A DNA stretch of 64,000 nt from Clostridia bacterium (lineage in GTDB: Bacteria; Bacillota; Clostridia; Christensenellales; Aristaeellaceae), in assembly GCA_017470145.1 (NCBI GenBank), contig JAFUFB010000022.1, positions 1-64,000 on the forward strand. The letters run 5' to 3'. The notes under the pieces were generated by a model. That model was not told the origin of the DNA. It ran no database searches and was given only the letters and a program-made list of their open reading frames with translations. The translations under genes were made by a program, and so were the position numbers. This document shows, piece by piece, positions 1-64,000 of the stretch (position 1 is its first letter; each line of letters opens with the position of its first letter).

Positions 1-538
1 CCAGGTTCTCGCCGCTGCTGAGCTCCTGGTCGCTGCCTGCCGCCGTGTAGGTCGGGGTCTGGTCGTTCGTTGCCACATTGGGCACGTTTCCCAGCCCCAC
101 CTGGCTTTTCGTCACCCCGTGGGGGTTGTTCTTGTCCGCCGTGTGGGCCTCAAACGCGTCTTCCAGCTCCTCCTCGTCCTCCGCCAGGGCATTGTGGGCG
201 TCCTGCAATTCCCAGATGTTGCCGCTCTGGGTCTCGTCTACCGCCTGAATGCTGGTGATGGATCTTTCGTTGTTGCCGATGCGCGTGTTGTATTGGCTCA
301 GCGTCGTGCGGATGCCCTCAATGGTCTCCAGGGCCTTGTTCAGCTCGTCGTAGAGCGTCCAGATCCCTTCCTCCATGTGGTTCAGGTTGTCCTCGCTCAG
401 GGGCGTGCCCGCCTGGGCGATGGTTCCCGGCGCGGGGGTGTGGGTAATGCTCCCGTCCGAGTTCTCGCTCTCCGTGTAGGTTCTGGGCCGCTGAACCGCG
501 CGGTTTTGCCATTTTGTCTTTGTGTAGCTCAGTGCCAT
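1..538 (-). CDS. Phage tail fibre / collar-type protein, partial
   Basis: The reading frame opens at an ATG at 538 and stays open to the left edge (179 codons seen), so the C-terminus is missing. Residues about 130-150 contain the NNPHGVTKSQVGLGNVPN signature that is common in tail fibre and tail collar proteins of phages infecting Firmicutes. A polar helical stretch (about residues 55-125) precedes it. It is the last gene seen in the leftward tail operon, after tail protein I, which is the usual place for fibres. It should help host recognition at the baseplate. The receptor-binding part lies outside the window. Confidence 0.85.
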   Translation of the reverse strand, partial: MALSYTKTKWQNRAVQRPRTYTESENSDGSITHTPAPGTIAQAGTPLSEDNLNHMEEGIWTLYDELNKALETIEGIRTTLSQYNTRIGNNERSITSIQAVDETQSGNIWELQDAHNALAEDEEELEDAFEAHTADKNNPHGVTKSQVGLGNVPNVATNDQTPTYTAAGSDQELSSGENL

Positions 539-590
539 GTTATTCTTTCACCGCCTCTTTTCCCCTTCTTCCTCTGCGCTGCCGGGGCGC

Positions 591-923
591 TTATACCGTT
601 TGGATCGCCGCCCCGACGGAAACGCCCAGCTTGAATCGAATCAAAATTCTGTCCACCGTCTGGGCGAAGCTGATTTCCTCTACTCTGTCCACCAGCACGC
701 TCCCGTTGCTCGCGCAGATTTGGAATTCTGTGGCCGGATTGTTCCCGTCTTGCCGGTCGATGTAGAAGGTGATGTGAATTGCGCCGTTCCCTTGGACGGC
801 GGCGCCGTTCAGCTCCGCGCGATACCAGGTGTTGCCGATCCTGTATCGCCCGTATCCCGCCATCTCGACGATGCGGTTTCTAAGCCCGGTCAGCAGGGTG
901 CTTGTGATTGTCGTTGTCGCCAT
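591..923 (-). CDS. Phage baseplate-adjacent protein, function unknown
   Basis: A 110-residue protein that I do not recognise. It is rich in beta-strand patterning with no signal peptide, membrane segment or cysteine cluster. It lies between tail protein I (2 bp upstream) and the tail fibre gene and is surely co-translated with them. A role as a fibre-attachment or small baseplate component is inferred from position only. It could equally be a short fibre or adaptor protein. Confidence 0.7.
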   Translation of the reverse strand: MATTTITSTLLTGLRNRIVEMAGYGRYRIGNTWYRAELNGAAVQGNGAIHITFYIDRQDGNNPATEFQICASNGSVLVDRVEEISFAQTVDRILIRFKLGVSVGAAIQTV

Positions 924-925
924 GC

Positions 926-1573
926 TTATCCTGCCACTCCTTCGTCGGTCTTTGCCTCGTCAACCTTCGCGACTGTCACGGGGAGATCCCATTCCTGCAT
1001 GTCCTGGGTGCCCGTAATCTCGTCCTCCGCCGCCCGGTAGTATTCCACGTCGAACCAGTCCATGTCGGCGGATATGATGATTTCGCTCGAGTTGTCGATG
1101 GTAACATTGTCCAGAATGCTCCGAACGTTTTTCACGTTCGAAATGGCCTTTTGCGCCCAGGCGATCACGTCCGCGTCATAGTTGCCTCCCGATACAGTTA
1201 CGCGGAAATGGAACGGCTCCCCGCCGTATTCCCAGTTTTCCTCGACCTGAACCGTCTGGAAGTAGCCCTCCAGAAAGTTGTAGATCGCCTGGGGCGTTCC
1301 GTATACGCTGTATAGGTATGTCGCGTTGATAATCCAGTAGCGCTTCTGGTCTATGGTGCCGTTGTAGTCGTATAGACAGCCCAGCTCTCCCGCCAGCTCG
1401 TCCAGCCGCCACTCCGGCATTTTGTAGGGGTCTTGCAATATGTCGATGCCGTATTGCGCCCCCTCGGCCACCAGTTGGAAGGCCCTTTCAATGGCCTTGG
1501 CCAGGGCGTATCCGTTCTTGTCGTTCAGGATAAACCGTGGCACCAGTTTTTCGATGTTGAAGCTGATTCGCAT
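926..1573 (-). CDS. Phage tail protein I (P2 gpI-like baseplate protein)
   Basis: A 215-residue protein with the layout of the P2 gpI / tail protein I family. The N-terminal part is helical, followed by an aromatic-rich motif (KRYWIINATYLYSVYGTPQAI, here quoted as its core YLYSVYGTPQAI) and a C-terminal beta region. In P2-like contractile tails this protein caps the baseplate wedge next to gpJ and helps attach tail fibres. The gene follows the baseplate J gene with a 3-bp gap and precedes a small unknown gene and the fibre gene, the classic W-J-I-fibre order. Confidence 0.85.
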   Translation of the reverse strand: MRISFNIEKLVPRFILNDKNGYALAKAIERAFQLVAEGAQYGIDILQDPYKMPEWRLDELAGELGCLYDYNGTIDQKRYWIINATYLYSVYGTPQAIYNFLEGYFQTVQVEENWEYGGEPFHFRVTVSGGNYDADVIAWAQKAISNVKNVRSILDNVTIDNSSEIIISADMDWFDVEYYRAAEDEITGTQDMQEWDLPVTVAKVDEAKTDEGVAG

Positions 1574-1576
1574 TTT

Positions 1577-2683
1577 TTATGTGTTCACCACCGTTATGCG
1601 GATTGTGCCCTTGCAGTGGGCGCTGGGCTCAATCTCCGTGTATTGAACGCTGCCGCTCATGCCGCTGCCTCCCGTGAAGCGAACTCTCTCGCATCCAACC
1701 TGGTATAGCATCGCCATCAGCTTGTCCGGGTTCCAGGCCCGGCCAATGCGGTTGTCTTGCCAGCTTTGATATTCCTCCACGGCGGCGGTCACATCGTCCC
1801 CGATCCCCGCGTATTGGCTGTAATAGACCTCCACGTTCAGGTTGTAGTTCCTTTCCGCCGCTTCGTGGATGGAAACATGGTCGGTCAGCGGCCGGGTCGT
1901 GATGGCGCTGAGCCGCTGCTCCACGCTGTTGAAAATGCTCTCCCGCTCTGCGTCCTCGGCCAATATGAGGTAGAGCCCCACTTCGCCCGCCCCGTCGTTG
2001 ATGGCCCGCGCGTCGATGATCTGGCTGCTGGCCGCCGTGGCCTGGCTTTCGTACATCTGCTCCGGCCCCGTGGTCACGCTGGCCAGCCCGTAGTTGCGGA
2101 TGCGCTCCCGGTAGACTTCCTCGTCTTCCTCGTCCACGCCGCCGCTGGCCGTCTCCGTCACGATGCATTTCACGAATCCGTCCACGCTCTCGATAAATTG
2201 CATCTGCGCCCCTTCGTGCAGCCCGTTGCCGATGGCTCCCGGGGTCTGGCATTGCAGCGTGGTCTGGAGGGTCTGCGCCGTCCCCGTGATCTCCAGGTCT
2301 TCCGTGGTTTCGTAGATGATTTGCCCGTCCACCGTCAGCCCCGTCCCTGCCGGAATGGTTTGCGCAATCCCCGTGGGGTAGAATTCCATTTCCACCGGCG
2401 CCGTCGCCGCAATCGCGTCGATGTATACGCAGTTCCGCTTCTGGCCGTATTCCTTCAGGTATTCTCCCGTGGCGTATGTCAGGGTGTCCATGCGCAAGGC
2501 GCTGTCCACCTTCGCCATGATGGCCGTGGCGATGGCCAGCACCGCCCGCATCAGCATCTCCTTCTCGTCCCCCGGGTAGAGGATCTGCCCGCCGCAGTCC
2601 AGGTAGGTCTTTACCATTTCGTGCCAGGTTTCTTCCTCGTCGTATCGAACATAGTGCAGTTCTGTCGTGTCCATGTTTGTCAC
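1577..2683 (-). CDS. Baseplate J/gp47 family protein
   Basis: The 368-residue product matches the baseplate J / gp47 / XkdT family in length and layout. An N-terminal helical section is followed by a beta-rich middle with PAGTGLTVDG and a GPEQMYESQATAASSQIIDAR-like core (quoted here as TTGPEQMYES), then a C-terminal alpha/beta part. Gp47/J proteins form the main body of the baseplate wedge in contractile tails. The gene sits between the gp25-like gene upstream and the tail protein I gene downstream, as in P2, Mu and PBSX-type particles. Confidence 0.9.
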   Translation of the reverse strand: MTNMDTTELHYVRYDEEETWHEMVKTYLDCGGQILYPGDEKEMLMRAVLAIATAIMAKVDSALRMDTLTYATGEYLKEYGQKRNCVYIDAIAATAPVEMEFYPTGIAQTIPAGTGLTVDGQIIYETTEDLEITGTAQTLQTTLQCQTPGAIGNGLHEGAQMQFIESVDGFVKCIVTETASGGVDEEDEEVYRERIRNYGLASVTTGPEQMYESQATAASSQIIDARAINDGAGEVGLYLILAEDAERESIFNSVEQRLSAITTRPLTDHVSIHEAAERNYNLNVEVYYSQYAGIGDDVTAAVEEYQSWQDNRIGRAWNPDKLMAMLYQVGCERVRFTGGSGMSGSVQYTEIEPSAHCKGTIRITVVNT

Positions 2684-2696
2684 CTCCTTTTTCGTT

Positions 2697-3008
2697 TTAG
2701 TCCGGCACTTGGATCACCACGGTGATGAGGATTTCGCCCTTCTCGTCCATTTCGGCCTTGACCTCCTCCGCCGTCGCGTCCGGCTCCCAGGTCAGCACTC
2801 GGTCAATCTCCGGCTTCAGCGCCGCCCGCATTTTGTCCATGGGTAGGTGGTATAGCGCCGGGTCGAATCCCCGCAGCCGGTCGTAGGGCACCTCGCCCAT
2901 CTGGGTCATGATGAGGTTTTTCGCGTTCTGAATCGTCCGGGGAACGAAGTATAGGCTGTTGCCCCATTCGATGTCTTCCGGCTGGTTGGTAATGACGTAT
3001 CTGCCCAT
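2697..3008 (-). CDS. Baseplate wedge protein, GPW/gp25 family
   Basis: The 103-residue protein has the size and pattern of P2 gpW / T4 gp25. A charged helix (KMRAALKPEIDRVL) is followed by a beta hairpin (EILITVVIQV). Gp25-like proteins link the wedge to the inner sheath ring. The gene lies 13 bp before the baseplate J gene and 27 bp after the gpU-like gene, which fits a P2-type baseplate cluster. Confidence 0.85.
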   Translation of the reverse strand: MGRYVITNQPEDIEWGNSLYFVPRTIQNAKNLIMTQMGEVPYDRLRGFDPALYHLPMDKMRAALKPEIDRVLTWEPDATAEEVKAEMDEKGEILITVVIQVPD

Positions 3009-3035
3009 TCTTTTCCTTCGCCCTCCTTCTCCGCC

Positions 3036-3776
3036 TTATTTGCCTACGGCCTTGTTGACGGTGGCCTTGGCGTTTCCGGCGGGCGGGTTGGCCCGGCCTG
3101 TGCTTGCGTTTTGCTTCTGGGCGGTGTTGATGGCGTTCTTCGCCGCCGTTACAACGGTATTCGCGCCGCCGATAGCGATGTCGGCAAGGCGTCCCAGCAG
3201 TCCCTTGCTCGCCTCTTTCCCAGCCTTGGCGGCGTCGTCGGCGGTTTGGATGTCAACAATCGTCACGCTGGGGATGTTCTTTTTCTTCGTTCCCCCGCCT
3301 CCGCCGCCGCTGGGCTCGTCATACCATCCGCCGCCCCCGTCGCCCGCCGGCTCGGCCACGGCCAGTCCGTCCGTCAGCGTCCCTTGTTGGAATTTCACCT
3401 TTACGTCCGCGCTGATCCATTTGCCGCCGTTCCCCGGCATGGTGACGATTTCGCTTACTTCCGCGCTCACCAGTATCAGTTGGGCCTGAATCAGTTTTTG
3501 ATCCCCGATGTAGAAGTAGCTGCAAGCCCCGTCCGTCGCCTCTTGGATGTATTGCATCGCCTCGGCGTATACGTCCGTCACGCCCGTCAAGGCGCTCAGA
3601 TGGATCGTGAACTCCACCTCCGGGCTGTTGCCGTATTTCCGTTCCTGATATTTCTGGTTCGCGCTGTTCTTCTCCGTCGTTTCGCATCCGCTCTTGATGC
3701 TCAGTCCGCTGAAGCTGCGAATCAGCTGTGGGCTTACCTCGAAGGTGTGCCCGTACCAGTTGGCTATTGTGCTCAT
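3036..3776 (-). CDS. Tail protein, gpU/XkdP-like with Gly/Ala-rich tail
   Basis: The 246-residue protein has an N-terminal domain (about residues 1-135) with the strand-helix-strand pattern of P2 gpU-like or PBSX XkdP-like tail proteins. A polyglycine linker (about 145-165) and an Ala/Lys-rich, low-complexity C-terminus follow. Such proteins sit at the tail end near the LysM-type gpX protein. Here the gene comes directly after gpX and before gp25. The N-terminal assignment is moderate. The Gly-linker and C-terminal extension are not part of classical gpU, and their role is unknown. Confidence 0.6.
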   Translation of the reverse strand: MSTIANWYGHTFEVSPQLIRSFSGLSIKSGCETTEKNSANQKYQERKYGNSPEVEFTIHLSALTGVTDVYAEAMQYIQEATDGACSYFYIGDQKLIQAQLILVSAEVSEIVTMPGNGGKWISADVKVKFQQGTLTDGLAVAEPAGDGGGGWYDEPSGGGGGGTKKKNIPSVTIVDIQTADDAAKAGKEASKGLLGRLADIAIGGANTVVTAAKNAINTAQKQNASTGRANPPAGNAKATVNKAVGK

Positions 3777-3794
3777 TTTCTGTCTTTCACCGCC

Positions 3795-4031
3795 TTACAT
3801 TCGCCAGGGGGCAATGGTGTTGGCCAGGGTCGCTTCGCCGCTCCGGCTCGGGGTCTCGATTTCGGGAATCAGCAGCGCCTCGCCCCCCAGGAAAACGGTC
3901 TGCCCGCAGTATTCCGGGTTGGCGTTCATCAGGTCAGGGGCGTATTTCTCGTCCCGCCATAGCCGCAGGGCGATGCTGTCAAAGCTCTCGTTCGCGCTGC
4001 AGTTGTATTGGTATCCGGTGTATTTAATCAT
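3795..4031 (-). CDS. Tail protein X (LysM-like, P2 gpX family)
   Basis: The 78-residue protein resembles P2 gpX: an ESFDSIALRLW helix, then a LysM-like NANPEYCGQTVFLGGEALLIPEI segment (core NANPEYCGQTVFL). LysM-type tail proteins sit at the baseplate hub and may contact the peptidoglycan. The ATG overlaps the stop of the tape measure gene (ATGA), so translation is probably coupled. Position between tape measure and gpU-like genes agrees with the family. Confidence 0.85.
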   Translation of the reverse strand: MIKYTGYQYNCSANESFDSIALRLWRDEKYAPDLMNANPEYCGQTVFLGGEALLIPEIETPSRSGEATLANTIAPWRM

Positions 4032-7000
4032 GTGTACGCCACCATGCTTTCATATAGGCTCTTCTTTTCCCACCATTCCTCAATCCATTTCTCGAATCGC
4101 TTCTTGTCCTCTTCCAGCTTGTCGCCCACTCCTCGCGCGTCGTCCGCGTGGATCACGGGGCTGTATTGAACGGAGAAGGTGTTCCCGCTGCTGTTCTTGG
4201 CGCTGATGGCGCTGCTGCCGCTGCTGGCCGCCGCCCTGGTGGAGATCATGCTGCCCCAGTTCAGGCTCCCGCCGCCGTCCGTGCCGCCCTCGGCGAACAT
4301 CCGCGCCCCGGCTTCCTCCGCCAGGTCAAGGATGTCGAATCCGCTGTTGTATGCCGCCGCCAGGATGAGGCCCAGGGTGTTGTCTGTGTGCTCTTCCGGG
4401 ATGTACCATTCCGGGATCCCCGCCTCGGCGAAGATGGCCGGTTTCGTTTCCCGTCCGCCCTCCGCCTTCTTGGTGAATAGCCCGCCGAAGAAGTTGCCAA
4501 TGGCGCTGCCAATCTTGCCCACGACCCCGCCGCCACCCCCGGAAATGCCTCCCGTGGTCTGTACGGTGAAGGTGACGGGGTGCCCGTTGGCGTATTCCTG
4601 CATTTCGGAATAGGCCGCAACGGCCGCGTCCACCCCGTTGGAGATTTCGATTTCTTCCGACACGGGGTCTTTCCCGTCCAGGGTCTGCTGCATGGCGTCG
4701 TAGCCTTCCACCGCCGCCTGTTCCGGTTCCTTTACCTCGATTTCGGCTTCCAGGGCCTCCGCCTCGTCGAGAATGCCCTGCATGGTCTCGTAGGTCTCGT
4801 TGGTGGTGTCCTCCGCCTTTTCGATCTCGATTTCGGCCACCAGGTCTTCGATTTCGCTCTTCTCCGTGGAGCCCTTCTTGTATTTCTCCCGGTCGCTGTC
4901 TCCCATGTTCATTAGCTTCCATGCTGCGAAGATGTTTTCAAACAAGTTTCCTGCCTGTGCGAATTTGGATTCGTCTCCCGCGTTCACTTTCTGAAAATCG
5001 TATATTCCGTCCAATTGGTCTACGATCTGGTTTACGACTTCCAGTTCTTCGCTGCTCATTTTACCCATCAGGTCGAAGGTGTTTTCGTTCCCCTGGCCGA
5101 TGGCGTTCCAGAAGTTCAACATGTCGCTGTCGCCTAATTCGCTAATGTGGCTCACCATGTCCCATAGCTCGTTGGCGGTTGCGCCTTCCGGCACCCAGGA
5201 TTGGCTCTTGTATCCAGCGGGGCTTTCGTACAGCTTCACCATGTCCAGTATGGTCTGCAAGCTCTGAGCGGCTTCTTCGTCCCCGGCTCTTTTGTAGCTG
5301 TCGATGCGTTTCGAAATCGATTCCCAGCCGCCCAGCGCTTCAATCTGCTCTAATCTGAACTTGTAAGCGTCGCCAAGCTCGCTGGATCCGCCAATTCCCA
5401 AAATGCCGCCTTGCATTTTGGTGTAGCCGCTTTGCTGCAGGAGCATCCTCGCCGCGCTTTCCGTCAGTTTCCCCTCAGAAACGTCCCGGACGAGTCCCTC
5501 CCAAAATCTGTCTGCGTCTCCGTAGTCGCTTTCGTGTTGCGCAGTATTCATCAAACCCAGGATCATCTGATCGTAATTAGAATTGATCCCGGCCTCCATA
5601 TTCTGCAACGCTGCTTGGCTTCCTCGAATCTTCTGGTCATATTCGTTCTCGATTTCCGCCCGTTCCGCCGCGTTCTTGGCTTTGGCCATCTTCTGCTCTT
5701 TCTGATATTCCAGGCCGTATACAGCGTTGCCGTAGTGGTCTTCCCAGAAGGCCAGTTCCGCGTCCCGTTGTGGAATCAGTTCGTCTCCCAGGAAGGCCAT
5801 CATGGAGCTATAGCTCATGTTCTGAGCCTTGTCCATCAGCTTTCTTCGGTTGATGTAGTCCTGCTCGCTCTGGGCTTCCGCCTGGGCCTGGGCGATTTTC
5901 TCGTTCAGGTCGCGGTAGATGTTCTTGATATTGTCGTATTCTTCCGGGCTGATCGTCCCGTCCTTGAAGGCCGCTGTCATCGCGTCCCGCAAAGCCTGGC
6001 CCGCTGCTTCCACCTCCGCCAGGTTCTCTGTCTGGGCCTCTTGTATCGTTTTCAGAATTCCGGCATAAATCGGGTCGGCGTTTACTTCCTCTGCGGTTTT
6101 CTCCGTTGCTCCTGTGCCTTTGAACAGCGCGTACCAGAACTCCGCGTCCATGTCGCCCTTGGCGGTGATGCCATCCTTTACGGCCTGAACCGCCTGTTCT
6201 CCCAGGCTGTTGTAAGCTTTTATATCTTCCGGTGTCAGCGTTTTCCCTGTCAGCATGTCGCTCAGCGCCGTCGCGCTGAATTTCTGGGCTGCCGTCTCGT
6301 AGTTCGTCGTTGCCGTTTCCAGCGCTGTCTGGAATTCAGTAATCCCCGTTGTGGCCTCGGTAAAGCTGGTCTGGATTTCTTCCAGTTTCGCCTTCAGCTC
6401 CGTGGTGTCGATCTCCATGTCACCGAAGCCCTCTTTGAACTTCGCCTCCTTGAATTTGTTCGCCGCCTCCGCCAGGGCCGTGAAGGCAATCGCCGCCAGG
6501 GCGATGCGCCCCGTGTGCGTCCCCAGGGCCGCGCCAACCAGCTTGAATCCCATGCCCGCGCCGATGAGCCCAGGCCCGGCCACAGCGATAGCTCCCAGCC
6601 CCGCCACCAGCGCGTCGAAGGCCGCAGGATCCATTTTCCCCATGCCCTCCGCCGCGTCGCCGATAACCTGGCTGATCCTGGTCAGCAAGTCCAGCCCGGA
6701 GGAGACCCCGTTGTCCCCGCCGCCGCTGGAGAGCAGGTCGAAAACCTTTCCGATGTTCCCCGCGATGGTCTCCACCTGGTCGCTCAGCTGTTGCCCCGTC
6801 AATTGCTTCAGGGCTTCCAGCTTGCTGTTCAGGGTCTCGATGGCGCCCGTCATGCCGCTCATCATCGTTTCGCTGGCGTATTTGCCGTATCCGGCGGCCT
6901 CGCCGTCCATCAACAGCTTGTATAGCTCCGTCAGGTCGCCCTTGCAGGCGTCCATCAGGGCCATGGCCCCCGTGATGGTTCTGGTGGGGAAGATGGTGCT

Positions 7001-7918
7001 CCAAATGTCGTATTTCTCGTCGTCTGCCATGCCCTTCGTGACATCGTATAGATCCTGGAAGATGTCCAGGAATCCCTTCAGGTTCCCCTGGCTGTCGTAG
7101 GCGGAGAAGCCCATGCTCTCCAATTGTTTGACGGTTTCCGCCGCCTTCCCGTTGGTTTCGCCCATGGCCTCCTCAATGTCGTCGGAGGTCACCCCCAGTT
7201 CGGCCATGACATCGCTGGCCTTCTTCGTCGGCGCAATCAGTCGAATCAGGCCGTTCCGCAGCAGGGTGCCCGCGTCGCTGCCCGTGGTGCCCGCGTCGTG
7301 CAGGATGGCCAGCATGGTCAGCAGCTCTTCCTTGTTCTTCGCGAATTTCATTGTCGATCCCATCCGCGTCATGGCGTCGCCGAATTGCCTTACATCGCCC
7401 GCGCTGCTGTTGGCCGCGAAAGTCCATTCGTCGATGAAGTCCGTCAGGTCGCCGAAGCTGATCCCCGCCGCGTTGGTGCTCTTGATGATGTAGTCCACGC
7501 TCTCGCTCAGTTCCAGCCCGCCCGCCTGGGCCAGCTCCATAGCGGCGGGAATGCCGTCCATGATTTTTTCCAAGTCCCAGTTGGCGTGGGCCGCCTGGGC
7601 AATGGCGTTGGCTACATCGTCCGTGTGAAAGATGGTGCTGGCCGCCCATTGCGTCGCCTGGATGTCCAGCTGGTTCATGACATCCTTCAGCTCTTTGGTT
7701 CCTCGGCCATAGGTCGTCGCCAGGGCCACCTGCGCGTCGAGCATGCTGTCCTCGTATCCGCGATAGACGTCCACGCTGTCCTTCCCGAAGTTGATCAGCT
7801 TCTGGCTCACGTCGTCGATCAGCGTGCCCATCTCCATCAGCTTGTTGCCGATTTGCCCGAAAGTGCCGTCCACCTTTCCGCCCAGCACTACCACCGCGCT
7901 CAGTGTCTTCTGTGCCAT
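4028..7918 (-). CDS. Phage tail tape measure protein
   Basis: The largest prophage gene (1296 residues). The N-terminal half (about residues 30-390) matches TP901-type tape measure proteins: long helices with a core such as AAMELAQAGGLELSE and repeated Ala/Gly-rich stretches. Around residues 430-490 there are hydrophobic segments (IAVAGPGLIGAGMGF) that may insert in the host membrane. Long coiled-coil regions follow, then a C-terminal part near a WYIPEEH motif seen in many tape measures. It sets tail length and is expelled during DNA injection. It lies upstream of gpX with a 4-bp overlap. Confidence 0.92.
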   Translation of the reverse strand: MAQKTLSAVVVLGGKVDGTFGQIGNKLMEMGTLIDDVSQKLINFGKDSVDVYRGYEDSMLDAQVALATTYGRGTKELKDVMNQLDIQATQWAASTIFHTDDVANAIAQAAHANWDLEKIMDGIPAAMELAQAGGLELSESVDYIIKSTNAAGISFGDLTDFIDEWTFAANSSAGDVRQFGDAMTRMGSTMKFAKNKEELLTMLAILHDAGTTGSDAGTLLRNGLIRLIAPTKKASDVMAELGVTSDDIEEAMGETNGKAAETVKQLESMGFSAYDSQGNLKGFLDIFQDLYDVTKGMADDEKYDIWSTIFPTRTITGAMALMDACKGDLTELYKLLMDGEAAGYGKYASETMMSGMTGAIETLNSKLEALKQLTGQQLSDQVETIAGNIGKVFDLLSSGGGDNGVSSGLDLLTRISQVIGDAAEGMGKMDPAAFDALVAGLGAIAVAGPGLIGAGMGFKLVGAALGTHTGRIALAAIAFTALAEAANKFKEAKFKEGFGDMEIDTTELKAKLEEIQTSFTEATTGITEFQTALETATTNYETAAQKFSATALSDMLTGKTLTPEDIKAYNSLGEQAVQAVKDGITAKGDMDAEFWYALFKGTGATEKTAEEVNADPIYAGILKTIQEAQTENLAEVEAAGQALRDAMTAAFKDGTISPEEYDNIKNIYRDLNEKIAQAQAEAQSEQDYINRRKLMDKAQNMSYSSMMAFLGDELIPQRDAELAFWEDHYGNAVYGLEYQKEQKMAKAKNAAERAEIENEYDQKIRGSQAALQNMEAGINSNYDQMILGLMNTAQHESDYGDADRFWEGLVRDVSEGKLTESAARMLLQQSGYTKMQGGILGIGGSSELGDAYKFRLEQIEALGGWESISKRIDSYKRAGDEEAAQSLQTILDMVKLYESPAGYKSQSWVPEGATANELWDMVSHISELGDSDMLNFWNAIGQGNENTFDLMGKMSSEELEVVNQIVDQLDGIYDFQKVNAGDESKFAQAGNLFENIFAAWKLMNMGDSDREKYKKGSTEKSEIEDLVAEIEIEKAEDTTNETYETMQGILDEAEALEAEIEVKEPEQAAVEGYDAMQQTLDGKDPVSEEIEISNGVDAAVAAYSEMQEYANGHPVTFTVQTTGGISGGGGGVVGKIGSAIGNFFGGLFTKKAEGGRETKPAIFAEAGIPEWYIPEEHTDNTLGLILAAAYNSGFDILDLAEEAGARMFAEGGTDGGGSLNWGSMISTRAAASSGSSAISAKNSSGNTFSVQYSPVIHADDARGVGDKLEEDKKRFEKWIEEWWEKKSLYESMVAYT

Positions 7919-7945
7919 CTTTGGTGTCTCACCGCCCTTTCGTCT

Positions 7946-8257
7946 TTAGATGTCCATTCTGATTTTGCCAATGATCATGCCCCGCCCGTCCGGGAACATG
8001 AAGTAATATACGTTCTCGCCGACCTCGTATTCCGTCTTGATTTCCTCTTCCGTGTCGTGGTCGCGGTGCTCGTTGATGTTGTTCACCGGTGCTTCCATCC
8101 ATCGGCTTTCGATCCCGTCCCGCGTCGCGCTTTTCACCTTGTAGAGGAATCGCTTCGGCTTCGTGTCCGGCTTCTTGGCGCTGATGGTGCCTTCCTCGAA
8201 TCCCGTCAGGGGGGTCAGCTCGTTTTTCTCTGTCGTTTCCATCTTCGTCTTATCCAA
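7946..8257 (-). CDS. Small tail/hub protein, possible OB-fold gpV-like
   Basis: The 103-residue protein lies between the gpD-like gene (overlapping it by 8 bp) and the tape measure gene. The C-terminal half (YEVGENVYYFMFPDGRGMII) looks like the strand pattern of an OB-fold seen at the base of gpV-type spikes. The N-terminus is charged and probably flexible. A spike or hub role is inferred from this pattern and from the adjacent gpD gene. The protein is shorter than usual gpV (about 200 residues) and lacks a visible beta-helix tip. Confidence 0.5.
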   Translation of the reverse strand: MDKTKMETTEKNELTPLTGFEEGTISAKKPDTKPKRFLYKVKSATRDGIESRWMEAPVNNINEHRDHDTEEEIKTEYEVGENVYYFMFPDGRGMIIGKIRMDI

Positions 8258-9185
8258 TCCCGCTCATGCAGCGATACATTTTCGCCTTCGTGCGCCCGTC
8301 CAGCAGGTTTTGTTCCACTTCGTGGATCATCCATTCTCCCGCCGCGTCCGTCCTGCTCTTAACATCCACGCGAACCATCGCCGTGTATCCCGGGTTGAAG
8401 TCCATTTCGATGCTCAGCGTCTCGCTCTGCCGGTTGTGGGCCATCAGGATCCCCTTGGCCCATCGGTAGGCCATCGCGTCGTCGTCCACGGGGATGTCCG
8501 TAATAATGCGGTTCTGCCCGTTGCTGTTCGCGTCCCGCGCCGTGCCGTTGCCGAATAGCGTCCTGATTTGTACGCTCTTCCAGCTCAGGTCTCTCCGGTC
8601 GATGTATTGGCTGTCCATCTGGTCGCTGTCCAGCTCCAGCACGTGCATTGCCGGCAGCCCCTGGGCGTATTTAATGCCAATCGCCGCGTAGTTCCCGTCC
8701 AGGGTCTTGAGGATCCCGCCCTCCCGTTGAATCAGCGTTTCCAGGAAAACCGGGGCGCTCAGATTGTTCCGCATCAGGTATTCGTAGGTAATCCCGCCCC
8801 CGATGCCGTATAGCTTTGCCCCCATGCCGCATTCTCCCGCGCATACCGCCATGATGGCCGCCAGGGTCTTGCCCTCGTATGCTTGCCATCTTTTCGGGAA
8901 GGGTACGCTCTTCGCCGCCGTGGCATAGATGCGGTAAGCCCCGTCCTCCGGTACCACGGTATTCAGGAACATCGTCTTCGTGTCGTATCCGCTCCGGGTC
9001 ACGCGGATCTGGTCGTTCTTCTTCGGCCCCCATTGAAACCAGGTGTCCGCGTGGTCAACCTTCAGGTTCAGGCAGTCGCTCTCCCCGCAGCTCACGTCCC
9101 GGCAGGTGCACTCAATAATGTCCACTTGCCGCGTGATGTCCACTCCCTCGTAGTAGAGTTTCAGGTCCTTTTGTGTCTGCGCCAT
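8250..9185 (-). CDS. Phage late control gene D-like tail hub protein
   Basis: The 311-residue protein has the features of the P2 gpD / XkdQ family, the baseplate hub (gp27-like) of contractile tails: an N-terminal beta domain, a central helical part (LAAIMAVCAGECGM), and a beta-rich C-terminus. It lies directly downstream of the tail chaperone frameshift extension (16 bp gap) and upstream of a small OB-fold-like gene. P2-like phages place D elsewhere, but PBSX-like and Clostridia myophages often keep it near the tape measure. Confidence 0.8.
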   Translation of the reverse strand: MAQTQKDLKLYYEGVDITRQVDIIECTCRDVSCGESDCLNLKVDHADTWFQWGPKKNDQIRVTRSGYDTKTMFLNTVVPEDGAYRIYATAAKSVPFPKRWQAYEGKTLAAIMAVCAGECGMGAKLYGIGGGITYEYLMRNNLSAPVFLETLIQREGGILKTLDGNYAAIGIKYAQGLPAMHVLELDSDQMDSQYIDRRDLSWKSVQIRTLFGNGTARDANSNGQNRIITDIPVDDDAMAYRWAKGILMAHNRQSETLSIEMDFNPGYTAMVRVDVKSRTDAAGEWMIHEVEQNLLDGRTKAKMYRCMSGIG

Positions 9186-9200
9186 GCTTTTCCGCCTCCT

Positions 9201-9880
9201 TCAGTGCTTACGCCGTCCCCGGCGATGGGAGGGGCGGTTTGTCGGTGCGTTCTTTGCCGCTTCGGCCCGCCGCTCGTAGTATGCCGCGATGGCCTGCCAG
9301 GTTTCGTAGAACCGAGCCGTCGGCATGTCGAGGTATGCCGTCACGGGGGTTCCGCTGTTCAGTGCCGCGTCCACTATTCTTTCGAGATATTGTTGTTTCC
9401 CGCCTGGCCAGACGCGTTGTAAAAAAGCTTCGCGATGCGCAGCGCCGCCGTGAAGTCCGGGGCGCTCAGCCGGTCGCGAATGTCCTTCCCGTCGTATAGC
9501 TTGCTTCTCATGCCCCCGTCTTCAACCCAAGGGGCGCATTTCTCCGCCGCCGCCGCGAAAAGCGCCATGGCCTGTGCGTTGCTGATGGCGAAGATATTGT
9601 TCGCCGGTACGGTATCCAGCGCGTTCATCATCTCCACGCCCGTCAAGGCGCAGAAGTCAAATTCAATTTCGGTAACGTCCTGCCCGTGGCTCCGAATGGG
9701 GATCATCAGTTTCATTTTCCCCCTGCAGAGCCGCCGCAGCTGTTCAATGGGATCCTCAGGAGCTTCCACCGACTTCTCCTGCTTACTTTCCTTCGAATCC
9801 TCGTCCTTGTCCTTGTCCTCGGTTTTTTCGTCCAACAATTCTTCCGCCTTTTTCTCCAAATCCTGTGCCATGTTGCTCAA
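9201..9880 (-). CDS. Tail assembly chaperone -1 frameshift fusion (gpE+E' / gpG-T equivalent)
   Basis: Within the last 25 bases of the chaperone gene the minus strand reads GGGAAAC, a canonical -1 slippery heptamer, phased as G GGA AAC in the gene's frame. A one-base back-slip enters an open frame that bypasses the TAG at 9374 and runs to a TGA at 9201-9203, 16 bp before the gpD start. The extension encodes a plausible domain (for example IVDAALNSGTP and FYETWQAIAAYYERR) with a basic tail. The fusion is about 226 residues. In lambda (gpG-T) and P2 (E-E') such fusions are needed in a low ratio to the short form for tail assembly. Confidence 0.8.
9374..9880 (-). CDS. Tail assembly chaperone, gpE-like (short, unshifted form)
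   Basis: The 168-residue protein matches phage tail assembly chaperones (gpE / TAC family). A disordered, acidic-lysine N-terminus (about 1-45) is followed by the conserved domain with VTEIEFDFCALTGVEMMNAL. The gene lies directly upstream of gpD and the tape measure, the universal position for these chaperones, which coat the tape measure during tail assembly. The frame ends at a TAG at 9374, but the sequence carries a -1 slippery site at 9395-9401 that leads into an extension (next entry). Confidence 0.88.
   Translation of the reverse strand: MSNMAQDLEKKAEELLDEKTEDKDKDEDSKESKQEKSVEAPEDPIEQLRRLCRGKMKLMIPIRSHGQDVTEIEFDFCALTGVEMMNALDTVPANNIFAISNAQAMALFAAAAEKCAPWVEDGGMRSKLYDGKDIRDRLSAPDFTAALRIAKLFYNASGQAGNNNISKE
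9395..9401 (-). promoter_or_regulatory. -1 ribosomal frameshift slippery heptamer GGGAAAC
   Basis: The heptamer is in the correct phase for tandem slippage (GGA AAC to GGG AAA). Lambda uses the near-identical GGGAAAG between G and T. A T6 run about 20 bases upstream (9421-9426) could also slip, but the A-site re-pairing there is poor. Confidence 0.75.
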
Positions 9881-9894
9881 ACCTCGTTTCTTTT

Positions 9895-10194
9895 TGTTTT
9901 TATTTCATGAAAGAGATGCCCCAGCGCCCGAAGGGATGTTTCACTCTGGGGCCCTTGGAGGACGTCGGTACTTAGCGGGTGGCGAGCGCCCCGCGCGAAG
10001 CCAGCCGCTTTGTACCGCTACGTCCGGAACGGGCGAACCTCTGGCGACCGCCAGTGGCGGAAATTTCGCCAGAGGTGAGGTCAACCGAAAGGAAGCGAGC
10101 TCCCCAGTGGGGAGTCGCGACCATTGAGGTTGCGGATAGCGCGAGCCGTGCCCCAGAGGGGAACTCCCGCGCGGGCGCGTCGCTTCCTTGCCCC
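9895..10194 (-). ncRNA. Highly structured noncoding region, candidate RNA
   Basis: This stretch between the tail tube terminator and the chaperone gene has no convincing gene but many nested complementary arms. On the minus strand, AAGGAAGCGA pairs with TCGCTTCCTT and encloses the hairpins CCCGCGCGGG, CCCC-TCT-GGGG and CTCCCC-ACT-GGGGAG. CCTCTGGCGA pairs with TCGCCAGAGG and encloses CCGCCACTGGCGG. GGACGT..GGTAC pairs with GTACC..ACGTCC around a further stem. CCCCAG pairs with CTGGGG. Whether the RNA is made from the minus or plus strand cannot be told from pairing alone. A dispersed intergenic repeat is the main alternative. Confidence 0.5.
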
Positions 10195-10228
10195 AAAAAA
10201 CTCCCGCCCAGCGTCCGCCGGGCGGGAG
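10195..10228 (-). terminator. Rho-independent terminator after tail tube gene
   Basis: On the minus strand the arm CTCCCGCCC pairs with GGGCGGGAG and is followed directly by TTTTTT. It begins 9 bp after the tail tube stop codon, so it should reduce read-through from the sheath-tube transcripts into the downstream chaperone and tape measure genes. Confidence 0.85.
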
Positions 10229-10237
10229 CAATTCTCC

Positions 10238-10753
10238 TTAGTCCAACAAGGCGGAAAGGTCGTTGCTGTAGTCCTTCCCGTTGATGCGGATAATCCCCGC
10301 CATGCTGTCGATCAGGGTCACCACTTCGCCGCCGATCTCCTCCTCGTACCGCAGTACGGAGTATTTCTCCGTGCTGCCGTAGGGGTTGTCGGTCTCGATA
10401 GAGCCCTTCTCGGTGCTCTTGTGAGCGCCCCGCACGCGGATCTTCACCAGTTCCAGCTGAACCTCGCCCTGGCTGGTAATGTAGTTCTGCCGCGCGATGC
10501 GGCCTTCGATTTCGTGCAGTCCCGGGGTCGCCAGGCCCGCGCAGTTGGTGCCGTTGTTGTGGGCGATTTCGAATTCCATCGCGTTGAAGTGATAGATGTT
10601 CGGAATGTCCACGTCCATCACCATGCCAGCGGCTTTTACGCTGGTGGTCGGGTGTTCGATGGTCGGGGGCGTGAAGCTGGTCACGTCCTCGCATTTGTTC
10701 CCGTTGTCGATCAGCCGGTGGTCTTCTACGTTGCAGCGTACATTCTTAGGCAT
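10238..10753 (-). CDS. Tail tube protein (P2 gpFII family)
   Basis: The 171-residue protein matches the phage major tail tube protein of contractile tails in size and in patterns such as GLHEIEGRIA and the conserved central beta region. It lies 17 bp after the sheath gene, the standard sheath-tube pair, and is followed by a strong terminator. Tube subunits stack as hexameric rings inside the sheath and form the DNA channel. Confidence 0.85.
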   Translation of the reverse strand: MPKNVRCNVEDHRLIDNGNKCEDVTSFTPPTIEHPTTSVKAAGMVMDVDIPNIYHFNAMEFEIAHNNGTNCAGLATPGLHEIEGRIARQNYITSQGEVQLELVKIRVRGAHKSTEKGSIETDNPYGSTEKYSVLRYEEEIGGEVVTLIDSMAGIIRINGKDYSNDLSALLD

Positions 10754-10770
10754 TTCTTATTTTCCCTCCT

Positions 10771-12282
10771 TTAGCCCGCCAGTTCGTCCATGGCGGCGAA
10801 GTAAACCTCGAATCCGTCCGCCGTCCAGTTGGCCGTGGCGGTCAGGCTCTTGGCCAGCGGCGTGTTGGTAACGTTGAACAGGATGGAGAAATCCCCGCTG
10901 TAAACGTCGCTCTTCGCCTGGGGGGTGGCTTCCAGCTGAACCTTGCCGTAGGTCAGCGCCCCGATGCCCAGCAGCGCGTCCACCCTGGTCTGCTCCTCCG
11001 CCACAATGCTCTTCAGGTCGTTGATGGGCATGGGCTTGTCGATGTTGATGTTCCGCCGGTGCTGGAAATCGTTCGTCAGGTAGTACAGCATCATCAGGCA
11101 GGTGTCGTTGACATTGATGGTGGTGCCGTTCTCCTGGTCGTAGCTTCCCGCGAACATGCCCCAGATGGCCCATCTGCCGCCCACGTAGGCCGCGCTGTTG
11201 ATGCCGTTGGCGTTCAGGCAGCGGTTGATGATCTCGTCGTCATATACCCGGCCCGTAACGTTCTCGCTGAAGTACAGGTCTTCGATGATGCCGCATTCCG
11301 TGTTGCTCCCGCTCATGTAGGGGATGCCGTTGTTCTGAACCAGCAGGCTCTGGAAGTTCGCCGCGTTCAGCACGGAGAGGTGGTAGGTCTTCCCGTCGGT
11401 GCCCTTCGCCAGGGGGAAGAAAACGCTCTCGTTGTCCCGGTTGTATCCGTTGGCGTTCTTCCAGTCCGGCGCGTTCTGCAGGCTGACGGTGTTGCCGTCC
11501 GTGGTCAGGATGGGCAAGTCCACGAACATCCAGGCGTTCCAGTGCTTGCTGATCTGCTGGCTGTTCTGGTACAGCGCGTTGTGGATGCTGGGAATGCTGC
11601 TGAATCCGGGGGCCAGCAGGAAGGCGGGGATGAGGCCCGTCACGTTGTATACGTTCTTGATGGCGTAAACGCCCGTGTTCAGCCCGTATTCGTCGGTAGC
11701 GCCGATGACGTTCGCTTCCGTCACCTGGGCGGGATCCACCTTGCTCCAGGTGATGCTCAGGGCGCTGGTGCCCAGGCTGCCCTTCTTCTTCTCGACGATG
11801 TTGATGACTTTCTTCATGAAGTCGTATGTCGCCGTGTAGTCCGTGCCCCGGGTCAGGGTCGCGCCCTCGCTCTTGACAACCACGGTGTCCAGGATTGCGT
11901 CCTCGGCGCTGACGATGGTCACTCGTCCGTTGTCCGGGGTCAGGGTCGCGCTGCCGCCCTGGCTCTTCCGGTGAGCGTTGGGGTCAAGCACGTTGATGAA
12001 AACCAGCGGGCCCACGCCGTTCATCTCGAAGTGGACGTGCATCGCCTCGCACAGGGTGTAGCTGGCCCAGTCGTCGCTGTATCCCAGGTATTTCCGGGCC
12101 TCCGCGATGTCCCCGCAGACGATGGGCCGGTTTACATTCTTCGCCCCGCCTTCCACCTGGTGCACGGGCGCGGTGCCGATGTAAACGATGGCCTGCCGGT
12201 GCTTGCCCTTGTTGCTGAAGTCCAGTCCTTCCGCAATGACCTTGCCCCGGGTGCCGTGTTTGAATTCAGGGTATTCTGCCAT
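10771..12282 (-). CDS. Contractile tail sheath protein
   Basis: A 503-residue protein with the pattern of Mu/P2-type sheath proteins. The N-terminus has YPEFKHGTRGKVIAEGLDF. The middle contains the GLIPAFLLAPGFSSIP block, near-universal in sheaths (the LL.PGF segment). The C-terminus has PMPINDLKSIVAEEQTRVDALL and the end strands that exchange between subunits. It polymerises around the tube and contracts on infection. Its presence defines a myovirus-type particle. It precedes the tube gene. Confidence 0.92.
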   Translation of the reverse strand: MAEYPEFKHGTRGKVIAEGLDFSNKGKHRQAIVYIGTAPVHQVEGGAKNVNRPIVCGDIAEARKYLGYSDDWASYTLCEAMHVHFEMNGVGPLVFINVLDPNAHRKSQGGSATLTPDNGRVTIVSAEDAILDTVVVKSEGATLTRGTDYTATYDFMKKVINIVEKKKGSLGTSALSITWSKVDPAQVTEANVIGATDEYGLNTGVYAIKNVYNVTGLIPAFLLAPGFSSIPSIHNALYQNSQQISKHWNAWMFVDLPILTTDGNTVSLQNAPDWKNANGYNRDNESVFFPLAKGTDGKTYHLSVLNAANFQSLLVQNNGIPYMSGSNTECGIIEDLYFSENVTGRVYDDEIINRCLNANGINSAAYVGGRWAIWGMFAGSYDQENGTTINVNDTCLMMLYYLTNDFQHRRNINIDKPMPINDLKSIVAEEQTRVDALLGIGALTYGKVQLEATPQAKSDVYSGDFSILFNVTNTPLAKSLTATANWTADGFEVYFAAMDELAG

Positions 12283-12309
12283 TTGGTTTTGTCCTCCTTT
12301 GGCTGTCGT

Positions 12310-13011
12310 TTAGTCTATTCCGTCCAGCAGCCTTGCGGCTCTGCTGGCTTTCCCTTGGTCGTTGCCGTTGTTGGCGTAGCATTTGAATTCCACGTTCAGG
12401 AATCCTTGATAGAGGGGCCTCCTGTCCTGGATGTAGGCCTGGTCGGAGTACAGGCTGTAGAGGAAGTTGTCGTCTTCCAATATCAAGTCCGTCTGCGGCA
12501 CGGTTCTTTCCCGCAGCAATAGCTCCGCCGCGTCGTCCATCCATTCCACCAGGGTCTGCAGCCCCGGCTCCGTTCCGTCCTTGATGAGGCTCATGTCCGC
12601 CCGCCCGCTCTCCATGCTCTCCGCGAATCCCGGGTATCGAACTCCAGGTTCGTAGATCGTGAAGAGAATCTGCAGGCTCAGGCTTTGCCCCATGTCCTGC
12701 GGTCGGCTGATGTGGCTGTATCGGTCGAATCGCTTCTCCGGGTTGTACCGTACATAGCTGCTCGTCGGCATGATGGTGATGCTGGGCGCGATGCTGAAAG
12801 GGTCTCTGGAGTCCAGCATCCCCGGCTCGTTGGGCCGTGCCGGCTGCCAGGCCAGGAAGCATCTCGGCTCCGCCATGGTGAAGTCAGTCACGTCCGGGCC
12901 GTAGACGCCGTTTTGCCCCGTGAGGGGCTTCGGGCTCTTGAATTCCCGGCCCGCGCATAGCTCCTCCTCGAAGAAGGTCTTCATTTTCCGCAGCCTCTCC
13001 CATGTTCTCAT
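12310..13011 (-). CDS. Neck / tail-terminator candidate protein, unknown family
   Basis: The start is the ATG at 13011, which overlaps the stop of the upstream gene (ATGA). An in-frame upstream ATG at 13035 would lie inside that gene. The 233-residue product is mixed alpha/beta without obvious motifs. It sits between a head-tail joining gene and the tail sheath, where tail terminator or neck proteins of contractile phages usually are. The role is inferred only from position and size. Confidence 0.65.
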   Translation of the reverse strand: MRTWERLRKMKTFFEEELCAGREFKSPKPLTGQNGVYGPDVTDFTMAEPRCFLAWQPARPNEPGMLDSRDPFSIAPSITIMPTSSYVRYNPEKRFDRYSHISRPQDMGQSLSLQILFTIYEPGVRYPGFAESMESGRADMSLIKDGTEPGLQTLVEWMDDAAELLLRERTVPQTDLILEDDNFLYSLYSDQAYIQDRRPLYQGFLNVEFKCYANNGNDQGKASRAARLLDGID

Positions 13012-13352
13012 TCCATCATCACTCCCTTGGCCCATCTGGTAGTCAGGGATATTTCCTTCATGCCCTTCGCGTCGATCACATCTAACACGCGCATAATCAC
13101 CCCGTCGAAGATAATCTCCTCGTTGGGCTGGGCCCTTGCCGGGAGGCTGTCTTCGGGAACGTAGATGATCTTCTCAACCATGTCCGCGTCCCAGCTCAGG
13201 TCGTTGACGTTGTTGTTCTTCCGCTTCAGCGCCTCCGTGTCGTCCGGTACGCAGGTGAAGGGAATCCCGTCCCAGGTGTGCTCCTCCGCGAAGTGCTCCA
13301 GGTTCATGAATATTTTGTGGTTATCCTTCAGGAATCGGTCGCATAGGGCCAT
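13008..13352 (-). CDS. Head-tail joining protein, FII/stopper-like
   Basis: The 114-residue protein has a beta-barrel-like pattern with EEIIFDGVIMRVLDV near its C-terminus, typical of small head-tail connector proteins (lambda gpFII, Gifsy-2-type). It probably seals the portal-neck complex after DNA packaging. It follows capsid and packaging-accessory genes and overlaps the next gene by 4 bp. Family assignment is moderate because these proteins diverge strongly. Confidence 0.65.
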   Translation of the reverse strand: MALCDRFLKDNHKIFMNLEHFAEEHTWDGIPFTCVPDDTEALKRKNNNVNDLSWDADMVEKIIYVPEDSLPARAQPNEEIIFDGVIMRVLDVIDAKGMKEISLTTRWAKGVMME

Positions 13353-13354
13353 TT

Positions 13355-13501
13355 TTATTCCTTCTCCCCGGCCTTGGTGGCCTTGGCTTCCGCCTTGGTC
13401 TCCTGGGGCGCGGGCACGGCCTTGCCCTGTTCGATCAGGCGCACGGCGAATCCCGTGGCGTATTCCTCGATCTTCCCGGTCTTGAGAATCTTGATCTTCA
13501 C
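13355..13501 (-). CDS. Very small head-module protein (48 aa), FI-tail-like
   Basis: A GTG start at 13501 is preceded by GGAGGG eight bases upstream, and the frame runs 48 codons to a TAA. The N-terminal motif (KIKILKTGKIEEYATGFAVR) looks like the small domain at the C-terminus of lambda gpFI and of other phage head-module proteins. A Lys/Ala-rich tail follows. The next gene starts 3 bp later, which supports it as a genuine coupled gene. It may help DNA packaging, by analogy with FI. That is inference. Confidence 0.7.
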   Translation of the reverse strand: MKIKILKTGKIEEYATGFAVRLIEQGKAVPAPQETKAEAKATKAGEKE

Positions 13502-13525
13502 GTTTCGTTCCCTCCTTCCGCCCTT

Positions 13526-13879
13526 TTATTGGGCTTCGTCCGCCACCAGGCCCTCGTCCAGCCCCAGCTCAATGGGCTCCTCGTCCTCCTCCGGGGTGGT
13601 CTCCGGTTCCTTGGCGGCCTTGGCCTTGGCCTTGTTTTTCGCCTTGGCCTTGGGGGCCGCCTTGGTCTCGGCGGGGGCTTCCGGGGCCTGGGCCGGGGCT
13701 TCCGGGGCGGTTTCCGGGGCGGCCTCGTCCTCCGGCGTTTCCGCCAGTATTCCCCTTGCCACCATGTCCTTTATCGCGGCTTCCCCGATGGCTTTTGTCT
13801 GTTCCCCCGTCAAATATTCTCCAGGGGTGATGATGCCAATGGCCGGGTGCCCGGTGTAGCATTTTGCGTAATATCGCAT
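13526..13879 (-). CDS. Head-module protein with Pro/Ala/Lys-rich tail
   Basis: The 117-residue protein has a short conserved-looking start (about residues 1-50, with IGIITPGEYLTGEQTKA) and a long low-complexity region of Ala, Pro, Glu and Lys, ending in acidic residues. Its N-terminal pattern is similar to that of the neighbouring 48-residue protein, so the two may be related. It lies between the capsid gene and head-tail joining genes, as lambda FI does. The function is not known. Confidence 0.65.
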   Translation of the reverse strand: MRYYAKCYTGHPAIGIITPGEYLTGEQTKAIGEAAIKDMVARGILAETPEDEAAPETAPEAPAQAPEAPAETKAAPKAKAKNKAKAKAAKEPETTPEEDEEPIELGLDEGLVADEAQ

Positions 13880-13942
13880 GTGGTTTCTCCTTTGGTTCCG
13901 GGGGAGGGGAGGCCCCGCAGGGCCGCCCCGTCCCCTGGGTTT

Positions 13943-15001
13943 TTACAGCACCTTCATCAGGCACCACGCGCCCACGTTCTCGGGCACGACGGTGGGCCGG
14001 GAAACCAGGCGAGTGGTGATCTCGTCCGCTCCCGCGCCGCCCTTCCGCAGGGCGACTTCCTTCTTGATGTAGGTCTTAATGGCCGCGTTCTCGTCCTGGC
14101 CCACGTATTCATTGATGGGCCCGTGGCAGATGGTCAGGGGCTTCTTGCTGCTGCTGCCCATCAGGATATATCCGTCGGGAATCAGCTTCTCCTGCTGCCG
14201 CTCGTAGTTCAGGAAGTGGCCGTTCAGGCTCACCATCTTCACGCCGTCGCTGTTGGTGCCGCGATAGCGGACGCCCTGGCCCTGGTAGTGGCCCCGGATT
14301 TCGTCCAGGTACACCCGATCCATGTCCAGCTCCTTGCAGTAGTCGCTGTTGGCCATCATGGCCTCGAAAACGCCGCCGCCCATGACCATGATGTCAACAT
14401 CGCCCAGCCCGTTGTACACCAGGTCGAAGGCCGCCTCCATGTCGTAATGGATCTTCGCCCCCGACTGGTTCCAGCGCGTGGTGGGGGTGTAAACGTTCTG
14501 GAATCCGAAGTCCGCCAGCAGGCTTGCTTTCTTCTCCCGGCCTTCTTTGGTGTACCGGCGCAGCTCCAGCTTGCCCTTCAGCAGCACTTCCCGAACCATC
14601 CAGTTCCGGGCGTTCTGGTTCATGGCCTTCAGGTCGGTCAGATCCTGGGCCAGCACGTCCTTGCTCCGCTGTTCCGGGGTCTTCGCCCCCAGCACGGTCT
14701 CGCCGAACTGCCGGGTGCTTACGTCCTCCAGGGTCAGCACCCGTTCCGGGGCCAGCGTGGAGAAGCGGATTTCCCGCATCTCGAATTTGTCCCGGTTGAT
14801 GGCCACGCCGCCGGTGCCAGGCACCACGAAGGGAGCCAGTCCCGTCTCCGCGCCCCGGCGATAGTCGTAGATGGCGCGTTCATCCTCGTACACCTTGCCC
14901 TCCTTGGCGAAAGTGTCCGCCAGGAAGGTGTATACTCTCGGCATCAGTTCCACGGCCTTTGTCATGGCCGCCGTGGAGAAAAGGTTAATGTTCGCAGGCA
15001 T
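13943..15001 (-). CDS. Major capsid protein, lambda gpE family
   Basis: The 352-residue product fits the lambda gpE-type major capsid family in length, gene order (decoration protein just upstream) and pattern, including FVVPGTGGVAINRDKFEMRE (core PGTGGVAINRD) and the C-terminal LVSRPTVVPENVGAW. It forms the icosahedral shell with the HK97 fold. The gene is 21 bp after the decoration protein gene and follows the protease/scaffold gene. Confidence 0.9.
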   Translation of the reverse strand: MPANINLFSTAAMTKAVELMPRVYTFLADTFAKEGKVYEDERAIYDYRRGAETGLAPFVVPGTGGVAINRDKFEMREIRFSTLAPERVLTLEDVSTRQFGETVLGAKTPEQRSKDVLAQDLTDLKAMNQNARNWMVREVLLKGKLELRRYTKEGREKKASLLADFGFQNVYTPTTRWNQSGAKIHYDMEAAFDLVYNGLGDVDIMVMGGGVFEAMMANSDYCKELDMDRVYLDEIRGHYQGQGVRYRGTNSDGVKMVSLNGHFLNYERQQEKLIPDGYILMGSSSKKPLTICHGPINEYVGQDENAAIKTYIKKEVALRKGGAGADEITTRLVSRPTVVPENVGAWCLMKVL

Positions 15002-15022
15002 GTTCTTTGTCCTCCTTTGCCC

Positions 15023-15484
15023 TTATTCGGCGGTTCCGTTGTCGATGGTCACATCCTCCGCGGTTCCGTTGTCGATGGTCACATCCTCCGCCGCCCAGTT
15101 GTCGAAGGGCCGGAAGACGATCCCCTGCTGCCGCAGTGCCAGCGCCTGGGCCACCGTGATTTCGGTGGTGTATTTGCCGTCGCCCTTGGCAATCTTGACG
15201 GTGCCCGCCTTGAAGGCTCCCGCCTCGTAGGCCGCTGCCGCCGCCGCGATGGTCTCGCTGCCGTCGGTGTCGGTTTCGTCCCGAAGAATCAGCAGCGTGT
15301 AGCTGCCGTCCACCTGGGCCGCCGCCGCAGGCTCGTACAGGCCGTCGCTGTTGCGGTAAATCACCGCGCCGTAGGGCACAACGCCCTTTCCGGGTTTCAG
15401 GCTGATGGCAACCGCCTTTCCTTCGCCGGTGGCCAGCAGGTCTTTGTTCTCGCTCGTTCCAAGAGTTCCGTACAAAGTCTCCAT
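15023..15484 (-). CDS. Head decoration protein, lambda gpD-like
   Basis: The 153-residue protein lies between the protease/scaffold gene and the major capsid gene, as lambda D does. Its central part (VPYGAVIYRNSDGLYEP) fits the decoration protein pattern. Decoration trimers stabilise the expanded capsid. The C-terminus ends in two identical copies of AEDVTIDNGT, created by a perfect 30-bp tandem duplication. The core domain probably ends before this tail. Confidence 0.82.
   Translation of the reverse strand: METLYGTLGTSENKDLLATGEGKAVAISLKPGKGVVPYGAVIYRNSDGLYEPAAAAQVDGSYTLLILRDETDTDGSETIAAAAAAYEAGAFKAGTVKIAKGDGKYTTEITVAQALALRQQGIVFRPFDNWAAEDVTIDNGTAEDVTIDNGTAE
15031..15090. repeat. Perfect 30-bp tandem duplication in decoration protein gene
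   Basis: Positions 15031-15060 and 15061-15090 are identical. The unit is ten codons, so the frame is kept and the protein gains one extra copy of AEDVTIDNGT at its surface-exposed end. The lack of any mismatch suggests a recent event. Confidence 0.95.
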
Positions 15485-15509
15485 TTGGGTTTTTCTCCTT
15501 TCGTTGTCG

Positions 15510-15902
15510 TTAGGCCATTTCGGCGGTGTTCGCCGTCATGCCCTTGGCCAGCTCGGCGATTTCCGCCGCCAGCTTGTCAGCGGTCTGCTCCGGCTCGTCG
15601 TGATCCTTCGCGTCTCCGCCGCCGATGTTTCCGGTGGGGGCGGTCTCCGCCCTCCGGGCTTCCAGGTACTCCGCGCCCTCCTGGGCCTGGGCTTCCACGA
15701 TCTGGGCCAGGAAGTCCTCGACGCTGGTGCCCTCGGCCTTGGCCTTCGCCGCCATTTCGGCGTATCTGGCTCCCTTCAGGGTCAGCTTGTCGATGCGGGC
15801 CGTCCGGTTCCGCTCCGCCTCGATGGCCGCATTGGCGATCTCCTGGGCCGCCGTCGGGTTCTCCTGTCGGATCTGTTCGGCAGTTGCGTCTCTCAGTTCC
15901 AT
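15510..15902 (-). CDS. Nested scaffold protein (Nu3-like) from internal start
   Basis: An in-frame ATG at 15902 inside the protease gene is preceded by AAAGGAG (15914-15920), with an 11-base spacer. Such a site is unlikely by chance in a coding region with few A-rich stretches. Translation from it would give a 130-residue helical, charged protein identical to the protease C-terminus. It would correspond to Nu3, the scaffold made from an internal start within lambda C. The scaffold role is inferred from this homologous layout. Confidence 0.7.
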   Translation of the reverse strand: MELRDATAEQIRQENPTAAQEIANAAIEAERNRTARIDKLTLKGARYAEMAAKAKAEGTSVEDFLAQIVEAQAQEGAEYLEARRAETAPTGNIGGGDAKDHDEPEQTADKLAAEIAELAKGMTANTAEMA

Positions 15903-16721
15903 GGTGTGTTCAACTCCTTTGACGTTATTTTCAGTCGAGCTTCCGGCGGCAACTGCCGTATTCTCGTTACTGACTGGGTTGTTTGCCCCCTCTGGGAGGG
16001 TGGTCTCCGCCGTTTCCGGCGTGTCTTCCCGTACCGCCTGGGCGGTACGCACTGGATGCTCCGGCGCGTGGTCGTAGCTCTCCCGCATAACCTCGATTTC
16101 CTCCTGGCTGAAGGCGCAGGCCGCGAATTGGAATTCCTCCTCCGCCGCGTTTTCGCTTTCCAGGATCTCGTCCACGAATCCGGCCTCCTTCGCTTCCTCC
16201 GCTCCGAACCAGCTCTCGGCGGTCATCATTTCCAGGCATTCTTCCTTGCTCTTGCCCGTCCGCTCCGCGTAGATCTCCGCCATGCCGTTGTCCGTCTGGA
16301 TGGCGGCGTTGTAGGCGGAAAGCAGCTTGTCCGCGTTTCCCCAGGCTCCGCCGCTGCAGCGGTGAATCATGTATTCCCCGCCCTTCGCCATGCGAACCTT
16401 CGCCCCCGGCAGGCAGGCAATCAGGGTGGCCGCGCTGTCGCAAGCCCCCTCGATGTCAATGATCTTCTTCGCCTTGTGCTTCATCAGGGCTGTCCGAATG
16501 GCGATGGCCTCTGTCACCACGCCCCCCGGGCTGTTGATGCGCACGGTGATCTCGTCCACGTCCAGTTCGCTCAGGGCCTGGATGAAGTCGTTGCTGGTCA
16601 CGGTGGGGTCGTCTTCCCCCCATTTGTAGGGGTAGATGGCGCTGTAAACCGTCACTTCGCCCTTCCGGTTCCCCGTCTCTCTCGCGCTCGCCACCAGGCG
16701 AAATTCCTTATTCTTGGGCAT
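15510..16721 (-). CDS. Head maturation protease (ClpP/S49-like) with C-terminal scaffold
   Basis: The 403-residue protein has a ClpP-like protease domain (about residues 20-190). INSPGG is the oxyanion/substrate strand, GACDSAATL carries the nucleophilic Ser, and EYMIHRCSGG carries the catalytic His. The C-terminal part (after about residue 273) is charged and helical and looks like a scaffold. In lambda, gpC and the nested Nu3 scaffold share this design. It overlaps the portal gene by 14 bp and precedes the decoration protein gene. It should cut capsid precursors during prohead maturation. Confidence 0.88.
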   Translation of the reverse strand: MPKNKEFRLVASARETGNRKGEVTVYSAIYPYKWGEDDPTVTSNDFIQALSELDVDEITVRINSPGGVVTEAIAIRTALMKHKAKKIIDIEGACDSAATLIACLPGAKVRMAKGGEYMIHRCSGGAWGNADKLLSAYNAAIQTDNGMAEIYAERTGKSKEECLEMMTAESWFGAEEAKEAGFVDEILESENAAEEEFQFAACAFSQEEIEVMRESYDHAPEHPVRTAQAVREDTPETAETTLPEGANNPVSNENTAVAAGSSTENNVKGVEHTMELRDATAEQIRQENPTAAQEIANAAIEAERNRTARIDKLTLKGARYAEMAAKAKAEGTSVEDFLAQIVEAQAQEGAEYLEARRAETAPTGNIGGGDAKDHDEPEQTADKLAAEIAELAKGMTANTAEMA

Positions 16722-18336
16722 TTTGTGTTCCCTCCTTCGGCGTGTATTCCATTTGGGCCGCCATCTCCCGTCCCCGGGCCTTCAGGTTGTCCAAGTAGTC
16801 CCCGCCGTTGTATTCCATGGCTTCCTGTTCGCCGGTGCTGATGCCGGTCTCCATGCGGATCTTCGCCGCGTTGGCCTCCTGAACGGGCTGCACGTGGCCC
16901 TGGCTCGTCCCGATCCATTGGCACCCGCACCAGGCTTCCCGGATCGCCGGGTCGTCGAAGAATCCCGGGGCTTCAATCCGCCCCAGGGCCACCGCCTCCG
17001 CCAGCCATTGCTCGTAGATCGGCTGGTTGAATCGGTCGATGAAGTGTTGCCGGTACCGGCGAACCACCTTCCAGAAGTCCAGCATCGCGCTCCGGCTCGC
17101 TGTGTAGTTGTGGTCGTATCGGTGCATCAGCACCTCGTAGGGAATCTCCATACTGCTGCCGATCATGGTGATCACCTGGCTTACGAAGCTTTCAAACGCG
17201 CTGGGGGCCCGGTTTACGCCCACGTGGTCGATCTTCTTTCCCGGTGGCAGCTCGTAGACATTCCCGTTCCCCAGCTCGATCTTCAGGTCGGAGTCCGTCA
17301 CCTTTTCCTCGGCGGAAATGCTGTCGTTGATTGAGTCAAAGCTGTCGTCCTGGGTTCCGTCGCTGGTGATGAACACGGTCAGCATCGCCGCCACCAGGCT
17401 TGCCGCCAGTTCTCCGTCCATGTATCGGTCGAGTTGCTTTACCTGCTCGATCATCCCGCTGACGAAGGGGATCCCCCGGTGCTGTTCTGGCCGTTCCACG
17501 GTCATCAGGTGCAGCACGTTGACGGCCCCCGTGTCCTTCCCGTAAGCGTCCACCGCTTCCCATTGGATTTCGTCGGGGGTCTCTTCCGCCAATGGGTGAT
17601 AGGTCGCGATGTGGTATCGGATGACTTCGCCGTCCTTGTTGATCTCGATCCCGTCCACGATGCGTCCACCGTTTTCCGTGTTCTCCGCCTCGCTGTCCCC
17701 CGTGCTTTCCGGGGTGCTGATGCGGTCGGCTTCCAGCAATCGGATGGTGGTCTGGTAGGGGTTCCGTCCGTTGGGTTTCATGCCGAACAGAGCGAATACA
17801 TCCCCGCTCACCAGCATGGAGCGGAACGCCAGCTCCTGCATTTCCCAGAAGGTGTTCTGCCTCGTCCAGTCGCACATGGGGCTCTTGGCCCACATCTGGA
17901 ATTCCCGCAGGGTGTTGGCTTGCCATTCCTCGGCGGCTTCCGGGCTCATGCCCAGCACGTCCGCGTCGATCTTCGGTTTGGGTCTTATGCCCCATCCAAC
18001 TACATTGGTGGTCAGCGTCGCCGGAGCGCCCCGCCCCAGTCCGCCCCCCGCGTAGAGGTCGCGGCTTCGGATGCGAAGGAGGCTCCCCTGTAGGTCGATA
18101 TCGTCCTCCGCGCTGCCGCCTCCCGTAATCCAGCCGATCAGGCTGTTCTTCGTCTGGCTGGCTCCGTGGTATCGGTATCCGCTGGCTTGGGCTGTCCGCC
18201 GTCCGCTTTCCGGCTCCTCCCGGTGCCGTTTCCGCTCTCGTTCCTCCCGGGCCTCCTGCATTCGCTGGGCTGCCCCCGGGCTGGCCACGGCGATGATGCG
18301 CTCCCGCAGTTTGGGGGCGGCTCTTTTTTCTGCCAT
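16708..18336 (-). CDS. Portal protein, lambda gpB family
   Basis: The 542-residue protein fits lambda gpB-type portals. It has a basic N-terminus, the central segment with NVVGWGIRPKPKIDADVLG (core NVVGWGIRPKPKID), an ALFGMKPNGRNPYQTTIRLLEADRI region, and the C-terminal SAMLDFWKVVRRYR helix. The dodecameric portal is the DNA entry channel and the terminase docking site. It lies between gpW and the protease/scaffold gene, exactly as in lambda (W-B-C-Nu3-D-E). Confidence 0.92.
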   Translation of the reverse strand: MAEKRAAPKLRERIIAVASPGAAQRMQEAREERERKRHREEPESGRRTAQASGYRYHGASQTKNSLIGWITGGGSAEDDIDLQGSLLRIRSRDLYAGGGLGRGAPATLTTNVVGWGIRPKPKIDADVLGMSPEAAEEWQANTLREFQMWAKSPMCDWTRQNTFWEMQELAFRSMLVSGDVFALFGMKPNGRNPYQTTIRLLEADRISTPESTGDSEAENTENGGRIVDGIEINKDGEVIRYHIATYHPLAEETPDEIQWEAVDAYGKDTGAVNVLHLMTVERPEQHRGIPFVSGMIEQVKQLDRYMDGELAASLVAAMLTVFITSDGTQDDSFDSINDSISAEEKVTDSDLKIELGNGNVYELPPGKKIDHVGVNRAPSAFESFVSQVITMIGSSMEIPYEVLMHRYDHNYTASRSAMLDFWKVVRRYRQHFIDRFNQPIYEQWLAEAVALGRIEAPGFFDDPAIREAWCGCQWIGTSQGHVQPVQEANAAKIRMETGISTGEQEAMEYNGGDYLDNLKARGREMAAQMEYTPKEGTQNAQE

Positions 18337-18351
18337 GCTTTTTGTTCCCCC

Positions 18352-18612
18352 TTATGTGTCCCGGAAAACCACCGCCACCGATCTCGGCGGGGGAGTCCCG
18401 ATTTCGTATTTCCGCAGCTCGCTGCTGAAATAGTTCATCATGTCCTGGGCCTGTTGCAGCGTCAGGAATTTCACCTGTCGGCTCCCGATGGTGTATTCCT
18501 GGGCCTGCCCGTCTATCAGGTCGGTCATGGCCTTTTTGCATAGCTCCACCATGTCCTTGCATTCCTGGTAGCTGTAGGCGTAGTTGATGTATTTTTTGCC
18601 GACGTAGGGCAT
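18352..18612 (-). CDS. Head-tail joining protein gpW-like
   Basis: The 86-residue protein resembles lambda gpW (68 residues): a helix (YQECKDMVELCKKAMTDLI), a short beta hairpin (EYTIGSRQVKF) and a second helix (LQQAQDMMNYFSSEL). GpW binds the portal after DNA packaging and forms the docking site for FII. The gene lies between the large terminase and portal genes, as W does in lambda. Confidence 0.82.
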   Translation of the reverse strand: MPYVGKKYINYAYSYQECKDMVELCKKAMTDLIDGQAQEYTIGSRQVKFLTLQQAQDMMNYFSSELRKYEIGTPPPRSVAVVFRDT

Positions 18613-18654
18613 CGCGCTTCGCCTCCTGCCTTGCCCGCTTTTTCGAAAATTTGG

Positions 18655-18690
18655 GCAAAAGAAATCCCCCTCCCCGTCAGGGGAGAGGGT
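18655..18690 (-). terminator. Terminator-like hairpin after large terminase gene
   Basis: On the minus strand CCCTCTCCCC pairs with GGGGAGGGGG (one wobble) across a 4-base loop and is followed by ATTTCTTTT. It lies 3 bp after the terminase stop, so it probably lowers the amount of transcript reaching the portal and capsid genes or protects the upstream mRNA. Confidence 0.7.
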
Positions 18691-18692
18691 TT

Positions 18693-20537
18693 TTATATTT
18701 TGATCCCGCTGGAAATCAGCCCTTTGGGCTTTTTGGGCTTTCCAATCGGGGCCGCCCGCTGAATGGTCGCCTCGCCGTAGAGCCGCCGCTCGTAGGCATC
18801 CAGGTCAATTTTGAATCCCTTGAAGGCGCACCGTGCGTAGTTGCAGCAGTCCAGGGGTTCGTTCCGCTCGTAGATCTTGACCCATTCCATCACGTATACG
18901 CCCCGCTTCTTCACGGGCTTTTCCATCTCGGAGATGAGCCCTTTGAAGTAATGCTCGTCGTATCCCGCGTCCTCGTTGTCCGGGTAGTGCATATATCGGG
19001 GCCCCGGCTCCGTGATTCCCGCGTTGTACAGGATGTCCCGTTTCCCGCTCATGACGTTCAGCAGGAACAGGTTCAGCCCCTTCTTCGTGCTCTTCGTGTG
19101 CCGTACCAGGGTGCCCGTCTCCTTGTTCTCGCCCCGAATGGGGTAGATGCGCTTCATCCGCCGCATGGCGCAGTGTTCCACCACGCTGTCGTAGAAGTGG
19201 CCCCCCGCGTCCATGAAGGTCACGGCGGCTTTCATGGTCTTCCCGTTTTCCAGCCGCCATCCCCGGTCCAGCAGTGCGTCCACCTGCTCCCAGGTGCTTT
19301 CCTCGTCCGCCCGTCCGGGGATTACGCCGTATTGGATCCCCCAGCTCTCGTCCTTCCGGCCCCAGCCCTTCACTTCATATTCGAGCCGGTTGTCCTGGGT
19401 GTCGATCCCGATGGTGATGACAAGCACCCCCTTCGGTACCTCCGCCTCGTAGTGTTCCCGCCGCAGGTACATTCCCTCCGGTAGGATCGTCCGCTCCTTG
19501 TGCTCGTAGGGGAGGCCCAGCTCCAGGTTGTAGAAGGTCTTCAGCATTTCCGGGTCGTCTTTCCCGTCCAGAAATTTCTGGCAGATCTCCTTCCAGGTCG
19601 CCCAGGGGCTGCTGAAGGAGGTCAGGTGAAAGCTCCGGTGCCCCGCCTTTTGTAATGCCTCCGGGTTGTAGGCAACCCATTTGGCCGGGGCCCGTTTCGC
19701 CTCCCATTCCTCCATTTCCCCGCCGCATTTGGGGCATCTCCAGCGAACGTTTCCAACCTCGTATTCCTTCTGGTTCTCGTTGACAATTCGTTCCGTCTTC
19801 TCGAATCGGATGTCGTCGAACTGGATAGAGCTGTGCTCTCCGCAGTGCTTGCAGGTGATTTCCCATTCCTCCTGGGTGCCGTGCAGGAATTCTTTGTAGA
19901 TTCGGCTCGTCGCCTTGATGGTAGGGGTGCTGGTGCAAACCCGCTTCGCCCCGCTGCCGAAGGTCTGCGTCCGCTTCATGGCCAGTTTCACAGGGTCGCC
20001 TTCCACTCCCGCGCTGGCCGGGTATCCGTCCACCTCGTCCATGAACAGGATTTTGATGGGGCGGCTCTTCAACCCGCCAGGGCTCATGGCTCCCGTCAGG
20101 CTGATGAATCCCCCGGGGAATTTTTTCATCAGGATGGTGTTGGCGTTCCCGCCGAAAACCTTCTCCTTCAGCACGGGGGTTGCCTCGATGTCCGGGGCCA
20201 GCCGTTCCTTGCTGTAGTTCTCCGCGTCGTCCTCCGCAGGCATGACCAGCAGGCAGGGCCCCGGCTTCTGGTCGATGGTGTAGCCAATCATGTTGCTCAT
20301 CATGACGGTCTTGCCGATCTGCGCCCCCGTCATGAAGGTGATGTCGTGCACGCCCCTTTGGGAAAAAGCGTCCATCATCTCCCGCTGGTAGGGGGCTCTG
20401 TCCGTGTGCCATTTGCCCCTTTCGCTGCTGCCCATTCCCGCCAGCCGCCGGTGCTTGTCCGCCCATTCGGAAACGGTCATGTCGCTGGGCGGGCGGAACA
20501 TGCTCAGCGTCACCCGCTTTAGCTCTCCCAGCGTCAT
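18693..20537 (-). CDS. Terminase large subunit, lambda gpA family
   Basis: The 614-residue protein matches gpA-type large terminases. FMTGAQIGKTVMM (about residue 70) is the ATPase Walker A-like loop, and IKILFMDEVDGYP (about residue 165) is Walker B. Two Cys pairs (CKHCGEH and CPKCGG) are typical of this family's central region. The C-terminal nuclease domain has VTFMDAGGHFYDS. It cuts concatemers and powers DNA into the prohead, probably at cos sites as in lambda. The start overlaps the small terminase stop by 4 bp. Confidence 0.93.
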   Translation of the reverse strand: MTLGELKRVTLSMFRPPSDMTVSEWADKHRRLAGMGSSERGKWHTDRAPYQREMMDAFSQRGVHDITFMTGAQIGKTVMMSNMIGYTIDQKPGPCLLVMPAEDDAENYSKERLAPDIEATPVLKEKVFGGNANTILMKKFPGGFISLTGAMSPGGLKSRPIKILFMDEVDGYPASAGVEGDPVKLAMKRTQTFGSGAKRVCTSTPTIKATSRIYKEFLHGTQEEWEITCKHCGEHSSIQFDDIRFEKTERIVNENQKEYEVGNVRWRCPKCGGEMEEWEAKRAPAKWVAYNPEALQKAGHRSFHLTSFSSPWATWKEICQKFLDGKDDPEMLKTFYNLELGLPYEHKERTILPEGMYLRREHYEAEVPKGVLVITIGIDTQDNRLEYEVKGWGRKDESWGIQYGVIPGRADEESTWEQVDALLDRGWRLENGKTMKAAVTFMDAGGHFYDSVVEHCAMRRMKRIYPIRGENKETGTLVRHTKSTKKGLNLFLLNVMSGKRDILYNAGITEPGPRYMHYPDNEDAGYDEHYFKGLISEMEKPVKKRGVYVMEWVKIYERNEPLDCCNYARCAFKGFKIDLDAYERRLYGEATIQRAAPIGKPKKPKGLISSGIKI

Positions 20538-21049
20538 TCTTCCGTTTCCTCCTCCTGGGCCTTTTCCGTCCCGGTCTCCGGCAAGGGCATCTCGCTCATC
20601 AGGCTCATGGCGTCCCGAATCTCCCGCTCAATCTTCTCTTCGATGATTTCCGCGTCCCCGATCATCACCAGGGAGGCCGCCACCTTGGAGGGCAGGGCAT
20701 TGAATCGATCCGCCACCGTCGCCGCGATGTTGCTCCATATCGGGGCCAGTTCGCTGATGGGCACCAGCTCGTTCTTCATCCGGCTGACCTCGATGCGGGT
20801 TTTCTCCATCTTCACGGCCTCATGCTTGGCCTTGATGGCGCTCAGCTCTTCGCTTTCCGCCTCGGCGGCTTGCGCGTTGTAGGCCGCCCACCTTTGGATG
20901 AATAGCGCCAGGCTGTATTTCTTTTCGTCCTGCTCGCTCTTGACGAAAAGCTTTTCCCGCTCCGGCAAGGCCATGTCGATTTCGTGCAGTCGCCGATAGG
21001 AGTATCCGCTCAGGGAGGCCAGTTCCTTCTTCGTCAGGGCCTGATCCAT
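20534..21049 (-). CDS. Terminase small subunit (gpNu1-like)
   Basis: The 171-residue protein begins with a DNA-binding helix-turn-helix-like segment (LTKKELASLSGYSYRRLHEI), followed by a long helical, coiled-coil region (about 60-115) and an acidic C-terminus (ETGTEKAQEEETEE) that would bind the large subunit. This is the lambda gpNu1 plan. It recognises the packaging site. It is translationally coupled to the large subunit gene through a 4-bp overlap. Confidence 0.8.
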   Translation of the reverse strand: MDQALTKKELASLSGYSYRRLHEIDMALPEREKLFVKSEQDEKKYSLALFIQRWAAYNAQAAEAESEELSAIKAKHEAVKMEKTRIEVSRMKNELVPISELAPIWSNIAATVADRFNALPSKVAASLVMIGDAEIIEEKIEREIRDAMSLMSEMPLPETGTEKAQEEETEE

Positions 21050-21061
21050 CTTGCCCCTCCC

Positions 21062-21706
21062 TTATTTCCCGAACATGTACAGGAAGTTGCGCTCCAGCCG
21101 GTCTCCCGCCTTTTCCAGCAGCGCGTCCTGCACCCTGGGGGCCGCTCGGTTCAGCGGCATCTGGGGTACGCCCAATCCAACTACGCGGATGATGGGCAGT
21201 CGCGCCTTTCCCTTCCGAGTGAAGGCCACGGTGCCCTTCTTGTTGTTGGGCAGGAAGGGAGGGTTGCCGCCCAGCCGGTCAGGCATCTTCGCGGGCAGTC
21301 GCGAGCGTCCCGTCCGCACGATGCTGGAGCTTACGCCCTTTTGCAGCTTGTATGCCTTGAATCGTCCGCCAATGGTGCCCTTGTGGCTCTTGAGAGGGAT
21401 CTTGCAGGTCACGGGGAATCCGCCGCCAAAGCTCAGCTGATAGTGGCCGATATTGCTCTTGACCCACTGTTGCGTAACCACGTAGTCCTTCGTCGTCTCC
21501 TGGCCGATTACGGTCTTGGCCCGTTTGCCAACCTCGTTGAACGTCCGGTACATCAGCTTTTCGAATTGCGGTTGCGTCAGCACGTTCCGGCAAAGCTCCA
21601 TCTTTCCCTTCAGGTCGGTCATGTCCACCTTCAGAACCACGTTCCCGTTAATAAAGCTCCGCGTCCTTCTCCCTCCTTTCGCCGTTCTGCCCCGTCCCCG
21701 CGTCAT
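21062..21706 (-). CDS. Minor tail protein Z-like (tail completion)
   Basis: The 214-residue, strongly basic protein resembles lambda gpZ. It has an N-terminal helix with FNEVGKRAKTVIGQET, a basic middle, then PIIRVVGLGVPQMPL and a helical C-terminus. GpZ helps join the tail to the head and position the DNA end. In lambda the gene lies after FII, but here it is the first gene of the late operon, before the terminase. The family call is good by pattern. The unusual place is noted in the findings. Confidence 0.68.
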   Translation of the reverse strand: MTRGRGRTAKGGRRTRSFINGNVVLKVDMTDLKGKMELCRNVLTQPQFEKLMYRTFNEVGKRAKTVIGQETTKDYVVTQQWVKSNIGHYQLSFGGGFPVTCKIPLKSHKGTIGGRFKAYKLQKGVSSSIVRTGRSRLPAKMPDRLGGNPPFLPNNKKGTVAFTRKGKARLPIIRVVGLGVPQMPLNRAAPRVQDALLEKAGDRLERNFLYMFGK

Positions 21707-21728
21707 GCGAGAGGGCCCGTTTGAGGAT

Positions 21729-21761
21729 AAAAAAACAGCGGCGAATTGCTTCGTCGCTGTT
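21729..21761 (-). terminator. Rho-independent terminator before late operon
   Basis: On the minus strand AACAGCGACGA pairs with TTCGCCGCTGTT (one mismatch), followed by a run of seven T. It lies between the late-regulator gene and the gpZ-like gene and probably ends the early transcript, so late genes need their own promoter or antitermination. Confidence 0.85.
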
Positions 21762-21811
21762 CCTCTACCTCTTGCGATGTTACCATCCTACCACACAACC
21801 CGTCCATTTTG

Positions 21812-21856
21812 GCCATTTTAACACATTTTTAATATTTGCTACATATAATATTAACA
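21812..21856 (-). promoter_or_regulatory. AT-rich inverted repeat, possible late-promoter control site
   Basis: TTAATATT (21829-21836) and AATATTAA (21847-21854) form a perfect inverted repeat with a 10-base spacer, in an AT-rich island within otherwise GC-rich DNA. A TTAAAAT -10-like box lies just downstream on the minus strand. It precedes the late operon and follows the gene for the likely late regulator, so it is a fair candidate for that regulator's binding site. The terminator at 21729-21761 lies between this site and the first late gene, which complicates this reading. Confidence 0.4.
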
Positions 21857-21858
21857 TT

Positions 21859-22365
21859 TTAATCCTTTACTACATACTTTTCATCCCAATTAACGTGCTT
21901 CATATCTTCCGCCTGTTCAATCCTGGCGCAGCAGTCGGCGTAGGCCCATTTCTTCATATTCAGCCGCTCCATGATGTCCTTCCGGTTCATCCCCAGCATG
22001 TATTTCATCGTCACGAAGGTTCGCATTTTCGGGTAGGGGATCCCGTTCAGAATCTCCTCCGCCTCCAACAGCTCCTCTATGTATCCCTTCCGCTCCGTTT
22101 CATATTTGCCCTCGATTTCCTCAATGGCCGCCAGATCCTCCTCCAGGCCCTTGACCGTGCCGCCGCCCCCGGGCATCCCCGTGATGCGCTGCGTCATGTT
22201 CCATAGCCTGTCCTGCTGCCACATCCGCTTTTGCTCCGCCGCGCTCACGTCCTGCACTGCGTATAGCATCCGCGTCAGTTTCGGAATGTCCCGATTCTTG
22301 ACCACCACCGGCCCGCTGTTCCGTTCCGCTTCGCCCATCGCGCCCTCCAATGATTTTTCTTTCAT
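21859..22365 (-). CDS. Late transcription regulator, ArpU / sigma-70 region 4-like
   Basis: The 168-residue protein has a long helical middle (about 65-115) and a C-terminal helix-turn-helix (MKYMLGMNRKDIMERLNMKK) like the sigma region 4 fold of ArpU-type phage regulators. These proteins end the early module and switch on late genes. An internal ATG at 22338 is preceded by GGAGGG and may be the true start, because no ribosome binding site precedes 22365. It stands directly before the late operon. Confidence 0.72.
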   Translation of the reverse strand: MKEKSLEGAMGEAERNSGPVVVKNRDIPKLTRMLYAVQDVSAAEQKRMWQQDRLWNMTQRITGMPGGGGTVKGLEEDLAAIEEIEGKYETERKGYIEELLEAEEILNGIPYPKMRTFVTMKYMLGMNRKDIMERLNMKKWAYADCCARIEQAEDMKHVNWDEKYVVKD

Positions 22366-22380
22366 TATAAGCGCGATTTT

Positions 22381-22670
22381 TTATCTATCAATGCTTAATA
22401 AAGCCGCTGCCCATCAGTGCCCGTCACCGCTCCGCTTATCCTCCGCTTTTCATCGCCCCGCCTTTCCGTGGCAAATCAAATCATCGCTCATCCTCTGCCG
22501 TTCCATGCTTCGCCCATCCATCGCAAATCCATGCTTGACGCAGCTTTGCTATTCCATTGCCGGTCGCCGCGAGGCCCTGCCTCTCCATGGCGATGCTTCT
22601 CCATCCGTTCCTCGCCCTTTCTTCGCAGATTCAACCCAATCAATGCTGTGCCACTCCGATGCAGGGCTGT
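22381..22670 (-). repeat. Degenerate purine-rich repeat spacer, early operon (copy 1)
   Basis: No gene is seen in this spacer. The minus strand is made of loose units such as GCATGGA, GCGATGGA, GGAACGGCAGAGGAT and GGGCACTGATGGGC. The last two recur exactly or nearly at 31414-31460 and 24607-24620. The spacer lies within the early operon, so it would be transcribed as mRNA between genes. Confidence 0.6.
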
Positions 22671-22973
22671 TCACCGCCCTTCTGCTCCGTTCCGTTGCGT
22701 TTCCTGACAAATAGCACAGTTGCATGGCGTGTTATCCACAATATCGTTCATGATCAGGAAGGCGCTTTTGTGCGTTCCCGTTTTCGCTTTCCGCTTCAAA
22801 AACGAAAACGTTTTCGTTTTTGGCTCATTCCGCTGTTGGCTTTCCGCCTGTACTCGCCGCAGAATTTCCAGCGCCATCGCCGCCTTGTCCGGCGGTGCTT
22901 CCTTCATCCCGTAGGCCCTGCCCGTCGCCGGTACCGGCTCCGTTGCCGCTTCCGTTTTCGCCTCCGTTTCCAC
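22671..22973 (-). CDS. Small Cys-containing phage protein, overlapping gene
   Basis: A 100-residue frame from a GTG at 22973 with AAGGAGGAG ten bases upstream. It starts inside the preceding gene and overlaps it by 149 bp in another frame. The C-terminal half (MALEILRRVQ, TCNCAICQETQ-like NCAICQ) looks genuinely coding, with a CxC.xC-type cluster. Start choice is uncertain; a later ATG at 22907 is possible. Function unknown. A perfect DnaA box lies within the gene. Confidence 0.5.
   Translation of the reverse strand: METEAKTEAATEPVPATGRAYGMKEAPPDKAAMALEILRRVQAESQQRNEPKTKTFSFLKRKAKTGTHKSAFLIMNDIVDNTPCNCAICQETQRNGAEGR
22732..22740 (+). promoter_or_regulatory. Perfect DnaA-box sequence TTATCCACA
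   Basis: The nine bases match the consensus DnaA box exactly. It lies about 1 kb from the TTATCC-type repeat array in the initiator gene. A chance match is possible in a window this long, so the link to phage replication is only suggested by closeness. Confidence 0.4.
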
Positions 22974-23229
22974 CCTTCTCCCGCTCCTCCTTCTCCGCGT
23001 TCATAATCTTCAGAATCCCCTGGTAATATTTCTTGTAGTGGTTGAACATCTTCTCATGCCCTCCGGCCTTTTGCCGATAGAAGTTCAGCGCTTTGATGAT
23101 CAACTCTGTTTCGGAATATTGCCAGTTGCGTATTTTCCGCCCGTCCTTTTCCCCGCTCTTGCTCTGCATCGCTTCCAGCAGGTGCTGGTAGGGCACCCCG
23201 TATTTTCCCTCGAATTCCCGCAGCGTCAA
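22825..23229 (-). CDS. Phage replication-region protein, unknown, Gly-rich tail
   Basis: A 134-residue protein with a TTG start that overlaps the stop of the initiator gene (TTGA), which suggests coupling. The N-terminal half (about 1-85) is charged and helical (FNHYKKYYQGILKIMN). The rest is Gly/Asn/Ser/Thr-rich and low in complexity and overlaps the next gene in another frame. By place it may be a helicase loader or replication accessory protein, but no family motif is visible. Confidence 0.6.
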   Translation of the reverse strand: MTLREFEGKYGVPYQHLLEAMQSKSGEKDGRKIRNWQYSETELIIKALNFYRQKAGGHEKMFNHYKKYYQGILKIMNAEKEEREKGGNGGENGSGNGAGTGDGQGLRDEGSTAGQGGDGAGNSAASTGGKPTAE

Positions 23230-24209
23230 CCGTACGTCGCCGCCCTTTCCTGGCTGAATGCGTCAATCTCTGCCATTGCGTCCCCGACATACATTCCCGC
23301 GTCCCCGCTACCGCTGGCCGCCCGGAATAGCATCACGTATTTCTCCGCGTCCGTCTGGCTGTGAACATGGTGCTCCTTCCAGTCGTTCAGCGTCTTGATG
23401 GCGTATCCCAGCGGGTTTCCCGCCCCGCCTTCCGCCGCCAGTCGAATTGCATAGCCAATCACGCCTTCCCCGAATCCCCAGCTTAATTCCTGCAATAGGC
23501 CGATCTTGTCCGCCGTCGCCGGGTTCATCCGGGCCCCGAAGCATTGCGCCCAGGCCGCCATAGCTTCCTCCCTGCTTCGTGGATAAATCGCCGGTTCGCC
23601 GTTGCCGCCCGCCCCCGCAGATCCTCTCGCGCCCGCGTGTGTGCGCCGTTGGTCGTCTTCTTCTTCGTCTTCTTCGTCTATATAATTTTTCTTTGGATTA
23701 TATTTATATATATTTCTTTCGTTTATAGATCTGTCCCCCATGTTATCCCCTGTGTTATCCTGCACCTTACCCCCGATGTTATCCCTTATGTTATCCCTTA
23801 TCTTGCCCCCTATGTTATCCCCTATGTTATCCGTTTTCAGCGGATAACCCGCCGTATTGTCGTCAAAAAAAGGAGTAGGGGAGGTCTTTCTCGTTTCTTC
23901 CGGGAAGAAGTAATTCATCTTGTATAGGGGAGAGCTCTTGTTCTTGTCCCCTGGCTTAAAGTCGATCAGTTTTTTCTGTTTCAGTCCATTCCGCGCCCGC
24001 GCCATTGCGTCAAAGCCCATAGGGCAGTACATGAGCACTCGGTCATTCCCGATGGGGATGAATTCGCCAGGCCAATCATTTCCTGTTGCCCGCGCGTTCA
24101 TGATGTGCATCAGCGCGTACCACAACAGCCGCTCGTTGGCCGTGATCTTTTCATCTGCCGCATACTCGATAAACCGCATGTGTTCACGCACATAATTGAC
24201 AATCGGCAT
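23226..24209 (-). CDS. Phage replication initiator (DnaD/lambda O-like organisation)
   Basis: The 327-residue protein has an N-terminal winged-helix-like part (about 15-85, with FDAMARARNGLKQKKLIDF). An Asn/Asp/Gly/Ile repeat (about 120-155, DNIG units) is followed by an acidic linker (IDEEDEEEDD) and a C-terminal helical domain (about 215-300) like DnaD-type replication proteins. The repeat region is encoded by a 12-bp DNA array followed by an AT-rich stretch, as in lambda O, whose gene contains the origin. A perfect inverted repeat lies 27 bp before the start. Confidence 0.78.
   Translation of the reverse strand: MPIVNYVREHMRFIEYAADEKITANERLLWYALMHIMNARATGNDWPGEFIPIGNDRVLMYCPMGFDAMARARNGLKQKKLIDFKPGDKNKSSPLYKMNYFFPEETRKTSPTPFFDDNTAGYPLKTDNIGDNIGGKIRDNIRDNIGGKVQDNTGDNMGDRSINERNIYKYNPKKNYIDEEDEEEDDQRRTHAGARGSAGAGGNGEPAIYPRSREEAMAAWAQCFGARMNPATADKIGLLQELSWGFGEGVIGYAIRLAAEGGAGNPLGYAIKTLNDWKEHHVHSQTDAEKYVMLFRAASGSGDAGMYVGDAMAEIDAFSQERAATYG
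23676..23848 (-). repeat. In-gene iteron array, inverted repeat and AT-rich stretch: candidate phage origin
   Basis: GTTATCC (plus strand) occurs at 23742, 23754, 23778, 23790, 23814 and 23826, with spacings of 12, 24, 12, 24 and 12 bp; degenerate copies fill the two gaps. The last copy forms a perfect inverted repeat, GTTATCCG-N7-CGGATAAC (23826-23848). On the other side, 23676-23731 is nearly all A and T. Direct repeats beside an AT-rich unwinding stretch inside the initiator gene is the lambda ori layout. Confidence 0.72.
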
Positions 24210-24235
24210 AATCGTATGCTTCCTTTCCTTCGGCT

Positions 24236-24269
24236 CAATATGCCAGGGATGTAAATCCCTGGCATATTG
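24236..24269. repeat. Perfect 15-bp inverted repeat before initiator gene
   Basis: CAATATGCCAGGGAT and ATCCCTGGCATATTG are exact complements around GTAA. On the minus strand no T-run follows, so this is not a normal terminator. It lies between a small gene and the initiator gene and ends about 12 bases before the AAGGAAAGGAAG ribosome binding site. It may be an operator or an mRNA hairpin that tunes initiator synthesis. Confidence 0.75.
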
Positions 24270-24295
24270 GCCTTATTAGTCGTGTCTCAATGGGC

Positions 24296-24469
24296 TTATC
24301 TGCAAGCCCCGGAGGCGGCGGTCGCCCGCTTCCGGCTTTCCCGCCAGGCGAAGCTTACCGCGTGAATCAGGCAGGGCTTCTCCCGCCGCTGAACCATCTT
24401 CACCAATTCCTCTTCCAGCTCCTGGGCCTTTTTCTCGTATTCCGCCCGTGCCCGATTTTTCGCGTTCAT
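24296..24469 (-). CDS. Small phage protein (57 aa), basic helical
   Basis: The ATG at 24469 follows GGAGG with a 7-base spacer. The product is a highly charged helix (RARAEYEKKAQELEEELVKM) with a basic C-terminus ending GACR. Function unknown. It is the gene before the replication initiator in the early operon. An upstream 20-codon frame ending in a TGA that overlaps this ATG (about 24470-24530) may be a leader or a fragment. Confidence 0.65.
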   Translation of the reverse strand: MNAKNRARAEYEKKAQELEEELVKMVQRREKPCLIHAVSFAWRESRKRATAASGACR

Positions 24470-24628
24470 CCCGCCGCCTCCTTCTGTTCCGTTGCTCCGC
24501 TCCGCGTTTCCAGCCTGAGCTGCGCCATCTCAATGCGTATCTGTAAGATGCCATGCCGTTACGCAGCGCATCTTCTCGGCGCCCTTCCGCAGCGCGTCGC
24601 CGCTTGGCCCATCAGTGCCCCCGCGCCC

Positions 24629-25246
24629 TCATTCTTCGCCCCGTTTGATTTCCAACACTTCGTACTTGAACCGTCCCTTGCCGCTGTTCCGCCATTGCCC
24701 GAATCCCCGCAATTGGCCGTAGTCCATCGCTTCCAGCACGGCCTTCTCATGGCTCGGAAGCAACAGCCGGTAGGTGAATTCCATGGTAGCCCCGGCGGGA
24801 ATGCTCTCGCTGCTCGCCAACGCTACCCGTTCTCCCTGCGCCGTTTGCGCCCGCAGGGGCCGTTGACAAATCCCAACCTCCCCAGGGAATTGAATCGGAA
24901 TCTGTCTCGGCTCCACGAAAATCAGCCCGTCAATCTCCTTCTTGTATGCCTTGATCTTCCCACATTCGCTTTTCGGCACCTTCTTCAGGCTGCCAAAAGC
25001 GTCTTTAAGGAACCCTTTCCACTGGTAGTCCCAGGCGATAGGCCGCCCGTTTTCGTCTCTGGGGAATACGGTCATGCCCTTCTCGAAAACTTCCTCCGCC
25101 CCCAGAGCCGCCACTTCTTCCTCCCGGCTCTGGGCGTCCGGGGCCTTGCTGGCGATAAACTCCTCATGAATCTCCGGGTTTGCGCTGGCCGTCCCCAGCA
25201 TTTCTTCCAGCATCGTCACGCGCACCTTGATCGTTGTAGCATCCAT
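24629..25246 (-). CDS. Phage protein of unknown function, RAMP-like Gly-rich loop
   Basis: The 205-residue protein belongs to a type often seen in Clostridia phages, but I know no function. The middle carries AWDYQWKGFLKDAF and RQIPIQFPGEVG. The end has YGQLRGFGQWRNSGKGRFKY. The G-rich loop followed by a basic strand is reminiscent of Cas5/Cas6-type RAMP folds. That is pattern recall, not proof. It lies between the ORF6C-domain gene and a small gene before the replication initiator. Confidence 0.7.
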   Translation of the reverse strand: MDATTIKVRVTMLEEMLGTASANPEIHEEFIASKAPDAQSREEEVAALGAEEVFEKGMTVFPRDENGRPIAWDYQWKGFLKDAFGSLKKVPKSECGKIKAYKKEIDGLIFVEPRQIPIQFPGEVGICQRPLRAQTAQGERVALASSESIPAGATMEFTYRLLLPSHEKAVLEAMDYGQLRGFGQWRNSGKGRFKYEVLEIKRGEE

Positions 25247-25309
25247 CTTTTTCTTCCTCCTCTTTCGTTTTGAGAAAACCTTTTGTTTATTTTAAAACGC
25301 TTTCGCGCT

Positions 25310-25942
25310 TTAATCGGTTATCGAGTTGCTTTTATTATTTTCTTGCCGTTTCCGGGCCTCTTTCACGATGTCCATTACCGCAATCACGTTATTCCACGTC
25401 TCAACCTGGTTCATCGCCACGTTGTATTCCACCTTCGGAATCTCCCGTAGGCTCCCGCCGAATCGCGCCATCACGCTCTTTTTAATAACCCCGCTCAGCT
25501 TGGAAATTGCCTTCTTATCGTCCCCAAATCCTTTCTTGTCCAGCAATTCCCTGGCCTTTGTCCGCGCCGCCTCTTGCAGATATTTCACTTGCCTGTCCGT
25601 CACGGGAGTTGATAGCCGAACCTGCTTTTCCAGGGCCTCCATGCGAATCCGCATCGCGTCCTGTCCCGCCGCCATCTGTTCCTGGCAGCTCGCAATCTGC
25701 TGAATCGCTTCCGTGTTGTTTTTCAGTAATGCTCCAATGCTCTCCATGATAGGGGACATCATCGCCAGAATCGTGTTGGTTAGCTCCGCCGTGACCCCGT
25801 TTTCCGTCCCCGCCGGAACTAAACTCCCGTTCTCTGCATCGTGGCCTTGCAACGCAACGCCCCAGCATCTCGCAACCATGCCATTCTTTTCCATTGCTAT
25901 TCGATTCCCATCGTCGCTTTTCCGTTGCTTATCATTTGTCAT
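25310..25942 (-). CDS. ORF6C-domain phage regulator / antirepressor-like
   Basis: The 210-residue protein has a coiled-coil middle (about 80-110) and a C-terminal domain of about 90 residues (VTDRQVKYLQEAARTKAREL ... AMNQVETWNNVIAVMDIV) that matches the ORF6C domain, common in phage antirepressors and DNA-binding regulators. The ORF6N half found in many relatives is missing. The N-terminal 60 residues are not recognisable. It overlaps the DUF3102 gene by 4 bp, so the two are co-translated. Confidence 0.72.
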   Translation of the reverse strand: MTNDKQRKSDDGNRIAMEKNGMVARCWGVALQGHDAENGSLVPAGTENGVTAELTNTILAMMSPIMESIGALLKNNTEAIQQIASCQEQMAAGQDAMRIRMEALEKQVRLSTPVTDRQVKYLQEAARTKARELLDKKGFGDDKKAISKLSGVIKKSVMARFGGSLREIPKVEYNVAMNQVETWNNVIAVMDIVKEARKRQENNKSNSITD

Positions 25943-27195
25943 ACGATTTGCACCCCACTTCCGTCCACCGCCTCCACGGCGTTCAGGCTCTTTTCCGCCC
26001 AGTCCTTCACCATCAGGATCCCGTGGCGGTAAATCTCCCTTTCTTCCTCCGCCATGGTCGCGAAGGCTCCGTGCATGTAGGGCACCCGCCCGACGCAGTT
26101 CATCAGGCTATTGATTGCGTCCATCACCGCCGCCCCGCTGAGAATTTCCCCGTTGCTTCGTCCCGCGTCTCCTTTGGCAATCTGGCTTTGGGCGTTCAGC
26201 AATTCCTCCTGCATTTGGTTGTATCCCTCTTGCAGGTCTTGAATCGCTTCGTCCTTTTCCCGGATTTCGTCCTCCAGGGCCCGAACCTTCCGCTCCGCTT
26301 CCGCGCTGGCGGTCTGGATGTCCTTGTTTCCTTCAATCGCCGCCCTTGTCATTTCCTGCATTTGGCTTTGTGCCTCTTGCAGCTCCGCAATGGCCCGTTC
26401 CTTCGCCGCGATTTCTTCCCGCATTTCGGCAATCACCGCGTCCTGCCGCATCCTTTGGGCCGTCAGGGCTTCTTCTTTTTCCTCGTCCGCCCGGGCCAGT
26501 GCCGCCTCCGCTGCGTCTAACTGCTCCTTTTGCGCCGTCAGGGCTTCTTCCTTCTCCCGGTCGGCCTTCTCTAAAGCTGCCGTTGCCACGTCCAGCAGGG
26601 CCTTGTTTTCGTCCTTCGCGTCTTCCTTGGCCCGTTCAATGGCCGTTGCCTTCTCCCGTTCCGCTTCCGCCAGGGCCGCTTGTAGCTTCCTTTCCGCCGC
26701 TTCCTTCTGCCGTTGCAGCTCCAGCAATTGACTGGTTTGCAGCGTCTCGAAGCTGATGCGGCTTTTCTCCGCCTGATCCGCCAGGGCCTTCTCGTACCGT
26801 TCCTTTTCCTCCGCCCGGGCCTTCTTCACGGCCTCCTTGATTTCCCTTACGCTCCGGCTGTCCAGGGGCTTCTCCGCGTCCATCTGCTGAATTTCTTCTT
26901 CGCTCATGGGGAGAAGGGCGAACAGCTTGCTCGGCCCTAACTTCGCCAATGGTGAATCCGCCCCATATTTCTTGTAGCTGCTCATGAAGTATTGAGCCGC
27001 CCGCAGATCCACCCCGGCGTTGTCCTTGACCCAGCCTTCCCAGCTGCCATGGTCAATCAGCTCCTTCGCCTCGCACAGCACCCGCCCCAACTGTAGCATG
27101 TTGGATGCCGCCCCCTCGGCGAAGTACCGGGCTTGTCTGGCCAGGTCTTCGATCACGGAGACCCCGCCGCCCGTCGGTGTCGATAGTTCTTTCAC
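25939..27195 (-). CDS. DUF3102-domain protein with long coiled coil
   Basis: GTG start at 27195 with AAGGAGG upstream. Residues about 10-125 match the DUF3102 pattern (LGRVLCEAKELIDHGSWEGW ... AAQYFMSSYKKYG), common on phages and integrative elements of Firmicutes. Residues about 130-345 form a long Glu/Ala/Lys/Gln coiled coil with heptad character (EKEEALTAQ repeats). The C-terminal 70 residues are a small alpha domain. A DNA-binding or segregation-like role is often guessed for this family but is unproven. It directly follows the 0.9-kb structured noncoding region. Confidence 0.75.
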   Translation of the reverse strand: MKELSTPTGGGVSVIEDLARQARYFAEGAASNMLQLGRVLCEAKELIDHGSWEGWVKDNAGVDLRAAQYFMSSYKKYGADSPLAKLGPSKLFALLPMSEEEIQQMDAEKPLDSRSVREIKEAVKKARAEEKERYEKALADQAEKSRISFETLQTSQLLELQRQKEAAERKLQAALAEAEREKATAIERAKEDAKDENKALLDVATAALEKADREKEEALTAQKEQLDAAEAALARADEEKEEALTAQRMRQDAVIAEMREEIAAKERAIAELQEAQSQMQEMTRAAIEGNKDIQTASAEAERKVRALEDEIREKDEAIQDLQEGYNQMQEELLNAQSQIAKGDAGRSNGEILSGAAVMDAINSLMNCVGRVPYMHGAFATMAEEEREIYRHGILMVKDWAEKSLNAVEAVDGSGVQIV

Positions 27196-27273
27196 GGTCT
27201 TTCCTCCTTGATAAAATGTATTTATCCGTCGGATGCCGTCTCGCTGTCCAGCTTAATCCGTCAGAACCTTTGG

Positions 27274-27321
27274 AATTCTCCCGGGGAAAAGAGGTGAAGC
27301 TGTTGAATCTCCCCGGGAGAA
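27274..27321. repeat. 12-bp perfect inverted repeat before DUF3102 gene
   Basis: TTCTCCCGGGGA and TCCCCGGGAGAA are exact complements about 20 bases apart. It lies between the tRNA-like element at 27415 and the DUF3102 gene and may be the 3' end of the noncoding transcript or a control hairpin. Confidence 0.7.
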
Positions 27322-27414
27322 GGCCGATTTTCCCGTTCGCTTGATTCTCGGAAGCTTCAGCCTTTGTGATATTTGCCCCGGCCCATAGTCCGGGTGGCGG
27401 CATTTTTTCCGCCT

Positions 27415-27614
27415 GGAGCAAGGGAGGGGAGTCGAACCCCTCAAGCGGTTGTTGGCACATCCCTGGATCCGTGTAATTTTTGTTGTTACGTGGATACTTC
27501 CTGAACCCCGGCCTTGCATGTAGTGTGGGTCTTTCCCCACCGTCAGCAACGTCCTCGATCCCTGTTTCAGGATGTTGCCAGGAGCACCCCCGGGCCTCCT
27601 TTACGCCTTGCCCC
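27415..27614 (-). ncRNA. Candidate structured RNA with tRNA-like T-arm end (element 1)
   Basis: The minus strand carries a canonical T-arm, AGGGG-TTCGACT-CCCCT, followed by CCCTTGC-T-CCA, like a tRNA 3' end with an encoded CCA. The 3' strand CCTTGCTCC pairs over nine bases (one wobble) with GGGGCAAGG 180 bases upstream; a shorter partner, GCAAGG at 27512-27517, is also possible. No normal tRNA of about 75 bases fits. Further hairpins lie inside (GTGGG-N6-CCCAC, GCAAC..GTTGC). It is not a proper tRNA gene; tRNA mimic, split tRNA or large structured RNA are the options. Confidence 0.5.
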
Positions 27615-27764
27615 CGGTTGGCCGAAACAAGACAATCGTGCTTTTATCCCGCCGACGGGTTGCGGTTGGCGGCCTCGCGGCTGCCATCAAAAAGGAAGAA
27701 CAGTGCCCGTCTTTCCGGGCTGCCAGTTATGCGGCCCATTGGGGCCATCTCCCCTCTGGGCTTG

Positions 27765-28000
27765 TGCGGTAGGGGAGAGTCGAACTCCCCTGGGTGCGCT
27801 TTCGGCGATCACGGCTCGCCGTTGAAAATGGATCCAAGGAGAAATCATGAAAAGGAATGTGTAAGGTGCTACGAAAGGTTTCCGAAAGAGGTTTCCCAAT
27901 GTTTGAAGAAGGTGTTTCCCGTCTGAACCAAGTCCCGCCGGCTGCTGGCCCGGCAGGATCCCCGTTGCCCGTGATGCGCTCCCAATAACCCATTACCGCA
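27765..28000 (-). ncRNA. Candidate structured RNA with tRNA-like T-arm end (element 2)
   Basis: It has the same plan as element 1. T-arm GGGAG-TTCGACT-CTCCC is followed by the 3' strand TACCGCA, which pairs perfectly over seven bases with TGCGGTA, 220 bases upstream. Inside are CCTGCCGG/CCGGCGGG (one wobble), a GGCGA-N7-TCGCC hairpin, and repeated GGGAAAC-CCTT-type motifs. No long frame with protein character is present. The 3' end has no encoded CCA. Two elements with the same layout side by side argue against chance. Confidence 0.5.
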
Positions 28001-28101
28001 TGTAATTATTCTGTGCTGTTCCTGGCATCGATGCTCTCTGCTATTCCCATGCTTAACGATTCTCTTCCTCGCCGTGCCTACGCCATTTCTGGATCGTCAC
28101 G

Positions 28102-28587
28102 TCATACCTCGATAATATCGATCCCCCAGATAGCCTTGACCTGCTTTTTCTTGTTGATGTAAACCCGATCCTTCCGTGTCGCCTCGCTTTTCGCGTCATA
28201 AACGCCTTCAATCTTCATATCCGGCCCAATCGTCACGAAGTCCGCGAAGTATCGTATCCCGCCCGGCAGATCAAAGGGCACCTGCCGAACCACGCACCGC
28301 AATTCCCCAATCCGAACCCGATACATCAGATCCTCGTAAACCCGCGCTTCATGTTCCGAATCAAATTTCATCCCATTGATTTCCACCCTCCTGCTCCCGT
28401 ATTTGTTCCGCCGCTCTGCGTGGCAGTCTGTGCAACCCTCAGCCGTCGCCCGTCCTACTTCGCTCGCCGCTTCCCCGCTTCGCAATGCCGTAGCTTTTCG
28501 GTGCAATTCCGTAGCCATTCGCGCCGGTTCTTTCCCCGTCCGCAAATACTCCCGGTATTCCTCAATCGTCCAGTTCCCTTGTCCCAT
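28102..28587 (-). CDS. DUF1064 family protein, predicted PD-(D/E)XK nuclease fold
   Basis: I chose the ATG at 28587 (161 residues, GGAAGGA upstream), because the in-frame extension further upstream lacks coding character. The C-terminal 100 residues match DUF1064: KFDSEHEARVYEDL carries the first acidic site, RYFADFV the Asp, and VYDAKSEAT the E/D-x-K-like strand of a PD-(D/E)XK core. Such phage proteins are thought to act on recombination or replication intermediates, in place of a Holliday junction resolvase. The N-terminus has a CTDCH pair. Confidence 0.78.
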   Translation of the reverse strand: MGQGNWTIEEYREYLRTGKEPARMATELHRKATALRSGEAASEVGRATAEGCTDCHAERRNKYGSRRVEINGMKFDSEHEARVYEDLMYRVRIGELRCVVRQVPFDLPGGIRYFADFVTIGPDMKIEGVYDAKSEATRKDRVYINKKKQVKAIWGIDIIEV

Positions 28588-28685
28588 GGCCCGTCCTTCC
28601 ATTCGTACCCAATCACAATCCCGTCCCGCATCTGGTACCCCTCCAAGGGCTGTCCCTCCGCGTCCGTAGCCGTTTCGTGTTTCAT
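28455..28685 (-). CDS. Possible small phage protein overlapping DUF1064 gene
   Basis: A frame of 76 codons from an ATG at 28685 with GGAG upstream. The first 40 residues (EGYQMRDGIVIGYEWKDG) look like coding sequence. The rest overlaps the start of the DUF1064 gene in another frame and looks like its shadow. A true shorter gene with a frameshift is possible. Function unknown. Confidence 0.4.
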   Translation of the reverse strand: MKHETATDAEGQPLEGYQMRDGIVIGYEWKDGPWDKGTGRLRNTGSICGRGKNRREWLRNCTEKLRHCEAGKRRAK

Positions 28686-28743
28686 CCTCCCTCCGCATCC
28701 AACAACCATTTTGCGGGCATCACCAAAATGGTTTAAGCCTCCT

Positions 28744-29088
28744 TTAAGTCTGTTTCTCTCCGTCTGTGCAAGTCGCTTTTTTGCTCCAATATGAACAATA
28801 ATCATTTGCGTACCGGCCAACACCGTGATTATCTAAACATCTCGACGGTATGAAGTCATCATTATCCGTAATGTATCCCGGTACCCAGTGTTTGCACTGA
28901 TCACATCTGACAAAGTCAGCGAACGTCTCATGCTCCCTCAACGGGCACCAGTCCGGTTTGCCTTCGTAAGGGACAAACGCATCGTCAATTTCGGCTGGCT
29001 GTACGAAGCAATGTCCTCCAAACTGAAATGAGCATCTGCTGCAATCGGCAGGAATTATCGCAGTGTTTGATTTGATGAATAAACCCAT
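28744..29088 (-). CDS. Cys-rich phage protein, predicted zinc binding
   Basis: The start at 29088 is supported by AAAGGAG six bases upstream. The 114-residue product has Cys pairs (CSRC, CDQCKHW and others) spaced for one or two zinc sites. It is one of several small Cys-rich proteins in the early operon. Function unknown. Confidence 0.68.
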   Translation of the reverse strand: MGLFIKSNTAIIPADCSRCSFQFGGHCFVQPAEIDDAFVPYEGKPDWCPLREHETFADFVRCDQCKHWVPGYITDNDDFIPSRCLDNHGVGRYANDYCSYWSKKATCTDGEKQT

Positions 29089-29129
29089 AATTGTCTCCTT
29101 TAAGTTCGCATTTCGCTCCTTTTGCGAAG

Positions 29130-29477
29130 TTAGTCGTCTACAATCTTCTTGCCGCACCAAGGACATTTTTCAATCTCATGTTCCTGATATTTTTCTGGCA
29201 GTTTAGGTAATGGCATCCACGCAACAATCCTTTCTCCGTTTCGTTCCATGCGCTTCTGCTTGTCTATTGGTGATCGTCTTATGCCGACTTTTTCTGTGCT
29301 ATCGTGCATATACGTATACCAGCCTTCTTCTGAGTTGTAATACCCGACAAAGATTTCATAGTAAACGTGGTTATAATCCGGTCTCTCCATGACACAGAGA
29401 ACATCCTCTGACCAATCGCCACAGGCTCCATCAGCAGGAACAGCTTCTGTAACTGGCATCCATTCTCCGAATTTCAT
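29130..29477 (-). CDS. DUF551-domain phage protein with C-terminal zinc knuckle
   Basis: The ATG at 29477 overlaps the stop of the upstream gene (ATGA). The 115-residue product fits DUF551: WMPVTEAVPADG near the start and VAWMPLPKLPE near the end are the hallmark strands. A CPWCGKK pair follows. DUF551 proteins are common in phages and have no assigned role. Confidence 0.78.
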   Translation of the reverse strand: MKFGEWMPVTEAVPADGACGDWSEDVLCVMERPDYNHVYYEIFVGYYNSEEGWYTYMHDSTEKVGIRRSPIDKQKRMERNGERIVAWMPLPKLPEKYQEHEIEKCPWCGKKIVDD

Positions 29478-29956
29478 TCCAAATTCACCGCCGTTTCTTC
29501 TTTGCGTTTTCTGTTGTACTCTCTCCGCTTTTCCCTCTGAATATCGGCTTTTTCCCGGTAATACGCATCTCTGATGTCTCGGAAATGAACACGAGCTGTA
29601 ATACATGAAGTTATCTGTCTTCCTTGCATTGGTTTTTTGTCCCAAGTAAAATGATTATCTAGATATGGGCTTGTCGTAAATTCTCCGCAGACGTTCCAAA
29701 CCGGAGCATCAGCATAATAGTTCAAAAGCCTTTTAACTTCGGAATAATCGCTACCACCACGCACACCTTCAAACGCATTTTCTGTCAACCAAAAGTCAGA
29801 TAAATCTCTCCGCTTTTTGCCAGCTTTGTAGTCATCAATCCAAGCATCACCAATAACAACATAAATCTTTACAAGCTCTGTATGATAGTGAATTGTTCGG
29901 AGAAACTGCCACAACGGCATTCTGGAATCTTTTTTATTCCACTCCTCAAAAGTCAT
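29474..29956 (-). CDS. Phage protein of unknown function (160 aa)
   Basis: A 160-residue protein, rich in aromatic residues and ending in a strongly charged helix (EKADIQREKRREYNRKRKEE). No family is recognised. It overlaps the DUF551 gene by 4 bp. This part of the early operon (28.7-30.0 kb) is less GC-rich than its flanks, which may mean a later acquisition. Confidence 0.65.
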   Translation of the reverse strand: MTFEEWNKKDSRMPLWQFLRTIHYHTELVKIYVVIGDAWIDDYKAGKKRRDLSDFWLTENAFEGVRGGSDYSEVKRLLNYYADAPVWNVCGEFTTSPYLDNHFTWDKKPMQGRQITSCITARVHFRDIRDAYYREKADIQREKRREYNRKRKEETAVNLE

Positions 29957-30034
29957 GTTATCTTCTCCTAACTCCGGGCATCCCGGTTCTTCGCAATACT
30001 CCTATTTTCTGAATCACTTAAAGTGTCCTTTAAG

Positions 30035-30436
30035 TCACTTACCGTTTATCCTCCGATCCTTCCGGTGCAGCCGGTCAAAAGCCTCATCAAACTCAATTTC
30101 CAGCCCCGTCTTGTCCAAAACCTCCTGGGCCAGATCCCGATGATTCAGCGCCCAAATCACTTTCTCGTCCAGATCCTTCAGTACATCAAAGCACCGATTC
30201 TTCCCGAATCCATACTTGTCATGCAGCACAATACATATCGCCGCGTAACAGCACCGCAAGCTCTCGAAAGACCCGTCCCGCCGCCCGTCCGCGTATCCGT
30301 CATCAAACCCGCTGTCGTATCCGCTCTTCTCCGCGTCCTCCAGGGCCTCCCGCCCCAGAGCCCGGGTAACATACCTGCCGCCCTGCGGCTTCCATCCTCC
30401 CTTGAAATTCCGCTTCCAAGCTGTCCCGCCGCCCAT
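30035..30436 (-). CDS. Phage protein of unknown function (133 aa)
   Basis: The start at 30436 is 5 bp after the stop of the upstream gene; the longer frame to 30571 lies within that gene. The product has an acidic helix (SGYDSGFDDGYADGRRDG), a Cys pair, and a C-terminal helical part (KDLDEKVIWALNHRDLAQEV). This type occurs in other Clostridia phages without known function. Confidence 0.65.
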   Translation of the reverse strand: MGGGTAWKRNFKGGWKPQGGRYVTRALGREALEDAEKSGYDSGFDDGYADGRRDGSFESLRCCYAAICIVLHDKYGFGKNRCFDVLKDLDEKVIWALNHRDLAQEVLDKTGLEIEFDEAFDRLHRKDRRINGK

Positions 30437-30441
30437 CGTCC

Positions 30442-30684
30442 TCACCCCGCCTTCTCCGAGTATCCCAGGAATTGCAGCAACCAAGCCTTGCTCACGTGCA
30501 GCCGGTTCCCGCTGAAAAAGAAACTCCCCTCCGGCATCTTTCCGCATTTCGCCATCAGCGTCACATACCATTGATCAACTTCCAGGAAATGAGCAGCAAT
30601 GGCCGTTCCCACAGTGAATTGTGGCAACCGAGCCAGGTCTTCTACCGTCATTCCCGCGTAATCCGCCGGTGTCTTCCGAGCCAT
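30442..30684 (-). CDS. Small phage protein, possible excisionase-type wHTH
   Basis: The 80-residue protein has a helix-turn-helix pattern (VGTAIAAHFLEVDQWYVTLM) and a following strand-helix (GNRLHVSKAWLLQFLG), similar to the MerR/excisionase-like winged helix of phage regulators. An RBS-like GGAGG lies upstream. An excisionase or operon regulator role is inferred. It lies far from the integrase. Confidence 0.6.
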   Translation of the reverse strand: MARKTPADYAGMTVEDLARLPQFTVGTAIAAHFLEVDQWYVTLMAKCGKMPEGSFFFSGNRLHVSKAWLLQFLGYSEKAG

Positions 30685-30699
30685 AACCGCCCCTCCTTT

Positions 30700-30976
30700 C
30701 CGTTAAATTCCTTCAGTCGTCGCTATTCTTCACAACGCCGTCGCTACGCTCTGCGCTTCCTTTCGCTGCTTTTCCCTGGCAGATCGATGCGTCTCCTGTC
30801 ATCGCCGTTTCTACGCGCTGCCTCACCGAACTAAGCCGTAGCCTTGCGTGCTACTGCTCTTCTTAGCCGTTGCTCGTCGCCGCTGCGTCCCGCAAGGCCC
30901 AGTTTGGCCTCGCCATTCCATCTCTGTGCATAGCCCCGCGCCGCGCATCGCGTCCATACAAGGCCCGGCAGAGCCC
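30700..30976 (-). repeat. Degenerate repeat spacer, early operon (copy 2)
   Basis: No gene is seen between the 80-residue protein gene and the zinc-ribbon gene. The minus strand shows the same loose GCG-A/G-rich units (GAGCGTAGCGACGGCG-like, CGCGGCGCGGGG-like) as the other spacers in this operon. Confidence 0.5.
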
Positions 30977-31279
30977 TCACGGTTCTCTTTCCCTTTGTCC
31001 CCGGTGCGTCTTCGCCTTTCCTTTGGCTTTGCTTTCTCTTTCCTTCTGGGCCGCCCGCCAGCAGTTGTATCTGCAATAGTAGTCATAGCCCCGTTTGCCC
31101 ATCAGCTTGTAAACCCAGCAGGATCCCGCGTAGAATTGTTTCCCGCAATTGGGGCATTTCTTGTTGTAAACCCCGCCGTCCCCGCCATCGACAACCGCGC
31201 TCCCGCGAACCAGCCCGTCTCCCGTCATCAATTCCGCTTCCATGTCTTCCAGTTCCACCAAACCCAACCCACAGTCCAT
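30977..31279 (-). CDS. Phage zinc-ribbon protein
   Basis: The 100-residue protein has an acidic N-terminus and a zinc ribbon of the form KKCPNCGKQF ... DYYCRYNCWR (about 40-75), with a basic tail (KAKGKAKTHRGQRERE). Such small nucleic-acid-binding-like proteins are common in Clostridia phage early regions. It stands alone between two repeat spacers. Confidence 0.68.
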   Translation of the reverse strand: MDCGLGLVELEDMEAELMTGDGLVRGSAVVDGGDGGVYNKKCPNCGKQFYAGSCWVYKLMGKRGYDYYCRYNCWRAAQKERESKAKGKAKTHRGQREREP

Positions 31280-31289
31280 AAATCTCTCC

Positions 31290-31588
31290 GTAGTCCAAAT
31301 TAGCCCAGATTTAGTCTAAGATTAGTCAAAACCATGCTTTGCCGAGTGTAGCGGAGCGTTGCCGCGCAAAGCCATAGCTGCCCAGAGCGAGACAGCGCAG
31401 TCCCGCGCCGCGCCTCTGCCGTTCAATTCCTTTCCTGGCAAATCCTCTGCCGTTCATCTCATCTCACGCTCTGCTTTACCGTTGCGTTTCATTCCATCCC
31501 GAGTCCGCGCCATTCCGTAGCAGTGCCCTTCGCAGCGGGCCCTTGCCATTCCGGCGCATTGCATAACCCTTCGCTGCAATTCCGTCGC
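31290..31588 (-). repeat. Degenerate repeat spacer, early operon (copy 3)
   Basis: No gene is seen. The minus strand has two copies of GAACGGCAGAGG about 32 bp apart (31414-31458), matching one in the 22.5-kb spacer, plus many GGAATGG and GCGAAGGG units. It shows the repeat type most clearly. Confidence 0.65.
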
Positions 31589-31756
31589 TTATCCCAGCTT
31601 ATTCAGCGGGCAGGAATTGCACCGCTCATCGTACATTTTCCCTTCTTCCGATTGCCTGTATTCCTCCGGCCATTTGCAGTATGAGTCGCACATTTCTTCA
31701 ATCACTTCGCAAATAATCCGGCTCACATTCCCATCCGTGTGCTCAATCCTCTCCAT
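31589..31756 (-). CDS. Small Cys-containing phage protein (55 aa)
   Basis: ATG at 31756 with GGAGGT nine bases upstream. The 55-residue product has four or more Cys (ICEV, MCDSYCKW, RCNSCPLN), a pattern that suggests zinc or Fe-S binding and recurs in phage proteins of Clostridia. It ends 300 bp before the next gene. Confidence 0.72.
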   Translation of the reverse strand: MERIEHTDGNVSRIICEVIEEMCDSYCKWPEEYRQSEEGKMYDERCNSCPLNKLG

Positions 31757-31772
31757 GCGCCCGCACCTCCTT

Positions 31773-32057
31773 TTATTTGATAGCCATGAAGGTCATGTCG
31801 CTGCTGCCAGGGTGTAGGTTAATCTCGAATTTTTCGCCCACCGTCGCAATGATCGAATCGTTCCCGTTGTCCGCCACAACCTGAACGATTTCAGGAGCCT
31901 GCTTCGCCAGATCCCGCAGACAATCATGATAAAATTTGTCTCCGTCCACGATGATTTCCGCCTGTGACTCCTGCATAACTTCCCGGCGAATAGTCACCCG
32001 TCCGCCGCCCTCAACAAGGATTTTGCTTTCTTTCGCATTTGTCTTACCCGCCAGCAT
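31773..32057 (-). CDS. Phage protein of unknown function (94 aa)
   Basis: A 94-residue protein with a basic start and mixed alpha/beta pattern (FYHDCLRDLAKQAPEIVQVV). No recognised family. The start overlaps the upstream gene by 14 bp. Confidence 0.65.
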   Translation of the reverse strand: MLAGKTNAKESKILVEGGGRVTIRREVMQESQAEIIVDGDKFYHDCLRDLAKQAPEIVQVVADNGNDSIIATVGEKFEINLHPGSSDMTFMAIK

Positions 32058-32418
32058 TTTCTTTTCCCTCCATCATGATTGCGATCCGTTCTTCCAACAG
32101 CGCAATTATTTCTGCATCGTCTTCCAGCATCCGAATCGCTTTTGAAATTAAGCTAAACATACTGTAACGCGGTTGGTTGCCGTCAGGAGCGTGCATCCGA
32201 AGCTGTTTTATAAGCTTCTCCCGCTCTTCTGGATTGTTTTTTACGGGCTTTTTCTTCCTTTGCTCCTCCGTCAGTTCTTCAAACTCGGCGCAAAGGTCAT
32301 CCGCGTCAACGAAATCGGCGCGATGCTCACTTTTCGCATTCACGCAAACGGAAGTGAAATCATCCGACAGCCACTTGCAATTCCAGCAGCGTTTCTCGCT
32401 CTTTTCGTTCTTTTTCAT
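32044..32418 (-). CDS. Phage protein with N-terminal zinc-finger-like Cys cluster
   Basis: The ATG at 32418 overlaps the stop of the upstream gene (ATGA). The 124-residue product has RCWNCKWLSDDFTSVC and a later Cys near the N-terminus, an acidic centre, and a helical C-terminus (LEDDAEIIALLEERIAIM). Function unknown. Confidence 0.68.
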   Translation of the reverse strand: MKKNEKSEKRCWNCKWLSDDFTSVCVNAKSEHRADFVDADDLCAEFEELTEEQRKKKPVKNNPEEREKLIKQLRMHAPDGNQPRYSMFSLISKAIRMLEDDAEIIALLEERIAIMMEGKENAGG

Positions 32419-32612
32419 TCTTCCTCCGTTGCGTTTTTCTCTTCGTCCTCTTCCAAATAGTGTGCCGCCATCAGCATCAGATCCTGCTTGCAGGGCTTCC
32501 CCCAGTCCGGCCCGTCCTCCGGGCACTCGAAACAAAGCATCCGCTCCTCATTCGTGCAGCATCGAATCCCATAAATAACCTGTTCCCGCGTCAGCATCCC
32601 CGTCTTTTTCAA
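32415..32612 (-). CDS. Small Cys-rich phage protein (65 aa)
   Basis: A 65-residue protein with a GIRCCTNEERMLCFECPED cluster and an acidic tail. It overlaps the upstream methyltransferase-like gene by 65 bp in another frame and is coupled to the next gene. Function unknown. Confidence 0.65.
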   Translation of the reverse strand: MKKTGMLTREQVIYGIRCCTNEERMLCFECPEDGPDWGKPCKQDLMLMAAHYLEEDEEKNATEEE

Positions 32613-33333
32613 TCCCTACGTTTTTCTCGCAAGTCTCCCGGTCGATAATGTACATGGCGATGAATCTCCTGGCGTATTGCCAGTGCATCATGCTCCGCGA
32701 TACTTTCCGGTTCCGTGCAATCCCCAATCTTTCCGCGTGTTTAATCGTCCCTTGATCAACCGGTATTAACGCCTCGAAAATCACATTGCTCTCCGGCTTG
32801 CAATTCACAAACCAGTATTGCGTCGCCTTCTTGTAGTAATCCCCGTTGACCCGCCGGTCTGGGTCAATCACCTTTGGCCGGATAGGAAAGTACATCGTCA
32901 GATAGTGAGGTTGGCTCCTGGGGTTCTCAACAACCATCCTCCACCCCCCCCGAAGGCAGACCATGAATAGCTTGCAGATCCGCATATACATGTCATGCAG
33001 CTCCTGGTGAAGCGTCATCGCGTTTTCCAGCTTCCACTCCGCCGTCCGTGTTCCCATTCCATGCCGTTCACTCCGGAAAGATAACATTATTTGCGTCTCG
33101 AACCTGGTGCAAGGGAAGAAGGCCATTACCAGATCCTCTTTCCCAATCCCGTCAAATAGGCTCTCCCGTCCGTCATACGCCCGGTCAATCTCGTCGAACA
33201 GATCCACCTTGCGATCCGTCTCCCCGAAATCGTCCAGAATGTCGTAATCCTCCGCCGGGATCCCCATCTTCCGAAATTCCCGTTTGAAAGTCCCCGACTG
33301 TTCAAAAAGGCAATGCACCTTCGCAATGTTATT
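32548..33333 (-). CDS. C5-cytosine methyltransferase-like phage protein
   Basis: The start at 33333 (261 residues) avoids an implausible upstream extension that runs through the regulator gene. HCLFEQSGTFK resembles the first SAM-loop of C5-methyltransferases. MAFFPCTRFE holds a Pro-Cys in the place of the catalytic PCQ loop, and VVENPRSQPHY resembles the ENV motif. It is shorter than full methyltransferases, so the target-recognition domain is small or absent. It could modify phage DNA against restriction or be a non-catalytic relative. First gene of the lytic transcript after the Cro-like gene. Confidence 0.65.
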   Translation of the reverse strand, partial: NNIAKVHCLFEQSGTFKREFRKMGIPAEDYDILDDFGETDRKVDLFDEIDRAYDGRESLFDGIGKEDLVMAFFPCTRFETQIMLSFRSERHGMGTRTAEWKLENAMTLHQELHDMYMRICKLFMVCLRGGWRMVVENPRSQPHYLTMYFPIRPKVIDPDRRVNGDYYKKATQYWFVNCKPESNVIFEALIPVDQGTIKHAERLGIARNRKVSRSMMHWQYARRFIAMYIIDRETCEKNVGIEKDGDADAGTGYLWDSMLHE

Positions 33334-33574
33334 CATCTTTCTGGGCCCTCCGGCTGTTGCCTTTCGTGTAGAAGAGCGTCCAATCGAAGCCCAAAGTTTT
33401 GCCGAGCTTTTGGGCCACCCCCACGGAAGGCCGCCGCTTTCCATTCTCTATGTTTGTATAAGCGGCTCTGGAAATTCCGGCGGCTTTTGATACTTCCTCT
33501 TGACTCTTCCCCGCCTTCGTCCTGATTCTTCTTAAATCCGTCTCTTTCACCGCCCTTCTGTTTCGATGTGACAC
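33329..33574 (-). CDS. Cro-like XRE-family regulator
   Basis: The 81-residue protein is almost only a helix-turn-helix (TKAGKSQEEVSKAAGISRAAYTNIENGKRRPS) of the XRE/Cro family. It is transcribed leftwards from a strong promoter, opposite to the CI-like repressor, so it should act as the lytic switch protein. It overlaps the next gene by 5 bp. Confidence 0.85.
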   Translation of the reverse strand: MSHRNRRAVKETDLRRIRTKAGKSQEEVSKAAGISRAAYTNIENGKRRPSVGVAQKLGKTLGFDWTLFYTKGNSRRAQKDE

Positions 33575-33576
33575 AT

Positions 33577-33605
33577 ATAATAGTTTCAGAACGACACTTT
33601 GTCAA
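33577..33605 (-). promoter_or_regulatory. Leftward early (lytic) promoter
   Basis: On the minus strand TTGACA (33600-33605), a 17-base spacer and TATTAT (33577-33582) make a near-consensus sigma-A promoter. It starts only 3 bp before the Cro-like gene's start codon, so the transcript may be leaderless or start with a very short leader. A GTTTC half-site of the likely repressor operator lies in the spacer. Confidence 0.8.
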
Positions 33606-33647
33606 CCCCTTTTCCGAAAAAATGTTTCTTTTTGACACATTTGTTGT

Positions 33648-33672
33648 ATGTTTCACTGTGAAACATTATAAT
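33648..33672 (+). promoter_or_regulatory. Repressor operator palindrome and rightward -10 box
   Basis: ATGTTTCACTGTGAAACAT (33648-33666) is a near-perfect palindrome around one base. TATAAT (33667-33672) follows immediately, and the repressor gene starts 21 bp later. The palindrome is in the spacer of the rightward promoter, the expected place for autoregulation. GTTTC half-sites recur in the leftward promoter. Confidence 0.75.
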
Positions 33673-33692
33673 GTTGTCCGAGGTGAAGCAAA

Positions 33693-34052
33693 GTGTTGTG
33701 TTTAAAGGAAATTCGCCAACGGCAACACAGGACGCAAGCGGAAGTAGCGTCTTTTCTTAACATTGCCCGTGCCTCTTATACGAATCTCGAAAACGAGCGC
33801 AGAGACCTTGATACGGATACAATTCTCGCGCTTGCCGACTTTTTTAACGTGAGTATTGATGAAATTTTCGGGAGAAAAGTAGAAACAAAGAAAGAACATT
33901 TTTCCAAAGATGAAATCCAGTTGTTGGAGTGGTATCGTTCTCTCAATTCAAAAGGGCGCGACCTGGTTAGGCAAACGGCGTACACGGCCTATGCTTCGGA
34001 AATATATAAAAACGACGGAGACGCTTCCGGTGTGGCTGGTAAAGTGATATAA
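33693..34052 (+). CDS. CI-like XRE-family prophage repressor
   Basis: The 119-residue protein has an N-terminal XRE helix-turn-helix (RTQAEVASFLNIARASYTNLENERR) and a short helical C-terminal part for dimerisation. No LexA-like self-cleavage domain is present, so induction must work another way. GTG start at 33693 with AGGTG upstream. It faces away from the lytic operon and should keep the prophage silent. Confidence 0.85.
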   Translation: MLCLKEIRQRQHRTQAEVASFLNIARASYTNLENERRDLDTDTILALADFFNVSIDEIFGRKVETKKEHFSKDEIQLLEWYRSLNSKGRDLVRQTAYTAYASEIYKNDGDASGVAGKVI

Positions 34053-34085
34053 ACATTGTCGAAGAAATCGAGAGGAGCAATTGTA

Positions 34086-34679
34086 ATGAGAAAGATAGCA
34101 GTGATGCTATGCGCGATTGTAATGACCATTCTGTCCGTTTTTGCAACCGCCAGTGCAGGAGGCTTGGAATATCGCCTTAACGAAATCAAGAAAGACAATG
34201 GAGCATTGGAAAAGACGAGTAATTCTGCTGATTTGCCCCTTGCCAGTACGAAAGATTTTGTCTACGATTTCAACTTCTATGGTGCCTTCATGGGTAATGG
34301 CCATGAACTATCCATCGAAAACACGTCAGATTTTGAAAAGTTGAACCACCGTCTTCTTTTCAAGACGATTTTTAACGATTGTGAAATCTTGTCCCTGTGG
34401 TTAACGGAAGACGCAAAACAGGTTTTGAGTGTAAGCTGCACATGGGCAAGTAGCGTGCGGAATTCAGATAAATACTTAGAGGATTTTCTCTGGCTTCTTT
34501 CGGAAGCGTTTTTGGCTTCCGGGGCGGAAGCCAACTCGCTCTCGGATCTGTACGCTAAAATCGGTGAGGCAAACGCATTTAATGTGGGCAGCAAGGGAGA
34601 AATGACAATCGGCGGGGTCTCTTTAAGCTATGAGACCACTTCGTACTCTGGCACTTCGTTCAAAATGGAGCACAAATGA
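34086..34679 (+). CDS. Predicted exported protein of lysogeny region
   Basis: The start at 34086 has AGGAG eight bases upstream. Residues 1-24 are a clear signal peptide (MRKIAVMLCAIVMTILSV followed by FATASA). The mature part (about 173 residues) has no recognised domain. The gene follows the repressor in the same direction, so it is likely expressed in the lysogen. The neighbour at 34719 is also exported. A role in host-cell change or exclusion of other phages is inferred from this placement. Confidence 0.75.
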   Translation: MRKIAVMLCAIVMTILSVFATASAGGLEYRLNEIKKDNGALEKTSNSADLPLASTKDFVYDFNFYGAFMGNGHELSIENTSDFEKLNHRLLFKTIFNDCEILSLWLTEDAKQVLSVSCTWASSVRNSDKYLEDFLWLLSEAFLASGAEANSLSDLYAKIGEANAFNVGSKGEMTIGGVSLSYETTSYSGTSFKMEHK

Positions 34680-34718
34680 TAGGGTCATCTTACCGCAAGT
34701 CCTAAAGGAGGAAATGCC

Positions 34719-35402
34719 ATGCAAGTAAAAGCCACGAAAAGAGTCGTTACAATCATCTGTCTAATTGTAATTACAATTTCCATACTTCCTTGCAGCGTTT
34801 TCGCGGAAGCAACGCGAAAGATTGACACGTTTGAGTATTTGACGGTGTATGGAAAACGATGCATGAAATACATTATCGATCAGGAACTTGATCAAAAGTT
34901 TCTTGTGGGCCCTTCGCTTGTCTATCCATCATTTGCGGATGGTGAAATCGAAGTTGACACGTTCGCAGGTCATCTTACGTTGGGCGCATCTGATTTTATG
35001 ATTAACGAGGTTTCTTTGCCGTTCTACAACGCAGCCTTTTCCGAAAAGAGCTTCGAGGGAGCCATACTCCAATGCATCGTCGCAATATCCGCGCTGGAAT
35101 ACGAGGATAGAAGCGAAAGCATTATGGAATTCCAAGCAAAGTTTGATTCAAGCAAGCCCGCAAGTGCCTTAGAAGCAGCCGGAAGCGTAATGGAAGAAAT
35201 GATCGATGTGATGAATGACCCTGATTTCTTGGAAAATAACCTTGAATTCACCATCGCCGAGAGCGGTTCTGCTTTAGGGAAACGAATGTTGATATACAGC
35301 GGGAACTATGATTATTATCTGGCACCCTATGCAAAGGTAGGGGAAGAAGAGGAAACCGTTGTGATTTATCTTGAGGCGGTGGCAAGGCAGGAAGTCGAAT
35401 AA
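34719..35402 (+). CDS. Second predicted exported protein of lysogeny region
   Basis: AAGGAGG precedes the ATG at 34719. Residues about 1-29 form a signal peptide (VVTIICLIVITISILPCSVFA ends the hydrophobic part; core ICLIVITISILP). The 198-residue mature part is acidic and helical and has no known family. Like the gene upstream it is less GC-rich than the phage structural genes and lies between repressor and integrase, the usual place for lysogenic conversion cargo. Confidence 0.75.
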   Translation: MQVKATKRVVTIICLIVITISILPCSVFAEATRKIDTFEYLTVYGKRCMKYIIDQELDQKFLVGPSLVYPSFADGEIEVDTFAGHLTLGASDFMINEVSLPFYNAAFSEKSFEGAILQCIVAISALEYEDRSESIMEFQAKFDSSKPASALEAAGSVMEEMIDVMNDPDFLENNLEFTIAESGSALGKRMLIYSGNYDYYLAPYAKVGEEEETVVIYLEAVARQEVE

Positions 35403-35434
35403 AAAACCGCCGGGTGTGCTACTCACCCAGCGGC
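35402..35434 (-). terminator. Hairpin with T-run on the minus strand
   Basis: CCGCCGGGTG and CACCCAGCGG form a stem, and on the minus strand it is followed by six T. It starts at the stop of the exported-protein gene and would stop leftward transcripts from the integrase side. It may also act as a 3' stem for the rightward mRNA. Confidence 0.65.
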
Positions 35435-35535
35435 GACGCAAGAACTACCAACACCGATTTTGAAGGAAAATCTTGCATCCCGCATTATATCACGCCCGGA
35501 CCCGTCACGCAACCCCGCCTGCGTCTATTCGTCGG

Positions 35536-35640
35536 AATGTCAGTAAATGTCAGTAAATGTCAGTAAAAATCCGATGATATTAGCAAATATCGCTAAATCC
35601 TTCTAAATACCACCAAATCCCGCCAAATACCGCCAAATCC
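35536..35640. repeat. Two 10-bp-phased repeat arrays before the integrase
   Basis: AATGTCAGTA is repeated three times without change (35536-35565). About 15 bp further, six loose 10-bp units of the type CCGCCAAATA run to about 35640 and end just before the integrase ribosome binding site. Ten-bp phasing puts each unit on the same face of the helix. They are candidates for arm-type binding sites of the recombinase or for its autoregulation. Confidence 0.75.
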
Positions 35641-35659
35641 AAAGAAAGGAGGCCGCCGG

Positions 35660-36823
35660 ATGCTCTGTCCCCGCTGCAATCGCGAAATCCCGGATGACGC
35701 ATTGCTTTGCTGTTATTGCGCCCGATCCATCACCCGCCAACCCAGGGCCAGCCGTAAATTGCCAAATGGCACCGGCACCGTCTTTCAGCGAAAGGGGCAA
35801 ACCACCTGGACGGCGCAAATCACAGATCCCGACGGCTGGTTCATCGACGAAGATGGGAAGCGTTACCGGCGATATAAAACCAAGGGAGGCTTTAAGAAAA
35901 AGACGGATGCTCTAAAATATCTTGAGCAGCTTCGTCAGGAAGCGAAAGAGAAAACCGCTCCTCCGCTTCAGGCATACTGGAAGCTTTATTCCTCCGGCGA
36001 AATGGACAAGCTGTCCGGGAGCAAACAAACCGCCTACAAAATCGCCTGGGGGAAGCTTTCCAGCATTGCCACCCGTCGCGTGGATCTATTAACCGTCGCC
36101 GATCTTCGCTCCGTGGTAGAGGAAAACGCACCCACATTTTATCCGGCGCGTGACATGAAGGTGCTTCTATCCCACCTGTTTACCCTCGCCGCAGCGGACG
36201 GCTTCGCAAACAAAGACCTTCCGTCCTTCATCAACCTCCCGGAGAAGAACGAAACCGCCCGGGAAGCCTTCACAGAACAGGAACAAGCCGCCCTCTGGCG
36301 GTGCTATGAATCCGGCTATGCTGACGCGGGAATCCCGCTCATCATGATTTATACAGGCATGATGACAGGGGAAATGGCAAGGCTGGAAGGCTCCATGGTC
36401 AACTTCGATAGTAACACCATCATCGGTGTCGGTTTGAAAACCAAAGTCCGCAAAGAGTCCCCGGTGTACTTCCCAGACGACATCAAGCCCGTCCTGGCGG
36501 AACTGATCGGGGAGAACACTGGCCGAATCTTCACCCGTCACAAGGAAGAAATCTATGACCGCTATTACGCTGCCCTGGAAAAGGCAGGAGTCCGCAAACT
36601 ATCGCCCTATTCCTGCCGCCATACCACCGCCACGCGCCTTGCCGTGACAAACGTCATCGCGCCACAGACGGTGCAGAAAATCATGCGCTGGTCGTCAACC
36701 AAGATGCTTGACCGCTATGCGCACCCAGATAACGCGGATGCCCTCGCCGCCATCCAGACGTTAAATGCAAAGCAGGGTGAAAACCCAGCACCCAGCGGCG
36801 AGAAAAGCAGCCAGCAAGCCTAA
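35660..36823 (+). CDS. Tyrosine recombinase integrase with N-terminal zinc ribbon
   Basis: The 387-residue protein starts with a zinc ribbon (CPRCNREIPDDALLCCYC, residues about 3-20). Then come an AP2-like DNA-binding segment (about 35-90), a SAM-like core-binding domain, and the catalytic domain (about 200-370). Visible catalytic elements are KTKVRKE (Lys), SCRHTTATRL (Arg and adjacent His) and DRYAHP (Tyr nucleophile). Two canonical residues differ: the first Arg motif reads TGMMTGEM, and the second His is Trp in MRWSS. This looks like a known Clostridia subfamily variant. It lies beside the tRNA-Ser attachment site. Confidence 0.9.
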   Translation: MLCPRCNREIPDDALLCCYCARSITRQPRASRKLPNGTGTVFQRKGQTTWTAQITDPDGWFIDEDGKRYRRYKTKGGFKKKTDALKYLEQLRQEAKEKTAPPLQAYWKLYSSGEMDKLSGSKQTAYKIAWGKLSSIATRRVDLLTVADLRSVVEENAPTFYPARDMKVLLSHLFTLAAADGFANKDLPSFINLPEKNETAREAFTEQEQAALWRCYESGYADAGIPLIMIYTGMMTGEMARLEGSMVNFDSNTIIGVGLKTKVRKESPVYFPDDIKPVLAELIGENTGRIFTRHKEEIYDRYYAALEKAGVRKLSPYSCRHTTATRLAVTNVIAPQTVQKIMRWSSTKMLDRYAHPDNADALAAIQTLNAKQGENPAPSGEKSSQQA

Positions 36824-36944
36824 ATCTGCATGGCAAATGAACGACTAATGGAGGCAAGAAGAGAACTTAGTCAAGCAGCCCGTATGACGAATCAATGACT
36901 GACGTGAGAGCTAAAAGCTTTGTAGCTCAATGTGGGGCCATGCC

Positions 36945-37000
36945 CTGCTAAGGGAGTAGTGCGGGTGACCGCAGCCCGGGTTCAAATCCCGGCTTCTCCG
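36945..37000 (+). tRNA. 3' part of tRNA-Ser(GCU): right attachment site
   Basis: From the anticodon loop CTGCTAA (anticodon GCT at 36947-36949) onwards the sequence fits a tRNA-Ser: a long variable arm (GTGCGGGTGACCGCAG), the T-arm CCGGGTTCAAATCCCGG and the acceptor strand CTTCTCC-G. The 5' half is wrong: no GGAGAAG acceptor strand or Ser D-arm precedes it, and only 3 of 5 anticodon-stem pairs form. The best reading is a tRNA cut by prophage integration; the 5' half should lie at the left prophage end. Confidence 0.75.
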
Positions 37001-37006
37001 CATATA

Positions 37007-37039
37007 CCTCGGAAGATCAACACTTCCGGGGTTTTCTTT
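37007..37039 (+). terminator. Terminator after tRNA-Ser
   Basis: CCTCGGAAG pairs with CTTCCGGGG (one wobble) across a 7-base loop, followed by TTTTCTTT. It would end the tRNA transcript and is host DNA just beyond the prophage. Confidence 0.8.
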
Positions 37040-37101
37040 ATTCTTTCTCAGTATCTCTCAGTATCAGCGATTCTCTCTCTACTACCGAGTCTACTACCGA
37101 G

Positions 37102-37225
37102 TTATTTCTTCAGGCTGTCCACCGCAGCGAGGGCATCGGATGTCTCCGGGTGAGCGTAACGATCCAGCATCTTGGCTGTGGACCAGCACATGACTTTCCT
37201 GACGGTCTGCGGGGCTATCCAGAAC
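37102..37225 (-). pseudogene. Remnant of a second tyrosine integrase (C-terminus)
   Basis: The last about 40 codons before the stop at 37102 (minus strand) read IAPQTVRKVMCWSTAKMLDRYAHPETSDALAA, which aligns with the end of the prophage integrase (IAPQTVQKIMRWSSTKMLDRYAHP). The nucleophile Tyr is kept, but the rest of the gene is gone. It points toward the tRNA from the host side, so an older element with the same type of recombinase probably used this site. Confidence 0.8.
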
Positions 37226-37255
37226 AACTTGACACGATCAACAACGTTTTTGAAG

Positions 37256-37284
37256 TTGACAGCCGGGGCTGGGGAAAATAAAAT
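37256..37284 (+). promoter_or_regulatory. Sigma-A promoter, twin of the one at 42027
   Basis: TTGACA (37256-37261), 17 bases, TAAAAT (37279-37284). The spacer is G-rich, and the stretch continues ATGGAAAT..TTTGAAGAGG, almost as at 42027. It drives the flavin reductase gene 108 bp downstream. Confidence 0.8.
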
Positions 37285-37391
37285 GGAAATTGTTTGAAGA
37301 GGGGGCCAAGACCGGTCGCGACGTGAAGGTACGCTGCGATGAAAAGGGGGCTTGTTCCTGGAAGACCATGAATGAAGGAGAAGTATCAAAA

Positions 37392-38018
37392 ATGGCAAAG
37401 GTATTGTTGCTCAATGGCAGCCCCCATCCCCATGGATGCACGGGGACAGCGCTGGCGGAGATGATCTCCGTGTTCGAAGCCGAAGGCGTGGAGACGGAGC
37501 TGATTCATGTAGGCAAGCAGGATATTCGGGGCTGCATCGGCTGCGGTACCTGCGGGAAGAAGGGCAAGTGCGTCTTTGATGACCTGGTGAACGAAGTGGC
37601 GCCGAAGCTGGAGGTCGCAGATGGCCTGGTGGTCGGCAGTCCGGTGTATTACTCCTCCCCCAATGGGACGATCCTTTCCTTCCTGGATCGGCTGTTTTAT
37701 TCCACCAGCTTTTCCAAGCACATGAAGGTAGGGGCGGCGGTGGTCAGCGCCCGGCGGGGCGGAAACACTGCATCCTTTGACGTGTTGAACAAGTATTTTA
37801 CCATCTCCGGGATGCCCGTGGCCTCCAGCACCTATTGGAACCAGGTGCACGGTTTCACGGCGGAGGATGTCCGGAAGGATCTGGAGGGCCTGCAGACCAT
37901 GCGCAACCTGGCGCGGAACATGGTGTTCCTCATGCGCGCCATCGAAGAGGCGAAGCAGAAGTACGGACTGCCCCAGGTGGAGCATGAATCCTTCACCAGC
38001 TTCCCGGACGGAAAATAA
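37392..38018 (+). CDS. NAD(P)H-dependent flavodoxin-fold oxidoreductase with Cys cluster
   Basis: The start at 37392 has AAGGAG upstream; in-frame codons before it belong to the leader. The 208-residue protein begins with the FMN-binding loop LLLNGSPHPHGCTG and continues with CIGCGTCGKKGKC (residues about 47-59), a Cys cluster typical of iron-sulfur flavoproteins or redox-active flavin reductases. GSPVYYSSPNG is the second FMN loop. It probably reduces flavins or quinones in the cytosol. It is monocistronic behind a strong promoter. Confidence 0.85.
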   Translation: MAKVLLLNGSPHPHGCTGTALAEMISVFEAEGVETELIHVGKQDIRGCIGCGTCGKKGKCVFDDLVNEVAPKLEVADGLVVGSPVYYSSPNGTILSFLDRLFYSTSFSKHMKVGAAVVSARRGGNTASFDVLNKYFTISGMPVASSTYWNQVHGFTAEDVRKDLEGLQTMRNLARNMVFLMRAIEEAKQKYGLPQVEHESFTSFPDGK

Positions 38019-38156
38019 AAGGAAAAGACCCCTGGGGAAGATGGAGCTATTCCGAGGGGCTGCCATCATCTGCCATGAAGGCCGCCCTTCGCCTCCCTGC
38101 GGGGAGGCTCCATCCACGCTTCCAGATACCAAGAAAACAGAAGGGATACAGCTTTC

Positions 38157-39026
38157 ATGTATCACGCATTTATTGTGAACCCCACGGCGGGGTCCGGCTT
38201 CGCGCTGCAGACCATGCAGCGGTTGGAGGAGATCCTGCGCCAGCGAAGCCTGGCCTATCGGGTTTTCTCCACGGAATATCCTGGCCACGCGACAGAGCTG
38301 GCGAAACAGCTGGCCCAGGATCCAGAAGCGCTGGAGGTGATTTCCGTGGGCGGGGATGGCACCGCCTTCGAAACCGCCAGCGGCCTGGCAGGGACGGAGA
38401 AGCCTATGGGGATTATTCCCGCAGGGACGGGGAATGATTTCATCAAGAGCGCAGGCATCCCGAAGGACCCGGAGCAGGCCCTGGAAACCATCCTGAAGGG
38501 CAAACCTGTCTCTGTGGATATGGGCCGACGCAACGAGGGGAGCTTCCTGAACGTCTGCGGAACGGGCTTCGATGTGACGGTGCTGGATTACGCGGAAAAG
38601 CTGAAGCAGAAATATCGGGGGCTGCTGCCCTATTTCCTGGGGCTTTTGCAGGCCATCGCCCATTACAAGCCGGTGCACCTGAAAATTCAGGCGGAAGGCC
38701 TGGAGGAGGAAGGGGATTATCTCATCTGCGCCATCGCCAATGGCCGATACATCGGCGGAGGCATTCCCATCTGTCCTGCGGCGGAGATCACGGATCAAAA
38801 GCTGGATCTGGTGCTGGTAAAGAATGTGCCCCGGCGGCGGATCCCCCTGTATTTGCCCGGGCTGATGATGGGCAAGGTGCTGAATTTCCGCATCACCCGG
38901 CATTATCGGGTGGACTGGATCTCCTTCCAGGGGAAGGGACTGCGGGTGAACGTGGATGGGGAAATCCTCCCCCTGGATCGGGTGGATTTCCCCATCCGGC
39001 CGGGAACGCTGCGGCTGATGATATAA
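38157..39026 (+). CDS. Diacylglycerol / lipid kinase family protein (YegS/DagK-like)
   Basis: The 289-residue protein has the kinase signature VSVGGDGTAFETASG (about residues 63-77) and the start motif FIVNPTAGSG. The later IIPAGTGNDFIKSAG completes the nucleotide site. These enzymes phosphorylate diacylglycerol or related lipids for membrane lipid recycling. Length equals the family norm. The gene stands alone, with a GC-rich hairpin in the 138-bp space before it. Confidence 0.9.
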   Translation: MYHAFIVNPTAGSGFALQTMQRLEEILRQRSLAYRVFSTEYPGHATELAKQLAQDPEALEVISVGGDGTAFETASGLAGTEKPMGIIPAGTGNDFIKSAGIPKDPEQALETILKGKPVSVDMGRRNEGSFLNVCGTGFDVTVLDYAEKLKQKYRGLLPYFLGLLQAIAHYKPVHLKIQAEGLEEEGDYLICAIANGRYIGGGIPICPAAEITDQKLDLVLVKNVPRRRIPLYLPGLMMGKVLNFRITRHYRVDWISFQGKGLRVNVDGEILPLDRVDFPIRPGTLRLMI

Positions 39027-39084
39027 AAAGCTAATGTGCCGGAAGGCACGCTGATTTGTGATTGATTGAGGAGGAGAAGGAAGC

Positions 39085-39846
39085 ATGGAGGGAACCATTC
39101 TGGAGCAGCTATCGTCAGGACCAATTTATCTGATCTGCGGAGGCATCATCGCCTTTGTGGCGTTGGTATGCGTGGTCTTTCTCGTGCGGGCCTGGCGGGC
39201 CGGGCTGGCCATCGGTATGGATCGGGCCAAGATGAAGCGGGCGGTGGCGGCATCCGCCTCCTTTTCCGCCCTGCCCAGCGTGGGCATTCTGCTTGGCGTC
39301 ATCGCCCTGAGCGGCTCCCTGGGGGTGCCATGGCCCTGGCTCCGGCTCAGCGTCATCGGCGCCCTGCATTATGAAACCCAGGTGGCGGCCGCGGCGGCGG
39401 AATCCGTGGGCTTGCCGGAACTCAGCGGCAGCGCCATGACGGCCCAGGCCTTCGCCACCATCGCCCTGCTGATGAGCGTATGCATCATGTGGGGGATGAT
39501 TCTGTCCGCGCTGTTCAACAAACGATATCTGCACCGGCTCCATGGCCAGGGAGAGAAAAAGGCCGGGGAGAAGAAGGCCGGCGGCTTCGGGGATATTGCC
39601 ATGAGCGCCATGTTCATCGGCATGGTCAGCGCTTATCTGGGCAGCTATTTGGGAGATTTTATTTCCGGGGCGGGAAAATTCACCTTCCAGGGCAGCTGGA
39701 CGCCCATCGCGGTGGCCCTGGTTTCGGCCCTGGTGATGGCCCTGCTGACCTGGCTCAGCGAGAAGAAGAACATGCAATGGCTGGATAATTTCTCCATCGC
39801 CGCCAGCATGCTGGTGGGGATGATGGCCGCGGTGGCCCTGGGATGA
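39085..39846 (+). CDS. DUF5058 family membrane protein
   Basis: The 253-residue protein has about six membrane segments (IYLICGGIIAFVALVCVVFLV is the first; others near 60, 120, 165 and at the end). Pattern and length fit DUF5058, a family of Clostridia membrane proteins. Substrate and function are unknown. AGGAGGAG precedes the start. It lies 22 bp before another membrane protein gene and an M20 peptidase gene, so the three likely act together, perhaps in peptide or amino acid uptake. Confidence 0.82.
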   Translation: MEGTILEQLSSGPIYLICGGIIAFVALVCVVFLVRAWRAGLAIGMDRAKMKRAVAASASFSALPSVGILLGVIALSGSLGVPWPWLRLSVIGALHYETQVAAAAAESVGLPELSGSAMTAQAFATIALLMSVCIMWGMILSALFNKRYLHRLHGQGEKKAGEKKAGGFGDIAMSAMFIGMVSAYLGSYLGDFISGAGKFTFQGSWTPIAVALVSALVMALLTWLSEKKNMQWLDNFSIAASMLVGMMAAVALG

Positions 39847-39868
39847 GAAGGGAAGGGAGGAAAAGCAA

Positions 39869-40555
39869 ATGCAAAACAAAGAAGAATATTTGGATCAATA
39901 TATGAAAAACACCCATCGGCTGGGCCGGGCGGTCTCTGTAATCTCCCTGATCCTGCTGCTGGGCGCCCCCTTCCTGATGGGGGCGGTGCTGGGCGCGGCG
40001 CCGGACCTGGGGGCGGTGGCCCGGGGGTTTGTTTCCGTCGGCCTGGTGTGGACCATCTCCAGCGTGGTGGAATTCCTGGTCTATACGCCCATGCTGGGCT
40101 CCGGGGGCAGCTATCTGGCCTTTATCACCGGGAATTTGATCAACATGAAGATCCCCTGCGCCATCAACGCCAAGGACATGGTGGACGCGAAATCCGGAAC
40201 CAGGGAAAATGAGATCATTTCGACCCTGTCCATCGCGACCTCCAGTCTGGTGACCATATTGGTGTTGGCTCTCGGGGTGGCGCTGCTGACGCCCCTGCGC
40301 CCCGTGCTGCAGAGTGCCCGGCTGGCTCCGGCCTTTGCCAATGTGGTTCCGGCCCTGTTCGGCGCCATGGGATATAAGTATTATCGCCAGAATATCCGCC
40401 TGGCCGCCGTTCCGCTGATCATCATGAGCGTGCTGTTTATTCTGGTTCCCAGCCTGACGGGCTCCACCAGCATGATGATTATCCCCAGCGGCGCCATCGC
40501 CATTGGCCTGGCTTATCTGCAATATCGCCGCCGCCAGAAGGAGGGCAGGATATGA
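39869..40555 (+). CDS. Membrane protein paired with DUF5058
   Basis: The 228-residue protein has about five to six membrane segments (ISLILLLGAPFLMGAVLG, TLSIATSSLVTILVLALGVALL, LIIMSVLFILVPSL) and a basic end. It always seems to accompany the DUF5058 gene (from memory of such loci). The overlap of 4 bp with the peptidase gene supports a joint function. A two-component transporter is the plain guess. Confidence 0.75.
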   Translation: MQNKEEYLDQYMKNTHRLGRAVSVISLILLLGAPFLMGAVLGAAPDLGAVARGFVSVGLVWTISSVVEFLVYTPMLGSGGSYLAFITGNLINMKIPCAINAKDMVDAKSGTRENEIISTLSIATSSLVTILVLALGVALLTPLRPVLQSARLAPAFANVVPALFGAMGYKYYRQNIRLAAVPLIIMSVLFILVPSLTGSTSMMIIPSGAIAIGLAYLQYRRRQKEGRI

Positions 40556-41985
40556 TTGTGCTGTGGATTCTCCTGGCCGCCCTTGGTCTGTGCCTGTGCC
40601 TGCTGCTGGTCGCCGTGATCCGGACGATTTGTACCCCTTCGAAAAAATCGAAATATGTGCCCCAGGCTGATCCGGAAAGAGCCATGGCCTATGCCCAGAA
40701 GCTGAGTCGAATGATTCAATATGAAACCGTGTCCCAGCCGGACACGAACCAGCGGGAGAAATTTCTGGGGTTCCATCAGGTGCTGGAGGAGCTGTTTCCC
40801 CTGGTGCATGAAAAACTGGAAAAGACGGAGATTGACGGCAATCTGCTTTTTGCCTGGAAGGGAAAATCCAGCGCGAAGCCCTTGGTGCTCATGAGCCATC
40901 AGGATGTGGTGCCCGTGGAGGGAGAGTGGAAATATCCTCCCTTCAGCGGGGAAATCGTGGAGGGGAAGGTCTGGGGCCGGGGCGCCTCGGACACGAAATG
41001 CTCCGTGATGGGCTTCTTCCAGGCCGTGGAAGAGCTGCTGGCCGAAGGCTATGTGCCGGAAAACGATGTGTATCTTTCCTCCTCCTGCACGGAGGAATGG
41101 GCGGGGGATGGATGCCCGAAGCTGGTGGCGGAGCTGGAGAGAAGGGGCGTTCGGCCCTATCTGGTCTGCGACGAGGGCGGCGGCATCATTACGGAGCCCG
41201 TGGGCGGCATTCATGGCAACTTTGCCATGGTGGGCGTGTTCGAGAAGGGCAAGGCGGACGTCAAGCTGACGGCCCAATCCCATGGCGGACATGCCTCCAC
41301 GCCAGTAAAGCATTCCCCGGCAGCGCGGATTGCGGATTTCATCCATGAGGCGGAGCATCGGCGAATCTTTCGGCGGCAGATGCCCCCGGAGGTGCAGGCC
41401 ATGTTCGAAACCCTGGCACCCTATGCCTCCTTCTCCCTGAAGCTTGTTTTCGGAAACATGTGGCTGTTCAAGCCCCTGCTGCTGCAGGTGCTGCCCATGA
41501 TTTCCGCCCAGGGCGGCGCCATGATTCAGACCACCATGGCCTTTACCATGCTGAAAGGGTCGGACGCCTATAACGTCATGCCCCAGGAGGCCGTGCTGGG
41601 GGCGAATCTTCGGTTCATTCCCCATCAGGGCATGGCGGAAAGCCTGAAGATTGTAGAAAAGTTGGCGAAAAAGCATGGTCTGGAGATGAAGGTGTTCCAT
41701 GCCTCTGATGTGTCCCGCTCCACGGATATTCATGGGGAAGCCTTCCAGACGGTGCAGCGGGTGATCGGGGAAACCTTCCCCGGCTGCCCGGGGAGTCCCT
41801 ATGTGATGACGGGAGCCACGGACGCCCGGAATTATGAGCGGATCTGCGACAGCGTGGTTCGCTTTGCCCCGGTGGTCTATGGGCCGGAGCAGATGAAGGG
41901 AATGCATGGCATCAACGAAAATATCGAGTATAACTGCCTCCCCGGGGCGGTGGATTTCTATCGGAATCTGATTCGAGCGATGTAA
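40552..41985 (+). CDS. M20-family metallopeptidase, membrane-anchored
   Basis: The 477-residue protein starts with a membrane anchor (residues about 1-22, LLAALGLCLCLLLVAVI). It then shows M20 motifs: VLMSHQDVVPVE (metal His and Asp), GRGASDTKCSVMG (bridging Asp), and CTEEWAGDG (catalytic Glu pair); HGGHAST is the lid region. It probably trims peptides or N-acyl amino acids at the membrane. The ATG overlaps the stop of the membrane-protein gene. Confidence 0.9.
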   Translation: MIVLWILLAALGLCLCLLLVAVIRTICTPSKKSKYVPQADPERAMAYAQKLSRMIQYETVSQPDTNQREKFLGFHQVLEELFPLVHEKLEKTEIDGNLLFAWKGKSSAKPLVLMSHQDVVPVEGEWKYPPFSGEIVEGKVWGRGASDTKCSVMGFFQAVEELLAEGYVPENDVYLSSSCTEEWAGDGCPKLVAELERRGVRPYLVCDEGGGIITEPVGGIHGNFAMVGVFEKGKADVKLTAQSHGGHASTPVKHSPAARIADFIHEAEHRRIFRRQMPPEVQAMFETLAPYASFSLKLVFGNMWLFKPLLLQVLPMISAQGGAMIQTTMAFTMLKGSDAYNVMPQEAVLGANLRFIPHQGMAESLKIVEKLAKKHGLEMKVFHASDVSRSTDIHGEAFQTVQRVIGETFPGCPGSPYVMTGATDARNYERICDSVVRFAPVVYGPEQMKGMHGINENIEYNCLPGAVDFYRNLIRAM

Positions 41986-42026
41986 AAAAAGATCTGATTT
42001 TTCGGAGACGTGAAAATAAGCGGAAG

Positions 42027-42055
42027 TTGACAACCCGGGCCGGGAAAAATAGAAT
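42027..42055 (+). promoter_or_regulatory. Sigma-A promoter, twin of the one at 37256
   Basis: TTGACA (42027-42032), 17 bases, TAGAAT (42050-42055). The flanks GAAG before and TTTGAAGAGG after the promoter match the copy at 37256, as does the G/C-rich spacer. It drives the Nudix-isomerase operon. Confidence 0.8.
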
Positions 42056-42081
42056 GAAAACACTTTGAAGAGGAGACCGCG

Positions 42082-42513
42082 GTGAGAAAGCATTTGCAGG
42101 TGGTGGCGGCCATCATCTATCACGAGGGCCGCGTCTTCGCCACCCAGCGGGGATACGGCGAATTCAAGGATGGATGGGAGTTCCCCGGGGGCAAGGTGCA
42201 GCCCGGGGAAACGCCGGAGGAAGCCCTGGTCAGGGAGATTCAGGAGGAGCTGGATACCCGGATTCAGCTGGGGGCGCTGGTCGCGACGGTGGAGGATGAT
42301 TATCCAGACTTTCATCTGTCCATGGGGTGCTATTGGTGCCGGGTCATCTCCGGCGACTTAGTGCTGCGGGAGCATGAGGCGGCCCGGTGGCTGAGCCTGG
42401 AGGAGCTGGAGGAGGTGGACTGGCTGCCCGCGGATCGGCAGCTGCTGCCCCTGCTGCGCCAAAGCTGGCCGGAGACGCCCGGAACGAAAAGGAAGGAGAA
42501 CAGCGAAGTATGA
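42082..42513 (+). CDS. Nudix hydrolase, MutT / 8-oxo-dGTP diphosphatase-like
   Basis: The 143-residue protein carries the full Nudix box: GGKVQPGETPEEALVREIQEEL (G-x5-E-x7-REUxEE; core REIQEEL). Size and the N-terminal VVAAIIYHEGRVFATQR fit the MutT group that hydrolyses oxidised dGTP and prevents mutation. GTG start at 42082. It overlaps the next gene by 4 bp. Confidence 0.88.
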   Translation: MRKHLQVVAAIIYHEGRVFATQRGYGEFKDGWEFPGGKVQPGETPEEALVREIQEELDTRIQLGALVATVEDDYPDFHLSMGCYWCRVISGDLVLREHEAARWLSLEELEEVDWLPADRQLLPLLRQSWPETPGTKRKENSEV

Positions 42514-43334
42514 AAATCGGAATTCGACTGCATGATACCATCGAGGGCACCCTGGAGCAGCGGCTGGCCTTCGTCAAGGGCCAGGGCTTTGAATGCGCCC
42601 ATCTGGCGCTGAGCAAAACCCTGCCGGATTTCGCCATGGCGGAGGCGCCGGAGAAGCTGGCTCGGCCGGAATTCGCGGAGATCGTTCGCGGTGCCTTTGA
42701 CCGGACGGAGGAGGATTGCGCCGTGCTGGGCTGCTACCTGAATTTGACCCATCCGGACCCGGAAGAACGGGAAAAGACCCGGGAAATCTATTATGCCCAT
42801 CTGGCCTTCGCGAAGAAGATCGGGGCCTGGATGGTGGGTTCCGAGACGCCTGTGCATCCGAAAAGCCCTCTGGCCCCGGAGGCTACCACCAGCGAGGAAG
42901 CCTTCCGCTTCTTCCTGGATCAGCTGCGGCCCGTCGTCCGTCGGGCGGAGGAAGAGGACGTCATCATGGCCATTGAGCCGGTGTATACTCATATCGTGTC
43001 CACGCCAGAGCGGGCGGAGCGGATGCTGACGGAGCTGAACAGCGACCATCTGCGCATCATTTTGGATGCGGTGAACCTGCTGGGGGAGGGAAACCTGGAC
43101 CGGCGGGAGGAAGTGCTGCGGGAGGCCATGAGCCGCCTGGGAGATCGGGTGGCGCTGCTGCACATGAAGGATTATCTGCGGCAGGAGGGGCTGCCCGCGG
43201 TGCCCTGCGGCCAGGGCGAGATGGATTATTCCGAGCTGATGGCCTTCGCCCGGGCCCGGGATCTGTCCATGACGCTGGAAAACACCGCCCCCGAGAACGC
43301 GGAGGCGGCGAAGGAGACCCTGCTGCGCAGCTAA
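42510..43334 (+). CDS. Sugar phosphate isomerase/epimerase, TIM barrel (xylose isomerase-like)
   Basis: The ATG at 42510 overlaps the Nudix stop (ATGA), giving 274 residues. The pattern fits the AP-endonuclease-2 / xylose isomerase-like barrel family: VIMAIEPVYTHI, RIILDAVNLL and LLHMKDYL carry the metal-binding Glu, Asp and His. The substrate cannot be read from sequence. It ends in an excellent terminator. Confidence 0.85.
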   Translation: MKIGIRLHDTIEGTLEQRLAFVKGQGFECAHLALSKTLPDFAMAEAPEKLARPEFAEIVRGAFDRTEEDCAVLGCYLNLTHPDPEEREKTREIYYAHLAFAKKIGAWMVGSETPVHPKSPLAPEATTSEEAFRFFLDQLRPVVRRAEEEDVIMAIEPVYTHIVSTPERAERMLTELNSDHLRIILDAVNLLGEGNLDRREEVLREAMSRLGDRVALLHMKDYLRQEGLPAVPCGQGEMDYSELMAFARARDLSMTLENTAPENAEAAKETLLRS

Positions 43335-43416
43335 GGAAAACGCTGATGAAAGCTCCCCCAGGTCGCAGGGGAGCGAGAAAACGCTTGTCAATTAACGAAG
43401 CGAGCAAAATGCTTTT

Positions 43417-43449
43417 ACGCTGATTTTTATATAAATCAGCGTTTCTTTT
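43417..43449 (+). terminator. Rho-independent terminator after sugar isomerase
   Basis: ACGCTGATTT and AAATCAGCGT pair perfectly and are followed by TTCTTTT. A further CTCCCC-N9-GGGGAG hairpin lies just before it. Confidence 0.88.
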
Positions 43450-43478
43450 AGGGCAACGTGAGAAGGGAGAAAAAAACA

Positions 43479-43955
43479 ATGTTCAGAGAAATGAGGCGCA
43501 TCAAGCAGCAAATCAGCGTGGAGGAGTGCAACCGGGTTTTGCGGGAGCAGCCCAGAGGCGTGCTTTCTGTGCTTGGGGACGATGGATATCCCTATGGCAT
43601 TCCGCTGGACCATTGGTTTTCGGAGAAGGAAAACAAGCTGTATTTCCACGGCGCCAAGGTTGGCCATAAGCTGGACGCCATCGACGCCTGCGATAAGGTT
43701 AGCTATTGTGTCATGGACGAAGGCTATCGCAAGGAGGGCGAATGGTCGCTGAACATCAACAGCGTGGTGGTGTTCGGCCGGATGAAAGTGGTGGAGGAGG
43801 AAGACCGGAAACGGGAAATCTGCATCAACCTGGCCAGAAAGTTCACCGATGACGAGGAATATCTCCAAAGGGAGCTGCAGCATGCCTTCCCCAGGGTATG
43901 CTGTCTGGAGCTGACCATCGAGCATATGACAGGCAAGCTGGTGAATGAATCTTAA
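43479..43955 (+). CDS. FMN-binding split-barrel protein (pyridoxamine 5'-phosphate oxidase-like / NimA-like)
   Basis: The start at 43479 gives 158 residues. The barrel strands are seen in GVLSVLGDDGYPYGIPLDHWF and KLYFHGAKVGHKLDAI, with the GH(K/S) loop typical of NimA-like nitroreductase-like proteins. FMN or F420 binding and a general reductase role are expected. It precedes an exonuclease gene with a 15-bp gap and the same direction. Confidence 0.82.
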   Translation: MFREMRRIKQQISVEECNRVLREQPRGVLSVLGDDGYPYGIPLDHWFSEKENKLYFHGAKVGHKLDAIDACDKVSYCVMDEGYRKEGEWSLNINSVVVFGRMKVVEEEDRKREICINLARKFTDDEEYLQRELQHAFPRVCCLELTIEHMTGKLVNES

Positions 43956-43970
43956 GGAGAAGAAGCAGAT

Positions 43971-44504
43971 TTGTACCGATACATTGTTTTTGACGTGGAA
44001 ACGCCGAATAGATATAACAATCGCATGAGCGCCATCGGGATCAATGTAATCGAGGATGGAGCGGTCGTGGATTCCTTCTTCTCTTATGTGAATCCTGAAA
44101 CCTTCTTCGATTATTTCAACATTCAGCTGACAGGGATTGATGAGGAGACGGTGAGAAATGCGCCCACCTTTCCTGAGCTCTGGAAGACGATTGAACCGAT
44201 CTTCTCCTCCGGTATCCTCTGCGCGCATAACGCGGTATTCGATCTGGGCGTGCTGAAGAAATGCCTGGCTGATTATGAAATCAGCTGGCGACCGACAGCG
44301 AAGTACTGCTGTACGGTCCAGATGGGAAGAAGACTGCTCCCTGGGATCAGCCATAAGCTGAATGATCTCTGCAATTATTATGACATTGCGCTGAATCACC
44401 ATCAAGCAGATTCTGACAGCCGGGCAGCGGCTGAAATCCTGCTTCGGTATTTCGCGGCGGGAGCGAACGAGCGAGATTTCATCAGAACATACAGACTGAA
44501 ATGA
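43971..44504 (+). CDS. 3'-5' exonuclease, DnaQ-like (DEDDh)
   Basis: TTG start at 43971, with AAGGAG upstream. The 177-residue protein has the three Exo motifs: FDVETPN (DxE), CAHNAVFDLGVL (Asp) and HHQADSDSRAAAE (HxxxxD). It is a stand-alone proofreading-type exonuclease such as those in DNA repair or RNA turnover. It is coupled to the FMN-barrel gene. Confidence 0.88.
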   Translation: MYRYIVFDVETPNRYNNRMSAIGINVIEDGAVVDSFFSYVNPETFFDYFNIQLTGIDEETVRNAPTFPELWKTIEPIFSSGILCAHNAVFDLGVLKKCLADYEISWRPTAKYCCTVQMGRRLLPGISHKLNDLCNYYDIALNHHQADSDSRAAAEILLRYFAAGANERDFIRTYRLK

Positions 44505-44591
44505 CGCGGTGATGCCCATGGCAGCGATGGATAAACTCTGCAGTGCAGTTAAAGCAGCGCAGGCTTCCTTCATAATGAAATAATCGAGAGA

Positions 44592-44756
44592 GTTAGCGTC
44601 GAGAATGATAATGGTTTTTGGCGCTAACTATTTAATTTAGACGGTTAGCGCCGAGAATGATGATGATTTTCGGCGATAACTATTTTATTTAGATAGTTAG
44701 CGCCGAAAAATGATGTTGTTTTTGGCGCTAACATCATATATAATGTCGTTAGCGCC
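44592..44756 (+). repeat. Four GTTAGCGCC sites phased at exactly 52 bp, three as inverted repeats
   Basis: GTTAGCG(C/T)C starts at 44592, 44644, 44696 and 44748. In the first three units a matching GGCG(C/A)TAAC arm lies 19-21 bases further, so each unit is itself an inverted repeat. The promoter of the ATPase gene lies inside the last interval. Confidence 0.92.
44716..44744 (+). promoter_or_regulatory. Promoter of the AAA ATPase gene, inside the repeat array
   Basis: TTGTTT (44716-44721), 17 bases, TATAAT (44739-44744). The -35 box lies in the loop of repeat unit 3 and the -10 box is followed directly by unit 4, so a repeat-binding protein would control it. Confidence 0.7.
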
Positions 44757-44787
44757 AAAATGTTGCGGAGAAAGGAGCTGTGTATGT

Positions 44788-46206
44788 ATGTTGATTGGTC
44801 GAGAAAATGAGCAAAAGTTATTGATGGATGCTTATCAGGCGGATGAATCAAGGTTCATTGCAGTGTATGGACGAAGAAGAGTTGGCAAAACCTACCTGAT
44901 CCGTGAAAGCTTTGACTCTCGATTTACTTTTCAACACACGGGCTATTATGGAGGGAAGCTGGGGGATGAGCTGTTTGAGTTCTGTTCCTCCATTCAGGAA
45001 TATGGCTTAAAGGAATTTGAGCGGCCCAGGAATTGGCTGGAGGCCTTTGAGCTGTTGAAAGAGCTGATACGCAACGCTACAGAGCAAAAAAAGGTTATCT
45101 TTCTGGATGAGCTTTCCTGGATGGACACCCATGGAAGTGATTTTTTGATGGCGCTGGAAGGTTTCTGGAATGGCTGGGCGTCCGCCCGGAAAGATATCTT
45201 GCTGATCGTTTGTGGCTCAGTGACTTCTTGGATGCTGAATAAAATCATTCACAACAAGGGCGGATTGTATAATCGTTTGTCCTATCGGATTCATCTTCAA
45301 GCCTTCTCTCTGAAGGAATGCGAGGCTTATCTCCAGTCCAGAAATATTATCATGAATCGCCACCAAATTTTGGAGTGTTACATGATCATGGGCGGAATCC
45401 CGTTCTATTGGAGCTATCTCGAAAAAGGTTACAGCTTGCCTCAGAATATCGACCGTATTTTCTTTGCAAAGGAAGCGCCTCTGGCGCGTGAATTTGATTA
45501 CCTGTATGCGGCCTTGTTCAAGAAGCCTGAGCCATATCTGAAAATCGTCTCAGCCTTGGGAAAGAGAAAAGCTGGAATGACCAGAGAGGAGCTACTGCAA
45601 GCAACCAGAATGGCGGATTCTGGAAATTTTACCTTACGGCTGGAGGAACTGGAAAGCTGTGGTTTCCTTCGGAAATATCATCAGTTTGGAATGAAGGAAC
45701 GGAACGCGCGTTATCAGCTGATCGATAACTTCACGCTTTTCTATTATAAGTTCTTGGAACAGAGGCCAACGGACGAGCATTATTGGAGCAATCAGATTAA
45801 TATGCCCCAGGTTAACGCTTGGTGTGGCCTGGCGTTTGAACGGGTATGCCTGGAGCATGTTACACAATTGAAACAAGCCTTGGGAATCTCTGGCGTGCTG
45901 AGCGATACCTGTTCCTGGATCTGCAAGGAGGATACTGAAAAGGGAATTTATGGTTCCCAGATCGATCTGATGATCGTCAGAAAAGACCAGGTGATTAATT
46001 TGTGCGAAATGAAATATTCCCGAAAAAAATTCTCCATCACAGCCAAAATAGAAGAAGAAATTCGGGAGAAGACAATGGATCTGATCACCGTTTCTAATAC
46101 GAATTATGCCATTCATCCAACCTTAGTCACGCCTTATGGCCTTACGGATGACTCTTACGCAGGAATCATTCAGAAGGTGATTACGACAGATGATTTATTC
46201 GTTTGA
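44788..46206 (+). CDS. AAA ATPase with C-terminal DUF234 nuclease-like domain
   Basis: The ATG at 44788 (472 residues) is preceded by AAAGGAG. Walker A is VYGRRRVGKTYL (about residues 29-40) and Walker B is KVIFLDELSW (about 105). The C-terminal DUF234 part has IDLMIVRKDQVINLCEMKYS, an E/D..D..ExK pattern of the PD-(D/E)XK fold. Such ATPases are common, often in several copies, in anaerobes and archaea. Their role is unknown; defence or mobility functions have been suggested. The promoter is embedded in a 52-bp repeat array. Confidence 0.85.
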   Translation: MLIGRENEQKLLMDAYQADESRFIAVYGRRRVGKTYLIRESFDSRFTFQHTGYYGGKLGDELFEFCSSIQEYGLKEFERPRNWLEAFELLKELIRNATEQKKVIFLDELSWMDTHGSDFLMALEGFWNGWASARKDILLIVCGSVTSWMLNKIIHNKGGLYNRLSYRIHLQAFSLKECEAYLQSRNIIMNRHQILECYMIMGGIPFYWSYLEKGYSLPQNIDRIFFAKEAPLAREFDYLYAALFKKPEPYLKIVSALGKRKAGMTREELLQATRMADSGNFTLRLEELESCGFLRKYHQFGMKERNARYQLIDNFTLFYYKFLEQRPTDEHYWSNQINMPQVNAWCGLAFERVCLEHVTQLKQALGISGVLSDTCSWICKEDTEKGIYGSQIDLMIVRKDQVINLCEMKYSRKKFSITAKIEEEIREKTMDLITVSNTNYAIHPTLVTPYGLTDDSYAGIIQKVITTDDLFV

Positions 46207-46244
46207 TTCCTTCTGGCCTGGCAGGCGAGGGAAGGGGGCGGAGC

Positions 46245-46350
46245 CGTGGAGCCCATGGATCTGGCCCGGGAGGTGAATGAGTTGCTGGCCGCGAAGACCG
46301 CGGAGCTGAAGAAGCCCTACCATTGGATATCAGAAAGAGCATCAAAATAA
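46245..46350 (+). pseudogene. Possible short ORF or gene remnant
   Basis: A GTG-initiated frame of 34 codons (containing LAREVNELLAAKTAELKK) lies directly after the ATPase gene. It is GC-rich compared with the ATPase gene and resembles the end of a longer protein. No ribosome binding site of note. It is probably a leftover. Confidence 0.3.
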
Positions 46351-46371
46351 ACGTGGAAGGAGAACCAAGTG

Positions 46372-46707
46372 ATGGGTGACAAGATTAAGGAGTTTTTGAA
46401 CTCTGAGGGCGGAAAGAAACTGGTAGAGGACGGCATTGTCAGGGTAGTCGAATCTGAGCCCCTAACCATCGAGGATTTGGACGATTTTGATGATCTAAAT
46501 CTGGAAATTATGGATACGGAGACTTTGCAGGACTATCTCAGCAGTTTGGAAGACCTCCAGGAGGAGTATGAAGCTGAGGAACCAGATGATGATGAAGACG
46601 AGGAATACGATGAGTGGGAAGAGAACATAAATAGAATCCAGATGGCCATTGAAACTGTTCAGGATCGTCTCGATGAGATTGAAGTTGAGAAAGGGGAGGA
46701 AGATTGA
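46372..46707 (+). CDS. Acidic hypothetical protein
   Basis: A protein of 111 residues (ATG at 46372, or GTG at 46369) with AAGGAG upstream. It is very acidic (EEPDDDEDEEYDEWEE) and ends in a coiled-coil-like helix. No known family. Confidence 0.65.
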   Translation: MGDKIKEFLNSEGGKKLVEDGIVRVVESEPLTIEDLDDFDDLNLEIMDTETLQDYLSSLEDLQEEYEAEEPDDDEDEEYDEWEENINRIQMAIETVQDRLDEIEVEKGEED

Positions 46708-46834
46708 GAGTCCTCATAGCAAGCACTATTTGAAGGGACCAGCTAAGCGAACGGAAGAGGATGATAGAAACTTTACTGTCAGCTTTGAACAGATGATCCA
46801 GGAGAGCCTCAACGCGGCGGATTGTGTAAGGTGA
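46698..46834 (+). pseudogene. Out-of-frame coding fragment after acidic protein
   Basis: In the +1 frame directly after the acidic protein's stop, a coherent stretch (KRTEEDDRNFTVSFEQMIQE) runs to a TGA at 46834. No good start is seen. A TTG at 46730 is possible; a one-base indel that cut off the tail of the preceding gene is another explanation. Confidence 0.35.
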
Positions 46835-46923
46835 GGATGGAGACTTTTGTCTCTTTTCTGTATTTCGCTTGAATATATTCACAATGGGCTGTTATAATTT
46901 CTTCAATCTTGGATTGAGAGGAT

Positions 46924-47217
46924 GTGTTAGCGATGCGGAACCTGCTAATGGCAGTAATTGCACTTACCATCATTATGAGCATAGTCTCATTTGTTCTGAT
47001 GAAGATCGATAAGAAAAGGGCAAGGGAACGTAAATGGAGGATACCGGAGAGAACGCTTTTCCTTGTAGCCGGCTGCTTCGGTGCTATCGGTGGAACAATC
47101 GGGATGAAATTGTTTCATCATAAGACAAACCATTGGTACTTTAAAACATTCTTCCCAGCGATGATGGTTGTGCAAATTGCGATACTCGCATATTTGGCCT
47201 TCAGAGTATTCGGCTAA
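46924..47217 (+). CDS. DUF1294 membrane protein
   Basis: About 97 residues (GTG at 46924, or ATG at 46933). It has an N-terminal membrane helix (VIALTIIMSIVSFVLM), then the DUF1294 motif KKRAREKKWRIPE-like (here KKRARERKWRIPERTLF) and G-rich loop GGTIGMKLFHHKT, then a C-terminal membrane helix. Function unknown but the family is widespread in Firmicutes. Confidence 0.85.
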   Translation: MLAMRNLLMAVIALTIIMSIVSFVLMKIDKKRARERKWRIPERTLFLVAGCFGAIGGTIGMKLFHHKTNHWYFKTFFPAMMVVQIAILAYLAFRVFG

Positions 47218-47329
47218 AAAGGAGCGAAGGAACATGGCGTATGATCTATCACGGTTTCACTAAGCATAGGACCGGGATTACAGTATTGCCTTATCGGAAA
47301 TAGAATCTGGCCACGAGAATACGAAAGAA

Positions 47330-47361
47330 AACACCTGCAGTTGACAGTTGCTGCAGGTGTT
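47330..47361. terminator. Perfect 11-bp hairpin, also found at 50019
   Basis: AACACCTGCAG and CTGCAGGTGTT pair exactly around TTGACAGTTG. The same hairpin with the same loop core recurs at 50019-50050. It may end the DUF1294 transcript, but the T-run is short. Confidence 0.6.
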
Positions 47362-47391
47362 TCCATACCTTTCAATTGAACCTTCAAGCAT

Positions 47392-47420
47392 GGCTGCAGG
47401 CGGGTAGTCCGCCTGCAGCC
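47392..47420. repeat. Perfect 12-bp hairpin downstream of the His-rich small gene
   Basis: GGCTGCAGGCGG and CCGCCTGCAGCC pair exactly across GTAGT. It lies 47 bp after the stop of the minus-strand small gene and faces the end of the DUF1294 region. There is no T-run on either side. Confidence 0.65.
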
Positions 47421-47467
47421 TATATCAAAGCCTGATCCCGTTTCTGTTATTGCGGGAGCTTGTGGAT

Positions 47468-47650
47468 TTACCAATCTTCTCCATCACGACGTCCGTTCGC
47501 CCGGCTGGCGAACAGTCCCAGCAGCGTTCCGAGCAGAATGCTTCTACCCAGGAAGCTGCCGTGGTGACGGTGATAATGATGATGGCCATGGCAGCGATGG
47601 CCACCGAAAATCATGTTCCCCAGGGTCAGGATTCCAAGCAGACGCAGCAT
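47468..47650 (-). CDS. Small His-rich membrane-associated protein (60 aa)
   Basis: The ATG at 47650 has GGAGG nine bases upstream. Two hydrophobic stretches (LRLLGILTLGNMIFG and SILLGTLLGLF) flank a run HRCHGHHHYHRHH, which could bind zinc, nickel or copper. No family is known. It runs against its neighbours and is followed by a perfect hairpin. Confidence 0.55.
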   Translation of the reverse strand: MLRLLGILTLGNMIFGGHRCHGHHHYHRHHGSFLGRSILLGTLLGLFASRANGRRDGEDW

Positions 47651-47886
47651 GTTACGTTTCCTCCGTTTTGTCGTTCACTGTGTACCATTCATTTGGTACG
47701 GGTATAGGATAGCTGAAAACGAAAGAAAAATACAGGACCATCGAAGCAAATTACCGCCTGCTATCTTTCCAATACAGGGAAAAGCTCTGAAGAGTATGAA
47801 AGTATCCACGGGCATAGTAAATCGCTTGAAGCACATGCCGTTTTTTTGTATAATAGTCACCGAGAAGAAACCGAGGGAAGGAACGG

Positions 47887-48019
47887 ATGACACAGAATGC
47901 CGAAGCTGTGAATGGCATTCTGAAGGAATACGAAAGAATTCACAAACAGCTGGAAAAGCTGCAGTTGGACGGAACTATAACGCTGGCGGGTAAGCACATC
48001 ATAATGGATATGATCGTCA
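47887..48019 (+). pseudogene. Truncated copy of the Rpn-like gene at 54866
   Basis: From about 47842 (TATAAT at 47847-47852) to 48019 the DNA is over 90% identical by eye to 54820-54996, including start codon and ribosome site. After HIIMDMI the copy breaks off into unrelated sequence. Confidence 0.8.
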
Positions 48020-48070
48020 ATGCGTACCAATTATCACTGAACGCACATTTGAACGGATGGAGGCGCAGAA

Positions 48071-48463
48071 ATGGCAGTCATCACCAAAGACCAAAACTAC
48101 AACAATTGGCTTCAGGAGTTAAAAACACGATATCAATCTGCCCAGATCAAGGCTGCGGTTTCGGTCAATCGGGAGCTGCTTGCCTTTTATTGGTCATTAG
48201 GGCGAGATATTGTAACAAAGAAGGCTGAGAGCCTCTGGGGGAATCATTTTTATAGAACACTCAGTAGAGATCTTCATCGTGAGTTGCCGGAGGTCAAGGG
48301 GCTTTCGGAGACAAATCTCAAATATATGAAGTATTTTTATGAAATGACGACCGCCCCCTCAATTCGTCCACAAACTGTGGATGCAAATCTGACTACTACA
48401 ATTCGTCCACAAGCTGTGGACGAATTCAGTAAGATGAATAAAACCGTGGAGGCGGGGAGGTAA
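48071..48463 (+). pseudogene. Truncated YhcG / DUF1016 nuclease (N-terminal domain only)
   Basis: The 130-codon frame matches the N-terminal domain of YhcG-type proteins (NNWLQELKTRYQSAQIKAA, FYWSLGRDIV, LSRDLHRELPEVKGLSETNLKYM). The C-terminal PD-(D/E)XK domain is missing. The end carries a repeated phrase (TIRPQAVDE / SIRPQTVDA) from a short DNA repeat, then a stop. Confidence 0.75.
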
Positions 48464-48480
48464 AATTCGGCTTTATCGGA

Positions 48481-48795
48481 ATGTATGCCTTTGCAGGAAG
48501 TGAAGAGGACTATTTCGATAAAACTTCTTATCGCCTGATAGCCTTAGCGCCCCTTATTGTGTGGGGGATCATCTTTATAGTTCTCCAGTTGGCTGTGCCA
48601 CAGAATTGGTTCTGGGTAGTATGGCTCTGGCAGATAGGAAATGTGGCGGGGGCAGCTGGAGATGTATACGTGACAGCCGTGTTATGGAATAAACCAGAAA
48701 CGATTCTCGTACGCGATACAGGAGTCGATATGACAGTATATGATCCTTCCCGAGCGGAGAAAGCCCGGAATGGAAACCCATTGGGTGAAGTTTGA
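48481..48795 (+). pseudogene. C-terminal fragment of a DUF3267-type membrane protein
   Basis: The frame (104 codons) contains membrane segments (ALAPLIVWGIIFIVLQLAV) and WLWQIGNVAGAAGDVYVTAVL...DTGVDMTVYDP, typical of the end of DUF3267 putative zinc peptidases. The HExxH-like N-terminal half is missing, so it is very likely inactive. Confidence 0.7.
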
Positions 48796-49094
48796 CGCCA
48801 CGGAGAAGAGTTCAATCTCGGGAGTGCAAAATGAAACGAAAAAGGCCGTCCCTCCGTTTCATAAAAACGTTGATCTTGGTTCGCTTTGAGCCAGGGAAGG
48901 TGTTCAATGCCTCCACCTGCGGAGACAACTGCGCTAAGTGGCTGTTGAAGATGGCCGAGGAGGAAGACAGGACGGTCAACCTTCGCCATGTGATGAACTT
49001 TGGATCGGATCCCTTTGAAATAGAGATTCTCAATACGGGTACGATTGTTCATAACACCCGTGAGTATACGGACATTGCTGTAGATTTTGTGTAA
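48792..49094 (+). pseudogene. Gene fragment fused to a hairpin repeat
   Basis: A 100-codon frame whose first 25 codons run through a hairpin repeat (48831-48862) and whose remainder (NASTCGDNCAKWLLKMAEEE, TREYTDIAVDFV) looks like the end of an unknown protein. Probably a broken gene. Confidence 0.45.
48831..48862. repeat. Hairpin repeat ATGAAACG..CGTTTCAT
   Basis: ATGAAACG and CGTTTCAT flank AAAAAGGCCGTCCCTC. The same unit recurs, doubled, at 50085-50139. Similar GGGACGG-type palindromes are known as dispersed intergenic repeats in Clostridia (recall). Confidence 0.75.
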
Positions 49095-49310
49095 GGTCGT
49101 AAACGCGAGCTGGAAGGCCTGTGAACAACAGCAGCTCAGAATGACAATTGTGAATTGAGGAGAGGAACATGAAGGGGCAGCATCGGGTTGTTATTCAAAA
49201 CAAGCGCATGAAGAGGTCGCGTTCCTGGAGGAGCCCTATGTTCCCCACAAAGTAGTAGGCGCTCTGTCCTGAGATATAAAATAGTATCAACGAAACGAGG
49301 AGGCAGCAAA

Positions 49311-49712
49311 ATGACAAACATTGAGAAGATCAGCAATTTTCTGACCGAAGCCAAAGTTTTCCATGTCCTGACCACAGATGGCGATCAGCCCAAGGGACGT
49401 CCTTTTGGCATGCATGTGGTAGTAAATGACAGGATTTACTTCGGATGCGGAACCTTCAAGAACGTGTACAAGCAGCTGACAGCAAATCCCAAGGTTGAAA
49501 TCCTGGCGCTCAAGGGCGGCGAATTCCTGCGGTATGATGGAATTGCCACAGTGGACAAGAGCGAAGAAGTCCTGGCGAAAATCCGGGAAACCGCCCCGCA
49601 GATCATGGAGATGTACGATAAAAACGGCTGGGAAATGGGCGTGTTCTACCTTGCGAACGGACACGCTGAATTCCGTCAGATGATGACTACCGTGGACGAA
49701 TTCGACGTGTAA
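49311..49712 (+). CDS. Pyridoxamine 5'-phosphate oxidase family protein
   Basis: The 133-residue protein fits the FMN split barrel group: VFHVLTTDGDQPKGRPFGMHV, YFGCGTFKNVYKQL and KVEILALKGGEFLRYDG. It probably binds FMN and reduces small compounds. GAGGAGG upstream. It is the only intact gene in an area of broken ones and precedes a broken flavodoxin gene. Confidence 0.85.
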   Translation: MTNIEKISNFLTEAKVFHVLTTDGDQPKGRPFGMHVVVNDRIYFGCGTFKNVYKQLTANPKVEILALKGGEFLRYDGIATVDKSEEVLAKIRETAPQIMEMYDKNGWEMGVFYLANGHAEFRQMMTTVDEFDV

Positions 49713-49733
49713 TCTTTGATCAAGGAGGCAATA

Positions 49734-50012
49734 TGAGCAACATCATCGCTGTCAACGCCGGCCCAAGGCATGGCTGGAATACGGATATTCTCATCTCCGA
49801 AGCAGTGAAAGGCGCGGAAGCCGCCGGTGCTTCAGTATAACACTTTGATCTGTTTAAGCTGGAGAAATACACCGGCTGTATCTCCTGCTTTGGCTGCAAG
49901 AAGGAAAAATTCAAGGGTCACTGCGTCTGCAGGGACGGATTAACCCCGGTTCTGGATGCTATTCGCGAGTCGGATGGCCTGATCATGATAAGAAGCGCAG
50001 CGATAAATGAAT
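49734..50012 (+). pseudogene. Flavodoxin-fold NAD(P)H oxidoreductase, broken
   Basis: ATG at 49734 opens a frame that matches the family of the gene at 37392 (VNAGPRHGWNTD, then YTGCISCFGCKKEKFKGHC). A TAA after GASV (at about 49838) interrupts it, and the reading frame then runs on in the same phase. The 3' half of the gene is missing. A single point mutation plus truncation explains it. Confidence 0.82.
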
Positions 50013-50018
50013 AATGAG

Positions 50019-50054
50019 AACACCTGCAGCTGACAGTTGCTGTAGGTGTTTTTT
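50019..50054 (+). terminator. Terminator hairpin, second copy of the 47330 element
   Basis: AACACCTGCAG pairs with CTGTAGGTGTT (one wobble), followed by TTTTTT. This copy is a good rightward terminator and directly follows the broken flavodoxin gene. Confidence 0.8.
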
Positions 50055-50084
50055 GTCCAGGAAACTGCCATGGGGACGGCAAAA

Positions 50085-50139
50085 ATGAAACGAAAAAGAC
50101 CGTCCCTCTGTTTCAAAAAAGACCGTCCCTCTGTTTCAT
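50085..50139. repeat. Doubled GACCGTCCCTCTGTTTC repeat
   Basis: AAAAAGACCGTCCCTCTGTTTCA occurs twice in a row (split here: AAAAAGACCGTCCC, TCTGTTTCA) and is bounded by ATGAAAC and GTTTCAT. It is the same family as 48831-48862. The rest of 50140-50332 has no gene that I can see. Confidence 0.75.
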
Positions 50140-50332
50140 TTCCTCCTTTCTGAATGACAACAAAAAAAACGCTAGCCCTTGTGCTGCCTTGCTTCCAGAA
50201 AAATATCGGACACAAAAAGACACCAAAGGACGCAGAATGACACACCCGATCTGATATACTACGGGAGCAAGCCATTCCAGGGTGGATCCGGAACAGCCTG
50301 GAATAGTGCAATCACACCAGGAGGGCATCAAG

Positions 50333-50626
50333 ATGGATATGAAGAAACAGACTGGAAAGATTGAATCATCCAGGAAGGCCACGGGCGTACCCGCCCCAGC
50401 CCCTTCTCCCGGAGAAGACGCCCGGAGGCTGGAGCTTTGGCGAAATGTGTATCGCTTCTTTTACACCTTCAAAGACATGGAGAATACCAGGGAGGCCTGG
50501 ACCAGATGCATGACGGCCATGGCGGAAATCCTGCGCGCCTTTGAGAACGACGCGCTGGCGGAAGGGCTGATGTTCGCCGTTTTGGAATGGATAGAAGCGC
50601 GGATGAAGAAAGAATATTCCATCTGA
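50333..50626 (+). CDS. Small helical protein of the replication module
   Basis: ATG at 50333 with AGGAGG eight bases upstream; 97 residues. After a Pro/Ala-rich start it is helical (LELWRNVYRFFYTF, MTAMAEILRAFENDALAEGL). No family recognised. It precedes the winged-helix and primase-helicase genes in the same direction. Confidence 0.65.
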   Translation: MDMKKQTGKIESSRKATGVPAPAPSPGEDARRLELWRNVYRFFYTFKDMENTREAWTRCMTAMAEILRAFENDALAEGLMFAVLEWIEARMKKEYSI

Positions 50627-50696
50627 TAAGCAATCCTGAACTCAGTTGATTTTTCAAGCATCATAGCATCATAAGCAATAAAAATCGGAAAGGGGC

Positions 50697-51329
50697 GTGT
50701 GTTTCGTGCGCGGAAATAGATGGATCAAGGTGTGGAGTGAGCTGGCGGAGACCTCCTTCTGGCTGTCAGAGCCCTTTACGCGGGCCCAGGCCTGGATGGA
50801 CCTGCAATTGATGGCCTGCAGCATTTGGGACCAGGAGAATCATCCCGGGGATGTGAAATGTTCCCTGCGGTTCCTGTCCCGGCGGTGGCAGTGGAGCATG
50901 GACAAGGTGAAGCTTTTCCTGACGCGATTGGATCAGCAGGGGTGGATTTCCTTCTCGCCGGATCAGGCGGAGAACCGGACAGGTTCCCGGACACTTCTGA
51001 GCCTTGTAAATTATAGCCTGGAGCAGGGGAGACCCCAACAAAAAACGGACAAAACCACCGAAAACCGGTCAGCTTTCCGGACGGAAAACCGGACGGTTTT
51101 CCAACCGGCTTCCAGCCTTGCCAAAACAGGCGCGGAGCCGGAGAGCCTTCCAGAAAACCGGACGGGAAGCCGGACAAAAAGCCGACAGCAAGAAGAATAT
51201 ATATTCGAAGAATATAGAAGACCGCGCCCGGCCGCTGAGGCGCCTGGCGCGGCGGGGAAGAAGATCCCGGCGGAATACCGGGACAGGTTCGCAACCTGGG
51301 AGGATTACATCGGCTGGAGGTATCAGTAA
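50697..51329 (+). CDS. Winged-helix replication initiator-like protein with in-frame repeats
   Basis: The 210-residue protein (GTG at 50697 or 50706) has a winged-helix N-terminus (WIKVWSELAETSFWLSEPF, FLSRRWQWSMDKVKLFLTRL), as in phage and plasmid initiators with DnaD-type partners. The middle repeats ENRTGSRT, ENRSAFRT, ENRTVFQP and ENRTGSRT, encoded by DNA repeats of (AA)AACCGGAC. It ends 1 bp before the primase-helicase start, so the two are coupled. Confidence 0.72.
   Translation: MCFVRGNRWIKVWSELAETSFWLSEPFTRAQAWMDLQLMACSIWDQENHPGDVKCSLRFLSRRWQWSMDKVKLFLTRLDQQGWISFSPDQAENRTGSRTLLSLVNYSLEQGRPQQKTDKTTENRSAFRTENRTVFQPASSLAKTGAEPESLPENRTGSRTKSRQQEEYIFEEYRRPRPAAEAPGAAGKKIPAEYRDRFATWEDYIGWRYQ
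51061..51164. repeat. AACCGGAC repeats and a 20-bp perfect palindrome in the initiator-like gene
   Basis: AACCGGAC occurs near 50973, 51087 and 51156, with the variant AACCGGTC at 51063 and short CCGGAC units between. GGAAAACCG-GA-CGGTTTTCC (51083-51102) is a palindrome. Such in-gene repeats often mark the origin bound by the initiator. Confidence 0.7.
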
Positions 51330-51330
51330 C

Positions 51331-53190
51331 ATGAGCTACGAACTGAAACGGGAGGATATCTTCTCCTTCGCCGCCACTACCCATGAACAGACCCGGGAGA
51401 AGGGGAACGAGCTGGTCTTCCGGTACTGTCCTTATTGCCATGGAGGCAACCATCACGATCGAGATACCTTCAGCATCAACCTGGAAAAGGGCGTCTATAA
51501 GTGCCTGCGGGCCAGCTGTGGCCGACAGGGACATTTTGTGGAGCTGTGCCGGGATTTCCATTTTCCGCTGGAGTCGGCGGAGCAGGCCAGCCGACGGTAT
51601 CGCCAGCTGCCCCAGCCTTCGAAGCCGCCGGAGATGAGGCAAAGCAGCCTGGAATACCTGGCCTCCCGGGGCATTGGCCGGGAAACGGCGGAGCGGTATG
51701 GGTTAACTGCCCGGAAGGATCAGCCGAACATTCTCTGCTTCCCCTTCTTCGACCTCCAGGGTCGGCTGGTGAGCATCAAGTATCGCAACATGCGCTTCCG
51801 GAAAGGGGTGGATAAGTGCAAGGAATGGTTCGAGAAGGATACCCAGCCCATTCTTTTCGGCCTGCAATGCTGGAATGGCTCCTTTGACCGGGCTATCATT
51901 ACCGAAGGCCAGCTGGATAGCCTGAGCCTCAGCGAGGCTGGCATCGAGAATGCCTTCAGCGTCCCCAATGGCTGCAGTGGATTTACCTGGGTGGCGTCCC
52001 TCAGCGAATGGCTGAACCAGTTCCGGGAGATCATCATCTTCGGCGACTGGGAAAACGGGCGCATGAGCCTGCTGGATCCGCTGATGCAGCGGCTGCAGGT
52101 CCCCCTGCGAGCGGTGCGCCAGGAGGATTATCTGCAGGAGAAGGACGCTAATGATATCCTCCGAAAGTTCGGCCCGGAGGCGCTGCGCCGGGCTATCGAG
52201 GGAGCGGAGCCGCCTCGGGTAGAGCGCGTGCGGGACCTGGCCAGCGTCCAGCGGATGGATTTGAGCGCCTTGGAAAAGGTCCGTACCGGGTTCCGGGAAA
52301 TCGACCGAGCTATTGGCGGGCTGATTATGGGCCAGGTGGCGCTGATTAGCGGAGAAAGGGGCCAGGGAAAGAGCACCTTTCTGAGCCAGATCATCGCCAA
52401 CGCCTTGGATCAGCGGGATCCTCAGGGAAACCCATACGGCATCTTTGTTTATTCCGGAGAGCTGCAGGATTATCTTTTCCGCAACTGGCTGGATTTTCAG
52501 CTGGCGGGAAAGGAGCATATCGACATTGTGGAGAACGAGTATGGGGAGGAGACCGGCGTTTTGCAGGAAGAAACCGCCGGGCGCATTTCGGAATGGTATC
52601 GGGGGAGAATCTGGCTCTATGATGACAGCATCCTGCCGGAGGATGGCCAGAACGCCACGGACCTGCTGCTGGAGACGGTGGAGAAGGTGATTCGGCAATA
52701 TGGCTGCCGGATCATCGCGCTGGATAACCTGATGACCGCCCTGGACGGCGCCGGCACCCAGAATGAGCTGAACCTGGGGCAGAGCGCCTTCGTGGGCCGG
52801 GTGAAAAAAATCGCCATGAAATATAATGTATGCATCCTGCTGGTGGCTCACCCCCGGAAGAGCTATACGGGAATCCGGATGGCCAGAACCCTGGATAATG
52901 ACGATATCAGCGGCTCCGGAGATATAACGAACAAGGTGGACGTGGTGCTGACCTGCAGCAGAGATCCGGAAAGGGAGAACAGCGCCCGCATTCAGATCCT
53001 GAAAAACCGGCTCTATGGCCGCCTGAAGGCGGGAGAGAATGCGGTGCGCCTGAACTTCAGCCCCCTGACCAGAAGAATGTTCGCCCCGGAGGAAGGCCGG
53101 AAGGTGTATGGATGGGAAAAAGGGGAGGAAACGATCAATAATCTCGAAGCCCTGGGCTATGAGCTCTGCCAGTGCGAGCTGCCGTTCTAA
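51331..53190 (+). CDS. Primase-helicase (TWINKLE-like, CHC2 + TOPRIM + DnaB-like)
   Basis: The ATG at 51331 is preceded by GGAGG (620 residues). The N-terminus has a CHC2-type zinc finger (RYCPYCHGG ... CLRASCGRQGHF). TOPRIM motifs follow (ITEGQLDSLSL and IIIFGDWENG). The C-terminal RecA-like helicase has Walker A ISGERGQGKST (about residue 342) and Walker B IIALDNLMTAL. This is the gene plan of phage T7 gp4 and mobile-element primase-helicases. It makes primers and unwinds DNA for its own element, but no other replication genes of that element remain here. Confidence 0.88.
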   Translation: MSYELKREDIFSFAATTHEQTREKGNELVFRYCPYCHGGNHHDRDTFSINLEKGVYKCLRASCGRQGHFVELCRDFHFPLESAEQASRRYRQLPQPSKPPEMRQSSLEYLASRGIGRETAERYGLTARKDQPNILCFPFFDLQGRLVSIKYRNMRFRKGVDKCKEWFEKDTQPILFGLQCWNGSFDRAIITEGQLDSLSLSEAGIENAFSVPNGCSGFTWVASLSEWLNQFREIIIFGDWENGRMSLLDPLMQRLQVPLRAVRQEDYLQEKDANDILRKFGPEALRRAIEGAEPPRVERVRDLASVQRMDLSALEKVRTGFREIDRAIGGLIMGQVALISGERGQGKSTFLSQIIANALDQRDPQGNPYGIFVYSGELQDYLFRNWLDFQLAGKEHIDIVENEYGEETGVLQEETAGRISEWYRGRIWLYDDSILPEDGQNATDLLLETVEKVIRQYGCRIIALDNLMTALDGAGTQNELNLGQSAFVGRVKKIAMKYNVCILLVAHPRKSYTGIRMARTLDNDDISGSGDITNKVDVVLTCSRDPERENSARIQILKNRLYGRLKAGENAVRLNFSPLTRRMFAPEEGRKVYGWEKGEETINNLEALGYELCQCELPF

Positions 53191-53191
53191 T
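53158..53191. repeat. 34-bp direct repeat, left copy (end of primase-helicase gene)
   Basis: Positions 53158-53191 (the last 11 codons and stop of the helicase gene) recur at 54738-54771 with two differences. The two copies bracket the AbiE cassette. Confidence 0.9.
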
Positions 53192-53199
53192 CTAATAAA

Positions 53200-53310
53200 A
53201 TCCGCAAAACTGCAAAAAATGCGGATGCAAATTCAAATCAGAGCTTGACTTTATCATTTGCATAAGCTAAGATTGCTAAAACAATCCGCAAAACAATTAA
53301 AAATGCGGAT
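53200..53310 (+). promoter_or_regulatory. AbiE promoter flanked by two operator inverted repeats
   Basis: Inverted repeats ATCCGCA..TGCGGAT lie at 53200-53226 and ATCCGC..GCGGAT at 53284-53310. Between them is a promoter: TTGACT (53245-53250), 17 bases, TAAGAT (53268-53273). AbiEi antitoxins are known to repress their own promoter by binding two inverted repeats, which fits exactly. Confidence 0.82.
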
Positions 53311-53339
53311 GAATTTCCAATCGGAAGGAGAAAGAGTCG

Positions 53340-53879
53340 ATGAAAACCAGAAAGGAATGCCTGGCTGAATATGGTTCGGACTACAAGATCCAGCAAATGG
53401 TGGAAGCAGGCAAGCTCTTTCGTGTAGGAAAGGCGCTTTACTCTGAAGAGAAGTATGTACCGGAACTCGCGGTTCTTGCGCGTAAATATCCAAAGGCTGT
53501 GGTGACCATGAGAAATGCTTTTTATATGTATGGACTGACGGATATGGTCCCGGATGAATATGATCTGGCCACAGAAAGAGATGCGGCAAAAATCAAGGAT
53601 AAGCGTGTAAAGCAGTTTTTTTCTCCGCCTGGATTCTTTGAACAGGGGATTACTACAAGTGAATACAAAGGGTATCAGATTCGTCTTTATAGCAGGGAAC
53701 GCATGCTGATTGAATTGATAAGATATAAGAGCAAGTTGCCTTTCGATTATTATAAGGAAATACTTCTGAATTTCAGAAAGATTATGCCTCAGCTCAATAT
53801 ACAGGTAATTCAGGACTATGCTTATGAAGCGCCCAAAAGTGCTAAAATCATGGAGACACTTCAGATGGAGGTATTGTGA
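53340..53879 (+). CDS. abiEi: AbiEi antitoxin (type IV toxin-antitoxin)
   Basis: The 179-residue protein has an N-terminal winged helix (QQMVEAGKLFRVGKALYSEE) followed by the AbiEi C-terminal domain (KAVVTMRNAFYMYGLTD and ERMLIELIRYKSKLPFDYYKEIL). It represses the operon and counters the AbiEii nucleotidyltransferase. GGAAGGAG precedes the ATG at 53340. The stop overlaps the start of the toxin gene. Two operator repeats lie upstream. Confidence 0.85.
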   Translation: MKTRKECLAEYGSDYKIQQMVEAGKLFRVGKALYSEEKYVPELAVLARKYPKAVVTMRNAFYMYGLTDMVPDEYDLATERDAAKIKDKRVKQFFSPPGFFEQGITTSEYKGYQIRLYSRERMLIELIRYKSKLPFDYYKEILLNFRKIMPQLNIQVIQDYAYEAPKSAKIMETLQMEVL

Positions 53880-54683
53880 TGGCAAATTTAGAAGAACTTG
53901 CTTCAGAAATCCGGAATGACGGATATTCCGAGGTGAATGCAGAAGCGAGGGTCTGCCAGGATATTGTTTTGAAGGCTATTGCAAATAGGAAGCCTGAGTC
54001 GAAATGTCACGGTAAAGGGCGGCGTTGTGATGCGAAGCATTACAGGTGACGTACGTAGGGCAACGCAGGACATGGATTTGGATTTTATCAGATACTCTTT
54101 GTCCGATGAATCGATAAAGGCCTTTATACAGAGACTGAACTGCCTCGAAGGAATCAGGATCAGCATAGATGGGGAAATAACTGAGCTTTCACAGCAGGAA
54201 TACAATGGCAAACGGGTCTCGGTACTAATTGAGGATGATATTGGTCATTCTTTTGTAAGCAAAATTGATTTGGGGGTACACAAGCAGGTTCAGATTGAAC
54301 AGGATGAGTATTGCTTTGATGTATGCTTAGACGATGTTGGAGCAAGCCTTTTGATCAACTCAAAGGAGCAAATATTTGCGGAAAAACTGAGATCTCTTCT
54401 CAAATTTGGTCCCTTGTCAACACGGTATAAGGATATTTTTGATCTGTGCTATCTGTCAGATTACGTGGATAGAAACAGGCTGAAAGAGTGCATGAATACC
54501 TACATATTCAAAGATCCAGGCATGTATGAGAACGATATGAAGGCTGTTCTGCGAAGGGTTAACCGGGCTTTTTCAGACAGACAGTATCGCCAGCGGATCA
54601 TGCGGTCTCAAAGGGCTAACTGGCTTGGAATTCAGGTTACCGTTGCGTTCGAAAAGATTACGGCCTTTCTGGAGACATTATAA
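53879..54683 (+). pseudogene. abiEii: AbiEii toxin, nucleotidyltransferase, frameshifted
   Basis: The ATG at 53879 opens the frame MANLEELASEIRND..., which shifts out of frame near 53990: after AIAN the meaningful sequence continues as GSLSRNVTVKGGVVM, TGDVRRATQDMDLDFI in the next frame and runs to 54683. These are the nucleotidyltransferase motifs of AbiEii (GG-V...DxDxDF). One extra base explains the break. Unless it is a sequencing error, the toxin is dead while the antitoxin is intact. Confidence 0.8.
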
Positions 54684-54737
54684 AGCGATTGATCTGATTT
54701 CTTGGCTGAATGAAGAGAATATCGCCCGTTCCCGTGA

Positions 54738-54771
54738 TATGAGCTCTGCCAGTGCGAGTTGTCGTTCTAAT
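54738..54771. repeat. 34-bp direct repeat, right copy
   Basis: This is a copy of the end of the primase-helicase gene (53158-53191), with two substitutions, standing alone after the AbiE genes and not part of a gene. Confidence 0.9.
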
Positions 54772-54824
54772 GCTGTGTTCAATGCTCAGCGTTTTAAGCT
54801 CTTGATGCAGAGACCGAATTTTTG

Positions 54825-54830
54825 TATAAT
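54825..54830 (+). promoter_or_regulatory. -10 box of the Rpn-like gene
   Basis: TATAAT, 35 bp before the start codon; the same box and context stand before the truncated copy at 47887. A -35 box is not clear. Confidence 0.5.
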
Positions 54831-54865
54831 AGTCGCCGAGAAGAAGAAACCATGGGAAGGAACGG

Positions 54866-55324
54866 ATGGTACAGAACGCCGAAGCGGTGGATGGCATTCT
54901 GAAGGAATACGAAGGAATTCACAAACAGCTGGAAAAGCTGCAGTTGGACGGAACCATAACGCTGGCGGGCAAGCACATCATAATGGATATGATCAACCAT
55001 GTGGTGCAGCTTCGCTGCAAAGATTTGGAAACGATTCAGAAGGGAGTGAAAACGATCATAGCAGGAACACTTCTTTATTCCGAAGCGTATGAATTGTTAA
55101 AGCAAGGTGAAGCCCAGGGAGAAGCAAAAGGAAGGGCCGAAGGGCGAGCAGAGGGCCGGGCCGAGGATAAACTGGAAGGCTGGCTTGAGGGACAGCTGGA
55201 AATGCTAAAAAGACTGGTCAAACAGGGCATCGTGACAGAAGAAACCGCCAAGGCCCAGGAAGCGGAGATCAGAAGAAGCGCGGCGGCAATGGCCGAGCAG
55301 GTAAAGGTGTACGAAGTACAGTGA
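54866..55324 (+). CDS. Rpn-family-like protein, C-terminal part with Glu/Gly repeats
   Basis: The 152-residue protein has a helical N-terminus (HKQLEKLQLDGTITLAGKHIIMDM) and the repeat GRAEGRAEGRAEDKLEG near residue 90, then a coiled-coil end. This resembles the C-terminal region of Rpn-type recombination-promoting nucleases of Clostridia. The nuclease domain is absent, so it is a fragment or a short relative. It has a full promoter and ribosome site. A truncated copy lies at 47887. Confidence 0.55.
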   Translation: MVQNAEAVDGILKEYEGIHKQLEKLQLDGTITLAGKHIIMDMINHVVQLRCKDLETIQKGVKTIIAGTLLYSEAYELLKQGEAQGEAKGRAEGRAEGRAEDKLEGWLEGQLEMLKRLVKQGIVTEETAKAQEAEIRRSAAAMAEQVKVYEVQ

Positions 55325-55515
55325 TTTCTTCTGTGTCGGCTTCCAGCCGCTCGATTCAGTGCACCATCAATTCTTCCATCCTGTCAGATTTCAATCATTT
55401 TAAAATGGCGGCATTGTGAACATTACCGATGCGTTTGTATTGGGACCTAATATTTTTATCAGAAAGGAAAATCCGAGTAACTGCATAAAGTGGCTATCTT
55501 CCTGTCATATGATTT

Positions 55516-55710
55516 TTGGATCAGATGGTGAATCGTTTCGGTGAAGAACCGCAAATCACCAATGGGGGATGGGACGCATTTGACGTCACCGTCCCGCCCT
55601 GTGGTAGCGGTTATTATGCATGGGTGCAGCAGTTCGTGGAAGAAATGGTGATTGTAAGGCCGGATAGGATCCCAAAACACCTTTGCAGAATATCTGCAGG
55701 ATGCAATCGA
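55516..55710 (+). pseudogene. WYL-domain regulator remnant (possible BrxR)
   Basis: The frame after about 55516 (NRFGEEPQITNGGWDAF, GYYAWVQQFVEEMVIVRPDRI) resembles the C-terminal WCX part of WYL-domain regulators, the strand-helix end with a FxxWxxxFGxxVxIxxP pattern. No helix-turn-helix or WYL core is left. It stands right before brxA, where BREX operons usually carry a WYL regulator (BrxR). Confidence 0.6.
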
Positions 55711-55745
55711 CGATGTGCCTGGAAATTGGTTCAATCGGAGGGAAC

Positions 55746-56366
55746 ATGAGAGAACGAAAATCCATGCTGGATTTGGAATACAGCGCAGGCCTGATGTCTC
55801 AGTCCTGCTGGTTTGTTGAGTTTAAGAAGTTGGTTCGAATGCGTTCAGAAGGAATGGATGAAGAAGCCATTCGAAAGGAGTGCCTGGAAAACAATCTTTT
55901 TGGCGCGGTCAATGAAAATCGCACAAAAAGGATGTATGGCTATTTGAAAAACCGGCTGATGAATCTGGATGATGATGGAGTCAGGCTCTTCGTCAGCAGT
56001 GATCTGGCGACACAGAAGCTGTTGAATCTGGTAGCGATTCTTCGCGGAGACCGTATGTTCTTCGAGTTTGTGTATGAGCTGTATCGGGAAAAGGTGATTC
56101 TTGGTCATAGGGAGATTACCGATCAGGACGTCAACGTGTTTTTCACCACTAAGGGAAACCAGTCTGACGTTGTGGAGAACTTCAGTGAAAGTACGAAGAG
56201 ACACTTGAAAAGCAATTATCTGAATTGCATGGCGGATGCGAATCTGATCCGTCTGGAAGGCAGAAAGCGGATCATCACTGTTCCGATTGTGGAAAGCAAG
56301 CTTGCCCTGTATCTGGAGCTTTCCGGGGATCAGTCCATTTTGACAGCGATATCGGGGGTGGCATAA
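55746..56366 (+). CDS. brxA: BrxA (DUF1819), BREX type 1 component
   Basis: The ATG at 55746 (after GGAGG) gives 206 residues, the family norm. The pattern (YSAGLMSQSCWFVEFKKLV at the start, KRMYGYLKNRL, HREITDQDVNVFF) matches DUF1819 proteins that open type 1 BREX operons. BrxA is a small DNA-binding-like protein needed for full BREX activity. It is the first intact gene of the operon. Confidence 0.9.
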   Translation: MRERKSMLDLEYSAGLMSQSCWFVEFKKLVRMRSEGMDEEAIRKECLENNLFGAVNENRTKRMYGYLKNRLMNLDDDGVRLFVSSDLATQKLLNLVAILRGDRMFFEFVYELYREKVILGHREITDQDVNVFFTTKGNQSDVVENFSESTKRHLKSNYLNCMADANLIRLEGRKRIITVPIVESKLALYLELSGDQSILTAISGVA

Positions 56367-56945
56367 GTGACCAATACGGATGAACGCCTCAAACAGGCTG
56401 AACAGCAGATTCGAAAGCCTTCCTTCCGGGAAAATAAAGGGCTTGGGAATGAAGTCGGTTATTACATCTTTGCGTATCCGCCAGAAGATGAAATGATTGT
56501 CCGGGAATGGGTTCGCTATGTGCAACACAAGTTCGAGAGCCAGGCGGAGGGCTTTCAGGTTCTCGTATTTGATCTGTATGACATTGTGATTGATATTCTT
56601 CAAGAGAAGGGGTATCTCGAGAAGAATTTTGAGATGGAGAAGAAATATGGCTTTGACAGAATCACAAAGGCTGTAGGAAACACGTTACGCATCACAGCGA
56701 AGGATAGCCTGATCATTTCGTACATTCAGGAACGAATCGAGGCAAATTCGGTCGTGTTCTTGACGGGAATCGGCAAATGTTATCCGCTGCTTCGATCCCA
56801 CACTGTTCTGAACAACCTGCATCAGGTGATAGACAGTGTGCCGGTCGTGCTGTTTTATCCGGGAAAATACGACGGACAGGAATTGATCCTCTTTGGAGAG
56901 ATCAAGGATGACAATTATTACCGGGCCTTTAAGCTGGTGGACTGA
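56367..56945 (+). CDS. brxB: BrxB (DUF1788), BREX type 1 component
   Basis: GTG start at 56367, directly after the brxA stop, so coupled. The 192-residue protein has the DUF1788 pattern: GNEVGYYIFAYPPEDEM, FLTGIGKCYPLLRSH and VVLFYPGKYDGQEL. BrxB is a core BREX protein needed for both modification and defence; its biochemistry is unclear. Confidence 0.92.
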   Translation: MTNTDERLKQAEQQIRKPSFRENKGLGNEVGYYIFAYPPEDEMIVREWVRYVQHKFESQAEGFQVLVFDLYDIVIDILQEKGYLEKNFEMEKKYGFDRITKAVGNTLRITAKDSLIISYIQERIEANSVVFLTGIGKCYPLLRSHTVLNNLHQVIDSVPVVLFYPGKYDGQELILFGEIKDDNYYRAFKLVD

Positions 56946-56968
56946 TAAACGCGGGGAGGATAGAGCCG

Positions 56969-59900
56969 ATGATCATTAAGGTATTGTTCGAAAAGCCGAT
57001 TGATCGCGACATTAAAGGCGTCATCAAGGTGGGGCAAGATGATGATTCCAATGTCCGGCAGGAGCTGGAGGAATATGTCGTCACTGGGGAACTCCAACGA
57101 CATTTCAGGGACTTCTTCGCTGCTTACGTCCGTAGTTTTAAGGAGAACACGGATAAGATGGGCGTGTGGATCTCCGGCTTCTTTGGCAGTGGTAAATCTC
57201 ACTTTCTGAAGATTTTGTCCTATCTGCTGGGCAACGTCGAAGTGGACGGCAAACGAGCCATTGATTATTTCATTGAGGATGACAAGATCAAGGATCCCTT
57301 TGTGTTGGGCAACATGAAGCTGGCCGGGCAGGTACCCACTGATGTCATCCTGTTCAATATTGACTCTAAGTCGGAGATGACGGGAAAGCAGTCGAAGGAC
57401 GCGATTGTCTCTGTCTTCCTCCGGGTATTTAACGAGAAATTGGGCTTCTGTGGTTCCATGCCGTATTTGGCGGACCTGGAGAGAAAACTGACTGCGGATG
57501 GCCGCTATGAGGAATTCAAGACAAGAATCGAAGCGTCTGTAGGTCAGCCCTGGGAAGAGATTCGAAATGACTTCTTCTACAATCAGGATGCCATCGTTGA
57601 TGTGTTTGTCGAGATGAACTTTATGAGCGAAGAGGCAGCCCGAAATTGGTGTGAGAAGGCTTCCGGAGATTACAAGATCTCCATCGAGGATTTTGCCAAG
57701 ATGGTCAAGCGCTACATTGACCAGAGGGGGAATGATCATCATGTTGTATTCCTGGTGGATGAAATTGGCCAGTATATTGGCGATGATACCCAGTTGATGC
57801 TGAACCTGCAGACGGTCACAGAAGATCTGGGTCGCATCTGCAACGGAAAGGCCTGGGTCATTGTGACCAGCCAGCAAGATATAGATTCCATCACTAAGAC
57901 GAAAGGGAATGACTTCTCTAAGATTCAGGGCCGCTTTGATACACGACTGTCCCTATCCTCTGCCAATGTGGATGAGGTTATCCGGGAACGTATTCTGAAA
58001 AAGACGGAGACCGGAAATCAGACCCTGTCTATTCTCTACGACAGCAAAGAAACTGTGTTGAAAAACCTGATTCTCTTCAATGATGGCGTAGAAAAAAAGC
58101 TGTATGCGGGAAGGATGGATTTCGCGGCGGTATATCCCTTTATCCCGTATCAGTTTAATCTACTGGGGGATGTGCTTACCTCCATCCGCATGCATGGCGC
58201 TTCAGGGAAGCATCTGTCAGAGGGTGAGCGTTCCATGCTGGCCATGTTTAAGGAATCCGCAGTGAAGGTGATGGAGGATGAACCGGGCCGGCTGGTGCCG
58301 TTCCATATGTTCTATGATGCGCTGGAGAAATTCCTGGATCATTCCCACAGCGGAGTCATCACCAAGGCACTGAAGAATGATATGCTGAATCCGGAACATG
58401 CGGAATCCTGCTTTGATGTGGATGTGTTGAAAACACTATTCATGATCAAATATGTGAAGGAGATTCAGGCGAATCTGGAGCAGATAACATCCCTGATGGT
58501 CTCTCACATTGATGATGACAGACTGGCGCTGAAGGATAAGGTGGAGGATGCGCTCCGTCGCCTAATCGGCCAGACGCTGGTGCAAAAAAACGGAGATATC
58601 TATATCTTCCTGACCGAAGAAGAGCAGGAAGTGGAGCGGGAAATTGAGCGGCAAAGTCAAAATCTGGAGCAGAGCCAGATTATCGCAAAGGTTTCTGAGT
58701 ATATTTTTGATGGATTCTATGACGAGAGGAAATATCGTTATCCCGCTTTTAATGGCCGGTATCAGTTTGCCTTTAATCAGGTAGTGGACGGCCGGCCGTA
58801 TAAATCTAATCAATCCAATGAACTGACATTGAAGATTCTGACTCCATATAGTGATGAGCGGGCGGATGACCAGACGATGCGTATTTTGTCCAGCCAGAGC
58901 CGGTGCGTGCTGGTCGTGTTGCCGAATGACAGAGCCTTTCTGGATGAAATCCGCATGGTGATGAGCATTGATAACTTTATGAGACTTGATTCAATGAACA
59001 CTATTACGAAGTATGAGCAGATCAAAGCGGCGAAGAAAGTAGAAGCGCTCAATCGAACGAAATCAGCTAAAGTATATCTTTCAGATGCGCTGAAGGACGC
59101 CGACATTTATGTCAGCGGAGATAAAATCCAGACTTCTTCCCGGGATATTAAGACCAGAATCAACGAGGCCATGGGAAAGCTGGTAAGTCAGGTTTACCAT
59201 AAGCTTTCCTACATCGATACCTCTGTGTCAGAGAGCGATGTTCGGGCTCTGTTGCATTCCAATCAGCAGCAGATTACCATGGAGGGCGTGAACACCGCGA
59301 AAAATTCCCTTGCGCTGGGTGACGTCGCTTCTCGGATTGGTTCAGTGACCGACAATCATATGAAAACTTCCATGAAGAGTCTGATGGATCGCTTTATGAA
59401 AGCGCCTTATGGATTTGTGGAGGTGGATGTTCAGTGGCTGGTCACGAAACTGTTCCGTAATGGAGATATTGCTTTCTACGTCAATAATGAACCTGTTACG
59501 CTGATCAACAAGACGGAGGAAGAAATCTTTCGCTTCATTACCAGAAAAGAGTATCTGGAACGCTTGATGATGGATCGCCGGGAAAAGGCGACTGAACGGC
59601 AAAAAAAAGCCGTCAGAGATGTTATGAAAGACTTGTTCAAGGGTTCTTGCCCCAGCGATGAAGATGATGTGCTGATGCAGAAATTCCTGGACTATGCAAG
59701 GTCATGGCAGAGCGAATTAGGGCGCTTGTCCGTCTGGTATGATAATCAACCTAAGTATCCTGGGAAAGAGGTTATTTCCCGCGGAAAGACCATGATCGCA
59801 ACTGTTCTGAGTTATAAGCATACAGGAGAATTCTTTCAGGGGATAGATAGCAAGCGGAACGATTATACCGATTTGGCTGATGATTTTGCTCCTGTGAAAT

Positions 59901-60625
59901 CTTTCTTTGATGGAGAGCAGCGCAAGATCTTTGATGATTCCTTATCTTTGATGAAAATCTACGATGAAAGTAAGACATTCGTCGTGGACGCGGAGCTGGA
60001 GTCAGCAGTGAAGGGAATTAGGGAAATCCTCCAGATGAAATCTCCGTTTATCAATATATATAAGCTTCCGGGATTAAATGATCAGTTCCGCAATCGTTAC
60101 GGTAGTATTTTGGAAGAAATGAGCGGACCGGTATACGGCAGCGTGAAAGAGAACCGGCAGCGTGTGCTGGATGAGTTGGATCAGCAGACCACCTATAAGG
60201 AACAATGCAACACAAAGTTCCGTCAGAAGGTGATCGACCGCTTTGAGGAGCTGAACAAGAAAACCGAGTCCTGCAACAATGTCGCTTCCCTGAAGAACAT
60301 TCCGATTGAAGCGGATGCATTAAAAATCAGGTTCTTGAACGAAATCTCTCAGTATATTACGGAGCTTACACCCCAACCTAAAGAAGACGAAGCGCCTGTC
60401 AACTATCTGGAGAGCTTGGATCCCGGAGATCATGGCCGAAACAATGTTCTTGCGAGTTCTCTGCCAAAGGTGAAAAAGAACAAAACCTATAGCCTGAAGG
60501 ATATTTCCACTTCCACATCCTGGCAGCTGGAATCCCAGAAGGACGTGGACATGTATGTGAATTTGCTCCGGACCAAGCTCATCAGTCTCTTGAAAGAAAA
60601 TACGATCGTGCATATTGAACTGTAA
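56969..60625 (+). CDS. brxC: BrxC (ATPase, DUF499-like / PglY-type), BREX
   Basis: The 1218-residue protein starts with VLFEKPIDRDIKGVIKVGQDD and has Walker A SGFFGSGKSHFLK (about residue 69-81) and Walker B HHVVFLVDEIGQY (about 257). It contains long helical regions. Length and pattern fit BrxC, the large AAA-type ATPase of BREX that couples the modification and exclusion steps. RBS GGGGAGGA upstream. Confidence 0.93.
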   Translation: MIIKVLFEKPIDRDIKGVIKVGQDDDSNVRQELEEYVVTGELQRHFRDFFAAYVRSFKENTDKMGVWISGFFGSGKSHFLKILSYLLGNVEVDGKRAIDYFIEDDKIKDPFVLGNMKLAGQVPTDVILFNIDSKSEMTGKQSKDAIVSVFLRVFNEKLGFCGSMPYLADLERKLTADGRYEEFKTRIEASVGQPWEEIRNDFFYNQDAIVDVFVEMNFMSEEAARNWCEKASGDYKISIEDFAKMVKRYIDQRGNDHHVVFLVDEIGQYIGDDTQLMLNLQTVTEDLGRICNGKAWVIVTSQQDIDSITKTKGNDFSKIQGRFDTRLSLSSANVDEVIRERILKKTETGNQTLSILYDSKETVLKNLILFNDGVEKKLYAGRMDFAAVYPFIPYQFNLLGDVLTSIRMHGASGKHLSEGERSMLAMFKESAVKVMEDEPGRLVPFHMFYDALEKFLDHSHSGVITKALKNDMLNPEHAESCFDVDVLKTLFMIKYVKEIQANLEQITSLMVSHIDDDRLALKDKVEDALRRLIGQTLVQKNGDIYIFLTEEEQEVEREIERQSQNLEQSQIIAKVSEYIFDGFYDERKYRYPAFNGRYQFAFNQVVDGRPYKSNQSNELTLKILTPYSDERADDQTMRILSSQSRCVLVVLPNDRAFLDEIRMVMSIDNFMRLDSMNTITKYEQIKAAKKVEALNRTKSAKVYLSDALKDADIYVSGDKIQTSSRDIKTRINEAMGKLVSQVYHKLSYIDTSVSESDVRALLHSNQQQITMEGVNTAKNSLALGDVASRIGSVTDNHMKTSMKSLMDRFMKAPYGFVEVDVQWLVTKLFRNGDIAFYVNNEPVTLINKTEEEIFRFITRKEYLERLMMDRREKATERQKKAVRDVMKDLFKGSCPSDEDDVLMQKFLDYARSWQSELGRLSVWYDNQPKYPGKEVISRGKTMIATVLSYKHTGEFFQGIDSKRNDYTDLADDFAPVKSFFDGEQRKIFDDSLSLMKIYDESKTFVVDAELESAVKGIREILQMKSPFINIYKLPGLNDQFRNRYGSILEEMSGPVYGSVKENRQRVLDELDQQTTYKEQCNTKFRQKVIDRFEELNKKTESCNNVASLKNIPIEADALKIRFLNEISQYITELTPQPKEDEAPVNYLESLDPGDHGRNNVLASSLPKVKKNKTYSLKDISTSTSWQLESQKDVDMYVNLLRTKLISLLKENTIVHIEL

Positions 60626-60640
60626 TGCGGAGGAAGATCC

Positions 60641-63613
60641 ATGAATAAGACAGCGATTAAGAATTTTGCTGTGTGGGCCAGGAACAGGCTGATTGCGGAT
60701 GTCATCTTTCAAGCGGGCCTGGCAGGCATTACGGAGTCAGGGATTGCACCTGAATTGCCACAATCGACCGATACGGTCAAATTTTACGATATTGGCACGA
60801 AGGATCCCGTATCTGTATCTGGAGAGAAAATTCAGATGCGTCAGCGGCTGGTGGAAGCTATCCAGGAAAAGCAGAAGGAGTCGGATTATCCGAGGGCTTT
60901 CCGCTTTGTGGTGGAGAAGGTTGCCTATACCTGGTTCAATCGCTTAATCGCAATCCGCTTCATGGAGGTAAACGACTATCTGCCCGGCCGGATCCGTGTT
61001 TTGTCTTCGGAGAATCAGATGAAGGCGGAGCCGGATATTGTGACAAATCCTTTCGATGCTGATCTGAAGTTTACTCAACAGGAGAGACAGAACATTCTGC
61101 AGATGAAGGACGAAAATCGTCTGGACGAGCTGTTTCGGTTTCTTTTTATCAGGCAATGCCATCAGCTTCACGATGCTTTGCCTGTGCTGTTCGACAGTGA
61201 AAATGAACTGGATCGGAAGGATAGCTATTTGGACATGCTCCTGACCATCTCCTATACGGATAAGGATGGCGTGCTTTGGCGACTGATCCATGATATCCAG
61301 GAGGATGTTTTCAATGTGGAAAAGGAGGGCCAGATTGAGATCATTGGCTGGATGTATCAGTACTATAACACCGAGCCGAAGGATCAGGTGTTTGCCAACC
61401 TGAAGAAAAACATCAAGATTAATAAGGATAATATTCCCGCAGCGACCCAGCTATTTACGCCGGACTGGATTGTCAGATATATGGTAGAAAATAGCCTTGG
61501 CCGGCTGTGGGTGGAAGGACACCCGAACGAGGAACTGAAGCAAAACTGGAAGTACTATTTGGAGGAAGCGGAGCAGGAGCCGGAAGTACAGGCACAGTTG
61601 ACGGAAATTCGGAAAGAGTATGCCGCCCTTCATCCGGAGGAGATGAAGGTCATTGATCCCTGTTCCGGCAGTGGGCATATATTGGTTTATCTCTTTGAAG
61701 TGCTGATGCAGATCTACGAGAGTCAGGGATGGACACAGCGAGAGGCTGCGCAGAGCATCGTGCAGAATAACTTGTACGGATTGGATATTGACGATCGGGC
61801 CGCGCAGCTGGCTTATTTTGCGGTCATGATGAAAGCCCGGCAGTATGATCGTAAATTCCTGGAGCGTAGGATTGTTCCGCATATTTATGGCATTCAGGAG
61901 AGTAATGGCATCAACCGGGAGCAGATCAAGCTGTTTGGCAAAGGCATGAGTATTGTGGAAAAGAACAACGCTGTCAATCAGTTGAATGAGATGCTGGATG
62001 CCCTGGTGGATGCCAAAGAGTATGGATCTATTCTGAATGTGCCGGAGCTGGATTGGGATTTGCTGAGACGGTATATGGCAGAAATTGATGATGCCGCGCA
62101 GATCAGTATAGATAGTATTGGGATTGATGAAGCGCAGGTTGAAATTCAGAGGCTGATTGATCAGGCCCAGGCCATGGGGCAGAAGTATCACGCTGTGGTG
62201 ACAAATCCGCCGTATATGGGTAGCAGTGGTATGGGAGCTAAGCTTTCTCAATATGTCAAGGATCATTACCCGGATAGCAAGAGCGATTTATTTGCAGTAT
62301 TCATCGAGCATATTCGAGATATGTTGATACAGAATGTTTATCAAGCAATGATCACCCAGCATGCTTGGATGTTCCTTTCCAGCTACGAGAAATTGCGCGG
62401 GAAACTACAAACTATAGATATGGTGAACATGACTCATCTTGGGGCAAGGGCATTTGAAGAAATTGGCGGAGAGGTGGTACAAACTACCGCATTCGTACTG
62501 CAAAACGTGCATATAGCTGGATACAAAGGTACATATTGCCGACTGGTTGAACCCATTACGCAACAAGGTAAGGAAGATATGTTTGTGTCTGGCAAAAATC
62601 GATATATTGCAAAGCAGGATAACTTCATCAGGATACCGGGTGCGCCGGTGGCGTATTGGGTGAATCAAAAACTAATTGAAAACTTTGAAAGAAAGTCTAT
62701 TTCAGATTATGCAGATACAAGACGCGGGCTTCAAACTGGTAATTCACCTAAATTTATACGTTTTTGGTATGAAATTGATATTTCAAAAATGTCTTTGATT
62801 TGGAGCAGAAATGCACGGGAATCAGAATATAAGTGGTTTGCATTAAACAGCGGTGGTAGTTTTAGGCGTTGGTATGGTAATATAGTTAATGTTGTTAATT
62901 GGTATCATAAGGGAAGGGATATAAAATCAACAGGAAGTGCAATCATACCTTCTGAAGATAGATATTTCGATTGTGTTGTTAGCTGGAATAAGATTTCTTC
63001 GGGGACACTATCAGTTAGATATCAGAATGCAGGAATAATACCAGGTGATGCCAGCCCATATTTGCATTCACCTGGGGGTGATATTGCCTTGCTCAAATAT
63101 GTAATGGCTATGCTTAATAGCAAAGTGTCATCAAAATATGCTCAGTTTATAAGCCCTACGCTTAATTTTGAGGTTGGCAATATTGCAAAGCTGCCGCTGA
63201 TAGTTTCTAATTTTGGAGAAGTTGGGAATCTGACGGATGATTGTATTCTCCTTTCTCGCACAGATTGGGACTCCTTCGAAACCTCCTGGGATTTCCAGCG
63301 TCACCCTCTTCTTCCGGCCCCGACAGAAGAAATCAAAGATCAACCTTCTTCTACTCTTTCCGAACCCACCACGACATACCAACCCGACGATCCTATCGAC
63401 GATAAAACCATGGAATTCGCAATCTTTTGCGTCGAAAATATCGCTTCAGACATTCATCGCGATGCCATCGAAGTCTATGATCTGTTGACCAGGGATAGCG
63501 ATATCCTGTATTCTTACATCATTCCATGCTATGAACCGCTGCATACCCAGGATAAGGGATATATCTGCGAGGATATTGAGCAGGTGATGCAGGAGAGGGG
63601 GCTGATTGGATGA
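60641..63613 (+). CDS. pglX: PglX, BREX N6-adenine methyltransferase
   Basis: The 990-residue protein carries SAM motif DPCSGSGHILVYLFEVLM (about residue 339) and the N6-adenine motif VVTNPPYMGSSGMG (about residue 520). It methylates the host BREX site and is needed to tell self from non-self. It is shorter than many PglX (often about 1,100-1,250 residues). The DNA from about 62,480 to 63,220, which encodes the target recognition part, is clearly more AT-rich than the rest of the operon. It overlaps the next start by 4 bp. Confidence 0.93.
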   Translation: MNKTAIKNFAVWARNRLIADVIFQAGLAGITESGIAPELPQSTDTVKFYDIGTKDPVSVSGEKIQMRQRLVEAIQEKQKESDYPRAFRFVVEKVAYTWFNRLIAIRFMEVNDYLPGRIRVLSSENQMKAEPDIVTNPFDADLKFTQQERQNILQMKDENRLDELFRFLFIRQCHQLHDALPVLFDSENELDRKDSYLDMLLTISYTDKDGVLWRLIHDIQEDVFNVEKEGQIEIIGWMYQYYNTEPKDQVFANLKKNIKINKDNIPAATQLFTPDWIVRYMVENSLGRLWVEGHPNEELKQNWKYYLEEAEQEPEVQAQLTEIRKEYAALHPEEMKVIDPCSGSGHILVYLFEVLMQIYESQGWTQREAAQSIVQNNLYGLDIDDRAAQLAYFAVMMKARQYDRKFLERRIVPHIYGIQESNGINREQIKLFGKGMSIVEKNNAVNQLNEMLDALVDAKEYGSILNVPELDWDLLRRYMAEIDDAAQISIDSIGIDEAQVEIQRLIDQAQAMGQKYHAVVTNPPYMGSSGMGAKLSQYVKDHYPDSKSDLFAVFIEHIRDMLIQNVYQAMITQHAWMFLSSYEKLRGKLQTIDMVNMTHLGARAFEEIGGEVVQTTAFVLQNVHIAGYKGTYCRLVEPITQQGKEDMFVSGKNRYIAKQDNFIRIPGAPVAYWVNQKLIENFERKSISDYADTRRGLQTGNSPKFIRFWYEIDISKMSLIWSRNARESEYKWFALNSGGSFRRWYGNIVNVVNWYHKGRDIKSTGSAIIPSEDRYFDCVVSWNKISSGTLSVRYQNAGIIPGDASPYLHSPGGDIALLKYVMAMLNSKVSSKYAQFISPTLNFEVGNIAKLPLIVSNFGEVGNLTDDCILLSRTDWDSFETSWDFQRHPLLPAPTEEIKDQPSSTLSEPTTTYQPDDPIDDKTMEFAIFCVENIASDIHRDAIEVYDLLTRDSDILYSYIIPCYEPLHTQDKGYICEDIEQVMQERGLIG

Positions 63614-64000
63614 TCGTTTATCATGGATCAGATCAGGAAATCAGATATCCGGACGTGCTGCACTCCCGGAAACGAGTAGATTTCGGTCCGGGATTTTACG
63701 TTACGCCCATTTACAAGCAGGCGCAAAGCTGGGCTAGCCGATTTCTGCGCAATGGGAAGCCCGGCGTCATCACGGAATACGTGCTGGATGATACAGCGCT
63801 GGAGCTTCCCAATGTGCTTCGCTTTGATGAATATAACGAAGAATGGTTGGACTATATCTTTGCCTGCCGGAAAGGTAAGGTTCCGGGAAACTACGATATT
63901 GTCATGGGCGGCGTGGCAAATGATAAGGTTTTTGATACGGTGGAGCTTTTCTTTGCTGGATTGATTGACAAGACGGTTGCCTTAAGCCGGCTGATCTATG
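63610..64000 (+). CDS. DUF3990 protein (predicted ADP-ribosyltransferase fold), partial
   Basis: The ATG at 63610 overlaps the pglX stop (ATGA). The 130 residues seen fit DUF3990: IVYHGSDQEIRYPD, DFGPGFYVTPIYKQAQSWA and a later DIVMGGVANDKVFDTV. The HG..GFY-T pattern is that of ADP-ribosyltransferase-like folds (H-Y-x type). Such proteins often belong to toxin-antitoxin-like pairs. It is placed where type 1 BREX has pglZ. The gene is cut by the window edge; its end and what follows are not seen. Confidence 0.85.
   Translation, partial: MIVYHGSDQEIRYPDVLHSRKRVDFGPGFYVTPIYKQAQSWASRFLRNGKPGVITEYVLDDTALELPNVLRFDEYNEEWLDYIFACRKGKVPGNYDIVMGGVANDKVFDTVELFFAGLIDKTVALSRLIY

Follow-up and report, generated by a model that had tools for sequence, protein, structure and literature searches.

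Candidate tRNA-like RNAs and a conserved hairpin in a gene-free stretch of a Clostridia prophage

What does a prophage encode in a part of its early region that holds no gene? The window analysed here, a stretch of 64,000 nucleotides from a Clostridia bacterium, is a prophage region in which the genes flanking the finding are early genes, all on the minus strand. The gene-free stretch between a DUF1064 gene and a DUF3102 gene (Table 1) had been proposed to hold two neighbouring RNA-like elements, each closed by a T-arm and an acceptor-like helix. Two perfect 5-bp T-arms with the loop TTCGACT do stand on the minus strand (loop starts 27784 and 27436, 348 nt apart), and this part of the original prediction was borne out, as two strict T-arms on that strand were never obtained when the gene-free stretch (905 of 906 bases) was shuffled 3000 times. 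The whole 64-kb window contains three strict T-arms on both strands, compared with a mean of 0.48 in shuffled windows, and a same-strand pair less than 400 nt apart occurs in 0/60 shuffles.

Table 1. Coordinates of the features discussed in the text (minus strand throughout)
Feature	Position	Strand	Description
Gene-free stretch	27196..28101	-	906 bases, from the DUF1064 gene to the DUF3102 gene; holds both elements
DUF1064 gene	28698-28102	-	Pfam DUF1064, 6.2e-08
DUF3102 gene	27195-25939	-	Pfam DUF3102, 7.6e-12
Element 2, probable tRNA-like RNA	27762..27999	-	238 nt; leader ends ACAT; after the T-arm A-CAA
Element 2 acceptor			GCGGTAA/CTACCGC 6/7, A.C at inner end; or TGCGGTA/TACCGCA 7/7, one base out
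Element 2 T-arm	27773..27789	-	GGGAG TTCGACT CTCCC
CTCCTT, anti-Shine-Dalgarno-like hexamer	27836..27841	-	In the insert of element 2
Hairpin 1	27705..27725	-	TGGCA GCCC GGAAAGAC GGGC, then A; no tRNA-like RNA directly 3'
Alternative 5' strand of element 1, GGGGCAAGG	27606..27614	-	As originally predicted; pairs 27614-27606 with 27423-27415
Hairpin 2	27525..27545	-	TGACG GTGG GGAAAGAC CCAC, then A; inside element 1 as originally predicted
Element 1 leader	27524-27518	-	ACTACAT, 7 nt, between hairpin 2 and the RNA
Element 1 redefined, very likely a tRNA-like RNA	27414..27517	-	104 nt; acceptor GCAAGGC/CCCTTGC 6/7; discriminator U; encoded CCA
Element 1 D-arm	27492..27508	-	GGGT, loop TCAGGAAGT with GG, ATCC
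Element 1 T-arm	27425..27441	-	AGGGG TTCGACT CCCCT
Inverted repeat TTCTCCCGGGGA / TCCCCGGGAGAA	27276..27321	-	At least 12 perfect pairs, by eye; without T-run

The third strict T-arm, at 36981 (+), belongs to a tRNA remnant on the integrase side. This 3' part of a tRNA (36943-37015 (+), tRNA-Ser by eye, T-arm CCGGG TTCAAAT CCCGG) lies just past the integrase gene (35660-36823), recurs as a 96% copy on a different contig of the same genome (G000:C29:68-141) and is probably the prophage attachment site. Derivation of the two T-arms from the attachment site was rejected, as the integrase-adjacent remnant is 9 kb off.

The elements correspond to no listed RNA. ARAGORN finds no tRNA in the window, also with introns of up to 300 nt allowed, in line with the claim that neither is a normal tRNA, and no Rfam model reaches its gathering score in the window, as expected of tRNA-like RNAs of a phage early region outside the listed families. 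The suggested kinship with GOLLD, ROOL or Y RNA fell away, with no match even at E<=10 in a covariance-model search of 26900-28400. The elements are neither an artefact nor ordinary, and their description as RNAs with a T-arm is right in kind. Their structures hold to a shared plan in acceptor and T-arm; the shared long plan that had been proposed was not retained.

The predicted pairing of the 3' strand of element 2 with its start is present as a closure of seven perfect pairs, equalled in 0/400 shuffles with the register free by 2. Neither a D-arm nor an anticodon arm was detected in element 2 by the criteria used, nor an upstream hairpin or a CCA, and no Rfam model matched it at relaxed thresholds. 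A possible inner helix, ATCACGG/CCGTGAT, is within chance (P 0.16). Element 2 is probably a tRNA-like RNA; its structure is less supported than that of the class and of element 1.

Element 1 required redefinition. The 9-bp closure originally given to a 200-nt element reaches a P of only 0.027 and takes up the discriminator along with two CCA bases. GCAAGG recurs at 27517, 7 nt past a conserved hairpin and with a D-arm next to it, delimiting an RNA of 104 nt (27517-27414 (-)) that retains the encoded CCA noted before (27416-27414). The 6/7 acceptor closure is within chance when taken alone (best closure in a free search, P 0.30), and the boundary is drawn from position, leader and D-arm because the closure by itself is insufficient. 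The D-arm carries GG in its loop, and a 5-bp anticodon stem with a 7-nt loop and U33 is absent. The earlier 5' strand could compete with GCAAGG at 27517. Element 1 is very likely a tRNA-like RNA, and its structure is fairly supported. Upstream of hairpin 2, AAAGGAGG precedes GTG and an open frame of six codons (~27602-27568 (-), by eye), possibly a leader peptide or a chance occurrence.

Predicted folding energies add little, with unexceptional minimum free energies for the two elements (z -1.1 and -0.9) and a z of -1.9 for the whole 902-nt stretch (20 shuffles). The inverted repeat, 3' of element 1 and 5' of the DUF3102 gene, forms 13 pairs in the whole-stretch fold. Same-DNA searches with the stretch returned four pieces of 22-38 nt and nothing more from 60 relatives, one 18-nt piece only from the same genome, and short pieces in seven phage records, of which the 32-nt one is the hairpin. 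No close homologue of either element was found in these searches, and neither element therefore has covariation of its own. The DUF3102 gene as bait in IMG/VR gave 11 stretches with the pattern and no relative, and DUF1064 occurs in 1/45 genomes of the genus, this genome alone.

The locus can be placed through its hairpins. Internal hairpins had been mentioned in the original prediction; the two that tie the locus to a wider class had not been singled out. Hairpins 1 and 2 differ on both sides of their stems and follow one plan, UGRCR, stem, GGAAAGAC, stem, first met as TGACAGCCsGGAAAGACsGGCA before RNAs of related loci. In IMG/VR, a scan with one stem pair left free returned at least 120 stretches, and the free pair was Watson-Crick in 117/125 matches; among the matches listed, the 5' foot TGRC was present in 97 of the 124 whose flank was long enough. 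A second scan with four free stem positions, again with at least 120 stretches, gave 83 new-locus matches, 35 of them Watson-Crick at 4/4 positions. These 35 hairpins comprise 14 different stems, whereas permuted octamers in the same sequences were fully paired in 110/21,407 cases (0.5%). Covariation was assessed in 57 of the 83 new-locus matches (38 distinct), chosen irrespective of pairing. Stem cells were paired in 76.3%, compared with 56.6% after shuffling and 29-38% in sliding controls, and the covariation score was 0.506 versus 0.191 for shuffled sets, with 0/500 shuffles as high. Two of five covariation measures were not above shuffles (both-side pair changes, 412/500; further pair types, 138/500). 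The hairpin is almost certainly a real conserved RNA element.

Its spread is wide. The exact pattern occurs in at least 118 stretches of GTDB species genomes, and the 80 matches listed, putatively in prophages, fall in Pseudomonadota, Clostridia, Bacteroidales, other Bacteroidota, Spirochaetes, Planctomycetes and Patescibacteria, as well as Leptolinea (Chloroflexota), Omnitrophota, Lentisphaerae, Ignavibacteria and Gastranaerophilales. Per genome it is rare (3/45 in the genus and 2/297 in the order, this genome counted in both), which fits a part of a mobile element. Open frames of 100 codons or more on the same strand cover 36% of 182 hairpins, compared with 71% of random points. Among named phages, the hairpin lies in intergenic gaps of mEp390, Medea1, Klebsiella P7641 and Acinetobacter Alexa, and the remaining matches are partial or beneath annotated genes; isolated phages with matches are mEp390, Cronobacter ESP2949-1 and Stenotrophomonas Pokken. 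In six loci (L146, L147, L150, L160, L172, L239), two hairpins with different stems stand in direct tandem, 20-21 nt apart.

No Rfam family matches the hairpin at its cut-off, and the only overlap in the window at E<=10 is a chance-level hit to Flavi_CRE (17.9 bits versus 42). Titles and abstract openings in one open-access library yielded no literature on this hairpin or RNA class. A third match to foot plus octamer in the same genome (C22:139064) was discarded as it lacks the stem. The loop GGAAAGAC is also the octamer of E. coli 23S rRNA 2056-2063 (numbering from the available portion of PMC12887398), an identity too common to support a claim and perhaps coincidental.

The hairpin is linked to tRNAs and tRNA-like RNAs on its 3' side. 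Among the matches listed, the nearest ARAGORN tRNA within 500 nt lies on the same strand for 24/120 hairpins and on the opposite strand for 0. A closure was scored when an acceptor strand 1-14 nt past the hairpin formed at least 6/7 pairs and closed on a T-arm. Such an RNA follows within 14 nt in 52/241 distinct hairpins, compared with a mean of 1.2 and a maximum of 5 at random positions (200 rounds), and 25/241 also have an encoded CCA, versus 0.7 at random. Shifted starts gave 0-4 closures, except for 12 (200 nt) and 15 (300 nt) on the upstream side of the hairpins, because neighbouring tRNA-like RNAs cluster. In the 25 cases with CCA the leader measures 3-8 nt (5-7 nt in 20), and the 52 RNAs span 63-368 nt, with plain tRNAs among them (L111, L113, L169, L109). 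Bacterial RNase P favours U at -1, and U occupies this position in 36/52 RNAs, element 1 included, versus 342/945 matched offsets past hairpins that lack such an RNA.

Which tRNA arms are kept is informative, since the D-arm was not among the search criteria, while acceptor and T-arm were. The 23 RNAs in the range 96-299 nt include element 1; by the criterion, a D-arm is present in 13 (shuffled 3.1, maximum 9) and absent from 10, and two show an arm with 5 bp, a 7-nt loop and U33 (shuffled 0.85, maximum 4). By comparison, 25 RNAs of 70-95 nt have 15 D-arms (shuffled 4.0) and eight anticodon arms (shuffled 0.2). These counts indicate that the long RNAs tend to retain the tRNA elbow, with anticodon arms at chance. 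The criteria were set after the first examples, which the random-position and shuffle controls offset in part. The class structure, with acceptor, T-arm and an excess of D-arms and with no excess of anticodon arms in long members, is well supported.

Single members illustrate the range of forms. A 232,937-bp viral contig (L059) shows the hairpin followed by a 233-nt tRNA-like RNA with a 7/7 acceptor, a D-arm and ACCA. A genome of the same genus (L145) has two tRNA-like RNAs that share the acceptor CGGAACG/CGTTCCG and flank one hairpin, one of ~60 nt without an anticodon arm (45.6 bits with the Rfam tRNA model) and one of 154 nt. Possible kissing between an enlarged anticodon loop and the variable arm was seen by eye in two RNAs only (L007_6117, TGGCAGC/GCTGCCA; L147, GATAG/CTATC).

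The position of the elements recurs in related phages. With DUF1064 as bait, IMG/VR gave 12 related loci, in which a T-arm scan revealed several unusual tRNA-like closures. Six RNAs of these loci pass the cut-off of the Rfam tRNA model, and four of the six measure 110-118 nt; ARAGORN without introns finds two genes. Such RNAs or hairpins occur in 6/12 loci (L007, L008, L009, L012, L014, L016) and, by the criteria, in none of the other six (L010, L011, L013, L015, L017, L018). In 4/6 loci showing both genes (L007, L012, L014, L016) the RNAs lie between DUF1064 and DUF3102; of the other two, L009 has its RNAs on the upstream side of DUF1064, and L013 shows only an unclosed T-arm, located within the DUF3102 match. 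A genome of the same family (L354) presents a hairpin, a 4-nt leader, a 110-nt RNA, a second hairpin and a DUF3102 relative (tblastn 1.9e-26).

The RNAs of the related loci form two families. Family A (110-140 nt) comes first in order and carries CCUCCU in the insert in 5/5 members, and family B measures 113-121 nt. A D-arm is present in 4/4 of family B and 1/5 of family A, an anticodon arm in neither. The CCUCCU is predicted to be unpaired in L007 and L012, unpaired at 4/6 bases in L008, and mixed in L016 and L009. Anti-Shine-Dalgarno hexamers occur in 8 of 32 long inserts (element 2, 23 post-hairpin inserts and eight picked manually from related loci), compared with 0.95 in shuffled inserts (maximum 4, 300 rounds). 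They are not claimed for the class as a whole, because five of the eight inserts are from family A and the frequency elsewhere is near chance. Element 2 is possibly a counterpart of family A, because it stands first in order, lacks a D-arm like 4/5 of family A and has CUCCUU. An inner helix is claimed neither for family A nor for element 2 (each P 0.10-0.35). Pairing in cis between element 2 and the start of DUF3102 was unconvincing (P 0.067, 60 shuffles); among 16 phage starts, three gave a lower P than DUF3102 (21706, 0.017; 30571, 0.033; 31279, 0; 60 shuffles each).

On balance, we think it likely that this stretch serves a temperate phage as an RNA locus in its early operon, making non-decoding tRNA-like RNAs that are processed as tRNAs are. 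The best reading is that in these RNAs the anticodon arm is replaced by another domain, with a function that we infer from the sequence. The early transcript would carry the tRNA-like RNAs, and RNase P would cut at their 5' ends, as suggested by leaders that mostly end in U. The 3' end would be finished to CCA, releasing a stable tRNA-like RNA from the early transcript. The domain that replaces the anticodon arm would do the work, most likely by base pairing. In family A the insert would perhaps pair with ribosome-binding sites, an action on translation starts suggested by the anti-Shine-Dalgarno CCUCCU of this one subfamily of related phages.

Several other explanations bear on the same observations. 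The tRNA-like parts may serve only as cutting sites in the early transcript, between DUF1064 and DUF3102, the released RNAs having no further role. Such a use agrees with L007, where the RNAs alternate with short open frames, and with the leader lengths, by which RNase P, cutting as predicted, would leave the hairpin on the newly made 3' end; we nevertheless consider it unlikely, as inserts of 100-230 nt are needless for cutting and 189/241 hairpins have no tRNA-like RNA directly 3'.

Decoys against phage defences that cut tRNAs would offer acceptor, elbow and CCA without a cleavable anticodon loop, soaking up or resisting the nucleases. The retained parts are those seen by tail- or elbow-recognising enzymes, and tRNA-targeting defences exist, for example Cas12a3, which is reported to cut tRNA tails (PMC12851939). 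The large, diverse inserts and the hairpin are left unexplained by this proposal, which appears distinctly unlikely.

Ordinary phage tRNA genes in decay, with inserts as debris and a product without a role, would account for the ordinary tRNAs 3' of some hairpins (the four loci named above). Phages gain and lose tRNA genes, and a normal tRNA-Arg may be found at the homologous place of E. coli prophages. Decay is at odds, however, with D-arms above chance and anticodon arms at chance in long members, with the U kept at -1 in leaders, and with several such RNAs per phage in one syntenic place, and it seems improbable.

Intron-bearing tRNAs, with introns in the anticodon loop that are spliced by an unknown route, are a very unlikely source of the long forms. 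ARAGORN with introns allowed finds five such tRNAs in the related loci (L007 two, L009 one, L014 two), and the four RNAs of 110-118 nt score above the cut-off of the Rfam tRNA model. The corresponding search of the window gave 0, though, the 7-nt loop with U33 is not enriched in the (unspliced) long members, and no intron family is among the Rfam gathering-score matches. A phage relative of tmRNA, with a tRNA-like domain and a long internal domain, is highly improbable, for although element 2 lacks a D-arm and its possible helix ATCACGG/CCGTGAT lies where tmRNA has a long helix, that helix is within chance and element 2 has no Rfam match at all, the tmRNA models, once suggested as relatives, touch only the T-arm of element 1 (17 positions, 8-11 bits versus cut-offs of 47-70; at best 11.2 bits, E 0.0053, 17/374 positions), and ARAGORN finds 0 tmRNAs in the window.

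With non-decoding, tRNA-processed RNAs as the preferred reading, the role of the hairpin is less sure. It is best read as an undescribed cis-acting phage element, and it would be a signal for transcripts that carry untranslated RNA. It might let transcription run through terminators, an effect that HK022 put achieves by other means. Antitermination is supported by the hairpin's place in early leaders of lambdoid-type phages (mEp390, E. coli prophages) and weakly hinted at by a slight excess of same-strand terminator-like sites 3' of the hairpin: for 293 hairpins, 44 after versus 28 before within 300 nt, and 79 versus 64 within 1000 nt. Alternatively, it might give a protected 3' end to the upstream RNA after RNase P cleavage, by analogy with mascRNA/MALAT1, which its short and narrow distance to the presumed RNase P sites supports. 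In the E. coli prophages and mEp390 (L356 1471-1664, L357 1180-1850, L139 2280-2760), a long noncoding leader contains repeated long stems (GAAAGCGC..) and terminator-like hairpins, the latter judged by eye; L356 also has a degenerate hairpin with a normal tRNA-Arg(tct) downstream of it.

The hairpin behind the window elements may be the larger discovery. More tentatively, phages of many phyla may share an undescribed hairpin that marks a new RNA class, built on a tRNA-like chassis with effector domains in place of the anticodon arm, the hairpin acting on a conserved host component such as RNA polymerase, an RNase or the ribosome. If so, viruses would have in tRNA processing a general way to make stable RNAs, and many 'tRNA' counts and many stretches called 'gene-free' in phages would have been misread.

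Comparison with known systems sets the locus in context. The elements share acceptor and T-arm with tRNA (RF00005), element 1 also the D-arm, encoded CCA and short leader, and ordinary tRNAs occur among the relatives 3' of the same hairpin. They differ in their lengths of 104 and 238 nt and in lacking an anticodon arm of 5 bp with a 7-nt loop and U33; neither ARAGORN nor RF00005 gives a tRNA match in the window. A well-known bacterial RNA with a tRNA-like end on another RNA domain is tmRNA (RF00023). The likeness lies in a tRNA-like closure around a long non-tRNA domain and in the missing D-arm of element 2, whereas the model aligns to the T-arm of element 1 alone and element 1 has a D-arm. 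Rfam includes GOLLD, ROOL and Y RNA-like models, for which the 64 kb hold no gathering-score match. In human MALAT1, release of the tRNA-like mascRNA gives the upstream RNA a structured 3' end; the mascRNA model (RF01684) matches L147 weakly (18.6 bits versus a cut-off of 42.5, below the 21.4 of the tRNA model there), which implies no relation. Small RNAs with C-rich loops, such as RNAIII, resemble family A in their CCUCCU but are not tRNA-like.

Irregular tRNAs from soil, some of them not aminoacylated, also occur in polycistrons (Mukai et al. 2017, as summarised in the accessible part of PMC7609411). These allo-tRNAs have a long acceptor branch (8/4 or 9/3), in contrast to the RNAs described here, and that part of the article makes no mention of a hairpin. 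The 204-nt small RNA P22G of Salmonella phage P22 presents GGAAAGAC between the short complementary arms CUGAU and AUCGG, without the UGRCR foot, according to the available excerpt of PMC13397905. HK022 put, in the portion of PMC9378689 at hand, is an RNA of ~70 nt with two stem-loops in a temperate phage early leader. As an identity for the hairpin it seems unlikely, with no match in HK022 26000-36000 (10 kb, sparsely annotated and presumed to include put). What the two have in common is their setting, an early-leader RNA, with the hairpin at a like place in mEp390, also of the subfamily Hendrixvirinae.
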